Assembly: GCA_025602905.1 (NCBI GenBank)
Contig: JAHLKI010000014.1
Location: forward strand, 372,001-436,000
DNA: 64,000 bases
DNA from: Phlyctochytrium arcticum
Taxonomy: Eukaryota > Chytridiomycota > Chytridiomycetes > Chytridiales > Chytridiaceae
Reading direction: 5' to 3'
Shown here: in pieces, positions 1-64,000 of the stretch
Layout: the number at the start of each line of letters is the position of its first letter
Position numbering within the stretch: the first letter of the stretch is position 1
The notes under the pieces: generated by a model
Databases searched by the model: none
Told to the model about the DNA's origin: nothing
The model's input: the letters and a program-made list of their open reading frames with translations, nothing else
Translations under genes and position numbers: made by a program

Positions 1-448
1 TTATCGGTAGCGGTAACTGCTTCCACCATTACCCGCTGATGCATCAGCGTCCTTTTTGGATTCCTTCCTCTCTGCAAAGAAAAACCATCTCGTTAATACA
101 CGTCGAATCTGACATCGGTACCAACGGGGAAAACTCACTCTTGTAGAAGGTGAATGCTCCAAATCCCAGGCCGGCCGCCACAATTACTCCCATAATGATG
201 GCACCAGCCCGCTTGGTCAATACAGACTTTACTGACTTGACAAAGGCGTTTGGGGATTTGACGGTGGATGGGTAGGCAAAGACGGTGGTTTTGGCAGAAC
301 TGGGGGAGCCGGATGATGTTGGGAATAGGTCAGAGATGGAAGGAAATCGAGCGTCGGGGTGCGTGTTCATGTAGGCTGATCCGAGAAGACAGCCGCCAAT
401 GATGGTGGCCGAAGCCAGGCTGGAAACGGCGTGGGTCAAGTTGGACAT
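1..448 (-). CDS. Small two-helix membrane protein, unknown function
   Basis: Two exons (448-139 and 71-1) joined across a 67-nt intron with a GTGAGT donor and TTTGCAG acceptor give a 126-residue protein. The stop codon is the first triplet of the window, so the gene is complete. There is a hydrophobic stretch near residues 8-27 and a stronger alanine/glycine-rich one near 80-100, followed at once by a basic segment (YKKRKESKK) and a Gly/Ser tail. This fits a two-pass or anchored membrane protein with a cytosolic basic tail. I do not recognise the family. It is divergently arranged with the TRA2-like gene, about 320 bp apart. The splice model is well supported because the reading frame continues cleanly. 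The role is unknown. Confidence 0.6.
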
Positions 449-768
449 GGCGAGGTCAAGGCAATTGTAAAGTCGGCAAGTCTTCCACTTTTCGAACCGC
501 CGCTTGGAGATTCAAGGTGCGAATTCTCTGGTGGCAGACCCGTTTCAAGGCGCGTTTGCGGCAAAGCCACGCAAAGCGCTAGGCTGACCAAGTGGCTTGT
601 GCGGGATCATGTGACTGGCAGTTTCAGTTTGGCACTTTCTGAACAGAGCAACTTTTTCCCTTGGAACAGTGACATTGATCTCACTTCTAATGACGACTGA
701 TATGAACGGCCACGTTGAGGTTGGTATAAGGTGCTAGCCAAGTTCTCTTTCATTTTTGGCTAATCAGC
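449..768. promoter_or_regulatory. Divergent intergenic promoter region
   Basis: About 320 bp separate the starts of the leftward two-helix protein gene and the rightward TRA2-like gene, so both promoters must lie here. No TATA box or other motif stands out. Confidence 0.4.
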
Positions 769-2205
769 ATGGTAATTCAGGAAGAGTACCCGCCCCACTC
801 CGAGGTTCGAGGCAGGTCGCCCTCGCCCCTTGCTGAAATAAAACGGGGTCGCAGTGGCAGCCGTAGCCCTGTCGCCGACGTTATGCGACACCGCAGTCAA
901 AGTCGAAGCATCTCTCGTGATCGTGCGCCTCCTAAAGCCAGGTAAGCAAGGATTGCACTGACATCCCCTTTCTGCCGCACATGGGTATGTGGGGTCTTTT
1001 TTGTTGATGGTGGGGTTGATGGCTATTCTTCGCTAGCTGCAATATGCTCGGAGACTAGTCGTTGAAGGAAGACAAGAGTTTCTTTTTTGGAATCTGAGAG
1101 ACGCAAGGAAAGAAGTTTCAAATCAGCCCAATTACATGAACATGAGAAGCGACTCTTTGCTGCAAATTTATTTGATGATCGTCAAAGCTGTCAAATCAGA
1201 CAAGTTGGGCAAGGCTGGAAGATGGATCCTTTGCAAGAGAACTTTGAAGAAAGAAAACCCTTGCTGCAACCTGCTGGCGCAACATGAAGAAAACATCAAT
1301 TTTGGTCAAAAACTAAACCGAGCAAAACTTTCCTTTCAATTTCATGTTTGCTACTCCATGTGTTCCCAGATCTTACCGGTAGGCTCATACTAGTTGCACC
1401 AGAGATGCGAAGACAATTTATTGATTTGTTTATGGTAGATCTCGCTCGCGATCTCGTAGCCGTTCTCCCCCTCGGCGGATGGCTGGAGGTCCCCCACCAC
1501 CCCGAGGCCGCCGTGATGATCGAGTGCGGGTAAGTTGATGTCTTTTTTCTTTGGCAGGGGCATTCCATGCTTAGCTTTTGTGAATTTTAGGAAAACCCCA
1601 CTCCTACCAATGTTCTGGGGGTTTTTGGATTGAGTTTGCACACTCATGATGAAGATTTGGAAAAGCTTTTCAGCCAGTACGGTCGCATCGAGAGCTGCAA
1701 GATTATTTACGATCACTGGGTATGTTTCCAAGTCGTGATATTCTCTGTTGCAATAAAATTGTTGCTGATCAAAAGTTTCCTGACAGACCCGTAAATCGCG
1801 TGGATTCGGATTTATTACATTTTCTGACCAAGCCGGAGCGACTGCCGCGCGTGACGAATTGAACGGAACCGTAAGTCGAATGTGAATGTGACCCTTTTCA
1901 TCAAGAATGCTGATTGCCTTGACTCTATCTAGTACTTGCACGATCGTCCTATGCGCGTCGACTACTCGCTCACCAAGCGCGCCCACAGTCCCACTCCCGG
2001 CCGTTACATGGGACAAGATGTTGACCGTCAGCGTTCCGACCGGGATCGTGGTGGTTACCGTCGCGATGAATACCGTGGTGGTCGTGATCGTGACCGTGAT
2101 TACGACCGTCGCCGCCGCGAGCCTTCCTACTCTCCTCCTCGCCGCCGTCGCTCCCCCTCTCCTCCCCGCCGTCGCCGCAGCCCCAGTTACGACTCTCCCC
2201 GTTAA
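769..2205 (+). CDS. tra2: Transformer-2-like SR splicing factor (RS-RRM-RS)
   Basis: Five exons: 769-941, 1439-1529, 1591-1719, 1787-1870 and 1933-2205, giving 249 residues. An N-terminal Arg/Ser-dipeptide region (RSRSRSRSRS across the exon 1-2 junction) is followed by one RRM with NVLGVFGLSLHT as its RNP2 region and SRGFGFITF as RNP1. The linker RPMRVDYSLTKRAHSPTPG is diagnostic of the Transformer-2 family. The C-terminus is again Arg-rich with RRRRSPSPPRRRRSPS-type repeats. Family knowledge: nuclear sequence-specific activator of alternative splicing that binds GAA-rich exonic enhancers. Intron 1 (942-1438, 497 nt) is far longer than the other introns here (57-67 nt). Tra2 genes elsewhere regulate their own splicing, so this intron could hold a regulatory exon, but that is inference. 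Confidence 0.93.
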
Positions 2206-2622
2206 TTCGCGTTTGGCTTTCTCTAAGAGCTCTTACTAGTGTGGTTGTGCCATATTTGTTTATTCATGTATTTCTGTTCAAAGTCCCATATTTTACGTTG
2301 GTCAATGGTGGCACTGTCATGCAAATGCATATGACCGCTTTGTTTGGACAACCTGAAACAAGGCCGTGCGCCGCAAGTTTCTCGACTTTTTGAGGGTACT
2401 GACGTTTTGTTTATTTTGACCAGCATTAGCGCAAAAAGGAAAAAGGAGAATCTCTTATACTGCCAATACATTCTGGGATTGCCGATACTCAAAAAGTTGC
2501 CGTTGTTATTGTTAAAGAATTCTGTACCGTCCATTCACTGTGAACTTTTCGCCAAAGACATCTTCCACCGAGCCGGATAGGAATATTGGTTGAACGCTTC
2601 TTACGTCTGGGACGCACTTAGT
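2206..2622. other. Intergenic, no gene seen
   Basis: About 420 bp between the TRA2 stop and the PP2C start. I see no conserved coding frame. It must hold the 3' UTR of one gene and the promoter of the next. Confidence 0.5.
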
Positions 2623-4650
2623 ATGGCAGTGATGGGTCCAACAGAACCTGTAGCACTTCCTATTCTCGACACAGTCCCAACCTCTTCCGCCTACCGCTCT
2701 CCTTCGCTACATGGAAGTCCACCACCCCCACCACCCAGTGCAGCCTACTCGTCTCCAACGTCCCCTCTCGCAAACAGCTTACCACGACCCACCATAGCCA
2801 GTCCGCAAAAGAAACGTTTGAAGGTCGGCGAAGACACGAGTGGAGAGACTGTCGAGTCACCGTTGACCTCTACTTTACTGGGTGAAACGCCAGAAGGACA
2901 GGCGACAGTCAACGCGGAGGTTGCCCCTGCCGCAGAGAGTGTCGAGCATGGCAAAGGATTCGGCAGTGCGGGATGGCATCATGAGGTGGCATGGGCGGTG
3001 GCAGCAGAGAAGGGATATCGCAACAAATTTATCAACTCGTATGCCGGACCGGCTGCGCAGATCCCGATTCACCCGGACTTGGAGGATGTGTATTGGCCGG
3101 GCGAGGGCGAGACACCCACCGTTGTTGTAAAGTCACAAGAAGGAGGGGGAGAGGCCCAGGGAAGCGTGACAGCCGAGAATCAAACGCGACAAAGTAATCG
3201 ATTTGTCTTGCCCAGCGGCATGCATGTATTTATACTGGCGGACGGACATGGGGGAGTGGAAGCACCACGGTTCTTTGTGAAGCGGATAAGTTCCGAGATT
3301 CGCACGATCTTGGAGTCTCGAGATTGGGACTTTAGCGATTCTCAGCAACAATCCGATTTTCGAGCGGCCATCCACACGATTTTTCGGATTCTTGACGCTG
3401 CCTACGCATCGCGTAAAGTGGAAGAGTATCGCAAGTGGATGGATAGTGGTAGTGATGCTGCCGATCGCCCAGATGATGACGGATGTACTCTGCTGGTCAA
3501 TGTGCTCTGTGACGGCTGGCTCTGCAACATCAATGTTGGCGATTCGCGCACGATTGTGGGCACTCCCCGACGCAACGCACTCTATGGGAATTCGGGAAAC
3601 TCTCCTCAGCAGAATTGGTCGTGTTCCGACTCTTCCAATTCCAGCGCTTCTTCATTCCTCGACTTTACCCTCCCGCAGGATCCGCGGGGAAGCTGGCAGA
3701 CTATTTTTGCGTCAAGCGACCACAACATGACACACCCAGCCAAGATTCACCACATCAACGCGACAGGCGGGCAATTCGTCTATCCCTTTGGCTCATTAAA
3801 GACCGTTACCATCTATCCCTCAGAAACACCGCCCGACAAGCCCTATACCGAGTTGGCAGGAATGCGGATCTATCGCCCGCCAACCCCGCAAATAAAAGCT
3901 GTTGGAGTCTCGCATCGCCGTACACTCAACCTCTCCGCCACAATGGGCGACCTGCTTTTCAAAGTTGAGCCTGCCGTTTTGAATTGCTTGCCGGACGTGG
4001 AATTTGTGCCGTTGGATCCGCATGTGGATCATATTCTGGTCGCTGCAACGGACGGTGTATGGGATCATATGAGGGAACAGAACCCGGAAAGGCAAAGCGA
4101 GCTTGTTCTATGTTGTGTGGCGGCCTGGGTCGAAGGGATGTGGGACTGGACGGTATCGGATCCGGCTATTCCTCCTTTGAATGCTGGGGGTCCTTCTGAT
4201 CACCAAGTCATGCCATCCAATGCAAGCTCAACTTCCTCCTCATCAATCACATCGGACGCGCGTGGGCTACGGAGCACGGACGTTTCCTTTGACTCGGCCA
4301 TGATGTCGGGAGTCGGAACTGCGGTCGAAACCGGTCTTGAATCAAGTAGTCGTCATTCATCTCTCACCACAATGGACTCTTCAACATCCTTACCCCCTCC
4401 TCACCCCCAAACCCAAACCCAATCTCTCACCCTCGCTCAGCGGTTATCCCACGCAACCCGCATGCTTATCGAGCGCGAAGGACAACACCGAGCCCGGGAA
4501 CAAGAACAAACAAGACAAGGACAATTAGGGTATTCACCAGTGACCCCCGATCTCAGCCTTCGCTCTCCGCCAGAACTGTATTATGGGGGTCAGTTCCGGT
4601 ACGACGATGCAACAGCTTTTGTCTTGTATCTGAAGGCATCCAAAGCATGA
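2623..4650 (+). CDS. PP2C-family (PPM) protein phosphatase, divergent, intronless
   Basis: A single open frame. The first ATG in frame is 2623, giving 675 residues; an upstream extension would need a TTG start. PPM-family metal-site motifs are readable in order: LADGHGG (about residue 203), GWLCNINVGDSR with the conserved GDSR (about 305), VAATDGVWDH (about 475) and a terminal DDATAFVLYL in place of the usual DNxT motif. Aspartates expected to bind Mn/Mg are therefore largely present, so activity is plausible. The enzyme class dephosphorylates Ser/Thr. The N-terminus (about 110 residues) is Pro/Ser-rich and probably disordered. Long Ser/Thr/Gln-rich insertions lie between the GDSR and TDG motifs and again after TDG, making it roughly twice the size of a minimal PP2C. 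No signal peptide or membrane segment is seen. Confidence 0.85.
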   Translation: MAVMGPTEPVALPILDTVPTSSAYRSPSLHGSPPPPPPSAAYSSPTSPLANSLPRPTIASPQKKRLKVGEDTSGETVESPLTSTLLGETPEGQATVNAEVAPAAESVEHGKGFGSAGWHHEVAWAVAAEKGYRNKFINSYAGPAAQIPIHPDLEDVYWPGEGETPTVVVKSQEGGGEAQGSVTAENQTRQSNRFVLPSGMHVFILADGHGGVEAPRFFVKRISSEIRTILESRDWDFSDSQQQSDFRAAIHTIFRILDAAYASRKVEEYRKWMDSGSDAADRPDDDGCTLLVNVLCDGWLCNINVGDSRTIVGTPRRNALYGNSGNSPQQNWSCSDSSNSSASSFLDFTLPQDPRGSWQTIFASSDHNMTHPAKIHHINATGGQFVYPFGSLKTVTIYPSETPPDKPYTELAGMRIYRPPTPQIKAVGVSHRRTLNLSATMGDLLFKVEPAVLNCLPDVEFVPLDPHVDHILVAATDGVWDHMREQNPERQSELVLCCVAAWVEGMWDWTVSDPAIPPLNAGGPSDHQVMPSNASSTSSSSITSDARGLRSTDVSFDSAMMSGVGTAVETGLESSSRHSSLTTMDSSTSLPPPHPQTQTQSLTLAQRLSHATRMLIEREGQHRAREQEQTRQGQLGYSPVTPDLSLRSPPELYYGGQFRYDDATAFVLYLKASKA

Positions 4651-5501
4651 TCGTAAGCCCTACTCCTGTTCCTACATTACCCCATCCTTTGGACTCTTTG
4701 CCATTTTAAAAAAACACACTTCCCAACCCCAACCAATTTTTTTCCTTTTTGTAAAATAGACCATTCGCATGATGACATCCTGTAAAGTTTTCTTTCTTTG
4801 TGGTTTTAATGAAAGCCAAAAATCCCCCTATTTTCCTATTCAAATGTTGCTATTTTCATTTGGCGCAAGAATATTCTGTAAATTCATGTCGTTTGTTCGA
4901 AATTCGAAATAACAGTCTAAAATGCGGGTCCTTCTCATGAACGCAGTGATTTTCTTGAACAATATTTAACACATTGGCTATTTCTTCTCCCTTTCTTCTT
5001 TTCCATCCCTTGTAAGATCCCTTTTTAACGGCCTTTGTTCTGTTGAAAACCCAGGAAAAACCCAGGAAAACCCTGTTGACGAACGATGAATCAAAGTCCA
5101 TTATGCCTTTTCTGGACAAACCCTAACCGGCGCTTCACGACCCAGCGCGAACCGGCGTTCCCAAAGCTGGGTTCGAAGCCGCGGATTTCGTTGACGGATT
5201 CCACAGTTTTGCCTTGCCTGGATAACGGGGGGTAGCGATCGGGGGGCTTATTGCAACTGGGCGACGACTGGAAAGAGTACAGGGCAGGGTGCCGTGCTGC
5301 TTGGTGCAGAAGAACAAGATCGAAAGAGCGGGGACTTTCTCGAATTCAAGCGCTGGGCAATTCACAGCGATATCTTGATATCAAAGTAATATCTGCTGCT
5401 TTCTCTGGCATATCGGGTCACTGTAGATATCGCAACCGAAAGCAAGCTATCAACTCCGGGACTTTTGTGCGGGTCGGGACGGTGCATGAGCAACAGCAGC
5501 C
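4651..5501. other. Intergenic, AT-rich, no gene seen
   Basis: About 850 bp with homopolymeric A and T runs after the PP2C stop. A direct repeat of AACCCAGGAAAA occurs near 5047-5070. No frame here looks coding. The distal part carries the promoter of the next gene. Confidence 0.45.
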
Positions 5502-6929
5502 ATGACAGCCCCCCACCCCGGCGTCGATTTGCTGCCGGATCAACCCCTCGCGGACGGACGCCACGATGAGAATGGAACGATTATTGATACAGTACCCAGC
5601 AACAACCCCACTTCTCCATCTGACGCACCATGGTTGAACATTAGCGGCGTTTCGCTAGCGGGAATCATTATCGCAGGGTTTATCGCGGTCGGTCTTGCCA
5701 TGGTTGCGCGACTGTGGTATGTGCGCCGGAGAAGGGGGAAGGCCGCAAGGTTGGGAGGTGAGGCTACCGCCAGGCAGTCAGTAGACAATTCAAGTCTTGG
5801 CCATAAAATTACCGTGGATGCATCAGGGCAGGAAATGTGCATGTCTCAAGATCGTCGCCCCCCTCACGACGGAGCTGGTGGTGATCAGATTGAGCATATT
5901 GACATTGTGATACAGCCTCGAAATTCAGGCACCACGTCAAATTTAACATCTTTGCTTGGAAGGTCCATGAGTTGTCGACCACCAATAGAGTTCAATCCAC
6001 CTCTAGCCCCCGATGTACACGACATTATTTTCCCGCCAAGTCTTACACCCCCCCGAGGATTTTCTCGAATATTGGCGGACGTTCTTCTTCCCGGAATACC
6101 AGCCATTGTCGAGCACGCCCCAACTTCTACCTCCCCTTCCCATTCCGACTCTGAATTCCACTATCCCCCGCACTCAAATCAAGAATACGCAGATAATCCA
6201 TATCGATGCTGTCTCGATCAACCTCATCCTTCGGAAGATACATTTACATATACAATATCAGCCACACCATATTCTATCGCAACGGATGCTTCATCAACGG
6301 GTAAGCGCACGCTGGGGGCCTATGACGACGCTTTCGAGCAATGGGCTATGGAATCTACAGGGACTGGCATGTCGCGACACTCGATACCACTAGGACGATC
6401 AGGCACTTCACCGTCATCACTCTATCCCCCTTCGATCCACGAGCCCTGCTCACCCGGCGTTTCACACCTGGTTGTTCCTTATCGAACGACGAGATCTCCT
6501 TCTCCGCAACATGAATCGGGCGATTACTTTGGAGCTGCTGCTGAATCATCATCGCATCAAAACATGCTCTATCCGCGCCCAATACGAACATCTTTCCCTT
6601 CGAACGCACCCGTAGTCCCCTTATGGGGCCTGCGACGAAGCCAAACATTATCACACCCGTCTACATTCAATCCCATCAGGACATCCCACCGTCATTTAGA
6701 ACGGTCTACACCCTCTGTCATAACAAGCGATTCGCGACCAAATAAACCTACCCGTAGTATATCGTTTGACGTACTGTCGGGAATGGACGCATCATCACAT
6801 AATGCGGACGACCGTCTGGGTAACTTGATGCTTGAGATAACTACGACACGCCCGGAAGGCAATGGCAATCGGAATGCCACAGATCAACATCCTGTGCACA
6901 GCATCAAAGAATCCATTCCAGAGGGATGA
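5502..6929 (+). CDS. Single-pass membrane protein with long disordered tail, unknown function
   Basis: An open frame of 475 residues starting at an ATG in good context (AGCCATGACAG). The N-terminal 46 residues include two N-glycosylation sequons (NGT and NIS). A hydrophobic helix follows at about residues 48-68 (SLAGIIIAGFIAVGLAMVA), then a stop-transfer run RRRRGK. The remaining 400 residues are Ser/Pro/Thr-rich and lack recognisable domains. This suggests a type I or type III plasma-membrane protein with a cytosolic tail, such as a sensor or adaptor; the family is not recognised. The last third is matched by a decayed inverted copy at about 9657-9870, so this gene is one arm of a local inverted duplication. 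Confidence 0.65.
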   Translation: MTAPHPGVDLLPDQPLADGRHDENGTIIDTVPSNNPTSPSDAPWLNISGVSLAGIIIAGFIAVGLAMVARLWYVRRRRGKAARLGGEATARQSVDNSSLGHKITVDASGQEMCMSQDRRPPHDGAGGDQIEHIDIVIQPRNSGTTSNLTSLLGRSMSCRPPIEFNPPLAPDVHDIIFPPSLTPPRGFSRILADVLLPGIPAIVEHAPTSTSPSHSDSEFHYPPHSNQEYADNPYRCCLDQPHPSEDTFTYTISATPYSIATDASSTGKRTLGAYDDAFEQWAMESTGTGMSRHSIPLGRSGTSPSSLYPPSIHEPCSPGVSHLVVPYRTTRSPSPQHESGDYFGAAAESSSHQNMLYPRPIRTSFPSNAPVVPLWGLRRSQTLSHPSTFNPIRTSHRHLERSTPSVITSDSRPNKPTRSISFDVLSGMDASSHNADDRLGNLMLEITTTRPEGNGNRNATDQHPVHSIKESIPEG

Positions 6930-7426
6930 GTTCACTGACTCCTTCTTTTGGACTGGGCATTTTTGCAATCATTCGCAAGCAAAACGATCCGACAGGGCAG
7001 AGCCATAAAACCGTTTCACGTTTACGGTGCCTCAGTAGGCCCCCGTTGCGTACCCCTGACAATGACTTTCCTATGTACATGTGTGAATCTTTATTAGCGC
7101 GAGGTGTTTTTGAACATGTCGCAAATCTGTATGTATAATCTGGCGAGTAAAGACTGGTATATCGTAAATAGAGGGGACGATTTCATGGTGAGAAGAAACG
7201 TTTTCCATAGGGCACAAACTTCTGGCGGGTCAGACCTCATTTCCCACATATCTACATACTTGCGAATAACTACTGTACATGAAAAATATGATGGGCACTA
7301 AACCTTACTCCCTCCCTCATAACTGGACGAACTCCTCAACGATTCGTCGAGTATTGAGAGAGGAAGCAAAGCCTAATGTTAAAAGGCAGAAACCCCATTT
7401 GTACACCGGTGTCTGTACCAAGAAAG

Positions 7427-8316
7427 CTACCACCCATCAGTCGTAAAAACGTACCCAAGACAAATCCTCACTTCATAAGGAGTAGTATGAACCCGAGGAC
7501 AATTCCTCAAAGTGTCGAATCCTGCCACGGCCCGTAAAATTTCCCTTCCGAGTTCACAGATCCCCGGCGGGGAATCGAGTGTCTGGGAATGTTTTTGAAA
7601 ATCAAACTCCCTCTTTTCGTGGACCAAATAATAACCTGGTCCAGCTGCATATAATCTCCCGGGACCAGAGAGTAGGGATGATTCGGCACCCTCCGCGGCC
7701 AGATGCCGGCAAAAAGCTTCGAGGACCGCGTCTTCCGTCCCAGCTGAGTGGGGCAGGATAAGCTCTAACAGAAAGTTTGACACAAAAATTAGGACGGTAT
7801 CCATTGGATTTCCGATTCATGTATTTTACCTGGTCCAGGCTTGTCGTCGATGAGGTCAATACGTAACAATGTCCCTCGGACAGTTGGTCGAAATCTCGAT
7901 ACCAAGAGCATTGGTTCTTGACCCGTCGGAGAGTACTGGTTGGAGAATAGCGTCGGACGTATGCAGGAAATGCTTCAGACCGAAAGGTTACGACCGTTTT
8001 CTGATAGCAATGCTCCTCTGGGTGGTAGGCTAGGATGTTGATCTTGACCAGTAGATCCTCAATGACTCTCAGCTCATAGGGCTCTTCTCTGGTATTGGCA
8101 GCGATTTGGTCGCTTGGGCAGATTTCGGAACCATTTTTGAATCAGCGTCATTGATCCGCAAATATTTGCATATGTCGTCTCGTTGTGCAGTGACTAAAGT
8201 GGGGGGCTCTTAATTTCAACCATCAGGGGACGAGGTTTCTTGAATCTGAAGTATGCTTTGCATGAAAGGTTAAGTTCGCTACGGAAGAAGGAAGAACGCC
8301 TTCCAAAATGTACCAT
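7427..8316 (-). pseudogene. Broken copy of the small ubiquitin-like/Crinkler-header-like family
   Basis: Read leftwards, this is homologous to the gene at 8604-9128. Shared blocks include AYFRFKKPRPLMVEI against IYFTYKKPRVLSVQV, and EEPYELRVIED against KEQPYELKVIEE. To follow the homology the frame must shift twice: once in a run of six C near 8204 and once in a run of five A near 8133. In each case one extra base would restore the frame. Downstream, after a likely intron (GTAAAA...TTAG near 7768-7833), pieces of the family's 3' end recur more than once, including FEELSSGS and the terminal YVFTTDGW at 7427. This points to a pseudogene or composite of decayed copies. The two homopolymer shifts alone could also be assembly errors. 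Confidence 0.6.
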
Positions 8317-8603
8317 GATGTCAATCCTCAAAGAGATGCGCGAGTAAGTCCATCGTAGTAGGCTGAAGAAAGTACAGGTCCTGTCTATATTCTTACCGCC
8401 CTCCTCATAAGGCGGCAAAAAATAGATAGTCCCGGCAGTGAGTACCGGTAAGATAATTGACAGATGATCTGGAACGGACGGATCACCGAAAGGACGCGCA
8501 AGTGCTGGCGCGACGACCTCTTGCACATCCTGATGCACTTCTCTTAGCTGTTTCTTCGAATCTACTCTGAATGACTTGTATGCATCTCCCTAAACATTAA
8601 CAT

Positions 8604-9128
8604 CATGGTATGTTTTGGAAGGATTTCTTTGTCCTTTTTTTTTAAATCGACCTAACCTTTTGTGGAATGCAGCCGACGACTATTTACTTCACGTACAAGA
8701 AACCCCGCGTGTTGAGCGTCCAGGTTGAGCAACCAGCATATACACAACAGGCCACTGTAGAGATAGGTAAACTTCTTTGCATCCAAGGTCTGGGACCGTA
8801 CGACTTTGGACTGTTCAGAGGTGCCGTAGAAATTCCCCCTACCGATCCAATCATTGGAAACAGCAAAGAACAGCCGTACGAATTAAAAGTCATTGAAGAA
8901 GATCCGGTTTCTGTACACATCCTCTATTTTAATCAATTTGATCAATCTTTCCGCCATACCAAGGCAACTTTTACAAGTCAGTTTCAGTTGACACGGTTTT
9001 TGCATAAATCGGACGCCTCGCTTCTTCCGGTGGATTCGAAAGGACAACCGACGGATCTTCCTCGGACTCGACAATTTGAGGATTTGTCTTCGGGTTCATG
9101 CTACGTTTTCACGACCGATCGGTGGTAA
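8604..9128 (+). CDS. Small protein of unknown family, ubiquitin-like or Crinkler-header-like pattern
   Basis: The open part encodes about 153 residues. Two starts are possible. One is ATG at 8667. The other is ATG at 8604-8606 followed at once by a 66-nt intron (GTATGT...AATGCAG) and resuming at 8673. The homologous opposed copy shows the same ATG|GTA arrangement, which favours the spliced form; both give nearly the same protein. The pattern YFTYKKPRVLSVQVEQP...VEIGKLLCIQGL...FGLFRGAVEI resembles a ubiquitin-like fold, and HIL after a conserved VIEEDP block recalls Crinkler N-terminal regions. This assignment is weak. No signal peptide or membrane helix is seen. The protein ends in CYVFTTDRW, an ending shared with the neighbouring copy. 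Confidence 0.5.
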
Positions 9129-9190
9129 TTTTGTCTGTAAAGATACCGTTGTGCAAATGTGATTTCTGTCCACTACCATGCAGATGTCCT

Positions 9191-9246
9191 TCCCTCATAA
9201 CTGCGAATCACTGAATACTCCATCGGGTCCGTCCAGTTATGAGGGA
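9191..9246. repeat. 13-bp perfect inverted repeat (hairpin)
   Basis: TCCCTCATAACTG at 9191-9203 pairs exactly with CAGTTATGAGGGA at 9234-9246 across a 30-nt loop, about 60 bp after the stop of the small gene. One arm also occurs in the left half of the inverted duplication (about 7312-7325, CCCTCCCTCATAACTGGACG). It may be a transcript-end structure or the ends of a tiny mobile element. Confidence 0.6.
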
Positions 9247-9656
9247 GGGAATTAGTCTTCATCACGTCGCTCAAACTGTGTGGAAAGAACATATTAGACA
9301 ATCTGAACCGGTCTCACTGCACAATTGACAATATGGCAGTCCTTCTTCGCAAGAAGTTTTGTGTTCATGGATGATGTCTCTTTGTACCAGTCTTTATTTT
9401 GCCAGATAACACCTCGAGGTATTAAATAATTCACACATATACAGAGCAAGATCATCAGTGTAAAGACGCAATCGGGGCACTGGAAACGTGAAACGGTTAT
9501 GATCCTGTCCCTTGGACCATTCTACTTGCGATTGGTGCAAAAATACACTCAGTACAAACCACGCGTCAGTCATGTCGAATGGATACTTCGGCGCTACGCG
9601 AGGAATTAGGCTCTGTCGTATTCGAGTTTTGTTGCCCGGATTGTCCACTGTGATGA

Positions 9657-9870
9657 TGCTTCCGTGAACGACAGCACGCCAAAGGATATGGTATGGCTAG
9701 GTGTGCTTGGCCGAAAATCGCTTGAAACTACCCAGGGTGTAGGTTATTCTGAAGGACGGTGGGATGCTTTGAGCGTGCGATTGTATGTAGATGCGTGTGA
9801 TAATGTTTGGATTCTTTGCAGGCCCCATAATGGTACTATGGGTGAGTGGGAAGGGCAAGGTTTTTGTTTG
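9657..9870 (-). pseudogene. Decayed inverted fragment of the 5502-6929 membrane-protein gene
   Basis: On the minus strand the translation reads PIVPLWGLQRIQTLSHAST, closely matching PVVPLWGLRRSQTLSHPST in the intact gene. The match continues at nucleotide level through the segment equivalent to 6600-6785 before stop codons and indels break it. Similarity beyond about 9870 is too weak to call by eye. The long plus-strand frame across 9664-10158 is the antisense of this relic and is not treated as a gene. Confidence 0.75.
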
Positions 9871-10270
9871 ACTGCTCTTCCGGAGGACGTCGCAGCTGTG
9901 ATGCGGTCTGGTGTCAAGTGTGCCAATGAACTTTCGGAAAAAGTCTTTGAATCAAGGTTCTGGCATAAATGGCCGCCGATGCGCGGTGTTCAGGTTTTGC
10001 AGCCTTCTACCACCTACCACGGCGGGGTACGTGGGAAAAAGCATGCTACCCTTCACGTCACGTGTGGTGCTGAGGTAATCAAATCAGCGCTCGGAGTTTG
10101 GGATTCCTTGAAGGACGCAAAGATCTGGTCAACACGCGGCATTTCAACCCACAAGTAAAGTAATCAAGCGCCAACAAGTAATCGAGGAGGATAAAATAAA
10201 GCTACACACGCGGCCGACGGAGAAAAGGACGAAACCCCCATCAGAATTCCGCCATTCTTGTTTGCTCGCT

Positions 10271-13255
10271 ATGAAGGCGTTCGTGTCAAATGTGGATAGT
10301 CCTCTAGGACATAACCTGTCAAGGCTTCTCGCCTCCACAGTGGTAGGGTCTCGACGAGAAGAAGAGCCGGAGGAAGAGGAAGAGCCCCAAATCCCAGAGG
10401 ATGATGATGAAGAAGGCGGATCTCGCAAGAAGGATGAGAAGGTCAAGGAGAACTATACTATCGTTGGGAGCTTGATGGGCAAGGAAAGGAAACGTACAGC
10501 AGTGGTTGCGGGTGCAGCCGGAGCTGTCAATGTCAAGATCTCATCACCTGGCGAAAATGAAAGCGACTTCATACCCGAGTATCGACGGCCTACTGTCATC
10601 GAGACGGGAGATCCAAAGAAAGATGCGGCGCAACGAGAGGCCATCGAAAAGTTTGCAGTGCGTGGTCAAAAGCCAAAGTGGGTTGGGGAAATTACTACGG
10701 TATAGAGCGTTTCTCCTCGGTCAAGATGATCCTTGACTGAATGACTGTATAGCCAGGGGATCGAACGCGGCTTAAAGAAACTCTACTGGAATGCGATGTG
10801 ATTATCTACGATATTGTGTCGTGTACGGATGAGGCGAATTGGGCGATCGAAAGTACGTTTACTTCCCGCTTGACTTTCAATTCTACTGCTAATTGCTGAA
10901 TGTTGGTGGAATGTAGTGCTGGCTGACGAGGCTGAAAATTTTCTTGATAGGCCGAAAACTTTCATCGGGGTTACCAGCGTCATGACATGGGCACGCACAA
11001 AAGTTGATCCGGTAAATTGCTGAAATGTTGCCTCTCTATTCAAAGACTGAATCGTTTGTCAACAAAGGACGACCCTGAAGCATTTTTCAGCGAGGATGAC
11101 TATCGCCGAAGAAAGCCTCACCCCAATTTCAAGAACCACATCCAAGTAGAGAAGAATATTGTCAAATTTGGAAAGAAAGGGGCCCTGCGCACTTATGTTA
11201 TTGCAGCTGGATTGGCATATCATCCAGGAGACAGCATTTTCCATTATTTGTTCAAGGTGATTATGCTTGTCGCATTAGTCCCGAATGTCACCCAAGCTCA
11301 TTCTTGCGGCAGACTGCGTGGCACAATAATGACTTAGTATGCTATGGTGACGGATCGAATCTGATCCCTATGATCCACTTGGATGATCTCTGTAACATCG
11401 TCGTTGAGACGGTAGAAACGACTCCCAGCAACAAGTACATGCTGGCCATAGACCAGAGCACAAACACTCTTTATGACATAACAAAGGTTGGTAGTGTTTA
11501 GCTGTGTTACGTGACAGTGACGGGGTTAACTCGACATTTGTAGGCTGTCAGTGACACACTTGGAACCGGCAAAGTGCGCAAAGTTCCAAAGGAAGCTGCA
11601 CTTTTGAATAAAGACTTGCCGCAACTTGATTATGACATGTTGTCGGTCAACTTGAGACTGGAGCCCGGACATGTCAAGGAGATGTCATTCGAGTGGAAAT
11701 ACGAGGTCATACTGGTGATTCGAGCGATTTTTAAGACTACCTCGTCTCATCAAAAGTTCAGACAGGTCTATTAGAAAATCTCGGTCAATTTATACAAGAG
11801 TACAAATACGCTCTCGGACTGACACCCATCAAGATTGTGATTCATGGACCACCTGCGTCCGGAAAGTCATTTTACGCCGCAAAGATTGCGCAATTCTACG
11901 AGATTCACATGGTAGAAGTGGAGAAGGTGGTAGCCGATGGGATTGCGAGATTGGTATAGTTCAATTGATGAGATACTCTACGGATTTTGATAACTGAACC
12001 CCGTGTGTGCAAAAGGAGCGACGAAGCTTGGGTCACCTCCTTCCAGACGAGGGTGATGATGATCTCGATGCCGACAAAGAGTTACTTGAAGAACTCCGTG
12101 AAGCAGCAAGAACAAATAATGGCCGATATCCGGACGAACATGTCTTGAACTTTGTAAGGGACCGACTGCGCTCCATGCCATGTCGCAATCAAGGATATGT
12201 CCTAGATGGGTTCCCAGCTACGACAGAAGAGGCACGAGAGTTGTATCGGGGTAGGTTCTCAGATCAGGCACCCATCATGATACAGTGAGGTTAACGGCGT
12301 TTAGTTGGGGATGATGAGGACAAGGACGAGTCAAAGATTCCTCACATTGATGAAACGATTGGTCCAGACCATGTTTTGTCCCTGGATATCTCTGACGATG
12401 CAATTAAAGAGCGAATAATGGCTTTACCTGAATCGGCCGTTGCTGGTACCAAGAACTCAGAAGATGGTAGGGAAATGACTGCGCAATAGAACTGAGGTAT
12501 CCTCAACTGAACAACCTCTCCAGCGTTGACCCACCGACTCGAGGAATATCGCACCCAGAACACCGAAGAAACCACTGTCCTTAATTTCTTTGATGAGCTT
12601 GAGATTCACCCGCTGATTATATCTGTGGAAGCCAATGATGCGGCCACTGTTATGGAAATTCTGTCGAAGAAAATTGGTCCTCCACATAACTACGGACCTT
12701 CACCAGAGCAGTTGGCAGAGAAGAGGCGTGTTGCACAAGATGTTCAGGTACGCCATGAAGTCTTTATCCAATTTGTAGTTTTAAAGGACCAATTTCAATC
12801 ATCCAGGCAAAAGAAGCTGCAACAGCAGAGGAAGACAGGCAACGTCGCGAGAAAGATGAGGCCGAGCGGCAAAGCAAAGCCGCTACTGAATGGGTAGGCT
12901 AATCCCGTCCAAAAGCATCTTCCATTCAACTAAATTGGTGTTGCGCGACAGGCCCAACGCCTTGAAGAAGTGCGCAAACAGGAGCAAGAAGTCCTTGAAG
13001 CGCAGTCTGTGCCGCTGCGCAATTACCTGATGAGATTTGTTATGCCTACTTTAACTTCTGGGTTGATTGAGGTTTGCAAAACTAGACCCGAGGTACAGTG
13101 CATTCTAGTCCGCTGCTCTGATACGAAACCTAATTGGGATTGCAGGACCCAATCGATTATTTGGCAGAGTTTTTGTTCAAGGTAAGGCTTTGAAAAGGCA
13201 CCGCCAGCTGGGAAGTCCTAACCTTGGTGTTTAGCACAATCCCGGTAACTCATAA
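10271..13255 (+). CDS. AK7: Adenylate kinase 7-like axonemal protein with DPY30 tail
   Basis: Fourteen exons: 10271-10699, 10753-10852, 10917-11011, 11068-11256, 11313-11486, 11544-11705, 11762-11953, 12016-12250, 12305-12466, 12524-12747, 12807-12893, 12952-13092, 13146-13181, 13235-13255. The protein is 748 residues, near the size of animal AK7. Residues 1-383 form the Rossmann-like N-terminal region with an acidic insert, [11 protein letters not shown], and [17 protein letters not shown]. The adenylate kinase part begins with P-loop GPPASGKS at about 412. It continues with [15 protein letters not shown] (NMP-binding region) and [10 protein letters not shown] charged coiled coil leads to the C-terminal DPY30 motif [18 protein letters not shown]. 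Family role: nucleotide balance (2 ADP to ATP + AMP) in motile cilia. Exon 6 uses a weak donor, GTCATA, chosen because it keeps the frame and the conserved TGLLENL. Confidence 0.93.
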
Positions 13256-13750
13256 GCCAATTCTCTTGAACATTCCAGTTTGTACCTTCCGAAGCTATAA
13301 TCCCGACTATTCTTGGGGGCACCCCTTTTGTATCATAGTATCTAAAAAGTGCACGGTCATTTATTTGTTGCTTCCTTTATTGATTTGATAGATCCATAGA
13401 TGAGGTCTCCGAAGGTTCCGTGCTGTGCACACCCACAAAAAGGCGAAAAGGTTGGCAGGTTTCTATAAATAGCTCAATGAGCCAAATAAACAGCAGTGTC
13501 AATCTGTACCCCACATCCACAGCTCTTTGCGAACAATACAAATGCCAGTTACCAGTGCATGTGGCTGAGCACTAACAGCGAAAACGTGTAGCTAAATCCG
13601 GGCTTTAAGTAAGGTCAAGGTATGATATAGATGGTGTTCGAGAAACTTGGCCCGCTGCTCTCCAAGTTTTTTGAATAAATTCTACTTCAGCAAGTAACGC
13701 GACACTACAGAGACTGGGCTTGCATTCTCAATTGCTTTTACTCTAAAACG
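13256..13750. promoter_or_regulatory. Intergenic region with possible TATA box
   Basis: About 495 bp between AK7 and the RPEL gene. TCTATAAATAG near 13462-13472 resembles a TATA box but lies about 280 bp before the ATG, so it would need a long 5' UTR. Nothing else is seen. Confidence 0.3.
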
Positions 13751-14375
13751 ATGGCTACCCGACGCGACCGGTCAGTTTCCTTCGGCGGAGAACTCTCTCG
13801 CCCGAAATTTGGAGGAGAATTCTCTCCTATTTCCTCAGGCGGCGCCCCGTTAGTTGAGGGTAATCTCGGAGGAGCCCTTCTTGATGGAGATGATCAGCTT
13901 AAGCGGTTTCACGGATTGGAAGACCTCTTCTCCCATCGCCCTCAGAAGGATGACCTAGTTCAGCGTAACATTCTGAAGCCCGATAATGTTGCCAGCGCAA
14001 TTCAGGGTGTTCAAGAGCAATTGAAGAAACAAATCATTGAAGTAAGTGTGTTTGCCCATGATTTCTAGCTCAGCCGCTTCACCGATTCAAACGTTGCAAC
14101 ATTAGGATAATTTGAAGAAGGAAATATCTCACCGTCCCGCTCCCGACAAGCTCGTTGAGGCCAACATTATCAAGGCGGTGAAAGTCGCCCCAGCTTTACA
14201 GGTAAAATACGGTTGAAATCTTATGTCGGGTTTGACCTTTTGGGCTCACGAGAAATTCCTCAAGGCAGCTCAACAAGATCTCATCAAAAGCAAAATTCAT
14301 GATTCCGTTAGATCCTCTCTCTCGAAGCGTCCCAGTGAGGGCGAACTTGCAAAGATTCTACACCCTGCCAAGTGA
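13751..14375 (+). CDS. RPEL-repeat actin-binding protein (three repeats)
   Basis: Three exons, 13751-14041, 14106-14201 and 14265-14375, give 165 residues. After a Gly-rich N-terminus of about 55 residues come three RPEL repeats, a motif known from MRTF and Phactr proteins that binds G-actin. They are FSHRPQKDDLVQRNILK, ISHRPAPDKLVEANIIK and LSKRPSEGELAKILHP. Each is preceded by an amphipathic segment such as QEQLKKQII or QDLIKSKI. Exon borders fall between repeats. No SAP domain, bZIP or phosphatase-docking motif is visible, so this is a minimal RPEL protein. A role in sensing or sequestering monomeric actin is inferred. It lies 316 bp upstream of the mitochondrial EF-G gene in the same direction. 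Confidence 0.88.
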
Positions 14376-14691
14376 ATGGGAACTACTTAATGCCCGGGAC
14401 AAAGCTGCCTGCCTTCTTTTTCATAGTTTAGACCAAAAACTTTTTACTATAGCTGGGATGATTTATAGAGACGGGACTGGATGCTTGCATCAATATAAAC
14501 CATTAGTGATTGAAGTTGTTCCGAGTAGTCTTTCGCGTGCAAAGAGTTTAGTCGCGTCTCGCGCGGAGCGCGCGGAGCTGCTTACGCAAGAATCGCCATA
14601 GTAACAAATTGAAGTTCCGCCTCCACCCGTCAACTTTTCCATCTGGCAATTTTTCCTATACCAAAACTTAGACAGTTATACGCTGGCGAGT
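14376..14691. other. Intergenic, no gene seen
   Basis: About 316 bp between the RPEL stop and the EF-G start. It contains a GC-rich CGCGCGGAGCGCGCGGAG stretch near 14558-14577 but no coding frame with support. Confidence 0.4.
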
Positions 14692-17270
14692 ATGTTGGTC
14701 CGAGGGGTTTCTAGAGCTGTGAGCAAGGGCATCAGCTCTTCAACATGCGTGCAAGCTGTGTCTGCAGGAGAGCGTAGGGCGGTGGTGCTGCGAGGGAGTC
14801 CGGGGTGCGCCGCGGGAGTGCGGTCCATGTTTTCCACAGTCTGGGCAAACCGTACGGTTCTAGAGCGGTCGAGCAAATTCTCCATCGGAGCGAGAGGATC
14901 ACTTGAACGGTCGATGTCGGCTTCCTCAGCCGCTGCGGCGGTGGATGCAGAGGCTGCAGTTGTAGGCGAGAATGCTTTGGACGCAGCGGACTTGGTTTGT
15001 TTATATTCTACTGTCAAGTGGATCAGGCACTAATTTTAAATGGCAGGACCGCCTCTCTCATCTTCGCAACATTGGAATTTCTGCCCACATTGACTCTGGG
15101 AAAACAACACTCACCGAGCGCATTCTTTTCTATACTGGGCGGATCAATGAAATTCACGAAGTGCGGGGCAAGGATAACATTGGCGCAACAATGGATTCAA
15201 TGGAACTGGAGCGGGAGAAGGGCATCACAATTCAGAGTGCTGCAACGTATACCCAATGGAAAGATTGCGCCATCAACATTATCGACACCCCAGGGCACGT
15301 GGACTTTACTATCGAGGTTGAAAGAGCTCTTCGGGTCCTTGACTCTGCCATTCTTGTTCTTTGCGCCGTTGGCGGTGTACAATCGCAAACCATGACAGTA
15401 GATCGTCAAATGAAGCGATATAGCGTTCCTCGCATCTGTTTCATTAACAAAATGGACCGCGCTGGCGCCAATCCATGGCGTGTGATTGATCAACTGCGCA
15501 ACAAACTCAAGTTGACGGCGGCTGCAGTACAGATTCCCATTGGAAATGAAGGTTCACTCGCCGGCGTGGTGGATTTGGTCGAGATGAAGGCTTACTACAA
15601 CGAAGGCCCAAAGGGTGAAAGTATCCGCGTTGCAGACGTCCCAAGCGAATTGGTCGAGGCTGCCCAAAAAAGGCGAGCTGAGTTGATTGAACACTTGGCG
15701 GATGCCGATGATACGATTGCGGAGATGTACTTGGACGAACAGGAAATCACATCAGAACAATTGCATCAAGCGCTTCGTCGCGCCACTATTGCCCGCAAGT
15801 TTTGCCCGGTTTTCATGGGTTCTGCATATCACAACCGCGGTGTGCAGCCCATGTTGGATGGTGTCCTCAAGTACCTCCCTAAGCCACACGAAGTTGACAA
15901 TCTTGCCTTGGATCCCGCAAAGAATGAGGAAAAAGTCTTACTTACTTCAGCCTCTAACAACCAGGCACTAGTGTCGCTAGCATTCAAGTTGGAGGAAGGA
16001 CGTTTCGGGCAACTCACCTATCTCCGCATTTACCAGGGAACTCTAACCAAGGGAGACTGGATCTTCAATTCGCGAACGGGAAAGAAGGTGAAGGTATCGC
16101 GCCTGGTTCGCATGCACTCCAACGAAATGGAAGATGTATCATCCATCAAATCCGGAGAAATTTGCGCTCTTTTCGGCATTGACTGTGCGTCGGGTGATAC
16201 GTTCACGGACGGCTCCAATTCTTATTCAATGACTTCCATCTTTGTTCCGCAACCCGTTATTTCTCTATCGATTGCTCCAAAGGGCAAGGAATCCCCCAAC
16301 TTTGCCAAGGCCTTGACGCGATTCCAACGCGAAGACCCTACTTTCCGCGTGCATGTGGATTCGGAGAGCAAACAGACGATCGTGTCTGGAATGGGCGAAT
16401 TGCATCTGGAGATTTACGTAGAGCGTATGAAGCGCGAATACAATGTTGAATGTGTTACCGGCAAGCCACAGGTCGCTTTCCGGGAAACCATTCAAAGCAA
16501 GGTCCCCTTTGCTTATACTCACAAGAAGCAGAGTGGTGGTTCCGGGCAGTTTGCGCGCGTGACAGGTTACATTGAACCAATTGTAGCTGAGGAGGCAGAA
16601 GGCGCGGAGGACGGAGCAAGTGAAGCGGAAGCTGCCGATGCTAAAACCCCGTCTAATGAGAGCAAGACTGTTGTCTTTGAGAACCAGACGGTGGGCATGA
16701 ATGTACCCAGTCAATATATCCCGGCCATTGAGAAAGGTTTCCTGGAAGCATGCCAAAAGGGATCACTTATTGGTCACCCCATTACTGGTGTTCGATTTGT
16801 CCTTGAGGATGGTATGGCCCATGCTGTCGACTCTTCCGAGCTGGCGTTTAAGCTTGCCGGAATTTACGCATTCCGTGAGGCTTTTGCACAAGCACAACCA
16901 ACTATTCTGGAGCCGATCATGGACGTCAGTTTGACCGCGCCTGTGGAATATCAGGGCGCATGTATCGGGCTGTTAAACAAGCGCAAGGGAACGATCGGCG
17001 ATTCAGAGGTCGTAGACGACTACGTTGAAGTACACGCAGATGTGCCATTGAATGACATGTTTGGCTTTTCCACCGATCTACGGAGTTGTACTCAGGTATG
17101 TCCTTCATTCCAAGTGGAAGCTTACGTTTTTATTTACGTGAGTAATATAGGGTAAAGGCGAGTTCTCGATGGAGTACAAATCGCATCAGTCCGTTCCTAC
17201 CTTTGTCCAAACGCAGCTCATTGAAGAGTACAAGAAAAAGCAGCTGCAAGCCCAAGCTGAAAAGAAATAA
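14692..17270 (+). CDS. MEF1: Mitochondrial translation elongation factor G
   Basis: Three exons, 14692-14994, 15047-17095 and 17151-17270, encode 823 residues. The first exon is an Arg/Ser/Ala-rich stretch of about 100 residues, consistent with a mitochondrial presequence. GTPase motifs follow: [13 protein letters not shown] (G1, about 114), GITIQSAAT (switch I/G2), DTPGHVDFT (G3) and [10 protein letters not shown] (G4). Domains II-V are present, including [14 protein letters not shown] and [34 protein letters not shown] at the end. The IDSGKTT P-loop and the C-terminus match the mitochondrial EFG1 (GFM1/MEF1) class that drives ribosomal translocation. An acidic insertion of about 30 residues in domain IV (around [19 protein letters not shown]) is unusual. 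The gene converges with the GPCR gene, about 310 bp apart. Confidence 0.95.
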
Positions 17271-17579
17271 CAAGGCATTCATCACTTGTTCCAACACTTT
17301 TTTTCATTTCATTTATGCACATACTTTCCTTCCATCACCCCACTCCCGGCAAGACTAATTTATGTTTTTTTTTTCACTTTTGTATTTATAATTCAATCAT
17401 CATTCACACAGGTTTTGAAAAAAAAAAAGATTGGCAAAGAAGTGTAAGGGGAAGCATCAATAGGAAATGGGATATAGTTGATTGCGTGCCGTGGGTAACA
17501 GGTTGTCGGGAAGCATGCTTCATGGATGATTTACAAGTGGTGGGATTTAACTTTCTTGCTGCAACCGGGGCAGTGAAGG
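17271..17579. other. Convergent 3' intergenic region
   Basis: About 310 bp between the 3' ends of EF-G and the GPCR gene, with T10 and A10 runs. No coding frame is supported. It probably holds the two opposed poly(A) regions. Confidence 0.4.
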
Positions 17580-19054
17580 TTATGAATGATCGGGGTTGCT
17601 CAGTGTGACAATAGCGTTTTCAGAAACATGCATTCCATTCACCCCATCCTGACCCCCTAGTGCCAATTTCTGCTCTCCGAAGCCAAACCAGACCGACTCT
17701 CCATCATTCGATGCTGCCCACGCGTGCAGTGGTTCCCACCGTCCATCATACAGGATAAGCCAGTTGCAATGTCGAGGCCATGCATCTAGGATGTCCGCGA
17801 CTGAAACACGGACTGCTTCTGAGGCTTCGGCCGCTGGATAGACGGCGGGTGCGGGCGTCGTTGGGCTTAAAGGGTAGAGAGATGATGCGGTCAAGGTTGC
17901 GGAGAAGGGAAATACTGATCCAACTGACTCTTTGCCGCCCTTGTCGCCCTTGGGTGGGGGAACAGGGGTTAGGTACATTTTACTTGGACCGTCAGCAATA
18001 GCCAGCTCGGTGAGATTGCTGAGATTGGACGTGCCCTTGCCGGCTGTGCTGGCCTTGATGGCCCCAGAGTGGCCTGAATGTGAGCTCTTGCCCAAGGTGC
18101 CAGATGTACCCGCAGAAGCGTTACGGCGTCCAGCTGCTTGAAACCAGTAGATCCAGAAATATGCACAAAAGTTGACAAATCCGCGCATGGGTGACATGAG
18201 CGTCTGCGCAAATGAGAAGGGATAGTAGTTATAGCCCGTACTCATAAAGAAAAATCGGTTAAGATTGGAAGGCGTCCAGACAATGATGAAGGCGGTCATG
18301 TAAACGAGAGCGGTGCGAGCAAAAGCGATGCGATATTTGGAAAGAGACTGAACTTGTTGGCCGCCATGCGCCTGTCGAAATTTGTCGGCACCCTTCCAGA
18401 TGACTCGGCCGACGAGTAAATACGCAACCAGGTTGAAAGAGAAGACCCCCCAAAGAAACGCGTAGAAAAAGAGAATCTGGTAGGCCTTATACGGACTTTT
18501 GACCCAACACCATCTGTGAGAAGAAAGTAAGCTCGATTAATTTCTGGCACGTTGAGTTAAAAAGTGACAGAGGATACATACAAGGTGGTATCACCATAGA
18601 CCCTTCCTGAAGATCCCGTCAGGAAAACTGGCACGATGGCGAAAATGAGCGGCCATCCCAAGGCAAAAACGGCCAACAGCTTTTCCCGTTCTCGAATGGT
18701 ATCTGTCCGGCCCTTGAAAAAAACAACCAGTAGGAGATTGGAAGCCAAGATTGCCGTCCATGTCAAACTAGACAGGTCGCCTTCTTGCATCAGAGCGGCC
18801 TGAAACTGACAAAGCGCACTGTCGGGCCCAACATCATCCACAGGAGCCCGGCCCATAAATTTTGCAATGGCCGACATAAGATCACCGATGGCCATGAAGA
18901 TGATGAGGCGGGCCGTTGGATTGTGGGCAGCCTTCCGATTGAAGAGAAAAAAAATGATGATGCTTGCAACGCCGAAAAAGGAGAGCGATGATGAGAAACG
19001 ACCAGTTATTTGGAGAGCCCGTAGCTGATCATCGGAGAAGGCGGTGGAAGACAT
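17580..19054 (-). CDS. Seven-helix receptor of the cAMP-receptor-like/Git3-like class
   Basis: Two exons (19054-18582 and 18513-17580) with a 68-nt intron give 468 residues. Seven hydrophobic helices can be traced, from GVASIIIFFLFN (helix 1) and LIIFMAIGDLMSAIAKFMG (helix 2) to FVNFCAYFWIYWFQAAG (helix 7). The helix 1-3 pattern (NPTARLIIFMAIGDL, cysteine in ALCQFQAALMQEG) and WCWV in the second outer loop fit class-E cAMP receptor-like GPCRs, named from Dictyostelium cAR and also found in fungi. The roughly 150-residue C-terminal tail is Ser/Thr/Gly-rich, then ends in a compact Trp-rich segment (NWLILYDGRWEPLHAW) I do not recognise. Such receptors signal through heterotrimeric G proteins; the ligand is unknown. 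Confidence 0.85.
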
Positions 19055-19839
19055 GCTTGCTGCCGAAGTACTTTACTCCGAGAGGTTTTTTGACCTTGAT
19101 GTGGGCAGCCGGTTGCTTGCCTGCTTTCTCGAATGCCCTCTAACTCAAGTCTTGCTTTGGTCTATTCTATGTGAGGTTGACGGATGTACTTTAATTTGTA
19201 GCTTCAGGGATGTAACGTCCACCCCCGCCACTGTTTGATATATATATGTACTTGAGGGCATGTACGGGTGGCAGTGTGCGGCCGACGATGAAATGCGCTA
19301 TATAAGCCAAGGTGATCCAAAAGGCGACTTTCTTTCCAAAGCGACGCGCGAGGCCTATATCGAGCGAGAGTAACGGCAGGTGGAGGCTCGCTGGAGGCTC
19401 GACGATTGGTCGGTTAATACCCAAAGATGTTATGGAGGAGAGAATCCCTGAAGAGTCCCAGCAATCGGGTGCTGGGCGGTGGAGGTAGCCCAAAACAAAG
19501 AACGCCTGCCGACGTCAAACGAGGATTGTTTGTCCGGCTTCCGGCGCGGAATTATATATAGTGGGCTTGCCTCTCCTGATGGGCGTTCGACATTTTTTTG
19601 GCCAGTGGAAAAACTCGCGCTGTGTCATACTATCGAAACGTTGTGCTGGGTCAATAGTTTCCAAAGTGATAAGTACAATGTTTGATGTTCTACGCAGTAT
19701 AGAGACCTGATAAGCTGAGCCCGAACGGCCAGGTACAAAGCGTTCCAGCCAAGCCGCTCCCTCCGAACCTTCTTTGGTTGCTGGGGGAAAAGTGGTGCAT
19801 ATGGGCGGTACCATTGACCGCAAATTGGGAAGACATCAG
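19055..19839. other. Intergenic, no gene seen
   Basis: About 785 bp between the GPCR start and the tandem array. It includes a short TATATATATGTA run near 19239-19250 and several short frames without homology to each other or neighbours. Confidence 0.45.
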
Positions 19840-20266
19840 GACTTCGCCCGGACCCGTAAACTCAAAGTGTAATGCAGAAATAGTCAAAATGCCGCCGGGA
19901 ACAGATAATAATTAAGGTTAAGCTTCTTCTGGACATTGACTGAATGTATCAATGACGGAATCAATGATGGGCGGCGACAAGTACAGAAAGTGTCAAAAGG
20001 CATAGATACACGTCATGTAGTTTCCAAAATCCAATACAGAAACTGAAAGCTGAATGAGAACTCGGCTGTGTGTGTTCCGGGAGCCATTCATGCCCTTTGA
20101 ATACAAGAAACATATGTCTATGTGATGCATAATGTGAGGCAAATAATGATGTGGGAAAAATTCCTGAAGGCATGAGGGTATAACGAGCTCGGATAAGGGC
20201 GGGGCACAGTGGTCAGTCAACACTTGCCAAGACGTCAGGAGCAATAGTTAACGTGCTAATAACACG

Positions 20267-20480
20267 ATGGGAAGGTACAGTAGTTACAGAAATGCAGAAT
20301 TATTTACAGGGGGGGACGGAGGTGGGAGAAATATCTACAGGATAATGGGAAAGTACAGTATTTCCAGAGATGCAGAAGTAATCACAGGGGGAAGGAAGTG
20401 GGAGAAATATCTGCAAGACAATGGGAAGTCATATTACTTACGGAGATGCAGAAGTAATCACGCGGGGGGAGGAAGTGAGA
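20267..20480. repeat. About 77-bp minisatellite in the 3' flank of gene A
   Basis: Three successive copies of a unit beginning GGGAA.GTA and running through AGATGCAGAA..TAT or TAATCACAGGGGG to GTGGGAGAAATATCT are visible at about 20269, 20347 and 20421. Unit B has two copies at about 23098-23230, and one copy survives at about 25255-25320 in the remnant region. Confidence 0.7.
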
Positions 20481-20559
20481 ATATTTCAATTGAGGTTTCA
20501 GATACCAACAAACCATGTGTTGCCATTAAATGTGGACCTAGTGTGTGAAAATATGGCCC

Positions 20560-21759
20560 TTAGCTGCTGCGTTCGGTAAGCTCCCTTTTGGCCAAGTTCT
20601 TGGGAATGATTTTGGCGTTGGTGATGAGAACATCCTTCTTGGCAAAAACCGAAGCTCCTTTTTCAACAATCAAACGGTTGCCCTTTGCATCTTTGAACGC
20701 GATGTCTTTTTTGGCGGTAATTTTGACGCCCTTCTTGATCAGTACCTGGCGAGTGGTTAGGCTGCGGTCGGCAAGTTCTCTTTTGGCCAATTTTTTGGGA
20801 GTGATCTTGGCGTTGGTGATGAGAACATCCTTCTTGGCAAAAACCGAAGCTCCTTTTGCAACAATCAAACGGTTGCCCTTTGCATCTTTGAACGCGATGT
20901 CTTTCTTGGCGGTAATTTTGACGCCCTTCTTGATCAGCACCTGGCGAGCTGCTAGGGTGCGGTCGGCAAGTTCTCTTTTGGCCAATTTCTTGGGAATGAT
21001 TTTGGCATTGGTGATGAGAACATCCTTCTTGGCAAAAACTGAAGCTCCTTTTGCAACAATCAAACGGCTACCCTTTGCATCTTTGAACGCGATGTCTTTC
21101 TTGGCGGATATTTTAGCTCCCTTCTTGATCAGTACCTGGCGAGCTGCAAGGCTGCGGTCGGTAAGTTCCCTTTTAGCCAATTTGTTGGGAATGATCTTGG
21201 CGTTGGTGATGAGAACATCATTCTTGGCAAAAACTGAAGCTCCTTTTGCAACAATCAAACGGTTACCCTTTGCATCTTTGAACGCGATGTCTTTCTTGGC
21301 GGTAATTTTGACGCCCTTCTTGATCAGTACCTGGCGAGTTGCTAGGCTGCGTTCGGTAACACTAAACGTTTGGCATGAAATGATCTCGTCGCCAGGCGTC
21401 CGGAGGGCGATATAGCAGACATTGCCGTCGCAACTCAGATTCTCAGGAATAGCGACTTGCGCAGTCTGACGCCCAGAAATTGATTGCGCAGTACTGACCC
21501 ATGTTCTCCCTAAAATGAAAATATGACCCGGTCAGAAAGGGAGATTTTCCTAAATTTCTGAATAACCCTTACCATTTGTAGAAAGGGCAACGTTTACTGT
21601 GTCTGTCCCAGAATTGGTTAAACTTATTCCAGTTCCCGTAGCATGGGAACCGAGGTCGCTGGTGCAGGCCGCCTGACGCGTGTACAAGTTTGGTAGACCA
21701 TTGGCCGCAGCCAGGAAAGAAGAAAGTAGAAGCAGCGGTTGGAATGCCGCGGCTATCAT
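20560..21759 (-). CDS. Secreted protein with four 65-residue Lys-rich repeats and Lys-Arg sites (copy A)
   Basis: Two exons (21759-21573 and 21509-20560) give 378 residues. A signal peptide (MIAAAFQPLLLLSSFLAAANG) precedes a small domain of about 110 residues with four cysteines (ACTSDLGS, LSCDGNVCYIAL, ISCQTF), of unknown family. Then come four 65-residue repeats encoded by exact 195-bp units. Each repeat contains RQVLIKKG, an AFKDAKG block, IVAKGASVFAKKDVLI and PKKLAKREL. The invariant KR before EL is a plausible Kex2/kexin cleavage site. Cutting there would release near-identical basic peptides, as in fungal Kex2-processed repeat proteins and alpha-factor-type pheromones; that is inference. 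Repeats are nearly identical at DNA level, implying recent homogenisation. Alternative: an uncut structural or adhesive wall protein. Confidence 0.85.
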
Positions 21760-21840
21760 GGTAGGTTTTGTTGTTGGAGTAGTGTAGACTGATTGGTGTG
21801 ATGTGAGTTGCGAGTTGAAGATGTTCCGAGGAAGCTGGCC

Positions 21841-21848
21841 ATTTTATG
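21841..21848 (-). promoter_or_regulatory. TATA-like element, copy A
   Basis: On the minus strand CATAAAAT lies about 82 bp before the ATG of copy A and recurs at the same distance before copy B (24325-24332), within otherwise diverging flanks. Confidence 0.4.
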
Positions 21849-22654
21849 GGCAAATCTCGTAGTGATGCTTAGAAATGCTCAGGGGTTGGTTAGATGAGTA
21901 TTCAAAGTTGATACTATCCGGGACGCAGGGGTCTGGCATAGTCGTTATTGCCAATGTCATCTAACTTCTGGGGTCCCGACCATTTCTAGTCTCAAGGTTA
22001 CATACTACAATAGCTGAAATGGGAGAAACCCCTGGCTCCGCCCATGCGTCGTGCTCCAAAGTAGTTTGGGGGAACGACCCAAACACATTAGTTCATGCAA
22101 CCGTCGTAGTTGAGACTCCGTGAAACGCCGGAAAGGGCGTCTAGAGGCGATCGCTCTCTCTGCCAAGCGTGTAACAGCGTGTTTTACTCTCATTTTCCGT
22201 CCTGTCTGAGGTCCTATGGCACACCCCAATTGGTATAAGTATCTAACCCATTCCCCTGAAACGAATATGTAGAAAACTCCAACTTATCAACGCGAAACTT
22301 CATCGCTAAAAGCCATTTGCGGCTTCAAGAAATACCCGAAAGGGCATCGACTGTGGATTATTCTCACTCTTCCACAGCTCGGGGAAAACCCGTAGCTATG
22401 GGAGTATAGCCATCATGTCTTATGCTCCTGTTTTTTTAGGTTACGCCCCCAAACAGGTTGACCCTGAATTCAGCCTGAAACACGTATTCAGACAACGGAA
22501 TCTTTGACCACCTTCGATATTAGCCTAGTTTAGTAAATTACTGTTTCTGTGTCTTTCTGGTGTCTTTCTGCCTTTCCGTAGTGTTTTCCCATCACCGCTC
22601 CTACGCTGTATTATAAAAGCGGGACAAGATCGCCTCCCCGAAACATCAACGAAG

Positions 22655-25200
22655 TACCCGCCGCCCGGACCCGCAAACTCAAAGTTATGCCTAATGCAGA
22701 AATAGTCAAAATCCCACCGGAAACAGATATTGATTATATTATAAGGTTAACCTTCTTCTAAACATTGACTGAATGAATCAATGACGGAATCCATAATGGG
22801 CGGCAACAAGTATAGCAAGTCATAGATATAAGTCAATAATTTGCAGCACGGAATGTAGTTTCCAAAATCCAATATACAAATGAAAGCTGAGTGAGAACTC
22901 GGATGTGTATTTTACGAGGGCCCTTTGAATACAAAAAACGTATGTCTATGTGGCGCATAATGTGAGGCAAATAATGATGGATGTGGGAAAATTGCTCAAG
23001 GCATAAGCGTAAAGAGCTTTGATATAGGCGAGGCACAGCGGTCAGGGTCAACACTTGCCAAGAATTAGAAGCGACAGTAAACATGCTTATAACACGATGG
23101 GAAGGGAGAGTATTTACAGAGATGCAGAGTTATTTACAGGGGGAACGGAAGTGGGAGAAATATCTACAAGACAATGGGAAGGCATAGTATTTACAAAGAT
23201 GCAGAAGTATTTATGGGGGAGGGGAAGTGGGAAAGGTTCAATTGAATATATTGCCCGTAGTGGTTGCGTTCGGTAAGCTCCCTTTTGGCAATTCGCTTGG
23301 TGTTGGCGAGGACCAAATTCTTATTGGCGAAAACCGAAGCTCCTTTTCCAAGAATCACACGTTTGCCCTTTGAATCTGTCAGCCCGATGGTTCTATTGGC
23401 GGTAATCTTGGCGCCCTTCCTGACCAGGACCTGGCGAGTGGTTAGGCCGCGTTCGGTAAGCTCCCTTTTGGCAATCCGCTTGGCATTGGCGAGGAGCACA
23501 TTCTTGTTGGCGAAAACCGAAGCTCCTTTTCCAACAATCACACGTTTGCCCTTTGAATCTGTCAACGCGATGGTTCTTTTGGCGGTAATCTTGGCGCCCT
23601 TCCTGACCAGGACCTGGCGAGTGGTTAGGCTGTGTTCAGTAAGCTCCCTTTTGGCCAGCTTCTTGGGAATTCTAAGTTTGGCGTTGGGGATGAGAATATT
23701 CTTCTTGGTAAAAACCGAAGCCCCTTTTGCAACGATCAAACGGTTGCCCTTTGCATCTTGGAAGGTTATGTCTTTCGTCTTGGCATTAATTTTGACGCCC
23801 TTCCCGACCAGGATCTGGCGAGTGGTTAGGCTGCGCTCGGTAACACTAAAAGTTTGGCACGAAATGATCTCGTTGCCGGGCGTCCGGAGGGCGATATAGC
23901 AGACATTGCCGTCGCAACTCAGATTCTCTGGAATAGAGGCTTGCGCAGTTTGAAGCCCAGAAATTGTTTGCGCAGAACTGACCCATGTTCTCCCTAAAAT
24001 GAAAATATGACCCAGTCAGAAAGAGATACTTTCCCAAGTTCCGGAATAGCCCTTACCATTTGTAGAAATGGCAACGTTTGCGGAGTCTGTCCCAGAATTG
24101 GCTACACTGATTCCAGTTCCCGCAGCGTGGGAACCGAGGTCGCTAGTGCAGACAGCCTGACGAGTGTACAAGCTTGGTAGACCATTGGCCGCAGCCAGGA
24201 AAGAAGAAAGTAGCAGCAGCGGTTGGAGTGCCGAGGCTATCATGATAGATTTTGTTGTTGGAGAAGTGTAAATTGATTGGTGTGATGTGAGTTGCGAGTT
24301 GAAGATACTCCTAGGAAGCTGGCCATTTTATGAGCAAATCTCGTAGAGATGATCAGGTGTTGGTTAGATGAGTTTTCAGAGCTGATGGTATCCGGGACGC
24401 AGGGGCCTGGCCAAGGGGTTGTTGCCCATGTCTTCTAACTTCTGGGGCCCCGACCATTTCTAGTCTTCATGTTGCATTCGACAATGGCTGAAATGTGAGA
24501 AAACTCCGAGTCCCGCCCCTGGTCGTAGTTCAAAATAAGTTGGGGAGACGGCCTAAACACATGCTAATTCGTCTTTGTATCCAGAGCCAACTACAGACGA
24601 CTGTCGTATTTGAGGCTCCGTAAAACGCCTCTCAGGCGATCGCTCTCTCTGCCATGCGTGTTTTACTTTCATCCTCTATCCTGGTTGAGGTCCTATGGCA
24701 CACTTCAATCTGTCTAACGACCTTGCCCATTCCTGCGAAACAATCATGCTGAAAACCCCAACATATCAAAGCGAAACTTCATTGCTAAAAGCTATTTGCG
24801 GCTTCATGAAATACTCGAAAGAGCACCTACTGTGGATTGATCTCTCTCTCCCATTCATATGTTACGCTCCTTTTTGGGATCCTAGGGCTACACCCCAAAC
24901 TATTGAGTTTATACTTGTAAAAGTCAATTCATTGAAAAACATGTTCATACAACCCCAAAGCATTAACGCGAAACTTAATACCCATACCGGTTCAACAGCG
25001 CGCTTTTTCATCGGAAAAAGATATGAGAAAATTAACACGCTCGGGGTGACGAAGGAGAAAAACGTATCGAAAAAGCGAATAGCGCCGGAAACACATTCCA
25101 TTTATTGGTAGGTGAGGAATTTTTTCATGACGATCGGAATTCACCGGAGGTACATAAGTGGACCCGGGCTTACCCGACACTGTAGTGGCAGCCAAGCAGG
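22655..25200. repeat. Tandem array unit B
   Basis: Second unit of the array, collinear with unit A. Its downstream part (about 24690-25180) extends further than the recognisable part of unit A. That part matches 25860-26270 in the remnant region, sharing TACCGGTTCAACAGCGCGCTT and TCATCGGAAAAAGATA. Confidence 0.75.
23191..24243 (-). CDS. Secreted protein with three Lys-rich repeats and Lys-Arg sites (copy B)
   Basis: Two exons (24243-24057 and 23993-23191) give 329 residues, with the intron in exactly the same place as in copy A. The signal peptide (MIASALQPLLLLSSFLAAANG) and four-cysteine domain are near-identical to copy A. Three repeats follow, of about 67, 61 and 61 residues (units of 201, 183 and 183 bp), with AKRELTERGLTTRQVLVRKG-type junctions. 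The last two have changed from IAFKDAKG to LTDSKGKRV. Repeat number, unit length and sequence therefore evolve quickly while the N-terminal domain is stable. The C-terminus departs from copy A after the last KREL and adds about 25 residues (HYGQYIQLNLSHFPSP). Both copies keep open frames and splice sites, so both are probably functional. Confidence 0.83.
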
Positions 25201-26500
25201 ATGTTCTCTCTTCGTAGGTATAAATTAATTACAAAAAAAAACATGTACAGTACGATGGGAAGGTATTCACAGATATGCAGAGGTATTTACAGCGGGCGGG
25301 CGGAACTAGGAGAAATATCGGGAAGCTATTTTCAGATGGCCATTGACAGGGCAGAGACAGTGGGAAAATTACTGCGGCAAGACAGCAATCTTCTCTTGGC
25401 CCAACATCAGGTTGCCGTTTGCGAGCTTAGCGAATTGTACTCTGCTGGGCTGCGTTTAATCACCCTTCTGGCGGGATGCAATTACTTTGCATAGTTTCTA
25501 TTGTGTAAGCCAACCAATGTCATGGGACTTCTGGGGACCTAACAATTTCTAGCATCAACGATGCAAACTACAATAGCGGAAATGTGAGAAAACTCGAAAG
25601 TCCCGTCCTTGATAGTGGTTCAAAATAGATTGAGGGATCGGGAAAAACACATGTATTAGTACATGCGACTGACCCTTCGCTGGGCTCCATAAACCACCGC
25701 AAGAAGCAGCTATTACGGTGGATCGCTCTCTCATGCGTGGCTGATACTCCTCACTTGTCCTGTTTGAGAGTCTAGGGCAACACCCCAAACTGTATGAGTG
25801 CATAATGCTAATTCAACTCCTTGAAACGAATAGGTAGAAAACCCCAACCTATGATGGTTACCTATCAACGCGAAACCTCATTGCTAAAAGCTACATGCGG
25901 CTCCATGAAATACCCGACAGAGAACCTACTGTGTATTGTTCTCTCTCTCCCATTCGTGTTTTATGCTCCTGTTTGAGATCCTAGGGCTACTCCCCAAGCT
26001 ATTGGGATTATAATTGTAAAAGTCACTTCCTTGAAACGCATTTTCAAACTACTCCGTACCGGTTCAACAGCGCGCTTCCTCATCGGAAAAAGATACGATA
26101 GAATGAGCATACTCGGGGTGAAGAAGGAGAAGAACGTCGATATTTTAAAAAGTCCTTTGCCGGAAACACATTACATTACGGTACCGTATTGAAATTTGAA
26201 TGATGATCGGAAATCACCGGACGTGCATAAGTAACAAGAGTGAATGGTCCCTAGATTACCCGATACTGCATAAACGACGACGGGGGATGTGCGTGCAAAA
26301 GTATTTATACGGGGTGGAGAAAGCTTGGGAAAAAATTACCGTTGAATGCTTCAGCGAACAGTATTAAAATTCCTTGTTGGCGGGCATAGTAGATGGAGAT
26401 ATTGTGAGCAATTCCGCAACACAACAATCTCTCTTGGCACAACATCAAGTTGCCGTTTGTAGGCTAGGCGACGTAGGACGCTGTTAGCTCTCCAGAATAT
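25200..26500. repeat. Coding-less remnants of the tandem array (units C and D)
   Basis: 25250-25330 resembles the 3' minisatellite, and 25540-26040 resembles the upstream flank of copies A and B. The pair TCTCTTGGCCCAACATCAGGTTGCCGTTTG (about 25392) and TCTCTTGGCACAACATCAAGTTGCCGTTTG (about 26431) shows a further duplication. No signal-peptide or repeat coding sequence remains. These look like array units that lost the gene by deletion. Confidence 0.65.
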
Positions 26501-26545
26501 TCTTCTTCTTCAAGATCCCATCCTACCCGAATGGTGGCCCCCAAG

Positions 26546-26656
26546 AGCACAGTAAATTGGTGAGGTGCCAGAAATTGGACAGACTGAATGTTGGAACTGA
26601 TGCATTTGCTTCCCCAAAAGTAGGTTCACAATTGCTGTTAGCATTATCGTGAGATG
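26546..26656 (-). pseudogene. Inverted fragment of the 5' end of the paraoxonase-like gene
   Basis: The reverse complement matches 28060-28165 at the start of the intact gene, including ATGCTAACAGCAATTG, TCAGTCTGTCCAATTT and GGCACCTCACC. Small indels disrupt the frame. The two copies face each other around the transposase relic at 27419-27943, so they may mark the ends of a rearranged or inserted segment. Confidence 0.75.
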
Positions 26657-27418
26657 TTTGCGATTGATTAAACAAACGCGTTTGGAGTGGTAGTTTGGCA
26701 CACATAGAAGAGTGCTGGACGCCAGGCTGGACGCTAAACAAAAGATTATGCAAAAATTCCCTCTCTATTCGTCCTCTGAATACAAACTCACGGACACTGA
26801 CTATATGTAACTCTACTTCCTTGATCATTTCGTTCGCTCGGCCTTCGGAGACTTCCACGTTCGATCGTCAAACGCGTTATCCTCAGGCAGAGTTGTGTCT
26901 GGGTCCAAAAGTGCATCAACGTCAGCAATGAGCATCTGGACCATGTTACGAAATTGACACATGCCCTTGATCATCGTGGCAAATTTCGCGGCGAAACTCT
27001 CTGCCTTGAATATCGGCAAGTCAGAGGCATGGAAAAGAGATACCAGCCGTCTTCTGAATAAGAGATGGTCACTATAGTGTACCGAAATCTGTTCATGAGG
27101 AGCCCCGGGATTGGTAGCATCGTCATTGCCTTCAAGGCAGCTGCCTTACTCGCTCCCTTGCGTGATGCTACCACTCTTCGACAGGGAGCTCATTGAAAAC
27201 GTAGATGAGATCGAACATGTTGGTGTGGACGCGCTCCAGACGACCGAGGTATTGGCGTGGCTTGAGGGGTCGGGCTCTGAGGGTAAGTAGGTCGAGGATA
27301 GGGTAGATGCAGTAGTCCAGATTCTGAGCATTCTTGAACAAATTCTTACACAGGCTTTTGGAACGATCGTTGGCGGCTCTTGGATTCAAAATAACTAAGA
27401 GGCCTGGATCAGGAAGAG
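26657..27418. other. Unidentified stretch beside the transposase relic
   Basis: Minus-strand frames here include NPRAANDRSKSLCKNL and HTNMFDLIYVFNELPVEEW, but stops interrupt them and I recognise no domain. It may be the rest of the same dead element or unrelated insert DNA. Confidence 0.35.
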
Positions 27419-27943
27419 TCAGTAAATGCGCACTTGACGTCGATGCTCATCAGGCGTATCTTGGAAGATGTCACTCAGTATGTCAAGCTCCTCCACAACG
27501 ACGTCCATTCCGCGATCAACAACGATTGTTACCCTTCTGGTGTAATTCCAGATGGACCCTTCCGAGACCCCCCACATCCTCGCAATACTAGCACCGTTTC
27601 CGCTTTGAGCAAAGCGCGACAAGGCCACCATCAGTGGGAGCTCCACAGACGCTTGCTTTGTCGGGCCGTCCGCCTAGAAAACTGGGTTGTTCCTCAGGAA
27701 ATCGACCAGTGCAAGAAAAGTCTCACGCGAGCATCTGATCTCCTTTTGGAAGCGGCCGGCATTCAGTTGTTCCAACAAAGGTTGGAACGACTCTTGGGGC
27801 CGTTCATATAGGTACGGAGAATTTCTCAGGAGATCTAGGCCAGAAGGATGTTCAGTGGGCTACTCGAGTAGGACGTTGGCGACGACAAGATCCTCTATCT
27901 ACTACAGTATATCGTCTGCTGTTCGCTTGTTTTTGCGGGGCAT
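27419..27943 (-). pseudogene. PIF/Harbinger-like transposase relic
   Basis: One minus-strand frame from an ATG at 27943 to 27419 reads FQKEIRCSRETFLALVDFL, then VALSRFAQSGNGASIARMWGVSEGSI and NYTRRV. This is the typical helix-turn-helix and N-terminal region of PIF/Harbinger (DDE_Tnp_4) transposases. Four in-frame stops interrupt it, all TAG: two at 27899-27904, one at 27860-27862 and one at 27674-27676. The catalytic DDE part is absent downstream. The copy is dead. Confidence 0.75.
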
Positions 27944-28074
27944 TTTGGAAACGTTTGGGAGGAAAGATCGTGTGACCGGGAGATGGTGATCGGTGAAATA
28001 AAAACTCCGGGCTCGATATCAACTTGGAGCTTCTTCGTCTGATTTTGAAACCTTAATCGCATACATCTCACCTA

Positions 28075-29349
28075 ATGCTAACAGCAATTGCAAACAAACT
28101 CTTTGGGGAACCCAATGCACCCGTTCCAACTTTCAGTCTGTCCAATTTCCGGCACCTCACCTTTACCGTACTCTTCCTTTCGTACATAACCTATCGCCTC
28201 AATCCCGTTGAATACGCTACGGATCTTTACAAAGTTTTGGGCTTCAGTCCTGTTATTCCCAACCATGGAATGGAAACATGCACGTTGATCAACGCTGGGC
28301 CCGAGGGGTGTGAGGATATTGTATGGCACCATCCGACCGGGGTAGCCTTCATGGCTTGCTCAAACGTGACAAGGCGACGGCACTGGTTCCCACCCATGGC
28401 CAAGTTTGGGGAATTTGAGGGGAGTCCGGACCCAGTATGGATGTATAACCCAAAGGTCTCTGTTTGTTTTGCACCCTGTTGCAGACATTTGACTAATCAT
28501 GTATCATGATAGACCAGGAAGTCAACTCTAATGACACTGGACAACTTTACCGGGCCATTGTTTACGCACGGTATCAAGCTGTATGCCGATCCCAAGGACC
28601 CCAAAATGATTTACCTGTACTTGGTCAATCATCTACCGTCCGGCTCGGTGATTGAAATCTTTTCCCATCAAGTTGGCGGAAGCAACAGCTTGACCCATAT
28701 TGAGACAGTGCGGGATCCCCTGATCAAGACTCCCAACAACATTGCACCCATTGGCCCTCGCACCTTTTTCGTCAGCAATGACCATGGGTTTCCCCATGCA
28801 GGGCTATTGCGATCCATCGAAGACTTTGGCCAAATGGCTTGGGCAAACATTGTACTCTGGGATCAGGGTCGTGCCCGTGTTGTCAAGAACCGTGTGTCGG
28901 GTCCCAATGGTCTCGCGCTCTCGCCTGATCAATCACTTCTTTACGTGAACAATGTGATGCGCACCACTGTCTCGGTCTACCGTATTCACCACCAGTCTAC
29001 TGAACCCACCATCTTCATCAAACTCGTCGATTCAATCAAATTAGATTTCTTAAATGACAACATCGACGTAGATCCACGAAATGGTGATTTATATGTGACG
29101 GGGCATACGAATGGGTTGAAGTTTCTCAAACATACCGAGAGCCCCAAAGTTGCTTCACCGTCACGAGTGGCGCGGATTGTTAAGAAGGACAACAAGGACT
29201 GGGATGTGCAACGGCTAGTAGAGGATGACGGTAAGCGCTTCTCGGGGGGAACTATCGCAGCGGTCGATCCTGGTACAGATAGCTTACTTCTGAGTGGGGT
29301 GTATTTGCATGGGTTCTACCACTGCACTGGAATGCTCCGGAAAGGATGA
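28075..29349 (+). CDS. Paraoxonase/arylesterase-like six-bladed propeller enzyme
   Basis: Two exons, 28075-28455 and 28513-29349, give 405 residues. An N-terminal hydrophobic helix (HLTFTVLFLSYITY, about residues 23-36) is probably an uncleaved signal anchor, as in animal PON proteins. Family landmarks follow in order: HGIKLYADPKD, YLVNHLPSGSVIEIF (His equivalent to PON1 His115), LTHIETVRD (equivalent to His134), NNIAPIGPRTFFVSNDH, GPNGLALSPDQSLLYV, NDNIDVDPRNGDLYVTGH and a final SGVYLHGFYHC. Asn and Asp residues expected to bind the structural and catalytic calcium are present. The family hydrolyses lactones and aryl esters. A fragment of the 5' end is copied upstream in inverted orientation. 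Confidence 0.88.
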
Positions 29350-29517
29350 TTTCGTATGTAACATGAGCTTTTGGCACATGCACTTTATTCGATGATTGTT
29401 GTGCTTGTAAATAAATAATTCAAAAGTGCTCCCTCTATATACACTAGCGTCCAAGTCATGAAATGACGCTTTCACAGACGTCCCGACATGCGTCCGTTGT
29501 TCAGAGACAGATCGGGA

Positions 29518-30278
29518 CTACTGGGGCTTCATAAATCCCTTTTTATTTATTGACTTTGGCCGAGGTGTAGGGGTGTTTGGGGGCGAGTCAATCACCGCAA
29601 CCCTTTCCTCTTCAGAATCCTTTGCAATATGTCGGAATCGATTTGAAGCAATGGCTGCTCCCGGACTTGACGGCTCGGAATCAGCCGCCATCTGAACACG
29701 TTTGGCTTTGCGGCCGCTCTCAACATCACCCCCTTTCCTTTTGGACAGACTGGAGGCCATGTCTTTGCTTGAGACGTCCGCGGTGTCATCCTCCGCATCC
29801 TGTTCACCAGATTCCTCAGCATCAGCTGCTTCCTGGGCCGCCCGAGCGCTCTCGGTTGCCATTGTCTGCATTGGGTTAACTTTCATGAATATCACCAAAC
29901 TCGCAGTACCTCGACCGACCTCAATTTCCTTGTTGAAACCCCCCATACTCCGTCTTCCAAAATTAGCACTGGGCAAAAAAGCGGTATAGCTGCTTTCAAA
30001 CTCCAGTTGCACGCCGGTATCATTCTCATCCAGATAGTCGGCCAAAACCCACTGCGCTTCAAGATTTGCTTTGGCCTGGGCTGCTTCACGCTCTTGACGG
30101 AGTTTTGCTTCATCGGCCCGGTGCATAAACTGTTGCATGAATTACGTGGTAATGAGTTAGATGTTTCCTTATAAGTGCGTGAGAATAGGTGGGAATATAC
30201 CTTCAGAGACATTGTTGACTTGGAAAGTTGGGTCACATTCTTGAGCCCGGACGTTCCGTTGGGCGTGGAGGATGTCAT
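29518..30278 (-). CDS. MPP6: M-phase phosphoprotein 6 homologue, nuclear exosome cofactor
   Basis: Two exons (30278-30201 and 30129-29518) give 229 residues. The N-terminal motif spliced across the intron (KSTMSLKFMHRADE) matches the conserved LSKNLLRMKFMQR helix of MPP6. The middle motif SANFGRRSMGGFNKEIE matches the conserved YGRMSFRGFNPEVE box. The protein ends in KGFMKPQ, like the FLKP ending of the family. In yeast and human, MPP6 docks the RNA helicase Mtr4 and Rrp6 on the nuclear exosome and helps 5.8S rRNA maturation. Between the boxes lies an acidic and basic low-complexity stretch with a likely nuclear localisation signal (SKRKGGDVESGRKAKR). The gene is divergent from the TPR gene, with 206 bp between starts. 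Confidence 0.85.
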
Positions 30279-30484
30279 ATTGGAGCTTTGAAGCGGTTTT
30301 TGACTGGCTAACGGTTGCAGTTTTCACCCGGGTATATCAGTTTGCAGATCGACAAAAAAAGCTCTGGAAATTGGGTTCGCCAAAAAGTTCATCTTCCAAA
30401 GAGCCCCGACGCGAACACTCGAACCAAATGTTTAACCAACGCATTGTTGACAGTTGTGCCAGATCCCAAATTCAAAACTCAAAA

Positions 30485-31884
30485 ATGTATTGCTTAATTG
30501 CTCAACGACTGCTCACAAGGCTCTCTGCAAGATCTCGGAACCAGTATTCCCACCGCCATCGCTCTCTATTTTCACGCTCCTCATATCAAACGAGCCATCC
30601 AACTCCCCTCGTACTTCGACCTACGTTTCACTTGTTTACGACCATTCCCATCACCCTTGCAGCTCTGACTTGGACCTATCTTACATGGAATCCTTATCCA
30701 AAAGCTGCACTCAATCCTTTGCGGAAAGCATTGCTGGGACATTACTACACCAATGACGCCAAGGGGGCCGAGCAGGGCTATCTGGAAGGTACCTTGATTG
30801 CTATTGGGCAGATCTGATGTTTGATGACACTAACACAGACTTTCATAGCCTTGCAAGTTTGCGAGCAGGCTGGCATACAGCCAGACACTCCTGCCGTAAC
30901 GGGCATCCATCTTCGTCTCGGGGACTTGTATGCTCACAAACTGCAGAATCCCGATAAAGCGCTTGAAACCTTTGATTCTGTACTGCGTATCCTAACTGCG
31001 TCACTTGGGACTTCAGCGGCATCGGGTAACGTCAATGAGGAGGAGAAAAGTCTAGAGAAGGCCGTGGAGGTCGCCCAACGGATGGGTGATATATGTCGGG
31101 ACAGCAATGACCTTAAGGGGGCAGAGAGGTACTATGAGGTAGGTGTTGTTTCCTATCCCCTTGTCATATGGCAAGATCTCATAGTGTTGCGAAATGTTTT
31201 AGTGGTCCGTTCAGATACTACTGGGTCTACGGCCTACTCCACCTTCCACCCCTTCAGCCAGTTCGCATCCTGACAGCACAAGCTTCCTCCCGGATGAACG
31301 TGTTGACATGACTGCCATGGCCTCAAAATCCTCAAAGCCGCCCCGCTTTGCAACGCCTACAACGCTAGGCGCTAGCTTGGAAGCCCTTGCCGGAATCTAC
31401 GCCATCACAGGCCGTGGCACACTAGCCGTCCCATGTAAGATTTGACTCCCTTACATTGACTGACTGTAGTCTAACCTATCTGCCAGTATACATAAACTGC
31501 CTTTCCGTGCTTCAAAACGACACATCCCTGGCCAACCCGCAAAAGCTGTGTCGAAAAGCCATCCTCTCGTCCAATATATCCGAAGTTTTAACAAAAACCG
31601 CATCGTCCCCTTCCCCAGATCCGTCATCAGATCCACTGCAGCATGCCAAACACTGGGCCCTCTCGGCTCGCGCATCTGCTCTTGAGAGTATAAAGCAGGG
31701 AGGAGATTGCGGCTCCTGCCTTGTTACTGTAGAGTGTAATCTCGGTTCTATTTGTGAGCTGATGCATGATTTGAAAGAGGCCCGCGCTTGGTTTGCCGAG
31801 TGTGGGAAGCGGGCCGAGGGATGTGGCTTTGTTGATGGACAAAAGGTTGCGATGGAAGGTCTGAAAAGGCTACCCCGGACCTGA
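30485..31884 (+). CDS. Mitochondrial inner-membrane TPR protein, MGR3-like
   Basis: Four exons, 30485-30788, 30849-31138, 31203-31434 and 31487-31884, give 407 residues. The N-terminus is Arg/Ser-rich and acid-free (LLTRLSARSRNQYSHRHRSL), consistent with a mitochondrial presequence. It is followed by a hydrophobic helix (FHLFTTIPITLAALTWTYL). TPR-like helical pairs follow: GAEQGYLEGALQVCEQAG, HLRLGDLYAHKLQNPDKALETF, MGDICRDSNDLKGAERYYE and, at the end, CNLGSICELMHDLKEARAWFAECGKRA. This order matches fungal MGR3 proteins, adaptors that deliver substrates to the i-AAA protease Yme1. TTC19-like proteins are an alternative. Exon 3 encodes a Ser/Pro/Thr-rich linker. Confidence 0.75.
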
Positions 31885-32947
31885 CGACCATTCCATCCGC
31901 CCAAATCATATCTATTTGTAAATACCTGCTACATTTCTACATTACCATGGCTTATTCCTTTGCATCCGCTCCAAACAGCATAACGCTGTCAATTCCCGGT
32001 GACTGACAGCTCGCCCCGATACCCCCCCTGTCATTCACCGGTCCCAATCTCAGCATGAAGATGAAGATGCAGTTGCAGATGGTAAAACTTGACCGCCGCG
32101 GTGGTTTCGCCGCCCCTTGGCATCAATCTCATATCTAAGGAGCCCCAATCTAGGCTGTGCCCAGCCAAAACGAGCCCAGATTTCAGGCATCAAGGAGAAG
32201 ATTTCCTTGATGAATCAGGGAGTTCTTCCCTTGACATTGACCTTCCCCCCTACTTCTCAGAGTACCCCCATAGTAAAATGATAAAATCCTGCACGGCGTC
32301 CTCTAAGTGGTTGCTGCCCTCGCGGAAAGTTGGCGCGTCAGCCGCTGCTTGTGGGACTTTCCGGGACCGGGAAGCCCAGCGGCGGACCTTTTGAAGTCGC
32401 CATTGCTATCCCATTTCCACCCCCAGACACATTTCATATATATACAGTATCTTCCTGCGCTGCTGCTCCCTTTACCGAAAACACTGCCGCCCGCAGCAAC
32501 GAGAAAAACTCTGGAACTCCTTGCGCGATCTCGCTTTTCCAGGGGGGCGCAGGCGCTGTTTGAACTTACAACGAAAAGCGCAGGAAACTCCTTCCGATAG
32601 GCAGCATTGGACGAAACTTTCGACGGATTTGAAGAATACACATATCATTGAAGGACAGGACCGCTACCGAGAAGGAAAAAGTATAGAGATACTCCCGGCA
32701 TTCTGTGGGTTTGGGAGATTTCAGAGCCGCGCGGCTTGGGGAAGGTGTGTATAAGCAAACGAGGAGCTGCTGTAGTATCGATATCTAAAGATTCTAAACC
32801 AACTCAGAAGCATTGAGAATCCACAGCTTTAGACAGTAGTATTGGTTTCGACAACAACACTGCCAGGGTTTTACCTCAAAGCAGGAGAACAACGCAATCC
32901 CACACCAGGCTGTGGACGGACACCTGTCAAAAGTAAACGGGGCAGTC
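31885..32947. other. Intergenic, no gene seen
   Basis: About 1.06 kb upstream of the KIN1 gene. It includes CATATATATACAG near 32437-32449 and several short overlapping frames with no recognisable homology. Probably the KIN1 promoter and 5' UTR. Confidence 0.45.
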
Positions 32948-35900
32948 ATGCCGACCTTCCTGTCGCTCTCTCGTGGGCGCAAGTTTGTGGAAGACTCTTT
33001 CAAGGGAACAAACAGCTCTAGCAAATCATCGTCCAAATCCCCGTCAACACAGAAAGGAAATAGCGGCCCTCCACCCGCACCTCCGCCGATAAAACAGGCG
33101 ATCGGCCTGACCAACATGGTCATTGATGGCCCCAAAGACAGCAGTAGCAGCAGCAGCAAAACCTTGGCGAGTGAAGGCTCCAATACTTCTGTCGACAGCT
33201 CATCAAGGGACAAGAGCAGCAGCAAAAGGAGTGCTCCAATGAAGGCAATACCTCGTATGATACCTCGTCCCGACAGCGAAAAGCCTCGCAATCCTCGTCG
33301 GTTTCAGTATGAACCTGATGATGCGATCGATTTCCCGGGCAGTATGGAAAACGGCGTCACTCAAATCCTCAGTTCGTCGCCGTCGGCTACACCCCCCGCG
33401 GAACAATTGCTCAATACCAACCCCCGGCCCTCGGCAACGATTGTGGGCCCATACCGCTTGTCCAAAACTCTGGGTCAGGGGAGTATGGGGAAAGTCAAAT
33501 TGGCTCTTCACACCATCACGGGTGAACGCCGTGCTTGTAAAATCATCTCAAGGCCTCCTAATTCACGTCCTCTTCCCAAAACGTCCGAAAAAGACGGTGC
33601 TTATGGACCCACGACATCCATTCGCCAACTTCCCGTTCTCTTGAATCCAACCAGCACGGATCCGAAAAAACACCATTGCGATGTTGAGGACTCCAAGGAG
33701 GCCCGCATCGTGCGAGAAGCCGCCATCATGCTTCTCCTGTACCATCCCCACATTGTCCGCCTACATGATATCGTCATGCAGGAAGAGAAATACTTTATGT
33801 TTCTTGAATACTGCCAGGGCAGTCAACTTCTCGACTACATTATCTCGCATGGCAAACTACGCGAAAAAGTTGCTCGACGGTACATTCGTCAAATCGTCTC
33901 GGCCATCGACTACTGTCATCAGAATTCCATTGTTCATCGCGACCTCAAGATTGAGAATGTTTTGATCGATAAGGATGGTTCAATTAAACTGATTGGTAAG
34001 TTGAAAGGGTTTGCGCTTAGGTTTGCCTCATCCTAACCCTTTCTATTCTCAAGATTTCGGTCTGTCCAACCTGTTTGCACCCTCTAAACAACTACAAACC
34101 TTTTGTGGGAGTCTCTATTTTGCGGCCCCCGAATTACTATGCGCAAAAGCCTATACAGGACCCGAAGTCGATGTGTGGAGTCTGGTAAATGAACTCTTTT
34201 GTTTATATACGTTTTGCTTGGAGCTTACCTTTGACACGCAAACTAGGGGGTCATTCTGTATGTGATAGTGTGTGGAAAGGTGCCGTTTGATGATGCTAGT
34301 ATCCCTGTTTTGCACTCGAAAATAAAAGCTGGAATGGTGGAGTATCCACCGCATTTGTCTGATGGTACGTTTCGCCACTCTTCTTTGAACATATTATAGG
34401 ATGTAATAACTGATTGTGCTGTTGCATATATGATTAGAATGTCGACATCTTTTATCTCGACTTTTGGTGGTGCAGCCTGACCGTCGCGCGACTTTACAAG
34501 AAATCAAGTCACATCCCTGGATGATTCGCGGCTATGAAACTCCTCCTGATAACTACTTGCCTACACGGGCACCCATAACCCTTCCATTGGACCCGGACGT
34601 GTTGCAGCGCATGCGCGGATTTGATTTCGGATCACCGGAACGAATTCAAGCAAAATTGGAACAGAGGATTGAGCAAGGGGGGGCGCTCATCAGGAATGGG
34701 TTACCCGTTGACCCGCTCGTGAGCATTTATTACCTGGTCATGGAGAAGATGGAGCGGGAGAAATGGGCCGAGGCTACGCTGGGAATTCCTGTTGATGCCG
34801 CGGACGCAAGGGCTGTCCGACGCCGCTCGCATTTGGACGTTGTGCCTCAGTTGGGCGCGGATTTCGCGTTTATGCAGGCGGATGGAGTCACCCTTGAACG
34901 GGCTGGAACGACGCGGACGGCTATGCGCGGCGCTCATGGGCCTCGCGATGTGATTCCTCCCTTACCCGTGTTTAACCCGAGTACCATCTCCAATAAACCG
35001 CTACCCCGTATACCCGAATTGCCCAAGGCAGTGGAACCACCACCACCCTTGTTTGCGTCACCGTCGTCGTCAGGAAGTACCCTATCACCTCCTACACCGA
35101 CACCAGCACCTTCCCAACAATTTCCTTTCCCGGCGGCCGCTCCCCCACCACCACCCCCTACAGAATCTAGAACCTTTGGCAAAATCCTCCGTCGGATGGC
35201 TACTACCATTGGAAGCACGATTGGTTCCAACCACTCTTCCTCATCATCCTCAGCAACAGCAACAACAACCCCACACCCACCCACATCCATCTCGGCTCTC
35301 CATTCCACTCCCCGTACCACGCGCCGTAAATCCTCTTTTGACCTCAAGCCAGGCGCAGCAGTACTTCCCGCCGACCCACCACCTGAATCACGCCCTTCAC
35401 TGGCCCTGCACACCCGCCCTGGCCGCGCCGACGAGCATATCCGTACTGTCTCACTCAAACATTTCTTTTCCGTTGTTCGAAATGCGTCTACTTCCCCATC
35501 GGCCATCCGCCAAGATTTACTGAAAGTGTTGCATCGCGAAAAGTTGTTTTGGGTCGAGTATGGTGGGGGCTTTGAGTGCGAGTACGGAACCGAGTGGAAT
35601 GCTTCTCGGAATACCACCATGCCAGCTGAGTCTCTCCTAACTGACCCCTCCTCATCGGCGGGGGGCAGTCCTGACCCACTCTTGAATGACATGGAAGAAG
35701 ATGAGGAAGAAGAAGGAGAAGAAGAAGGCGCTACAACCACTTCATCATCACGTCGTCGTTTCTCGTTTATTTCTCTTTCGAGTATTCGACGGAGCGTGGA
35801 CGCGTTCAGTGCTGATCGTCAACCCTTCTTTGACGCCTTTCTCAACCCGCAGTTACGGAATACGGGCGGCAGTACAACCATTACTCCCAACGACACCCCA

Positions 35901-36284
35901 TCGTCATCCACGACCCATACACCGGTCCCCGTCCCCCTCCCACTCCCCTCGTCATCCCGACCTCCTCCGATGAAGAACGTGACCAAACGCTCGTCAAGGT
36001 CAAGTCTATCTGCCCTCCGTGCCTCCCTCGGAGCATCCCCTACAACCATCCCCACAACAATGCAAAGTGAATCGCCCGCTCTGGTCCGCATGGAAATTTT
36101 TATTGTTAAAGTTCCTTGGTTGGGACTACATGGATTACAGTTTCGGCGGTTGAGTGGGAATACGGGTTTGGTAAGTTTTGTTGTTAACTTTTCGTTAATG
36201 TGAGTTGAGGTGATTGACTGTTGCTTTTTGCAGTACAAGGAAGTTATGGACCGGATATTGGAGGGTGTACGGCATGGGGCATGA
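32948..36284 (+). CDS. KIN1: KIN1/PAR-1-type serine/threonine kinase with KA1 domain
   Basis: Five exons, 32948-33995, 34054-34184, 34247-34364, 34438-36170 and 36234-36284, give 1026 residues. The N-terminus is Ser-rich. The kinase domain runs from about 170: [11 protein letters not shown] glycine loop (about 176), [10 protein letters not shown] (about 330), DFGLSN (about 350), [12 protein letters not shown] and [12 protein letters not shown]. The GSMGKVKLA loop and the segment after the kinase domain ([17 protein letters not shown]) are typical of fungal KIN1/KIN2, related to PAR-1/MARK. A long Pro/Ser/Thr-rich middle follows. The C-terminal KA1 phospholipid-binding domain ends in [30 protein letters not shown], split by the last intron. 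Family role: cell polarity and exocytosis at the plasma membrane. The start at 32948 is the first in-frame ATG. Confidence 0.92.
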
Positions 36285-36320
36285 GTTTGTTTTTAGTATT
36301 TCTAATATTTGTTTGGTATA

Positions 36321-36333
36321 CCCCCCCCCCCCC
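36321..36333. repeat. Poly-C tract of 13
   Basis: A run of thirteen C lies between the convergent KIN1 and RCF2 genes, just after the KIN1 stop. Length is likely variable and prone to sequencing error. Confidence 0.8.
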
Positions 36334-36477
36334 TTGTGCATTGCACACTACATATAATACATGATTCGGATATGATCTGGAGACTCTGTGGACACAAAAA
36401 AAATCAAATTGTGGGCATCATTTTACAAAACTGTACAAAAAGAGAGAAGAGGGAGAAGAGATTCAATTCAGACAAAA

Positions 36478-37567
36478 TTACGAAGAGGACTTTGGTGGGG
36501 TGGAAGTGGCTCCAGTCTTGGGTGCATCATGCTGATGCAACATGGCCGATGAAATGACGGGGCGGGTGGATTTGGGTTCCACGTAGCGATCCCACCGGTC
36601 CGGAAACGATTTTTCTTTTAGGTTATAGATTTAGATGGTAGCCCCAAAACAGGAATGTATGGAAAACGGAATACTCACCAACTTGCTTATCATGCGGATC
36701 GGACGCTGTTATAGCGGCAATACCCCCAATACCAGCCAATGCTATATTTTTGTATTATTTTTATGTTGGATGTGTGGTGTTTTGAGAAGAGGACTGGTAT
36801 TTACCCATGACTTGAGCGACCAGTCGTGCATTAATGATTTTCTGACCCCGGGTAATATCCCGTCGTCGCCAGTTATACAAAAACGCTCCAGCTAGCGTTC
36901 CACTCCAAATACTCACTATATCCAAAAATCAGTATATGTAAAATCAAACCCATTTAAAAGTAGTGATACGTACTGACGATGGGATACCGATGTTTGATAA
37001 TGTACTGGCGCAACCCCGTAATTGGCTCGATATGACGGACTTCGAGTTCATGGCTTTGGGGGTTGATGGCATGGCGTTTGGCGACTTCGCGTGAGACACG
37101 GATGGAGGCTCGGTCCGTGACGGTAAAGAAGGTGCCCGTTGTGACCCCCAAGACCAAAAATGTCTTTGAAATGAAGTTTCACTGGTGAGTAAAGAGTCGA
37201 TATTCCCTTCCCTCACTCTACTCGAACATAAAACTTCCAAGTTCTCTCTGCTCAAAGTCATCGTAATGTCCCGAGATCGTAGTGAACTCCCTCCCGCATG
37301 CATTGATTCCCTCTGCAGCCCCCTCAATTCACTCCTCGACCGTCTTACCTTGAACGGCAATCTCAACCGATTAAACAACGGCCAAGTCCTGCTTAATCCC
37401 GCGGCCGCAGCCGTCGCACCGAGAGCAGCGAGTCCAGCGGCCTTGGTGCCCTCCCAGATGACATGGTTGTAGAGTTTTTCCTTTTCGGCGTGGGAGAGGA
37501 TGGATTTGGAGTCTTTGTTGGTGTAGAGCCAGTCGGGCTGGTCCGCGGAGGAGGAGGAAGATGACAT
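36478..37567 (-). CDS. RCF2: Respiratory supercomplex factor 2 homologue (HIG1 domain)
   Basis: Five exons on the minus strand: 37567-37349, 37163-36974, 36915-36805, 36741-36679 and 36614-36478, giving 239 residues. The N-terminal half has two hydrophobic helices (GLAALGATAAAAGLS and FLVLGVTTGTFFTVTD) flanking LPFK, as in fungal RCF2. After HRYPIVMSIWSGTLAGAFLY comes the HIG1-type loop RRRDITRGQKIINARLVAQVM and helix ALAGIGGIAAITA. RCF2 associates with cytochrome c oxidase and helps supercomplex assembly and activity in the mitochondrial inner membrane. Exon 2 needs the acceptor CAAAG|ACA, because the nearer CAG leads straight into a stop. All other joins keep the frame without ambiguity. 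Confidence 0.86.
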
Positions 37568-38191
37568 TGTCGGTGGGAAGATGAAGATGAGATTTTGAGC
37601 AAGATTTCGGGTTTTAGAACGATCGAACTTCTCATCACATCATGGCATCCAGCCCTAGCTTCGATTTAGATTCCTTCCATGGCCGAGCAATTCACTTTCT
37701 TGTTCTACATCTCCAAAACTATTTTTGCCATAACTTTACCATAAGAACGAACCGAACGTACAAGGCTTATTATATAGGCCATTAGCAGAGTGGTCCTGGA
37801 TAGGACCGGGCACATTGGGTGACTAGGTGGCCTGAGAATTTTGTTTTGGCAGGATCGCACTATAAAATCACATACAACCTAAGAATTGGGTGGTGGCAGG
37901 GTTGTCAAAATGTAAAAGTAATCGCAAAATGTGCAGTGAGTAAGGATAACCAGTTCTAAGGCCAAGAACTGATTTTCTCTCTATACGCCTGGACTTTGTT
38001 TGTTCTGGGCTGATAAACACTGAACGTATGGCAAAGGAGCGTCCGTCCCTGGATCAATATGAGTACAACTAATAAGGTCGAGAAGGAATTTTCGTGCAAG
38101 TCTTTAAGTGCGGTATCCTAGGATGTTGTTTGGAAGGTCGACGGGCGTCGGGTGAAGAAGATCGCACCAGTTACTAGACCAAGTTATATAG

Positions 38192-38256
38192 AGTCGGGTG
38201 AGCCCGGATCTATTAACTCTTGTTACTTATGCACCTCCGGAACATTCCGATCATCA
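38192..38256 (-). repeat. Dispersed repeat shared with the secreted-protein array
   Basis: Its reverse complement (starting GATGATCGGAATGTTCCGG and including GGTGCATAAGTAACAAGAG) matches 26201-26266 and, more loosely, 25126-25179. In each place it is followed by a (C)CCGGGCT..ACCCGA-like segment. It is a copy of the array flank outside the array, so it may be part of a mobile element. Confidence 0.65.
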
Positions 38257-38567
38257 ATACAAAGTATTTCAAGAGGGTACTCCTCTCCCGAGTAGGTAGG
38301 GGTAAAAGATATAGCAATCTATAAGACGACTTTCACTTCTGCTTTCGCAATCCATCATAGTAGTCCTAACTGTCAAAAATCCCCTCCCGACAAAGCGGAA
38401 TTTGCTGCAAATGATACGAGGAACCATCACATATTGAATTGCTGCGACATTGTGAGCCTGGGTTTCTTAGCAAGGTACCACTTCACAATCTCCTCGGTGT
38501 ACTCAAGCTAAAACGACAGTTTAGACTTCTGAGACTCATCAACTGCAATGAATGAAAAAACATACCA

Positions 38568-38789
38568 TCAAACTTTACCGGCCACGCCATTTCCTAATTC
38601 AAATGAATCCTCCCCGATGCATATCAAGCCGGATGACAGAGTGTCCTTGATATTGTCATCCTGCATGATTTGTGCCCAGCGGTCGCGGCATTTCTGACCT
38701 TGATCATAAACCGTTCTGGCCTGTGCGACGGAAGATCCAGCCTTAAACATACGAGGACTGCACGTGGCTGCATATTCAGACAGGGCCAT
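38568..38789 (-). CDS. Possible small protein, unsupported by homology
   Basis: A 73-residue frame with a good start context (CACAATGG) and evenly mixed composition, beginning MALSEYAATCSPRMF. A splice from a GTAAAG donor to TTGCAG at about 38537 would change the C-terminus, but that intron would be only 36 nt. No motif, signal peptide or helix is recognised. It could be a small gene or a chance frame. Confidence 0.2.
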   Translation of the reverse strand: MALSEYAATCSPRMFKAGSSVAQARTVYDQGQKCRDRWAQIMQDDNIKDTLSSGLICIGEDSFELGNGVAGKV

Positions 38790-39622
38790 TGTGCTTTGTT
38801 CTTAGCCTTTCTTTTTCCTCAGAGCTTCTCTGTAAAGAAACGCATGCATGATGAATATATCGCAGCGATAAGCCTCGAAAAGGCATTCATTGCAGCGATA
38901 CGTCTCAAAAAGGCCATGTTTTTTCATTCATCAGGTCCAGGTGGTCCATTTGGGGGTTACGTCCAAACAGTGCCCCCACCCGATGGTTGTGCTGGGAGTG
39001 AAAGTCAGTATTGAACATGATTTGGAAAAATGGAGGTGCCTTACCTGAATGATGAAAAACGCAAGCATTCTCACCCCTAGCTCAGGTCCAACATTCCTGT
39101 ACCTCAGTTTCTTTAGAAGTGCATTCGTGCTCTCAACTCCGCTCGAATGCAGGAGAGTTCTCTTCTGTCCCCGCTCAGCGTGAAAATTGGAGCCCTCTGT
39201 AGATTCACATCAGTGTAAATGTCAAATGTGGACCCCTCTCTTTTCCTCCTCATGGCGGGAAATCCAGTGACTGACAGTCGAAGTGAGACATGGTCCTGAA
39301 TCTTCTCCTATCACTCCCTGGTGAATCGTCGCTCTTTCGGGGCTGGCAAAAGACGCATCGTCTATATCTGTTTCCTATCGACTGCTTACTTTTGTGGGGG
39401 GGCAACGTTTTGGAAAAACGAAAACTGTCCAGATGGCCAGATGGACTGTCGCGTAAAACAGTTTTTTGTGGAGAGAGGAAAAGGGGTTGCAATACTACAC
39501 ACTACCAGCTCAGGTAATGTCAGTTTTAAAGAAGAGTGAGAGGAAGTGGGTTAAATATGGTTTCCTGGCATTTAATTCCCACCCAACCCATTCGTGTCTC
39601 GATCTTTGAATAGATCTGCAAG

Positions 39623-41102
39623 ATGCTGCGCCCACGTGATGGATGTGCTGCGCGATTTGAGCAGCAGCAAGGCGATAGAGGCGATTGTCAACATCACCTC
39701 CAAAACCAAAGACAAGATCACGACGACGAGGACAATAAGAAACACTCTTATAACCGATTCAAGCCTTACCACCACCACCACTGCCCCGCATACCCACCAC
39801 AGCAACAACCGTCCTACGACATGTCCTCTCACATTGCAGGATCGGAAGGGTCTGATCACACCCAAAAAATGGAGGACGAGCGGATAGACCAGCAGCGGCG
39901 CGAGCCACCCCAAGTCTCTGAACTTATATTTATGGGAACAGGTACGAGGGTGACCGATATTTCGATGTAATAGCAGCGGTGGTTTAATCCAAAATTTTAA
40001 AATGTGTGAAATAGGCACATCAGGCAACGTCCCCAACATCAATTGTCTGACCAAACCCCACCCAAATTGTAAAACCTGTATCGCAGCTCTCCAAACATCA
40101 TCACCATCACCAAAAGTAGGACGAGGAGGGTGGGAGAACCCACCCGTCCCTCAGTTACCCGTGATGGATAAGAATCGGCGACGGAATACGGGAGCAGTGG
40201 TTCGGTATCTTCATTCGGACGGTCGGACTCGGACGATATTGATAGACTGCGGAAAAACATTTTACGAATCAGCATTGTATACATTCCTGGCCCACTCTCT
40301 CCGACAAATCGATGCGGTGATCTTGACCCACGGCCACGCCGATGCCATGCTAGGACTGGACGATTTACGGATGTGGACGATTGGTGGGGGCGTTCAATCT
40401 TCTATTGATGTATGGTGTGATAAAAAGACGATGGGAGTGGTGGAATCGACGTTTCCGTATTTGGTGGATCGGGACAAGGCGACGGGGGGTGGAGACGTCC
40501 CCAAACTTTTATTTAATGTGTTTGATTCTTCGTTACCTTCGTCGGAAGAAGGGCAGCTTCCACCATCGTTCGTGATAGAGGAACTCACCGTGCAACCCCT
40601 TCCGGTCGTTCATGGGGTGTACTCGGATGGAAGCCCGTACCCATCTTTAGGATTCCGGTTTGGCGACAACCTGACGTACATCTCGGATTGCTCTGCGATT
40701 CCTGAATCGACTCGACGAGCCATTCGAGGCTCAACCAAAGTACTGGTTATGGACGCATTGCATTGTACGTATTGTTGCTATTGTACTGTTATTACTGGGG
40801 ACTTGCAAAATTCTAACTGTGTTGAACGTGTAGATGAACCACATCCTTCCCATTTCTCAGTATCCGAGGCCGTGACTGCCTGTATCGACCTTCTTGGCTC
40901 TTCCCCTACTACTACTACTACATCTCCATCACCATCACCATCATCAACATCAATAACTCCAAGAAGAGCCTACCTGACGGGCTTTTCACATCGGGTGCAC
41001 CATGAAACCCTGGAACGCGAAATGGCCGAGCATGAAGGTGTTCGACGGGTAGAGGGGCTTACGATCCAAGTGGCGTGGGATGGACTGAAAGTACTTGTCT
41101 GA
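39623..41102 (+). CDS. Metallo-beta-lactamase-fold hydrolase
   Basis: Three exons, 39623-39941, 40015-40764 and 40834-41102, give 445 residues from the first in-frame ATG; a start at 39821 (379 residues) is also possible. The first about 90 residues are Gln/His/Asp-rich. The fold starts at LIFMGTGTSGNVPNINC. Metal-site motifs follow: ILTHGHADAMLGLDDLR (HxHxD, with Ala in place of the usual final His, as in related plant and fungal members), QPLPVVHGVY, TYISDCSAIPE and LTGFSHRVHHE. This resembles the PhnP/RNase Z-like branch of the superfamily, cleaving phosphodiester or thioester bonds; the substrate is unknown. A short CysHis cluster (NCLTKPHPNCKTC) near the start is typical of this subgroup. 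The gene converges with the thioesterase gene. Confidence 0.85.
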
Positions 41103-41304
41103 CTCTGACTCTGATTTTAATATTGTTTGCATCTGTATATATTTCACGGACAAAGCATCATTTTCCTCGCTGCCGCCCGCACTTGATTATGCTTTGCAAA
41201 ATCATCCGCGACCATCCACTTTTTCCTCTGGAAAAAATGTTTGGGCCAGGCCTCGTCGGAATCCGCGCTCCACTCGTCATTTTTCCTTATGGAAAACTGA
41301 CTCG

Positions 41305-41917
41305 CTACGCCGTCGGCTTTGGGACCAACAACTCCAATTTCTGTCGAATTTCTGAAGGTATTTCCACGGATTTCCCTGCATCATCGACCAGCACATGAAC
41401 AAACTCTCCCGTGACACAGCACTGCCAATCTTCCTTCTCTGCCAACTGGCGAAACACACCCAAATGATATGTCACACTGGACCGTCCCAATTTCCCCACG
41501 GCGACACCCACCCTGAGTAAATCCGGAAACGAAGCTGAAGCGTGGTAAGCGGCCCGGCTCGACGCAACATAAAACACTGGCTTGGAGGTAGAAGCAGAAG
41601 AGTGAATGTGGGAGAGGAGATAAATATTGACGGCCGAGTCAAAGAGCGAGTAGTAGACTGCGTTGTTGATGTGGGAGTACTGATCATTGTCCTTCCATCT
41701 GCGTTTTAAGTATCAGCTTTAGTAGTTATATGAGTAATGGAGTGAAGGGGAACCTTGTTGACATGTCTGTGTGAAACTTGTAGTAGTCCAGGGTTTTGTT
41801 GTTGGGGGTGGGAGTTGGAGTACTATGGGAATAAGGACGAAGCTGGGATTCCAACGCGGCCAAGCGAGCGAGTCCTGCTGCTGCCCGAGTTGACCGGCCC
41901 GCCGACGTCCGCCACAT
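41305..41917 (-). CDS. Hotdog-fold (4HBT-type) thioesterase, probably mitochondrial
   Basis: Two exons (41917-41754 and 41698-41305) give 185 residues. The N-terminus is Arg/Ala/Ser-rich and acid-poor (RTSAGRSTRAAAGLARLAAL), consistent with mitochondrial targeting. The hotdog-fold signature spans the splice junction: STR|WKDNDQYSHINNAVYYSLFDSAVN. The Asp in DNDQYSHINN is the usual catalytic residue of 4HBT/YbgC-like acyl-CoA thioesterases. The rest has the alternating strands of the fold, including LRVGVAVGKLGRSSVTYHLGVF and FVHVLVD. It is divergent from the DUF4112 gene, about 280 bp apart, and unrelated to the THEM6-like gene near 61.5 kb beyond the shared fold. Confidence 0.82.
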
Positions 41918-42087
41918 CTTTCCTTTATTCTTGCGGTTGTTTTCAGGCCCAAGATGGTCTAGATGGTGTCTGGAAAGGATGATCTCTCGCCTTCGGCTGT
42001 GGGCTCCGGATGCAGCGAGCGGATGACAGTGATGACAGCGGCCGTGCGCTCATCACCGAGCCTCTGGGTTTCGGATTTTGGAAAACA

Positions 42088-42096
42088 CTATAAAAG
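42088..42096 (+). promoter_or_regulatory. TATA box for the DUF4112 gene
   Basis: CTATAAAAG stands about 110 bp before the ATG at 42199, within the divergent spacer shared with the thioesterase gene. Confidence 0.5.
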
Positions 42097-42198
42097 TGAG
42101 CTTCCACGGCATCCCTCGCTGGATCATATTTCGAACGTTCGACAAAGGATATACTGTAGAAATCATTCAAGTACATTTATACATTCAGCATCAATACA

Positions 42199-42968
42199 AT
42201 GGACCTCCAGCCGCCCGACCTTCCGCCAAGAGCTCCTTTAGTAGTCCCGGGAGACCCATCCACCACCAAGAAATCATTCATCCCCCCAGCAACTCTCCGT
42301 GCCGTCCTTGCCTTTAACCCCGTCAAAACCGCCTACCATTCCATCCTCCCCTACATCGTCAACGCCCAAAACAACCTCGGCGAAGACTCGCCCGCCGCCC
42401 GGGCCCGCGCCCTGGCTCGCATCCAGGACCTTACGAAATGGCTCGACGCTAAATACAAGATTCCATTTACAAAGTATAAATTGGGTCTCGATCCTTTGAT
42501 CAGTGCGGTACCCTACATTGGCGATGTTGTCAGTACAGGCATGAGTTGTTATATCGTTTACCTCGCTCGCCGGTTCCATGTCCCTTGGCATGTCTCGGCT
42601 CGCATGGTCTTTAACGTCTTTCTCAATGCTTCCTTTGGGTACAGTCTCTACCTTCTTACTATCTCATCGTATCCCCTATACTCATGCATTCTCGTAGGGC
42701 CATTCCGATAGTAGGATCAGCATTTGACATGACGTATAAACCCAACATGCGCAATTTGATTCTCCTAGAAGAATTCTTGCGGAAGGAGGCTGTTTCTGCT
42801 GGACAGGATCCGTCCGCTATCGACGCCGCGCTCCGGAAATCCAGGGCAGAGGTTATTTCCTTTACGGAAAGTGATGACATTCCTCCGCTGGTGCCTGACG
42901 CTGCTGCTGTCCCTACGGGTTCGTCGACGGGAGTCAATGCGACCAGGGCGGGGACAAAGATTCGGTAG
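42199..42968 (+). CDS. DUF4112-family protein
   Basis: Two exons, 42199-42638 and 42698-42968, give 236 residues. The DUF4112 core is clear: WLDAKYKIPFTKYKLGLDPLISAVPYIGDVVS, then MSCYIVYLARRFHVPW and, across the intron, NASFGAIPIVGSAFDMTYKPNMRNLILLEEFL. The two IPxxGDxx/VGSAFDxxYKxNxRN repeats define the family. The protein has two hydrophobic segments and may be membrane-associated. Function is not established. The C-terminal tail is Ala/Ser/Thr-rich and acidic to neutral. Confidence 0.87.
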
Positions 42969-43273
42969 ATTCCATAGTTTGGAGGCTGCAGTGAGTGAGA
43001 GAGCTCTTTTGGACACACATTTTATATACATCATTTTGGGTCATTTGTACAAACAATTACATGTAAAATCAATTAGTGAACGTTCTGATCCCGAGGCCGA
43101 ACGAAGTGAGCCATTTTTTCCAAAGGAGAAAATGGATGGGGGAGTCCGAGCCCGATGATTTTGCGATGGGATGTGAGAGAGTGCGCAGCAGCTTGTCGAG
43201 GAAATGAACTCCGCTTGCCAGGCAGCAGCGGACCAAATCTTCCAAATTCAAGATCAACTCCCGCACACGCAAC
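42969..43273. other. Intergenic, no gene seen
   Basis: About 305 bp between the DUF4112 and RNF121-like genes. An ATG at 43204 opens another frame that is not used, because the conserved RNF121-like sequence starts from 43274. Confidence 0.4.
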
Positions 43274-44287
43274 ATGTCTGTCGCCAACAACATCTCTTTA
43301 CCGCCCCTATCCGACGAAGACCAACGGCTCCTCGAAGCCGAAGCCCGCTTTGCCGAAGAACACAAAGGCCACGAAAAACAACATGCGACCATGGCCCTCA
43401 TCCTCATATTCGGGCTCATATTCTCGCAACTCGGGATCCTGGTATGGAAAAAATACCATATGAAGTCCTTCCAATGGGCCACCCTTCTTGGCCTCTGGCT
43501 CGTCCCGCCCATCATGGGATTGCAGGCGGGGAATTGGCGGTATATTGGTGTTTGGGGGCTGTTTTCGTTGATGAATGGGTGGATTGTCCGGTTGACCATG
43601 ACGGTGCCCATGCAGAGTCGGACGCCAAGACTGGTTTATCGGTGGTATACGCGGGTATATCATTTAAGTTATGCGGTGGGGATGGTAGGCTACGTGATTG
43701 TCTTGATTGCTTTCTTTCACGTGCCCCTGGTGGTCGGCATCACAACAGACACTGAAGTCAAAATCTTTGAGGTAAAACATCATCCAAATCCTCTCACAAA
43801 CAAAAAATCTTGACGTAAATCATAGAACGGCGTCATCCTCTTATTCTACGGTCTCTATTTCGGAACCTTATCCCGGGATTTCGTCGACCGGCTTTCAGAC
43901 CGCATGGCACTGAGTATCGGGTACTACTCCCGAACTGGGTTCCCCCAAAAACACCTCCGATCCAACATGTGCGGCATCTGCGGTGATAGCACGGCCCAAT
44001 CCGAATTGGGTGGTGGATCTGCAGAAGGATTAGATAAACTTCATCGGTTAGGATGCGGGCATACTTACCACGAAGCATGTATCCGGGGCTGGACAATCAT
44101 TGGCAAAAAGGACTCGTGTCCCTACTGTAAAGAAAAGGTGGACCTGAAAGCATTCAAGAAAAATCCGTGGGAGACAAGTCACTTGCTCTATCTGAATTTA
44201 CTGGATGCATTGCGATACATGGTGGTCTGGAACCCGATTGTGTTTTTGATTATTCATTTGGTGTTTGAGGTTTCGGGGTTGAAATAG
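43274..44287 (+). CDS. RNF121: RNF121/RNF175-like membrane RING E3 ubiquitin ligase
   Basis: Two exons, 43274-43771 and 43826-44287, give 319 residues. After an acidic N-terminus (EARFAEEHKGHEKQHA) come several membrane helices (MALILIFGLIFSQLGILVW, ATLLGLWLVPPIMGLQ, GMVGYVIVLIAFFHVPLVVGI and GVILLFYGLYFGTLSRDF). A C-terminal RING follows at about residues 215-265: CGICGD, LGCGHTYHEACIRGW and DSCPYCKEKVDLK. A final hydrophobic segment (VVWNPIVFLIIHLVFEV) closes the protein. This order is that of RNF121, an ER/Golgi ligase linked to membrane-protein quality control. All expected zinc ligands appear present. Confidence 0.9.
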
Positions 44288-44496
44288 AGGGGGTGTGTGT
44301 GTAATTTACTGATACTTGTTTTTTTGATAATTTAATAGAATTTATGGGACTTTCGATTCAATTTTTTGATATCATTTTGATCTTTGAGAAGCTAGGACCG
44401 CCAACCGTCCAGGCAACCGTCTGGGCAAGGCGCTGCGAAATCCAATTTGTCCAAATAGAGTTTGATTACCACATCACGTAATCATAATCCCGACCG

Positions 44497-47400
44497 ATGG
44501 ATTCACATTATATTGCCAGTACAGTTCAGCCAACTGCAAAAAAAACCCTTTCTAAACAAGCATTAGGACTTGAAAGGAGTTTCTTTCTTGGAGAGCGCTT
44601 TGGAGGCGCAAATATGACGGCTACCGCCTCCGCCAACGATGGGCCTCGGGCGATACCTCCGCCGCCGGTATCGGAAGAGTTGCAAGGAGAAGAAGACGAG
44701 GAGGAATTACTGCATAACTTGAGTCCAGAAGAACTGAAAAATGTCCCGCGAAAATCAAATTCTTTACATGAGAGAACTATCACACTCAAAGGTGTGCCAT
44801 TTCTCTGCATTTGTCAAGATCTGAACTAACACCTTCTCCAAATAGACCTGATCTCCGCCTCCCGAAAAGCCCGCGACACAAACACATCCACCTCTCTTCC
44901 CCTCCCCCTCGCCTCCCTCATAAGAGTCAAACCCCCCCATATCAAGCGCCCCACGGTCGGCCACTCCCACCATTTAGTCACCGAGGACCCCATCATGCGA
45001 TTGGAACGGGCACGGATGGGATACCCTGGAATCAAAACTGTGAATGATACGGGAGGGTATCATGAAATGAGGATTGAGAAGGAAGGTGGGGAGTATGCTT
45101 GTGAGCCTCGAGAGGGGAGTGTAACGGCCGAAGGACATAATGCGGATCCCGGGAGTGGAAAGACGTTTAGAGGGAGATTGGTGGATTTTTTAGTGTATGT
45201 TGAGAGTATTTTGGTTGTGGACGATTGGCGCTTTTTTGCTGAACTGATGATTATTGTAGAGATCAACAAAATGTGAAACTTCATCATCCCCAGGATGGTA
45301 TGTGACATGCTCCCAGTTTACTGTTTATTCAGTTTCTAAACGACGGATAGATGCGGCGGGACTCCTACTCCTCAATATGACCCACGAATTCCACCCCGAC
45401 GACCAGATCACAAAACTCCTCCATGAAGTCTCTTCCACCTCCGATTTACGACTCGACGCCGACTTAGTCGAGGTAAATGAGAAAAAATCCTTTTGCGCTG
45501 TATGCCCGCTCAAACTTTTTCACAACAGGCGTTCTACACCTATTTCGACGAAACGATCCGATCCCATGCCGATAGCGAGTTGACTCGAGACTGGCTTGAA
45601 CGGATTATGGCCTGTATACCCGGTCAGTTAGTCGACGCGTATCAGACTATGACGAGTGAGTTGTTGGAAGAGGTACGAAGGGAGTATAGTGAAAGTGGGA
45701 AGCAGTCTGCTGGTAGGTCTTTTTTTTATTGATTAGATTCGTTTTTTTTGGGGGGGATTGGGACTTATTTGGGAGATTCTTTTCTTTAGTGGAGTATATT
45801 CTGAAACGGGGGGCGGGGCTTAAGCCCCACGAGAGGTATATATATATCCCTCTCGCATCAAAAACTCAGCTGAACTAACTTTTTATTAGACCCACAAAAG
45901 ACATTTCACCCTTCCCGCAAGACAAATGTCCCTTTCCCTCACCCTGGCGAGCCTCCTTTCTCGAAACACGGGCCAAACTCGAAAAAATCCTGCATGTGAC
46001 GAATCCCCTTATGACCAAGATTTTGGGGTTATGGCTCCAATATGAGAAATTGCGGTTTGTGGATCTGGTCGAGATTAAAGGGCAAAGAGAGGCATATCGG
46101 ATTTCGGGGTTTAGGAGTCTTGTGCTTGTGGACGCGGAAAAGTGTCGGGAGCGACTGGTTAACGGGTATGTTGATAATCAACAACGCTTTATGGTAAAAA
46201 GTTAAATGTTTGTGCAAAGGTTTTACATGACAATCCTACGAGATTTCACCGAATACGTCAACCGAAACGACCGTCGTAAACCCACTCAACAAGCCCCACC
46301 CGACTCCTTTTTCCGCTCCGCCGAAACCCTCATCTACAAAAACATCTATTCCATCATCTCCCAATCCTTCCAAGACTTTTTCTCGTTGTTCAAATACCCC
46401 ATCGACGAATCAGATCCGACCACAGATAGTTTGTTGGCGCTACTCAGACCCCATGCGCCGAGATTCATGGTCCGGTTGTGGTTGAACAATGAGAATGCGA
46501 TCGAGTTTGATCCGCCCTTGGTCGAAATTACTGAAGCCGTCATTGAAGCGCTCGGATATGTCGTTAAAACCGTCGAGTCTATGCCCCGGATCGCGAATGT
46601 CGTGTATGGAGCCGGTGGGGATATGATTCTCTCCACGCCGCTCATTACCGGGTCCGAAATCCTGCGAAATCTGACCATGGACGGGACAGAAGAGATTCGG
46701 ATTGTGCTTGAGGATGGAGTGGTTGACTCGGCAGAAAAGGAGATTAACGCTTACTCGGTCAAATGCTTTGAGGTTGTTAAAGGGTATATCAAACGGTATG
46801 CCAAGTATGAGAATATGTATACGCATAAAGTGGATCCGGAGGTTGAGGCCTTCTTTTTGGAAGAACATTCTTTTGAAGAGTATACTCAGGTAAAGCTTAT
46901 CGGAACTATTGATTTTTTCTGCAGGGAACTGAGCTGTTGGGAATGTTTCAGCAAATTGATAAATACCGGAATTTGGCGGCAGAAATTTTGGCCAACCCTC
47001 GAAAAGTCGCATTGCCGCTCGTGGAATTACACTGTGACGAGCTACATAAATCTCTGTCGACGCAAGCGACGGCGATTTCGAATCAGTTTTTGGCTAAAAT
47101 TGTGGAGCAGAATGCTGAGCATGAAAGAAAGTAAGGATTTGCTGTTTGAGTGTTGAGGAATATGAGCTAAATCCATTTTTTTCCACGTAGAATATGTGCC
47201 CAGTATGAGGTTATCGCGGAAAAGGCGCTACGCGTACCCGAAAATTTCAAAGAAATGGCTGAACAGATGGAATACATGGAATCAGTCCGGACTTCTGAAC
47301 TTCCATCCCTCCTAGCCGAACTAGAAGAAGCCCGCCGCCGGCTCGTGTACATTGTCAATTACTCGGCTCTCAACGAAGACCACATTGCGCTCAACAATGT

Positions 47401-50400
47401 GACGTTTACGTGGCCGTCACGTATCATGCCGATTCTGGATAGCCATAATCAGATTATTGGTGCTGCCCGCGAAAAGAACGAGGCGATGCTCCGTGAGCGT
47501 CGAACAAAGTTTGAGTCCGAGCTGGACGATTTCCAGAAACAGGTCGATGAGCTTAAAGAAGTGGGAGACTTGGATGAGATGCCGTTTTATGTTAAGAAAG
47601 TGCAGACGTTGACGAAACAACTGCAATCTGCTGCTGACACGATTGCAGCCTTCAACCGGGAGGAACAACTCTTTGGATGGAATGTGACTGTATACCCACA
47701 ACGGAAAAAAGTCATGTCGATGCTGGAACCTTACCAGGCCCTCTACACCACCGCCGTCAATTTCCAAAAATCCTACAAGAAATGGATGGACGGTAACCTC
47801 CTCGAACTTGACGCAGAGCAAATTGAAGTCGAAATCGACGGCCTCAAACGAGAAATTTATCGGTTGTTGGGTGGACTCGTTCAAGACGCTGCCCCGCAAA
47901 ATATTGCCAAGCAAGTTCGGGAGAAAATTGATGAATTTATGGTTAATCTTCCGTTAATTCATGTACTTTGCAACCCGGGCATGAGGGAGCGGCATTGGAA
48001 TCGGATGACGGCGGTTGCGGCATTTGATATTAAGCCGGATGCGACGACGAGTTTGAGGAAAATGTTGAAGCTTAACCTTGAGCCCTTCCTGGAACCGTTC
48101 CAGGAAATTAGCGGTATGCAATCTGATTTCTCTCATCCTCCTTATCTGCGATTTTCTTATATCATTTTACAGATGCGGCATCAAAGGAGTACACACTCGA
48201 AAAGAACATGAATAAAATGTTTTCAGAGTGGGAGCCATTACTCTTCAACTTACTTCCCTATCGCGAAAGCGGCACCTTTATTCTCTCCGCAGTAGACGAT
48301 GCGCAGCAGCTGCTTGACGATCAAATTGTCAAAACGCAATCCATGCGCGGGTCCCCTTACATCAAACCGTTTGAGCAGCAAATCAAAGATTGGGAGCGAA
48401 GATTGTTGATGACGCAGGAGATTATTGATGAGTGGCTCAAGGTTCAGGCTACATGGCTGTACTTGGAACCCATCTTCAGTAGTGAGGACATTATGAACCA
48501 GATGCCGGAAGAGGGCAAAAAGTTCAAGATGGTGGATATGAGCTGGAGAAAGATGATGAAGGTACGTAACAGAAGCACAGCACGGACTTTTCTTTTTTTT
48601 GTTTCTCATCTGGTAGTAGGCTGTAAATGAAGACCGACATGTCATGAAAGCAACAGAAGTCCCACAAATCCTTGAAGACCTACAGCGCAACAACCTCATG
48701 CTTGAAGCCATCCTCAAGGGCTTAAACTCCTACCTCGAAATCAAACGGTTATTCTTTCCCCGATTCTTTTTCCTGTCCAATGACGAGATGCTTGAAATAC
48801 TTAGCGAGACCAAAGATCCCACGCGCGTGCAACCCCATTTGAAGAAATGTTTTGAGGGTGTGGCAAGTCTGGACTTTGACGAAAAACTTAATATTCTCGC
48901 GCTCTATTCTAGCGAGAAGGAGCGTCTGCAACTTCAAGAAAAGGTGTCGACGGTTGAAGCTAAAGGCAGTGTAGAAAAATGGCTATCGCAGGTCGAGAAA
49001 GCCATGTTGCAAAGTGTCAAGTATCAAGTGGAGGAGGCCTATTATGATTTCCAAAAAGTGCCACGAGAGAGATGGGTCCTTGATTGGCCGGGTCAAGTTG
49101 TACTCTGTGTTGGGCAAATCTTTTGGACACTCGGTGCTGAAAATGCCATTAGGCAAGGAAAGAAAGGAATGGACGAATTCCTTGCCCAGCTCAACAGGGA
49201 TATGAATGAGACCATCACGCTTGTGCGCGGGTCGCTCAGCAAGATGGCACGAGCAACCTTGGGAGCCCTTGTTGTTATTGATGTTCACGCCAGAGATGTC
49301 ATTGCTCAGCTGGCCCAAGAAAACTTGAAGGACATCAACGACTTTTCCTGGCTGGCGCAACTGCGATATTACTGGGAAGATGATAGCGTTATGGTCCGCA
49401 TGATCAATGCTCAGAAACAGTATGGGTACGAGTACTTGGGCAACTCTCCACGATTGGTTATTACACCTTTGACTGACCGATGTTACCGAACACTCTTTGG
49501 TGCTCTGCATCTCAACTTGGGAGGTGCCCCTGAAGGGCCGGCCGGTACCGGAAAAACCGAAACTACCAAAGATTTAGCCAAGGCATTGGCCAAGCAGTGT
49601 GTGGTGTTTAACTGCTCCGATGGTCTGGATTACCTTGCTATGGGCAAGTTTTTCAAGGGTTTAGCGGCAGCTGGCGCGTGGGCATGTTTTGACGAGTTTA
49701 ATCGAATCGATCTGGAGGTTTTATCTGTGGTGGCCCAGCAGATTTTGACAATTCAACGAGCCATTGCCATCAAAGTCCCAGACTTTATGTTCGAGGGTAC
49801 TCGACTCCCGTTGAATCCCACATGTGCAGTCTTTATCACGATGAATCCTGGTTATGCCGGTCGATCTGAGCTACCCGATAATCTTAAGGCACTTTTCCGT
49901 ACAGTGGCTATGATGGTACCAGACTACACGTTGATTGCGGAAATCACACTCTACTCCTTTGGCTTTATTGAAGCAAGAAACTTGGCAAGGAAGATTGCAG
50001 CGACCTATCGATTGTGCTCTGAGCAGCTGTCCAGTCAGGATCACTACGACTATGGCATGCGAGCCGTCAAAAGTGTCCTAACAGCGGCGGGTAATTTGAA
50101 ACTCAAATACCCGGCTGAAGATGAGAACGTTTTGGTTTTACGGTCCATCATTGACGTTAACCTGCCAAAGTTCTTATCCCAAGATATTGCCCTTTTCAGA
50201 GGAATCGCAACAGATTTATTCCCAGGAGTCAAGCTTCCAAAGCCTGACTATGACGCTCTGACTGCAGCAGTCGAGGCAGTCTGTGCGCGAATGCGGTTAC
50301 AGCCGGTACCCGCCTTTTTAGAAAAGATTATCCAGCTGTACGAGATGATGCTTGTTCGGCATGGTTTCATGTTGGTTGGAGAGCCGTATGGTGGTAAAAC

Positions 50401-53400
50401 GTCGTCTTATCGCGTACTCGCAGAAGCTCTCTCAGATTTGGGTATCAGTGAAGGCAGTGATAGCCCCGACGCGGAGTGGCTAAAGGTTCAGTATCGTGTG
50501 ATCAACCCGAAAGCCATACCTATGGGACAGTTGTATGGGCAGTTTGACCCAACTTCGCATGAGTGGACTGACGGAGTCTTGGCGACAACGTTCAGATCAT
50601 TCGCCAATAGCGTGAACCCAGATCGCAAATGGGTTATTTTTGATGGTCCCGTGGATGCCGTGTGGGTAGAAAACATGAACACCGTCCTCGACGACAACAA
50701 GAAGCTGTGTCTGATGAGTGGAGAAATCATCCAGCTTTCGAATACCATGAGTTTGATTTTTGAAGTCATGGATTTGGCTGTTGCCTCGGTAAGTTATCCT
50801 TGAAGTTTTGTCGTTATGGCGCATAAGAATAACGTCTGAATGATAGCCGGCAACGGTTAGTCGTTGCGGGATGGTATATCTTGAACCAGAACGTATAGGA
50901 TGGCGACCACTAGTGACCTCTTGGTTGCAAGGCATTACTTATCTGGATGATACCAGCAAACAAGCCCTTCAAGCACTGTTCGAAGTGTTTGTTCCTAGTT
51001 GCATCACATGCTTGCGACGGGAGTGTAAGGAGGTTTCTCCCACAACCGACATTGGACAGGTCAATTCCCTGATACGGCTTTTGGATAGCATGTTGGACGA
51101 TATGCGTGACAAGACTGCAGAGGAAAACTTAGCTGATAAGCTGACAATGCAGCGCCTCGAGTGCCGGTTCATATTTGCGCTAGTATGGACAATCGGAGGG
51201 AGTGTCGATTCGCAGTCGCAGGTGAAATTTGACGCCTGTGTTAAACGCGTGGCCGGGGAAAAGCTAGCAACTCCTCTGTTATTGGCTTTGCCACAAGATG
51301 GTACCATTTATGATTACCTGTATCAAGTCCCACCCACTGATCATTGGGTATCATGGCTGGATACAATCGAGCAGGTCCCAATTTCTCCCACGGCAGAGTT
51401 CAACGAGATCATCATTCCAACCAAAGATACTGCTCGATACAACTACTTGATGGACCTAATGATTCTGCACGATGTTGGCTTTCTGCTTGTTGGACCCACG
51501 GGCACTGGCAAGTCCAAGTACATAAATAACAAACTTCTGACTGGTGTTTCCAAAGAAAAGTTCATCCCCCTGTTTGTCAACTTCTCGGCACGAACCAGTG
51601 CATCACAAACCCAGGATATTGTCATGTCAAAGCTGGACAAGCGACGGAAGGGTGTATTTGGTGCACCAGTGGGCAAGAAGTACCTCATCTTCATTGACGA
51701 TCTCAATATGCCTGCTAAAGAGCAATACGGTGCACAACCTCCCATCGAGTTGTTCCGACAATGGTTAGATCACGGCAACTGGTACGACAAGAAAGATACG
51801 TCCAAGCTAGAATTGATCGACATTCAGCTTCTATCCGCAATGGGCCCGCCAGGCGGAGGTCGTAATGTGGTCACCCCGCGCTTCCAGCGACATTTCAACC
51901 AAATCGTCATTAACTCGTTTGACAACCAAACAATGTCGATGATTTTCCTTTCTATTCTTGAATGGCACTTTGGACGTCTCGACTTTACTGAAGACATCCG
52001 TGGTATCGCGACGAATGTTGTTGACGCTACCTCCAACATTTTCCAGTGGACAGTCGCCAATCTTCTTCCTACCCCGGCCAAAACACACTATACATTCAAT
52101 CTACGAGACTTTGCGCGGGTCATACAAGGCGTCGTTCTGTCGCGACCAACAACGTTTAAGACACCTGACATGTTGATCCGACTTTGGACCCATGAAACGT
52201 ATCGCGTTTTTTACGATCGTCTCGTGACTGACGATGATCGGTATAATCTGTTTAGCTATGTGCTGGATGTCGTCAAAGAGAAGTTTGGAAGAGAACCAGA
52301 CGACATCTTTGCACATATAGCGAGCGGTGTCGAGGGAGAGAAAAAGATCATTATGGAAGATGACATGCGTTCTGTGGTTTTTGGCGACTTCTTGACGAAG
52401 CGGCTTCCTGGGCAAGATCCCGAGTACGTGGAGCTCACCGACTTTGAAAAAATTAAAGAAGTGGTTGAAGTACAGCTAGGAGAGTATAACCAAGTGAAGA
52501 AAGCAAAGCTGAATCTTGTTCTGTTTCGATTTGCCATTGAGCACATCTCTCGCATATGTCGAATATTGAAACTTCCCGGTGGGAATGCTTTGCTAGTCGG
52601 AGTTGGTGGCAGTGGAAGGCAAAGTTTGGCGCGGTTGGCAGCATTTATCTGCCAACACGAACTTTTCCAGATTGAAATCTCAAAATCATACTCCAGAGTG
52701 GAGTGGCGAGAAGATTTGAAAAAGATCTTGTTATTGGCCGGCGCAGAGAACAGACCTACAACGTTCCTTTTCCCAGATACTCAGATCAAGGAGGAGTCCT
52801 TTATCGAGGACATCAGTAATCTCTTGAACTCTGGAGATGTCCCGAATTTATTTGCTCCTGACGAGCGGCAGAACATCATTGACAAGGTCATGACAGATGC
52901 GCAGGATCAAAACAAAGCAGGAGACGGTTCTCCTGCGGCAATATACAACTACTTTATTGATCGGGTGAAGAACAATCTACACATCGTGCTTTGCATGAGT
53001 CCAATAGGAGACGCTTTTCGGGCGAGGTTACGGCAATTCTCTTCATTAGTGAATTGCTGCACGATTGATTGGTTTCAAGCTTGGCCAAATGATGCGTTGC
53101 AAGCAGTGGCCAGGCAGTTCCTCAGCGAGCTCGAACTCAGTGATACTGTGCGCGATGCGGTGGTTCAGATCTGTAAACATTTTCATCAAAGTGCCATCAC
53201 GCTCTCTGAGAGATACCTCGCGGCATCCTCGAGACACAACTACGTGACGCCAACCAGCTACTTGGAGCTTTTAAACGCTTACAAAAACTTGCTCACTGCA
53301 AGGCGAGAGGAGGTAACAGCCGTGAAAAGAAGATATGTTGGTGGACTGGATAAATTACAGTTTGCGGCAGAGCAAATTGGGCGTATGCAGTTGGATCTGA

Positions 53401-56400
53401 CAAGCTTGACGCCCCAGCTCAAAAAGACATCCGAAGAGACAGTAGAGATGCTGAAGAAGATTGAGAAGGAGTCTGTGGAAGTTGAGGCAACTAAGGAGAC
53501 CGTGTCTGCAGACGAAGCAATAGCAGCACAGAAGGCCGAGCAAGCCGCCGCAATTAAGAGTGAATGCGAAAATGATCTCGCACAGGCCCTTCCCCTACTC
53601 AATTCCGCCCTTTCAGCATTGGACACATTGAAAAAATCTGATATCGATCTAGTCAAATCTATGAAGAATCCTCCGGAGGGAGTCAAACTGGTCATGGAGG
53701 CCATTTGCGTTATGAAGGATGTAAAGCCTGATCGTGTTCCCGATCCTTCTGGTTCTGGTAAAATGATTTTTGATTATTGGAAAACCTCCCTCAAAATTCT
53801 GGGAGACGCCAAGTTTTTAGACAGTTTGAGGACCTTCGACAAAGATGATATTCCGCAGCATGTCATAAAGACGATTCGTGCAAAATATATGCCCAACCCC
53901 GAATTCAAGCCCGAAAAGGTTCGGAACGCTTCATCTGCGGCCGAAGGTCTATGTAGTTGGATCATTGCCATGGAAGCGTACGACAGGGTAGCGAAAGAGG
54001 TTGCTCCAAAACAGATGGCCCTGGCAGCTGCTGAAGCCGAGCTGGCAGAGACCATGGCGGGTCTTGCAGAAAAGCGAGCGCAGCTCAAAGCAGTGCTCGA
54101 TCGCTTACAAGCACTGAACGATAATCTGCAGGCGCTTTCTGAGAAAAAAGAGCGTCTGGAGAAGGAGGTGAAAAGTTGCGAGGAGCAATTAGATCGTGCC
54201 CAGAAACTGTTGGGTGGGCTTGGAGGTGAAAAACAACGTTGGACGGAGGTCGTCAAGGCACTCGATCTGACGCTCTTCAATCTAACGGGAGATGTGCTCT
54301 TGTCAGCCGGTGTGATTGCGTACCTTGGCGCATTCGTCAAGCTTTACAGAAACTCCTGCATCGAAGATTGGCTGAGTAACATGAAGAAAGCTATGATTCC
54401 TTGTTCGGATGTGTTCTCGCTATCAAAAGTGTTGGGTGATCAAATCCAAATACGCGCCTGGAACATTGCTGGCCTGCCTTCCGATGCCTTTTCCGTGGAT
54501 AACGGAATCATCGTCAAGAACGCCCGGCGCTGGCCGCTGATGATTGATCCACAAGGGCAAGCTAATAAGTGGGTCAAAAACATGGAAAAGGAAAATAATC
54601 TGCAAATCATCAAGTTGACAGATGCGGATTATGTACGGAACTTGGAGAATGCGATTCAATTCGGAGCGCCAGTTCTGCTTGAAAATGTGAAAGAAGAACT
54701 GGATCCAGTTCTTGACAGTGTGCTGCAGAAGCAAACGTTCAAATCAGGCGGTGCCACATGTATCCGTTTGGGGGATGCTGTTATTGAATGGTCTGACAAG
54801 TTCCGGCTCTACATTACCACCAAGCTGCGCAACCCTCATTATCTCCCAGAAGTCGCGGTGAAGGTTTCGCTCCTGAATTTCATGATCACCCCGGAAGGGC
54901 TGGAAGATCAACTTCTGGGAATTGTTGTGACCAAGGAACGCCCAGAACTTGAAGAAGAGAAAACGCAGCTTATCTTGCAGAGTGCCGAAAACAAAAAACG
55001 GCTCAAAGAGATCGAAGACAGGATTTTGGAAATTCTATCTTCCTCTGAGGGAAACATTTTGGAAAATGAAACTGCAATTGAAGTGCTTTCCTCCTCTAAA
55101 GTTCTATCCGCTGAGCTATCTGAAAAACAGAAAACCGCCGAAGAAACTGAGCGCAAGATTGATGAAACCCGAAACTCCTACCGTCCTATTGCAAATCATT
55201 CATCAACCTTATACTTCTGCATTGCAGACCTAGCGAACATTGATCCAATGTACCAGTACTCTTTGAACTGGTTTATTGATCTGTTTGTTGCCAGCATCGT
55301 GATGTCGAACAAGTCTAGCGTGCTCAAGCGTCGGTTAAAGAACCTCGAGTCGTACTTTACGTACTCTCTTTACCAAAACATTTGTCGCTCGCTGTTTGAA
55401 AAAGACAAGTTGTTGTTCTCGTTTTTGCTCTGCACGAGTATCTTGAAGAATCGTCAAGAACTGGACATTAATGAGTTCCAGCATCTGATGACAGGAGGAA
55501 TTAGCGTTGGTGCTCCAACTGTACCGAATCCCGACCCCTCAATTTTGACGGAAAAGGCATGGTCAGAGGTGTATCGTTTGTCCGAATTTCCAGCATTTGC
55601 AGGACTTCGGGAGCACTTTGATGTTGCAGAATGGAAGACATGGCTGGATAGCTCTGAACCACAAGATATGCCATTGCCTGGAAAATGGGCGGCCGTGACC
55701 GAGTTCCAGAAAATGCTCGTTGTTCGCGCCCTGCGACCTGAACGCATCGTACCGGCAGTTCAGGACTTTGTGAAAGTGAAACTGGGACACAAATTTATCG
55801 AGCCACCAACATTTGATTTAGCGGCAAGTTTCGAAGATTCCAGCCATCGAGCTGCGCTTATATTTATTCTATCACCCGGAGTGGATCCAATGTCTCAGTA
55901 AGTAAGATGTCATGATCGGTAAGCTCACAACTAATCTCTGAAATAGGTTGCTTAAATTTGCTGATGACAAGGGTTTCGGGGGTCAGAAATGCCTTTCGAT
56001 ATCCTTAGGCCAAGGACAAGGTCCCCTGGCTGCAGCAATGGTTAAGGAAGCCCAGAAGGCGGGAACATGGGTAGTGCTTCAGAATTGCCATTTGGCCGTC
56101 AGTTGGCTTTCAACTTTAGAGAAGCTGGTCGATGATATCAGCACGGAGGCGGTGTCGGTGCATAAAGATTTCCGACTTTGGTTAACGTCATATCCCAGTC
56201 CAAAATTCCCAGCTAGTGTTCTGCAAAGGTAACACCAATGCTCCTACTCTCGGAAATATTGAGCTAACCTTTTGTTTGCGCAGTGGGGTTAAAATGACGA
56301 ACGAGCCACCGAAGGGATTAAAGGCCAACATCCTCAAGAGTTACTTGAGCGATCCCATCAGTGACGAGAAATTCTTTGCCGGCTGCGAGAAACCTGCAGA

Positions 56401-57943
56401 ATGGGAAAAACTCTTGTTCGGACTTTGTACTTTCCACGGAGTTGTTCAAGAACGGAGGAATTTCGGGCCTCTTGGGTGGAATATTCCCTACGAATTCAAT
56501 GACTCGGATCTTCGTACGTGTTAATCGATTTACTTTTCTTGCGCCAGAAGCACTAACAACTAGTTTTATTCATGCAGGAATCAGTATGCGTCAATTACAG
56601 ATGTTTTTGAATGAATACAGTGAAGTGCCGTTCAAGGCTCTCATTTACTTGACTGGTGAATGCAATTACGGCGGCCGAGTTACGGATGATTGGGATAGAA
56701 GGACGTTGATGAATTTGCTGACCACCTTTTACTGTCCCGCCATCGTTGAAGACAACAACTATCGTTTCTCACCATCGGGTGTGTTCTACGCACCAGCAAA
56801 AGGGACTTATGAGAACTATCTGGAGTATATAAGATCACTTCCTTTGAACCAGGTTCCGGAAATCTTTGGGATTCACGACAATGGGGATATCGCGCGTCAA
56901 TTAGCCGAAACTAGAAGTCTATTTGAAAGTGTTCTCGCCACTCAGGAACGCGTTTCCGGTGGAGGAGGACAGAAAACCAGCGACGAAATCCTGATTGAGG
57001 TGGCCACAGACATTCTCTCCCGCATCCCATCCGTTTTCAACCTAGAGGAAGTGTCCAAGAAGTACCCCGTTAACTACAACGAAAGCATGAACACCGTTTT
57101 GATACAAGAGATGATTCGATTCAATCGCCTTATTCAGATTGTTTTAGTCAGTCTCGTCAATGTGCAAAAGGCTATTCGAGGACTTGTGGTGATGAGTGGG
57201 GAACTAGAAGATGTTTGCAAAAGCATTTTGGTGGGGAAGATCCCTGCGATGTGGGCGGCAAAAAGCTATCCCAGTTTGAAGTCGTTGGGATCGTATGTGA
57301 ATGATCTGGTCTTGCGTATCAAGTTTTTCCGAGACTGGTTCGATACGGGATGCCCAAAAGTTTTCTGGATGTCAGGCTTCTTTTTTACCCAGTCATTCAT
57401 TACAGGTACGCCGATTGTATACTCTCCTCACTGAGCCAATGTTTAACAAGTAAAATATAGCAATGCTGCAAAATTATGCACGAAAGTACACAATACCAAT
57501 TGATGAACTGGGACTTGATTTCGAAATGCGACTGCAGCAACCACATGAAGTTCAGGAGGCTCCTGAGAATGGACTTTACGTTTACGGACTGTACTTGGAA
57601 GGGGCACGATGGAACAAAGAAAAGAACACGATTGTGGAATCGTTACCGAAGATTCTTTACGATTCATTGCCAGTGATCTGGCTTAAGCCATGTCGTCTTT
57701 CTGAACGCCAAACGCGGTCGACCTACGAATGCCCTGTATATAAGACAAGTGCGCGACGAGGTGTTCTATCAACTACTGGACACTCCACAAACTTTGTCAT
57801 AAGTATCCGTATTCCAACGGACAAACCAGAGAAGCACTGGGTCATGCGAGGTGTTGCTGCGCTGTAAGTACCCTGGCTACTGCCCACCCTAATCGCGCCG
57901 ACTGACTCATGAACTATTTTACAGCTTGCAACTGGACGATTGA
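44497..57943 (+). CDS. DNAH7: Axonemal inner-arm dynein heavy chain, DNAH7/3/12 type
   Basis: Seventeen exons: 44497-44791, 44846-45180, 45260-45472, 45529-45712, 45790-45835, 45890-46165, 46220-46889, 46925-47130, 47191-48113, 48173-48561, 48620-50788, 50847-55897, 55947-56228, 56284-56513, 56578-57405, 57461-57863, 57925-57943. They encode about 4172 residues. AAA+ P-loops: [11 protein letters not shown] (AAA1, about 1485) with [19 protein letters not shown] (AAA2, about 1766); [10 protein letters not shown] (AAA3, about 2118); [10 protein letters not shown] (AAA4, about 2487). A coiled-coil stalk spans about 2717-3037. The C-terminus ([38 protein letters not shown]) and the N-terminal [21 protein letters not shown] best fit the DNAH7/3/12 group. 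Role: ATP-driven microtubule motor of the flagellar inner arm. Exons 1-3 are least certain because that region is poorly conserved. Confidence 0.93.
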
Positions 57944-58126
57944 TAGACTTTCTTATTCGATGATCGAATTTGTACTTAGTTGTGCTGCAATTGTTTTTAT
58001 TTCATTCCCGATGGGACATTCTGATGCTTAGAGTAGTGAACATAAATACAACGAATGCTATTTTTAGCTGATTTGCAAAATGCATTACGCTGGGCATTAT
58101 ATGTTCTTCGTCGCTAGATCAAAACG

Positions 58127-58975
58127 ATGATAATACGATTAGAATCACCGATGCTCTCGTCAAACTCCTCACAACAGAATGTGGACCATCCGCTGGCGGA
58201 TCCGACCGGTCAATTCAGTGAGGCAATCGACTTCAAATTTTCCTCCAATAGAAATCGCCGGCGAAGCTGTTCTGAGCCCCCATTGGCTCGTTCAACAGCC
58301 GCTACGACTGCGAGTTCAATAGTCAAACACAAGCCTTCTCGAAAACTTCATATTTTAAAACCCGGGGATACACTGGAGGGAATATGCGTGTTGTACGGAA
58401 TATCGATGGCAGAGCTGAAGAAAACAAACAAAATATGGAACGTTGGAGAGGTTTTTTTGCGGAAGCATCTGGAAATTCCGTCCCATATCGATGGGCGCCA
58501 ACCAGAGAGAACGAATATCACGGAAAAGACGATGCCGGTTACCAATTCTGATGACACTCTGCACCAGCAAGGAGAAGAACGTCCATCAACACTGGATGGC
58601 CTGTTTTCGCGCATTGACGAAGACATCAAACAAATACTTGACACACTTCCAAATTCATCCCCAACCTCGCCCGTCGCTGGCAAAAGACGTCTGTATCCAC
58701 CCCCCGCTCTTCCTGGCGCGAAGCTCTCCCTCAAAAATAGTCCGGCAAACTCGCCAAAATCTTCACCTCGGGCCCGGCGAGTCAAAGTAAGACCGAATCC
58801 GATACCCACCGGAGAGCGTAATTACAAAGCGGTCACTGAGCAACCCGTTCCGAGTAATACCAATGTGAAGCCTAGGGATCCCGCAGTGCGCGACACAAGT
58901 TCTAACTCGCAAGAATTGAGCACTATGCATTCATTAGTGGAGATGACCGCCCTCACATCTGACAATTTTCAGTAG
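58127..58975 (+). CDS. LysM-domain protein without signal peptide
   Basis: A single frame of 282 residues. One LysM domain lies at about residues 74-118: LHILKPGDTLEGICVLYGISMAELKKTNKIWNVGEVFLRKHLEIP. The N-terminus is Ser/Asn/Arg-rich with no signal peptide, and no membrane helix is visible. It therefore resembles intracellular LysMD1/2-type proteins more than secreted chitin-binding effectors. The rest is Ser/Pro-rich, with a basic patch (SPRARRVKVRPNP). Function of this cytosolic LysM group is not established. It starts about 180 bp after the dynein gene in the same direction. Confidence 0.83.
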   Translation: MIIRLESPMLSSNSSQQNVDHPLADPTGQFSEAIDFKFSSNRNRRRSCSEPPLARSTAATTASSIVKHKPSRKLHILKPGDTLEGICVLYGISMAELKKTNKIWNVGEVFLRKHLEIPSHIDGRQPERTNITEKTMPVTNSDDTLHQQGEERPSTLDGLFSRIDEDIKQILDTLPNSSPTSPVAGKRRLYPPPALPGAKLSLKNSPANSPKSSPRARRVKVRPNPIPTGERNYKAVTEQPVPSNTNVKPRDPAVRDTSSNSQELSTMHSLVEMTALTSDNFQ

Positions 58976-59214
58976 GTTATGTCAACCTAACATACGAATT
59001 TATTTTTCCCTGCACATCAAAAGAGTTAGTTACTGGATAGAAATTTCATAGTAATAGATCACACGCCATCTGTAGATTATTGGGCACCTTCGTTTTATAG
59101 AATTTTTACACGTCTTGGTCAGCGCTCTCGGGTAATTTTTTCAGGGTCCCAGTTTCCCAAATAAATACAGAAAAATAACGTTGAAAGTTCCAATTTGTTC
59201 GATAGTGCGCAAAC

Positions 59215-61194
59215 ATGATGCCTACGTTGTTAGCTCTTATTCTCACGATATTGTACGTTCTTCAGAACGGGGCCGTGACCGGTAAGTAACATATCATCCT
59301 GATGATACTGTTAGCACCAGTTGATTCTTGGCCCTTCAGATGCCGTCCCAAATCCAATACGTCGATCCGCTCTGACAAGCACTACACGTCCACTAAAATC
59401 AAGCCCAGGAAATCGAACTCACTATGCATCAGGCTTGCATCGCGATGGCAGTGAATTTGCCACCGCAAATTACGCTAAAAAGAGCAGCGGAAACGTAGTT
59501 GTTCTGATGCCGTACGAGCGGGCAACCAATGCATGGTCTGCGGATTTGAAAGCAGCACAGAAGGCCTGGGGAGCTGCGAATAATATCACCATCACATGGA
59601 GGGATTTTGGCCCCAGTGTGGATTATGCGGGTTACGTTGATCGGGTCATGAAAGCGTGCCAAAACGGCACCTTGGATGATTTTGATGTGATATGGCTGGA
59701 AGCTAGCTATGTTGGAGAATTGTCCGACTGCTTATTGGATTTATGGGCTTGGAATGATGCCCTTGGAGCCGATCATTCTGGGACCGTTGCGCGAGGGGGC
59801 TACATTAAGGACCGGCTAGGTATTTTCCGTACATCCGAACAAGTTAGAACACTATTTTGACTTTGGATGACAGTGGCACTTCCGGCCGAATTATCATTCG
59901 GCATATTGGCTTACAATTGGGATCTTCTCGCCACGTATGATTATCCGTACCCTCCGGAAGACATCCCCGAAATGGAGTCTATGGCTACGGCAATTATTAC
60001 TGGAGAGCGAGCAAGAGATCATTCGACATTATCTGGCTTGACCGGAGCATTCGTTGGTATGCCCAATACAATTTCTTTCCATGGCGTTTTAATAACAAAG
60101 TAACCATGAGAATAGGTGAAGATCTATCTTCTTTTGCGTACGAAATGCTAGCTTCTGTCGGTGGAAATCTGATAAACGAGACGACGGGAGTGGTTTCTGT
60201 TGCGCACACACCTGTCGCTAATCTACTTGCCCGAATGCTGATGTGGATATCCACAGGAATCATAGATCAGAATGACATTGGACAGACTACCATGGACCAA
60301 GCCATCGCCCGATGGGTCACTGGTGAAAGTGTCTTCCTACGAACAACAACTTCCAACATCCCAAAACTTATTGAAATTATGAATAGCAAGGGCCAGGATG
60401 CTTTCAATTGGGGAGTTTCGCCAGTTCCATCAGGAGAAGACCAGCGTTTGGGAAGTGGGGCAACCGAAGGGTGGTACACTGGCGTATACAAGAACTCAAA
60501 AAATAAGGGTGCTGCGCTGCGAACCGTAGAGTGGCTCACCAGTCAGTTGTATCAGGAACAGAAGATTCTCAAAGTTGGACCCAAAATGGTGGGAACATAC
60601 CCGCCATTTCTGATCAACCCCAAGATCTGTTCTGCCTACGGATCTGTTCGAGACCAGCATTTGTGTCTGGTCTATTCCCAAGTAGATTTGGTGCGCCGAC
60701 CAGTCACCGAAACGGGGCCTTTGTATCTTAATGTCTCGGCTATCTTCCAAAACTTCATGAAAGATGTTTTGATGGGCAATACTTATCCGATCACGGCGTT
60801 GAAAACTCTGGATTCTACACTACGAGTCTTGCTAGGAAACCCACCGACAGACTACTCAAGCTTGGAAATCACAGATACATCGATTGGAAAACCAGGGAAA
60901 ATCGTTCCCAAGAACATTATGACGCAGTTGACTGGACTGTTCTTTGTTGTTTCGGTCACAGCCATTGTCGTGCTGCTGTACAGGCGTAAGCGCCGTGACA
61001 ATCTCCACAAGAAACTCCGTGCTTCCGCTCAAGCTGTAGTGGAGAACACGGTCACCACTGAAGGGGGCGTCCCTCCGGAAATGGAACAAGTTGAAAAGCA
61101 ACGGCAAGCTGACAAAGGAAAGGGCGTGGCAAACGACGACTCATATGAGGAAGACGCCTCTCTAATTCAAAAGTCCGAAAAGATTGAATTATAA
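59215..61194 (+). CDS. Membrane-anchored bacterial-type solute-binding protein, receptor-like
   Basis: Four exons, 59215-59281, 59340-59819, 59874-60056 and 60116-61194, give 602 residues. The signal peptide (MMPTLLALILTILYVLQNGAVT) is exon 1. An ectodomain of about 490 residues has the two-lobed type-2 periplasmic-binding fold pattern: VVVLMPYERATNAWSADLKAA, DFDVIWLEASYVGEL, VALPAELSFGILAYNWDLL, FAYEMLASVGGNLINE, ARWVTGESVFLR, NWGVSPVPSGE and GWYTGVYKNSKNKGAALRTVEWL. A single helix follows (LTGLFFVVSVTAIVVLLYRRKRR, about 514-536), then a cytosolic acidic/Lys tail of about 65 residues. In bacteria such domains capture sugars or other solutes for ABC importers. Here no transporter is adjacent, so a sensing role is inferred. 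Horizontal origin is possible but old, since it holds three introns. Confidence 0.8.
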
Positions 61195-61238
61195 CTATGT
61201 AAAAATAAAGTGTCCTGAGGTGAAAAACTATAATCATT

Positions 61239-62000
61239 TCAAAGATGTGAACTCATGAGAGCTTTTTCGGACTCGATCAACCCCGTCATCATCCCCACTC
61301 CACTGGCTCTTCTTTCCTCATCACTTCCGATGGCAATTGGATTGATTCCGCTCAATGCCAGAGCCTTGGCGAATGGGAGGGTTTTGCCAGACTTTTCTTT
61401 AAACACAAGTTTGGAGGTCGCCACTGCATATATGTGCTCTTCGCCGTCTTTCAATGCAATAAACTTGTGACGCAGGTAAATCCATTTTCTAAGAATTAAC
61501 ATTAGGCAAAGATGACGGTGAGTAGGCAGCCGCTCCCCAACATACTCCTCGTATCCTAGCAGATCCGTATCTATCACATATTGTTGGAAAGGTTTAAGCT
61601 CCCTTTTGAACCAGATCTGTACGCCTGCATTCATCAACCTATATTGCTTGTTGAACCTCAATCCGAATAGGCGTATGGTCCAGTTCGTCCGCGCAAAATC
61701 CAAGTGTTTGTTGTAACTGCTGTTATTCATATGGCCATTCCAGTCCATATCGTCTAGCCACACCCGATACGATTGACGAAGTACGGTCCATATCGTCGCT
61801 GCAGGCTTTGAAGTATGTAGACGGTTTGCCTTGAGAACCGCGGTAAAGATCCGGAAATGGTGCACAAGCGGAAAAGATCGAATTTGAAGAATGACAAGGA
61901 GAATAACTAGATATTGCAGACGGCCAGTGAGGAAAGGTCGGAGAAGCTTGAGTAGAATCCCATTCGGAGCTGTTGAGTCCGTTCCAGTCGCGACAGCCAT
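61239..62000 (-). CDS. THEM6-like hotdog thioesterase with N-terminal membrane helix
   Basis: Two exons (62000-61546 and 61488-61239) give 234 residues. The N-terminus has a hydrophobic helix (LQYLVILLVILQI). The signature SYRVWLDDMDWNGHMNNSSYNKHLDFAR is that of THEM6-type proteins, with the hotdog-fold DMDWNGHMNN segment. The 57-nt intron (61545-61489, GTATGT...TTCTTAG) is a multiple of three with no stop in frame, so the unspliced message is also open and adds 19 residues. The spliced form restores the conserved GYEEKWIYLRHKFIAL and is preferred. THEM6 in animals is an ER-membrane protein linked to lipid homeostasis; acyl-CoA hydrolysis is inferred from the fold. Confidence 0.82.
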   Translation of the reverse strand: MAVATGTDSTAPNGILLKLLRPFLTGRLQYLVILLVILQIRSFPLVHHFRIFTAVLKANRLHTSKPAATIWTVLRQSYRVWLDDMDWNGHMNNSSYNKHLDFARTNWTIRLFGLRFNKQYRLMNAGVQIWFKRELKPFQQYVIDTDLLGYEEYVGERLPTHRHLCLMLILRKWIYLRHKFIALKDGEEHIYAVATSKLVFKEKSGKTLPFAKALALSGINPIAIGSDEERRASGVGMMTGLIESEKALMSSHL

Positions 62001-62223
62001 CTTGTCGCTGATCTGGTCGTCTGCAAACCCCAGTGCAAACCCGGGGCTCCCGACTGACAGCTTCTCAAATTTTTACAGAAAGAAAGCTGGCTATGTAAAA
62101 GGGCTGTCCACCGAGAAACCCCCGACATACATTCAGCCTTTCTCTCATCTCTCGTTTACTCTCCATTCTTGACTTTCTTCACTGAGAGACGTACTGTGCG
62201 CACGCTAAACCATTCGGGCATCA
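62001..62223. other. Short divergent spacer
   Basis: About 220 bp between the THEM6-like gene and the Fanzor-like element. The boundary of the element cannot be recognised by eye. Confidence 0.3.
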
Positions 62224-64000
62224 ATGCCGCGTATTACCGGCTTGCGTGAGATGGTACGAGAAAGAGAAGTTCCCCAGTATCTCTCGGGACCACCCTTCAC
62301 CGGCCCCACAACCCAACACATCGACGTCAAACGAGCAGCTGGAAGCTGATGCGCAACTTGCACATCAACTCCAGGCGCAGGAAGCAAGAATGTCGTCAGG
62401 TATGTGTCCACAGACTCTTTGATTGATTACCATGTTCAATCAACTTATTCATGTCGTTTTGCTTTCTTTAGAGCGCTTTTATGGCACGAAGAGTCGGCGT
62501 CTGCCCAGAGTCGGCCCATCCGAAGAACTCGTCGCGTCCCCCGACCAGCTCCAGGCTACAGAAGGCAAGAAAGGTCTATGTGATTGTCGGCTGCTCTATC
62601 CCGGCAAAATCATCCCGATCCATTACCATTCAACGCAAAAACAATGCCTGTTGCACGGCAAATCCGCAGCGGCGAAGAGAGAACTCCAACGCCGGATCGC
62701 GGAGCTACGGATCGAGTCACTACCCGACAGCAGCGACAGCATGACCATACAAGCCGATTTGCCCGCCCTGCCAGCAGCACGACCAACCACTTCTTTTTGC
62801 AAGACATGCACAAGTCGTGGTCACCCTCCCAACGTCGCCCACCACACCCGGACATCCAGCAAGCTGTGCCCGTACCACAAGCCCAAATTGGCCTCAAGAA
62901 AGCAGAAGAAAGCTATCTCGTACTCGACGCGAACGGTCAAGATGGGACTTCTGGGATTCCTACGGGCGCCACAACTTTTGCCGGTCATTCGGGATTTCGT
63001 AGGTCGTATGACGAGGATTCATTTCGAGGCCGCTCGCCTGGCCAACCTCTACGTCATCGACCAGCTCGAACAAGGGAACGTTCTGGGTGATCTGAGCTAC
63101 AACCCCTTTATGCGCCAGACATTCCAGGGCGTTCTCTGTGACTCGGAAGGCGCTCCCAAAGTTGTGGCCAACAGCAGCCTTCTGGATACGCGCGACCGGC
63201 TTTATGCCCCTCAACGGCCCGCGGGATTTGCGTGAAATGATGGGGGATACCTTGGCAACTGCATCTCCCTGGCAGCGAAAACCTATGCAGCAAATTGTCA
63301 CAATCATGTGGTACTGCAATGGGATTCGCGCATGGTCAGGTGGTGGGCGGCCGAGCTGTAATTGCGGATCAAATTTCTCTCGGCCAAGCAGCGTAGGCGG
63401 GTGGGCGAAGCGTTCCTGGCTGGCAGTATCGATCCGCCAATGTTTACAAAGTTGACACCATGGCAGCAATGTATGCTGGCCATCGTCCACCGATCACTGG
63501 CCCGTCAATGCCAGGACGAGTTCATTGGTGGAATCCAGCTGCCAATGGACATCAGTGAGTTCGCGGACAAGTGCTGGGAGTTGCTGCCTTCGCTGTGGAG
63601 GTTGAATCGGTTCCTGGAGGCCAACGGCAGGAGAGGGTTTACAATGCTTCCGCTGACTTCGGCACGGGCCCAATTTGTGGAGTTTGACACCGACGCATTG
63701 TATTACTTGCTTCGGGCAAATGACATCAATATGCCCCGTATGGATCAATTTAGACTGGCCTCGTCAAACCCTGGTCATCTTCCTCCTGCCGGCACCTACC
63801 CCCTACCCACTCAACCTGATGCCCTGGTCTGCGATCATTGGTGGTTTTGGGCGTTCCACCTGGGCAAAGTGATGACGGCGGCCGATACGGCTGGACAACG
63901 CCGATTCGCGTGCTCGTTGGCTACCGACGGGATGAGCGTCAGCGTCAGCGTGCAAGTGGCCAAGCCCAAGTTCCATCCAAACCCCGTCAACGAGTACGGG
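62224..64000 (+). pseudogene. Fanzor-like (eukaryotic TnpB-like) nuclease gene, interrupted and cut by window end
   Basis: From 62474 one frame runs to the window edge (509 codons), broken only by TGA at 63233-63235 and TAA at 63359-63361. It encodes a Cys/His cluster (SFCKTCTSRGHPPNVAHH, then LCPYH), FVGRMTRIHFEAARLANLYV, SLAAKTYAANCHNHVVLQW, RRGFTMLPLTSARAQFVEFD and RRFACSLATDGMSVSVSV. This order fits a large fungal family that I believe is Fanzor1. Its RuvC-I motif (DPG) would lie just past 64000. An upstream exon ends at 62399 (GTATGT donor) and joins at 62472. That exon reads NEQLEADAQLAHQLQAQEARM but is one base out of frame with the best start ATG at 62224. Conserved sequence continues straight through both stops, so they look like nonsense mutations. 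Other candidates: another transposon-associated family. Confidence 0.55.

What the first reader, a model, noticed from the sequence alone, without database searches (positions are those of the whole stretch)
62224..64000. Fanzor-like RNA-guided nuclease gene at the window edge
The frame has the N-terminal Cys/His cluster, the LANLYVIDQL helix region, YAANCHNHVVLQW and the TDGMSVSVSV block that in TnpB/Fanzor proteins precedes the RuvC-I catalytic Asp. Fanzor proteins are known from chytrids and other fungi as transposon-carried, RNA-guided DNA nucleases. The copy lies next to a thioesterase gene, and its guide-RNA-encoding 3' end would be just outside the window. The family assignment rests on recalled family patterns, not on a search.
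Basis: partly seen in the sequence, partly recalled or inferred. Interest (0 to 1): 0.85.

Follow-up and report, generated by a model that had tools for sequence, protein, structure and literature searches.

The report
Decayed Fanzor nuclease gene in chytrid
A broken remnant of a Fanzor, a transposon-borne RNA-guided DNA-cutting enzyme of the kind already known from chytrid fungi, sits at the window's edge; it is a genomic fossil, but its front end is shared with very different Fanzors of the same genome, which hints that these elements swap parts.

Summary
Four relatives of 685-715 aa with the TnpB/Fanzor zinc ribbon and RuvC motifs match the locus at 48-50% identity (E 7.0e-120 to 9.7e-127). 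The genome continues past 64000 and shows a RuvC-I motif (GVDPGR; Asp codon at 64056-64058), but only across a frameshift. Two in-frame stops lie inside the window (63233-63235, 63359-63361), a third at 64140-64142. Similarity ends near 64229, so RuvC-II, zinc ribbon and RuvC-III are gone. It is a decayed, 3'-truncated Fanzor1-type copy in a genome with 56 Fanzor-like matching stretches; many partial copies are also published for Spizellomyces punctatus. The unexpected feature is the 5' part. Leader, exon 1, intron and a Cys/His module resemble, as DNA, those of a SpuFz1-like copy in the same genome, while the nuclease bodies show no DNA similarity. None of 28 other fetched gene models matches the module convincingly (best E 0.013). 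This suggests exchange of 5' cassettes between Fanzor lineages. Interest is modest: an ordinary fossil with one testable evolutionary lead.

The parts
62089..62188 (+). Leader (taken as non-coding) that resembles the leaders of two SpuFz1-like Fanzor copies (C16, C3)
   Evidence: blastn 66% over 385 columns for leader to intron against C16; local score 63 against a maximum of 27 in 200 mononucleotide shuffles (C16), 51 against 23 (C3)
62189..62399 (+). Exon 1: Cys/His-rich peptide (CAHAKPFGHQCRVLPACVRWYEKEKFPS...). The codon aligned with the start codon of the C16 and C3 copies is not an ATG
   Evidence: (64% over residues 2-56 of the C3 exon-1 peptide, E 7.0e-11)
62400..62471 (+). Intron (GTATGT...TTTAG), similar to the intron of the C16 copy
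   Evidence: shuffle test 43 against a maximum of 27 for C16, but not significant for C3 (18, reached by 63 of 200 shuffles)
62472..62779 (+). Exon 2, 5' part: N-terminal module CxC-LL...IHY...CLLHGKS (62558-62703) and linker; DNA similarity to C16 and C3 ends about 62676-62703
   Evidence: 56% over 50 aa with the C3 copy, E 6.7e-14 in a three-sequence comparison; seven module loci in the genome; invariant C, C, H, C among seven
62780..64000 (+). Fanzor core homologous to residues 14-449 of P0005 (second Cys/His cluster, REC-like part, TDG block); similarity continues outside the window to about 64229, P0005 residue 515
   Evidence: 49%, E 2.7e-124; 206 of 430 to 219 of 439 aligned residues identical with four homologs
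63233..63235 (+). In-frame TGA at a column where 4 of 4 homologs have a residue
63359..63361 (+). In-frame TAA at a column where 4 of 4 homologs have a residue
61239..62000 (-). Neighbouring thioesterase-like gene, head to head with the remnant; open frame, not part of it
   Evidence: PF13279 E 7.5e-15; frame with a methionine at 62000

Best explanation
It is a dead, 3'-truncated copy of a Fanzor1-type gene. Fanzors are eukaryotic relatives of TnpB that bind an RNA made from the end of their transposon and cut matching DNA with a RuvC domain. Shown: homology along leader, exon 1, intron, Cys/His module, REC-like part and RuvC-I; at least four breaks of the frame; absence of the rest. Inferred: an intact ancestor worked as an RNA-guided nuclease that helped its element persist. 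The copy came to lie about 90 bp upstream of a thioesterase gene, was broken, lost its 3' half and guide-RNA end, and now does nothing as a nuclease. Also inferred: before its death its lineage had received, or given, a 5' cassette (leader, exon 1, intron, CCHC module) in common with SpuFz1-like Fanzors of the same genome.
For: Homologs P0002-P0005 (E 7.0e-120 to 9.7e-127): 4 of 4 carry PF07282 over its cut-off and, in order, a [LVI]D[PL]GR motif, DEYRTSxxCxxC and NRD. A profile of them together with the database model of this locus finds SpuFz1 (8gkh) at E 4.7e-8, then a TnpB-like chain (8hr5, 0.003) and LaTranC (0.017, 0.018). Locus coverage stops at profile position 510 of about 685. Three in-frame stops fall at columns where 4 of 4 homologs have a residue. 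P0001, the database gene model of this very locus (contig length 771028, as C14), skips the stops with introns whose middle exon is in a frame that does not align with the homologs. 5' similarity without core similarity.
Against: No Pfam family matches the four window frames scanned, and neither window piece alone reaches a Fanzor in the PDB; the assignment runs through intermediates. Single-base assembly errors could mimic one or two of the breaks, but not the loss of about 170 C-terminal residues. The AlphaFold models were too poor to use (mean pLDDT 38.0 and 54.9).
Confidence: 0.95

Rival explanations
1. A working Fanzor gene whose stops are spliced out as introns, as the database gene model P0001 assumes (500 aa).
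For: P0001 exists as a predicted protein for this locus; an intron-like stretch does occur at 62400-62471.
Against: The model's middle exon is read in a frame that does not align with the homologs, whereas the unspliced frame aligns across both stops. The model ends before RuvC-I, and no C-terminal half is found at the locus.
Confidence: 0.03
2. A fragment kept by the host for another use, for example a nuclease-free DNA- or RNA-binding protein made of the N-terminal modules and REC-like part.
For: The first piece alone, 62423-63232, is a stop-free frame of 270 codons holding both Cys/His clusters; nuclease-dead derivatives of TnpB are known (recalled, no call).
Against: The aligned start codon is not an ATG, and breaks lie along the length. 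0 of the 4 other proteins is a fragment. No expression data.
Confidence: 0.03
3. The shared 5' part is not exchanged but inherited from the common ancestor of the lineages and conserved by selection.
For: The third group (C13 twice, C2, C56) shares the module as protein but only short DNA stretches with C3 and no DNA match with the window cassette, which fits an older origin for that group. One S. punctatus model, P0024, gives a marginal module match (E 0.013, 6.4 bits).
Against: Between window and C16 leader and intron are still recognisable as DNA, while the coding cores are not (25 against shuffles up to 30). 28 of 28 other gene models show no convincing module, though some may lack 5' exons.
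Confidence: 0.3

Closest known systems
Unnamed Fanzor proteins P0002-P0005 (685-715 aa, from public assemblies, no usable name)
   Same: 48-50% identity over the REC-like part up to the TDG block, and 28-31 of 64 residues around RuvC-I; same second Cys/His cluster
   Different: They are full length with PF07282 and all RuvC motifs, and begin with a short basic N-terminus instead of exon 1 and CLLHGKS module
SpuFz1, Fanzor1 of Spizellomyces punctatus (PDB 8gkh; P0009)
   Same: Same superfamily: the A1 profile matches it at E 4.7e-8 over TDG block, RuvC and zinc-ribbon region. Its genome holds 42 loci with full-length (19) or partial Fz genes (passages of PMC10432273)
   Different: About 25% identity over 244 aa to the window's subfamily (P0005 against P0009); SpuFz1 starts with a short basic stretch and shows no module
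C3 copy of the same genome (L032, 766-codon open frame, SpuFz1-like)
   Same: Similar leader, exon 1 and CLLHGKS module
   Different: Nuclease body is SpuFz1-like (565-residue part: E 5.5e-100 to 8gkh) with all RuvC motifs present; no detectable DNA similarity to the window's core

Membership tests
Fanzor1 (TnpB/Fanzor superfamily; motif D-X(125,275)-[TS][TS]XX-C4-X(5,50)-RD, passages of PMC3627910) | RuvC-I catalytic Asp | tested here: met
   GVDPGR at 64050-64067, after a frameshift and outside the window
Fanzor1 | RuvC-II acidic residue | tested here: not met
   No match beyond P0005 residue 515 at this locus; present in P0002-P0005 (DEYRTS)
Fanzor1 | [TS][TS]xx plus C4 zinc ribbon (PF07282) | tested here: not met
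   0 of the 15 PF07282 matches of the genome lies here; present in 4 of 4 of P0002-P0005
Fanzor1 | Final RD (RuvC-III) | tested here: not met
Fanzor1 | Homology over the N-terminal half and TDG block to full-length Fanzors | tested here: met
   48-50% identity over 430-439 aligned residues; E 7.0e-120 to 9.7e-127
Fanzor1 | Intact reading frame | tested here: not met
   Stops at 63233, 63359 and 64140, and a frameshift at about 64031-64037
Fanzor1 | Guide RNA and element ends 3' of the gene | tested here: inconclusive
   The right-end motif of the SpuFz1-like copies is not found in L009; the end of the window's own subfamily is unknown
Fanzor1 | RNA-guided DNA cleavage | not testable with these tools
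   bench assay; not expected of a truncated copy

The most novel reading that the evidence does not exclude
In this chytrid genome a 5' cassette, made of leader, small Cys/His exon, intron and a CxC...HY...CLLHGKS module, has been exchanged between Fanzor lineages whose nuclease bodies are only about 25% alike. Fanzor elements would then be modular: promoter and N-terminal adapter are traded independently of the RNA-guided nuclease. The adapter could be a zinc-binding part that ties different nucleases to one host factor, one guide-RNA pathway or one transposon family.
Probability: 0.55. Interest if true: 0.5.

Novelty: new member of a known kind. Interest (0 to 1): 0.3.

Why it matters
As a fossil it matters little: chytrid genomes with many partial Fanzors are published. 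Automatic annotation has turned it into a 500-aa protein whose introns skip the stops (P0001), a trap for Fanzor mining. The shared 5' cassette matters more. If Fanzors swap leaders and N-terminal modules, the way these nucleases are expressed and attached to different transposons becomes testable, and the module is a candidate for the host- or element-specific part of Fanzor function.

Tried and rejected
Pfam on four window frames: nothing. PDB sequence search with two window pieces alone: chance hits only. A database search scored on the 5' part alone (residues 1-120 of an 826-residue query): 45 candidates, none at E up to 0.1, so the module is either new or too short for the word filter. 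Viral contigs, scanned with two peptide patterns: 45 pattern matches, none a relative. Structure prediction of P0005 and of the module: mean pLDDT 38.0 and 54.9, so no fold search was made. The SpuFz1-like right-end motif next to the window copy: not found. I considered that the CKTC cluster of the core and the CLLHGKS module are duplicates of one domain: one weak match, E 0.018 in a three-sequence comparison; left open. The first alignment of the lesions used a wrong frame for the long piece and was redone; the DNA shuffle tests do not depend on it. Those shuffles keep base composition, not dinucleotides.

Full report
WHAT IS THERE. The window is G000:C14:372001-436000 of a 31.5 Mb, 91-contig genome. 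I fetched C14:432001-441500 as locus L009, so window position p is L009 position p minus 60000. It is interrupted by TGA at 63233-63235 and TAA at 63359-63361. The quoted motifs are all present. YAANCHNHVVLQW lies between the two stops.

PAST THE EDGE. The first phase ends in a stop at 64055-64057. A shifted phase reads NDRVIGVDPGRATLFTGVYDDDG..., with the RuvC-I Asp codon at 64056-64058, then a TGA at 64140-64142 and about 24 more alignable residues. A 45-bp stretch then repeats, at 84% identity, the block just before the frameshift (L009 3983-4027 and 4216-4260), and similarity ends (P0005 residue 515).

FAMILY. A search with the read-through (X at the stops) against 5.8 billion proteins found five proteins at E up to 0.01 among 7990 scored candidates. 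P0001 is the database's own model of this locus. P0002-P0005 (685-715 aa) match at E 7.0e-120 to 9.7e-127. 4 of 4 carry PF07282 over its cut-off and a Fanzor motif series: [LVI]D[PL]GR, DEYRTSxxCxxC, NRD. One of them, P0004, reads LDLGR where the other three read LDPGR. With P0001 they form profile A1, whose best PDB match is SpuFz1 (8gkh, E 4.7e-8, over TDG block, RuvC and zinc-ribbon region), then a TnpB-like transposase (8hr5, E 0.003), LaTranC (0.017, 0.018) and a chance-level chain (0.75). In the other direction, a profile of P0002-P0005 matches the L009 pieces at E 3.3e-56, 7e-17, 2.1e-71, 2.9e-6 and 1.1e-3, covering profile positions 18-510 of about 685. Identity is 206 of 430 to 219 of 439 aligned residues for the first piece and 28 to 31 of 64 for the second.

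IT IS DEAD. Each of the three in-frame stops aligns with a residue in 4 of 4 homologs. The codon aligned with the start codon of the C16 and C3 copies is not an ATG. The part for RuvC-II, zinc ribbon and RuvC-III is not found at the locus: 0 of the genome's 15 PF07282 matches lies here, and P0005 residues 516-687 are unmatched. P0001 avoids the stops by introns whose middle exon is in a phase that does not align with the homologs.

GENOMIC SETTING. P0005 matches 56 stretches of this genome at E up to 0.001; this locus counts as two of them, and other genes also count more than once. Other lineages have long open frames, for example 724 codons in three places. Among 24 relatives of the C3 copy at E up to 1e-10 the named ones come from Gaertneriomyces, Fimicolochytrium, Spizellomyces, Phlyctochytrium and Powellomyces. 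The source is therefore most likely a spizellomycetalean chytrid (inference). Published work reports 42 loci with full-length (19) or partial Fz genes in S. punctatus, and ghost loci that keep the guide RNA without the protein (passages of PMC10432273). A decayed copy is thus expected.

THE 5' CASSETTE. The similarity of exon 1 and exon 2 to other copies does not follow the nuclease core. The CLLHGKS module occurs at seven places (a lower bound by the tool's own note): C3 and C16 (SpuFz1-like cores; C3 has a 766-codon open frame with all RuvC motifs), the window, and four copies of a third group (C13 twice, C2, C56). Of these four, the cores of three are matched by P0005 or its profile, one of them (C13:321k) only at E 0.002. 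C56 is matched by neither, but is 97% identical in DNA to C13:393k over 2.7 kb. An eighth, decayed trace is in L043, a second relative of the window copy. Exon 1 occurs at seven places, one of them (C9:732959, L059) a SpuFz1-like copy in which I found no module.

At DNA level window and C16 align at 66% over leader, exon 1 and intron, and at 70% over the module; window and C3 at 65% and 67% over shorter stretches. Each of the four parts beats all of 200 shuffles against C16. Against C3 the leader, exon 1 and module do, but the intron does not (63 of 200 shuffles reach its score). The core DNA does not exceed shuffles in either (9 of 30 and 10 of 30 reach it). Searched against 27 fetched loci, the window cassette finds DNA matches in three: L033 (C16), L032 (C3) and L043; the third group is not among them. 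At protein level the module is 56% identical to C3 over 50 aa (E 6.7e-14), while the window's core pieces give no convincing match to C3 (best E 0.018, a Cys/His stretch against the module); P0005 and C3 share 23% over 188 aa of RuvC.

A profile of the module matches 1 of 29 fetched proteins convincingly, P0001; the next is P0024, a S. punctatus protein, at E 0.013 and 6.4 bits. Caveat: gene models can miss 5' exons, and P0006 looks cut at its start. SpuFz1 itself is described as a single ORF in an element of about 2.1 kb (passages of PMC3627910 and PMC10432273), so its lack of the module is probably real.

READING. The plain statement is a Fanzor fossil. The bolder one is that leader and N-terminal module form a cassette exchanged between Fanzor lineages. 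Common inheritance remains possible, especially for the third group. Invariant C, C, H and C in the module suggest zinc binding (inference, since the model is poor).

LITERATURE. The searches 'Fanzor' (82 papers, 40 listed), 'Fanzor + chytrid + Spizellomyces' (1 paper), 'Fanzor + Chytridiomycota' (0) and 'Fanzor + N-terminal domain + zinc + fungi' (2) showed no description of such a shared module in the titles and abstract starts listed; 42 of the 82 Fanzor papers were not listed. Of PMC10432273, PMC3627910, PMC11423790 and PMC10711439 I saw passages only. PMC3627910 states that Fanzor N-terminal regions are highly variable and that Fanzor1 is captured by several transposon superfamilies, so an extra N-terminal part is not in itself a surprise.

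Noticed in passing
L032 (G000:C3:1581000-1588500), 2437-4737 minus strand: A SpuFz1-like Fanzor with a 766-codon open frame, upstream exons and all RuvC motifs; a candidate intact copy. A right-end motif GTGCGAAAGCACTCCTTCATTACTTGTA recurs, with up to 3 substitutions, in the SpuFz1-like copies L032, L033, L045 and L059.
   Followed up: partly
L014 (G000:C2:590500-596500), 784-2208 and 3238-4302 plus strand: An NDC10_II frame (PF16787, E 1.5e-39; recalled as related to Crypton-type recombinases) lies 1 kb upstream of a 354-codon frame holding the RuvC half of a Fanzor: possibly an element that carries a Fanzor.
   Followed up: no
L011 and L012 (G000:C8:349k and 379k): Two copies of another Fanzor lineage, 98% alike over 235 aa, one with a 690-codon frame: apparently recent multiplication.
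   Followed up: no
L035 (G000:C24:314985-316629): The same Fanzor fragment occurs twice as an inverted pair about 1.4 kb apart.
   Followed up: no
L009 3983-4027 and 4216-4260: A 45-bp direct repeat (84%) brackets the RuvC-I remnant; it may mark the rearrangement that removed the 3' half.
   Followed up: partly
window 59315-61194 plus strand: Two frames resembling a bacterial-type extracellular solute-binding protein (PF01547, E 1.1e-5 for the second; PF13416 below cut-off for the first), with a hydrophobic stretch near the C-terminus seen by eye.
   Followed up: no
database protein P0001 (model of this locus): Automatic annotation of the pseudogene as a 500-aa protein with introns that skip the stop codons.
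   Followed up: yes
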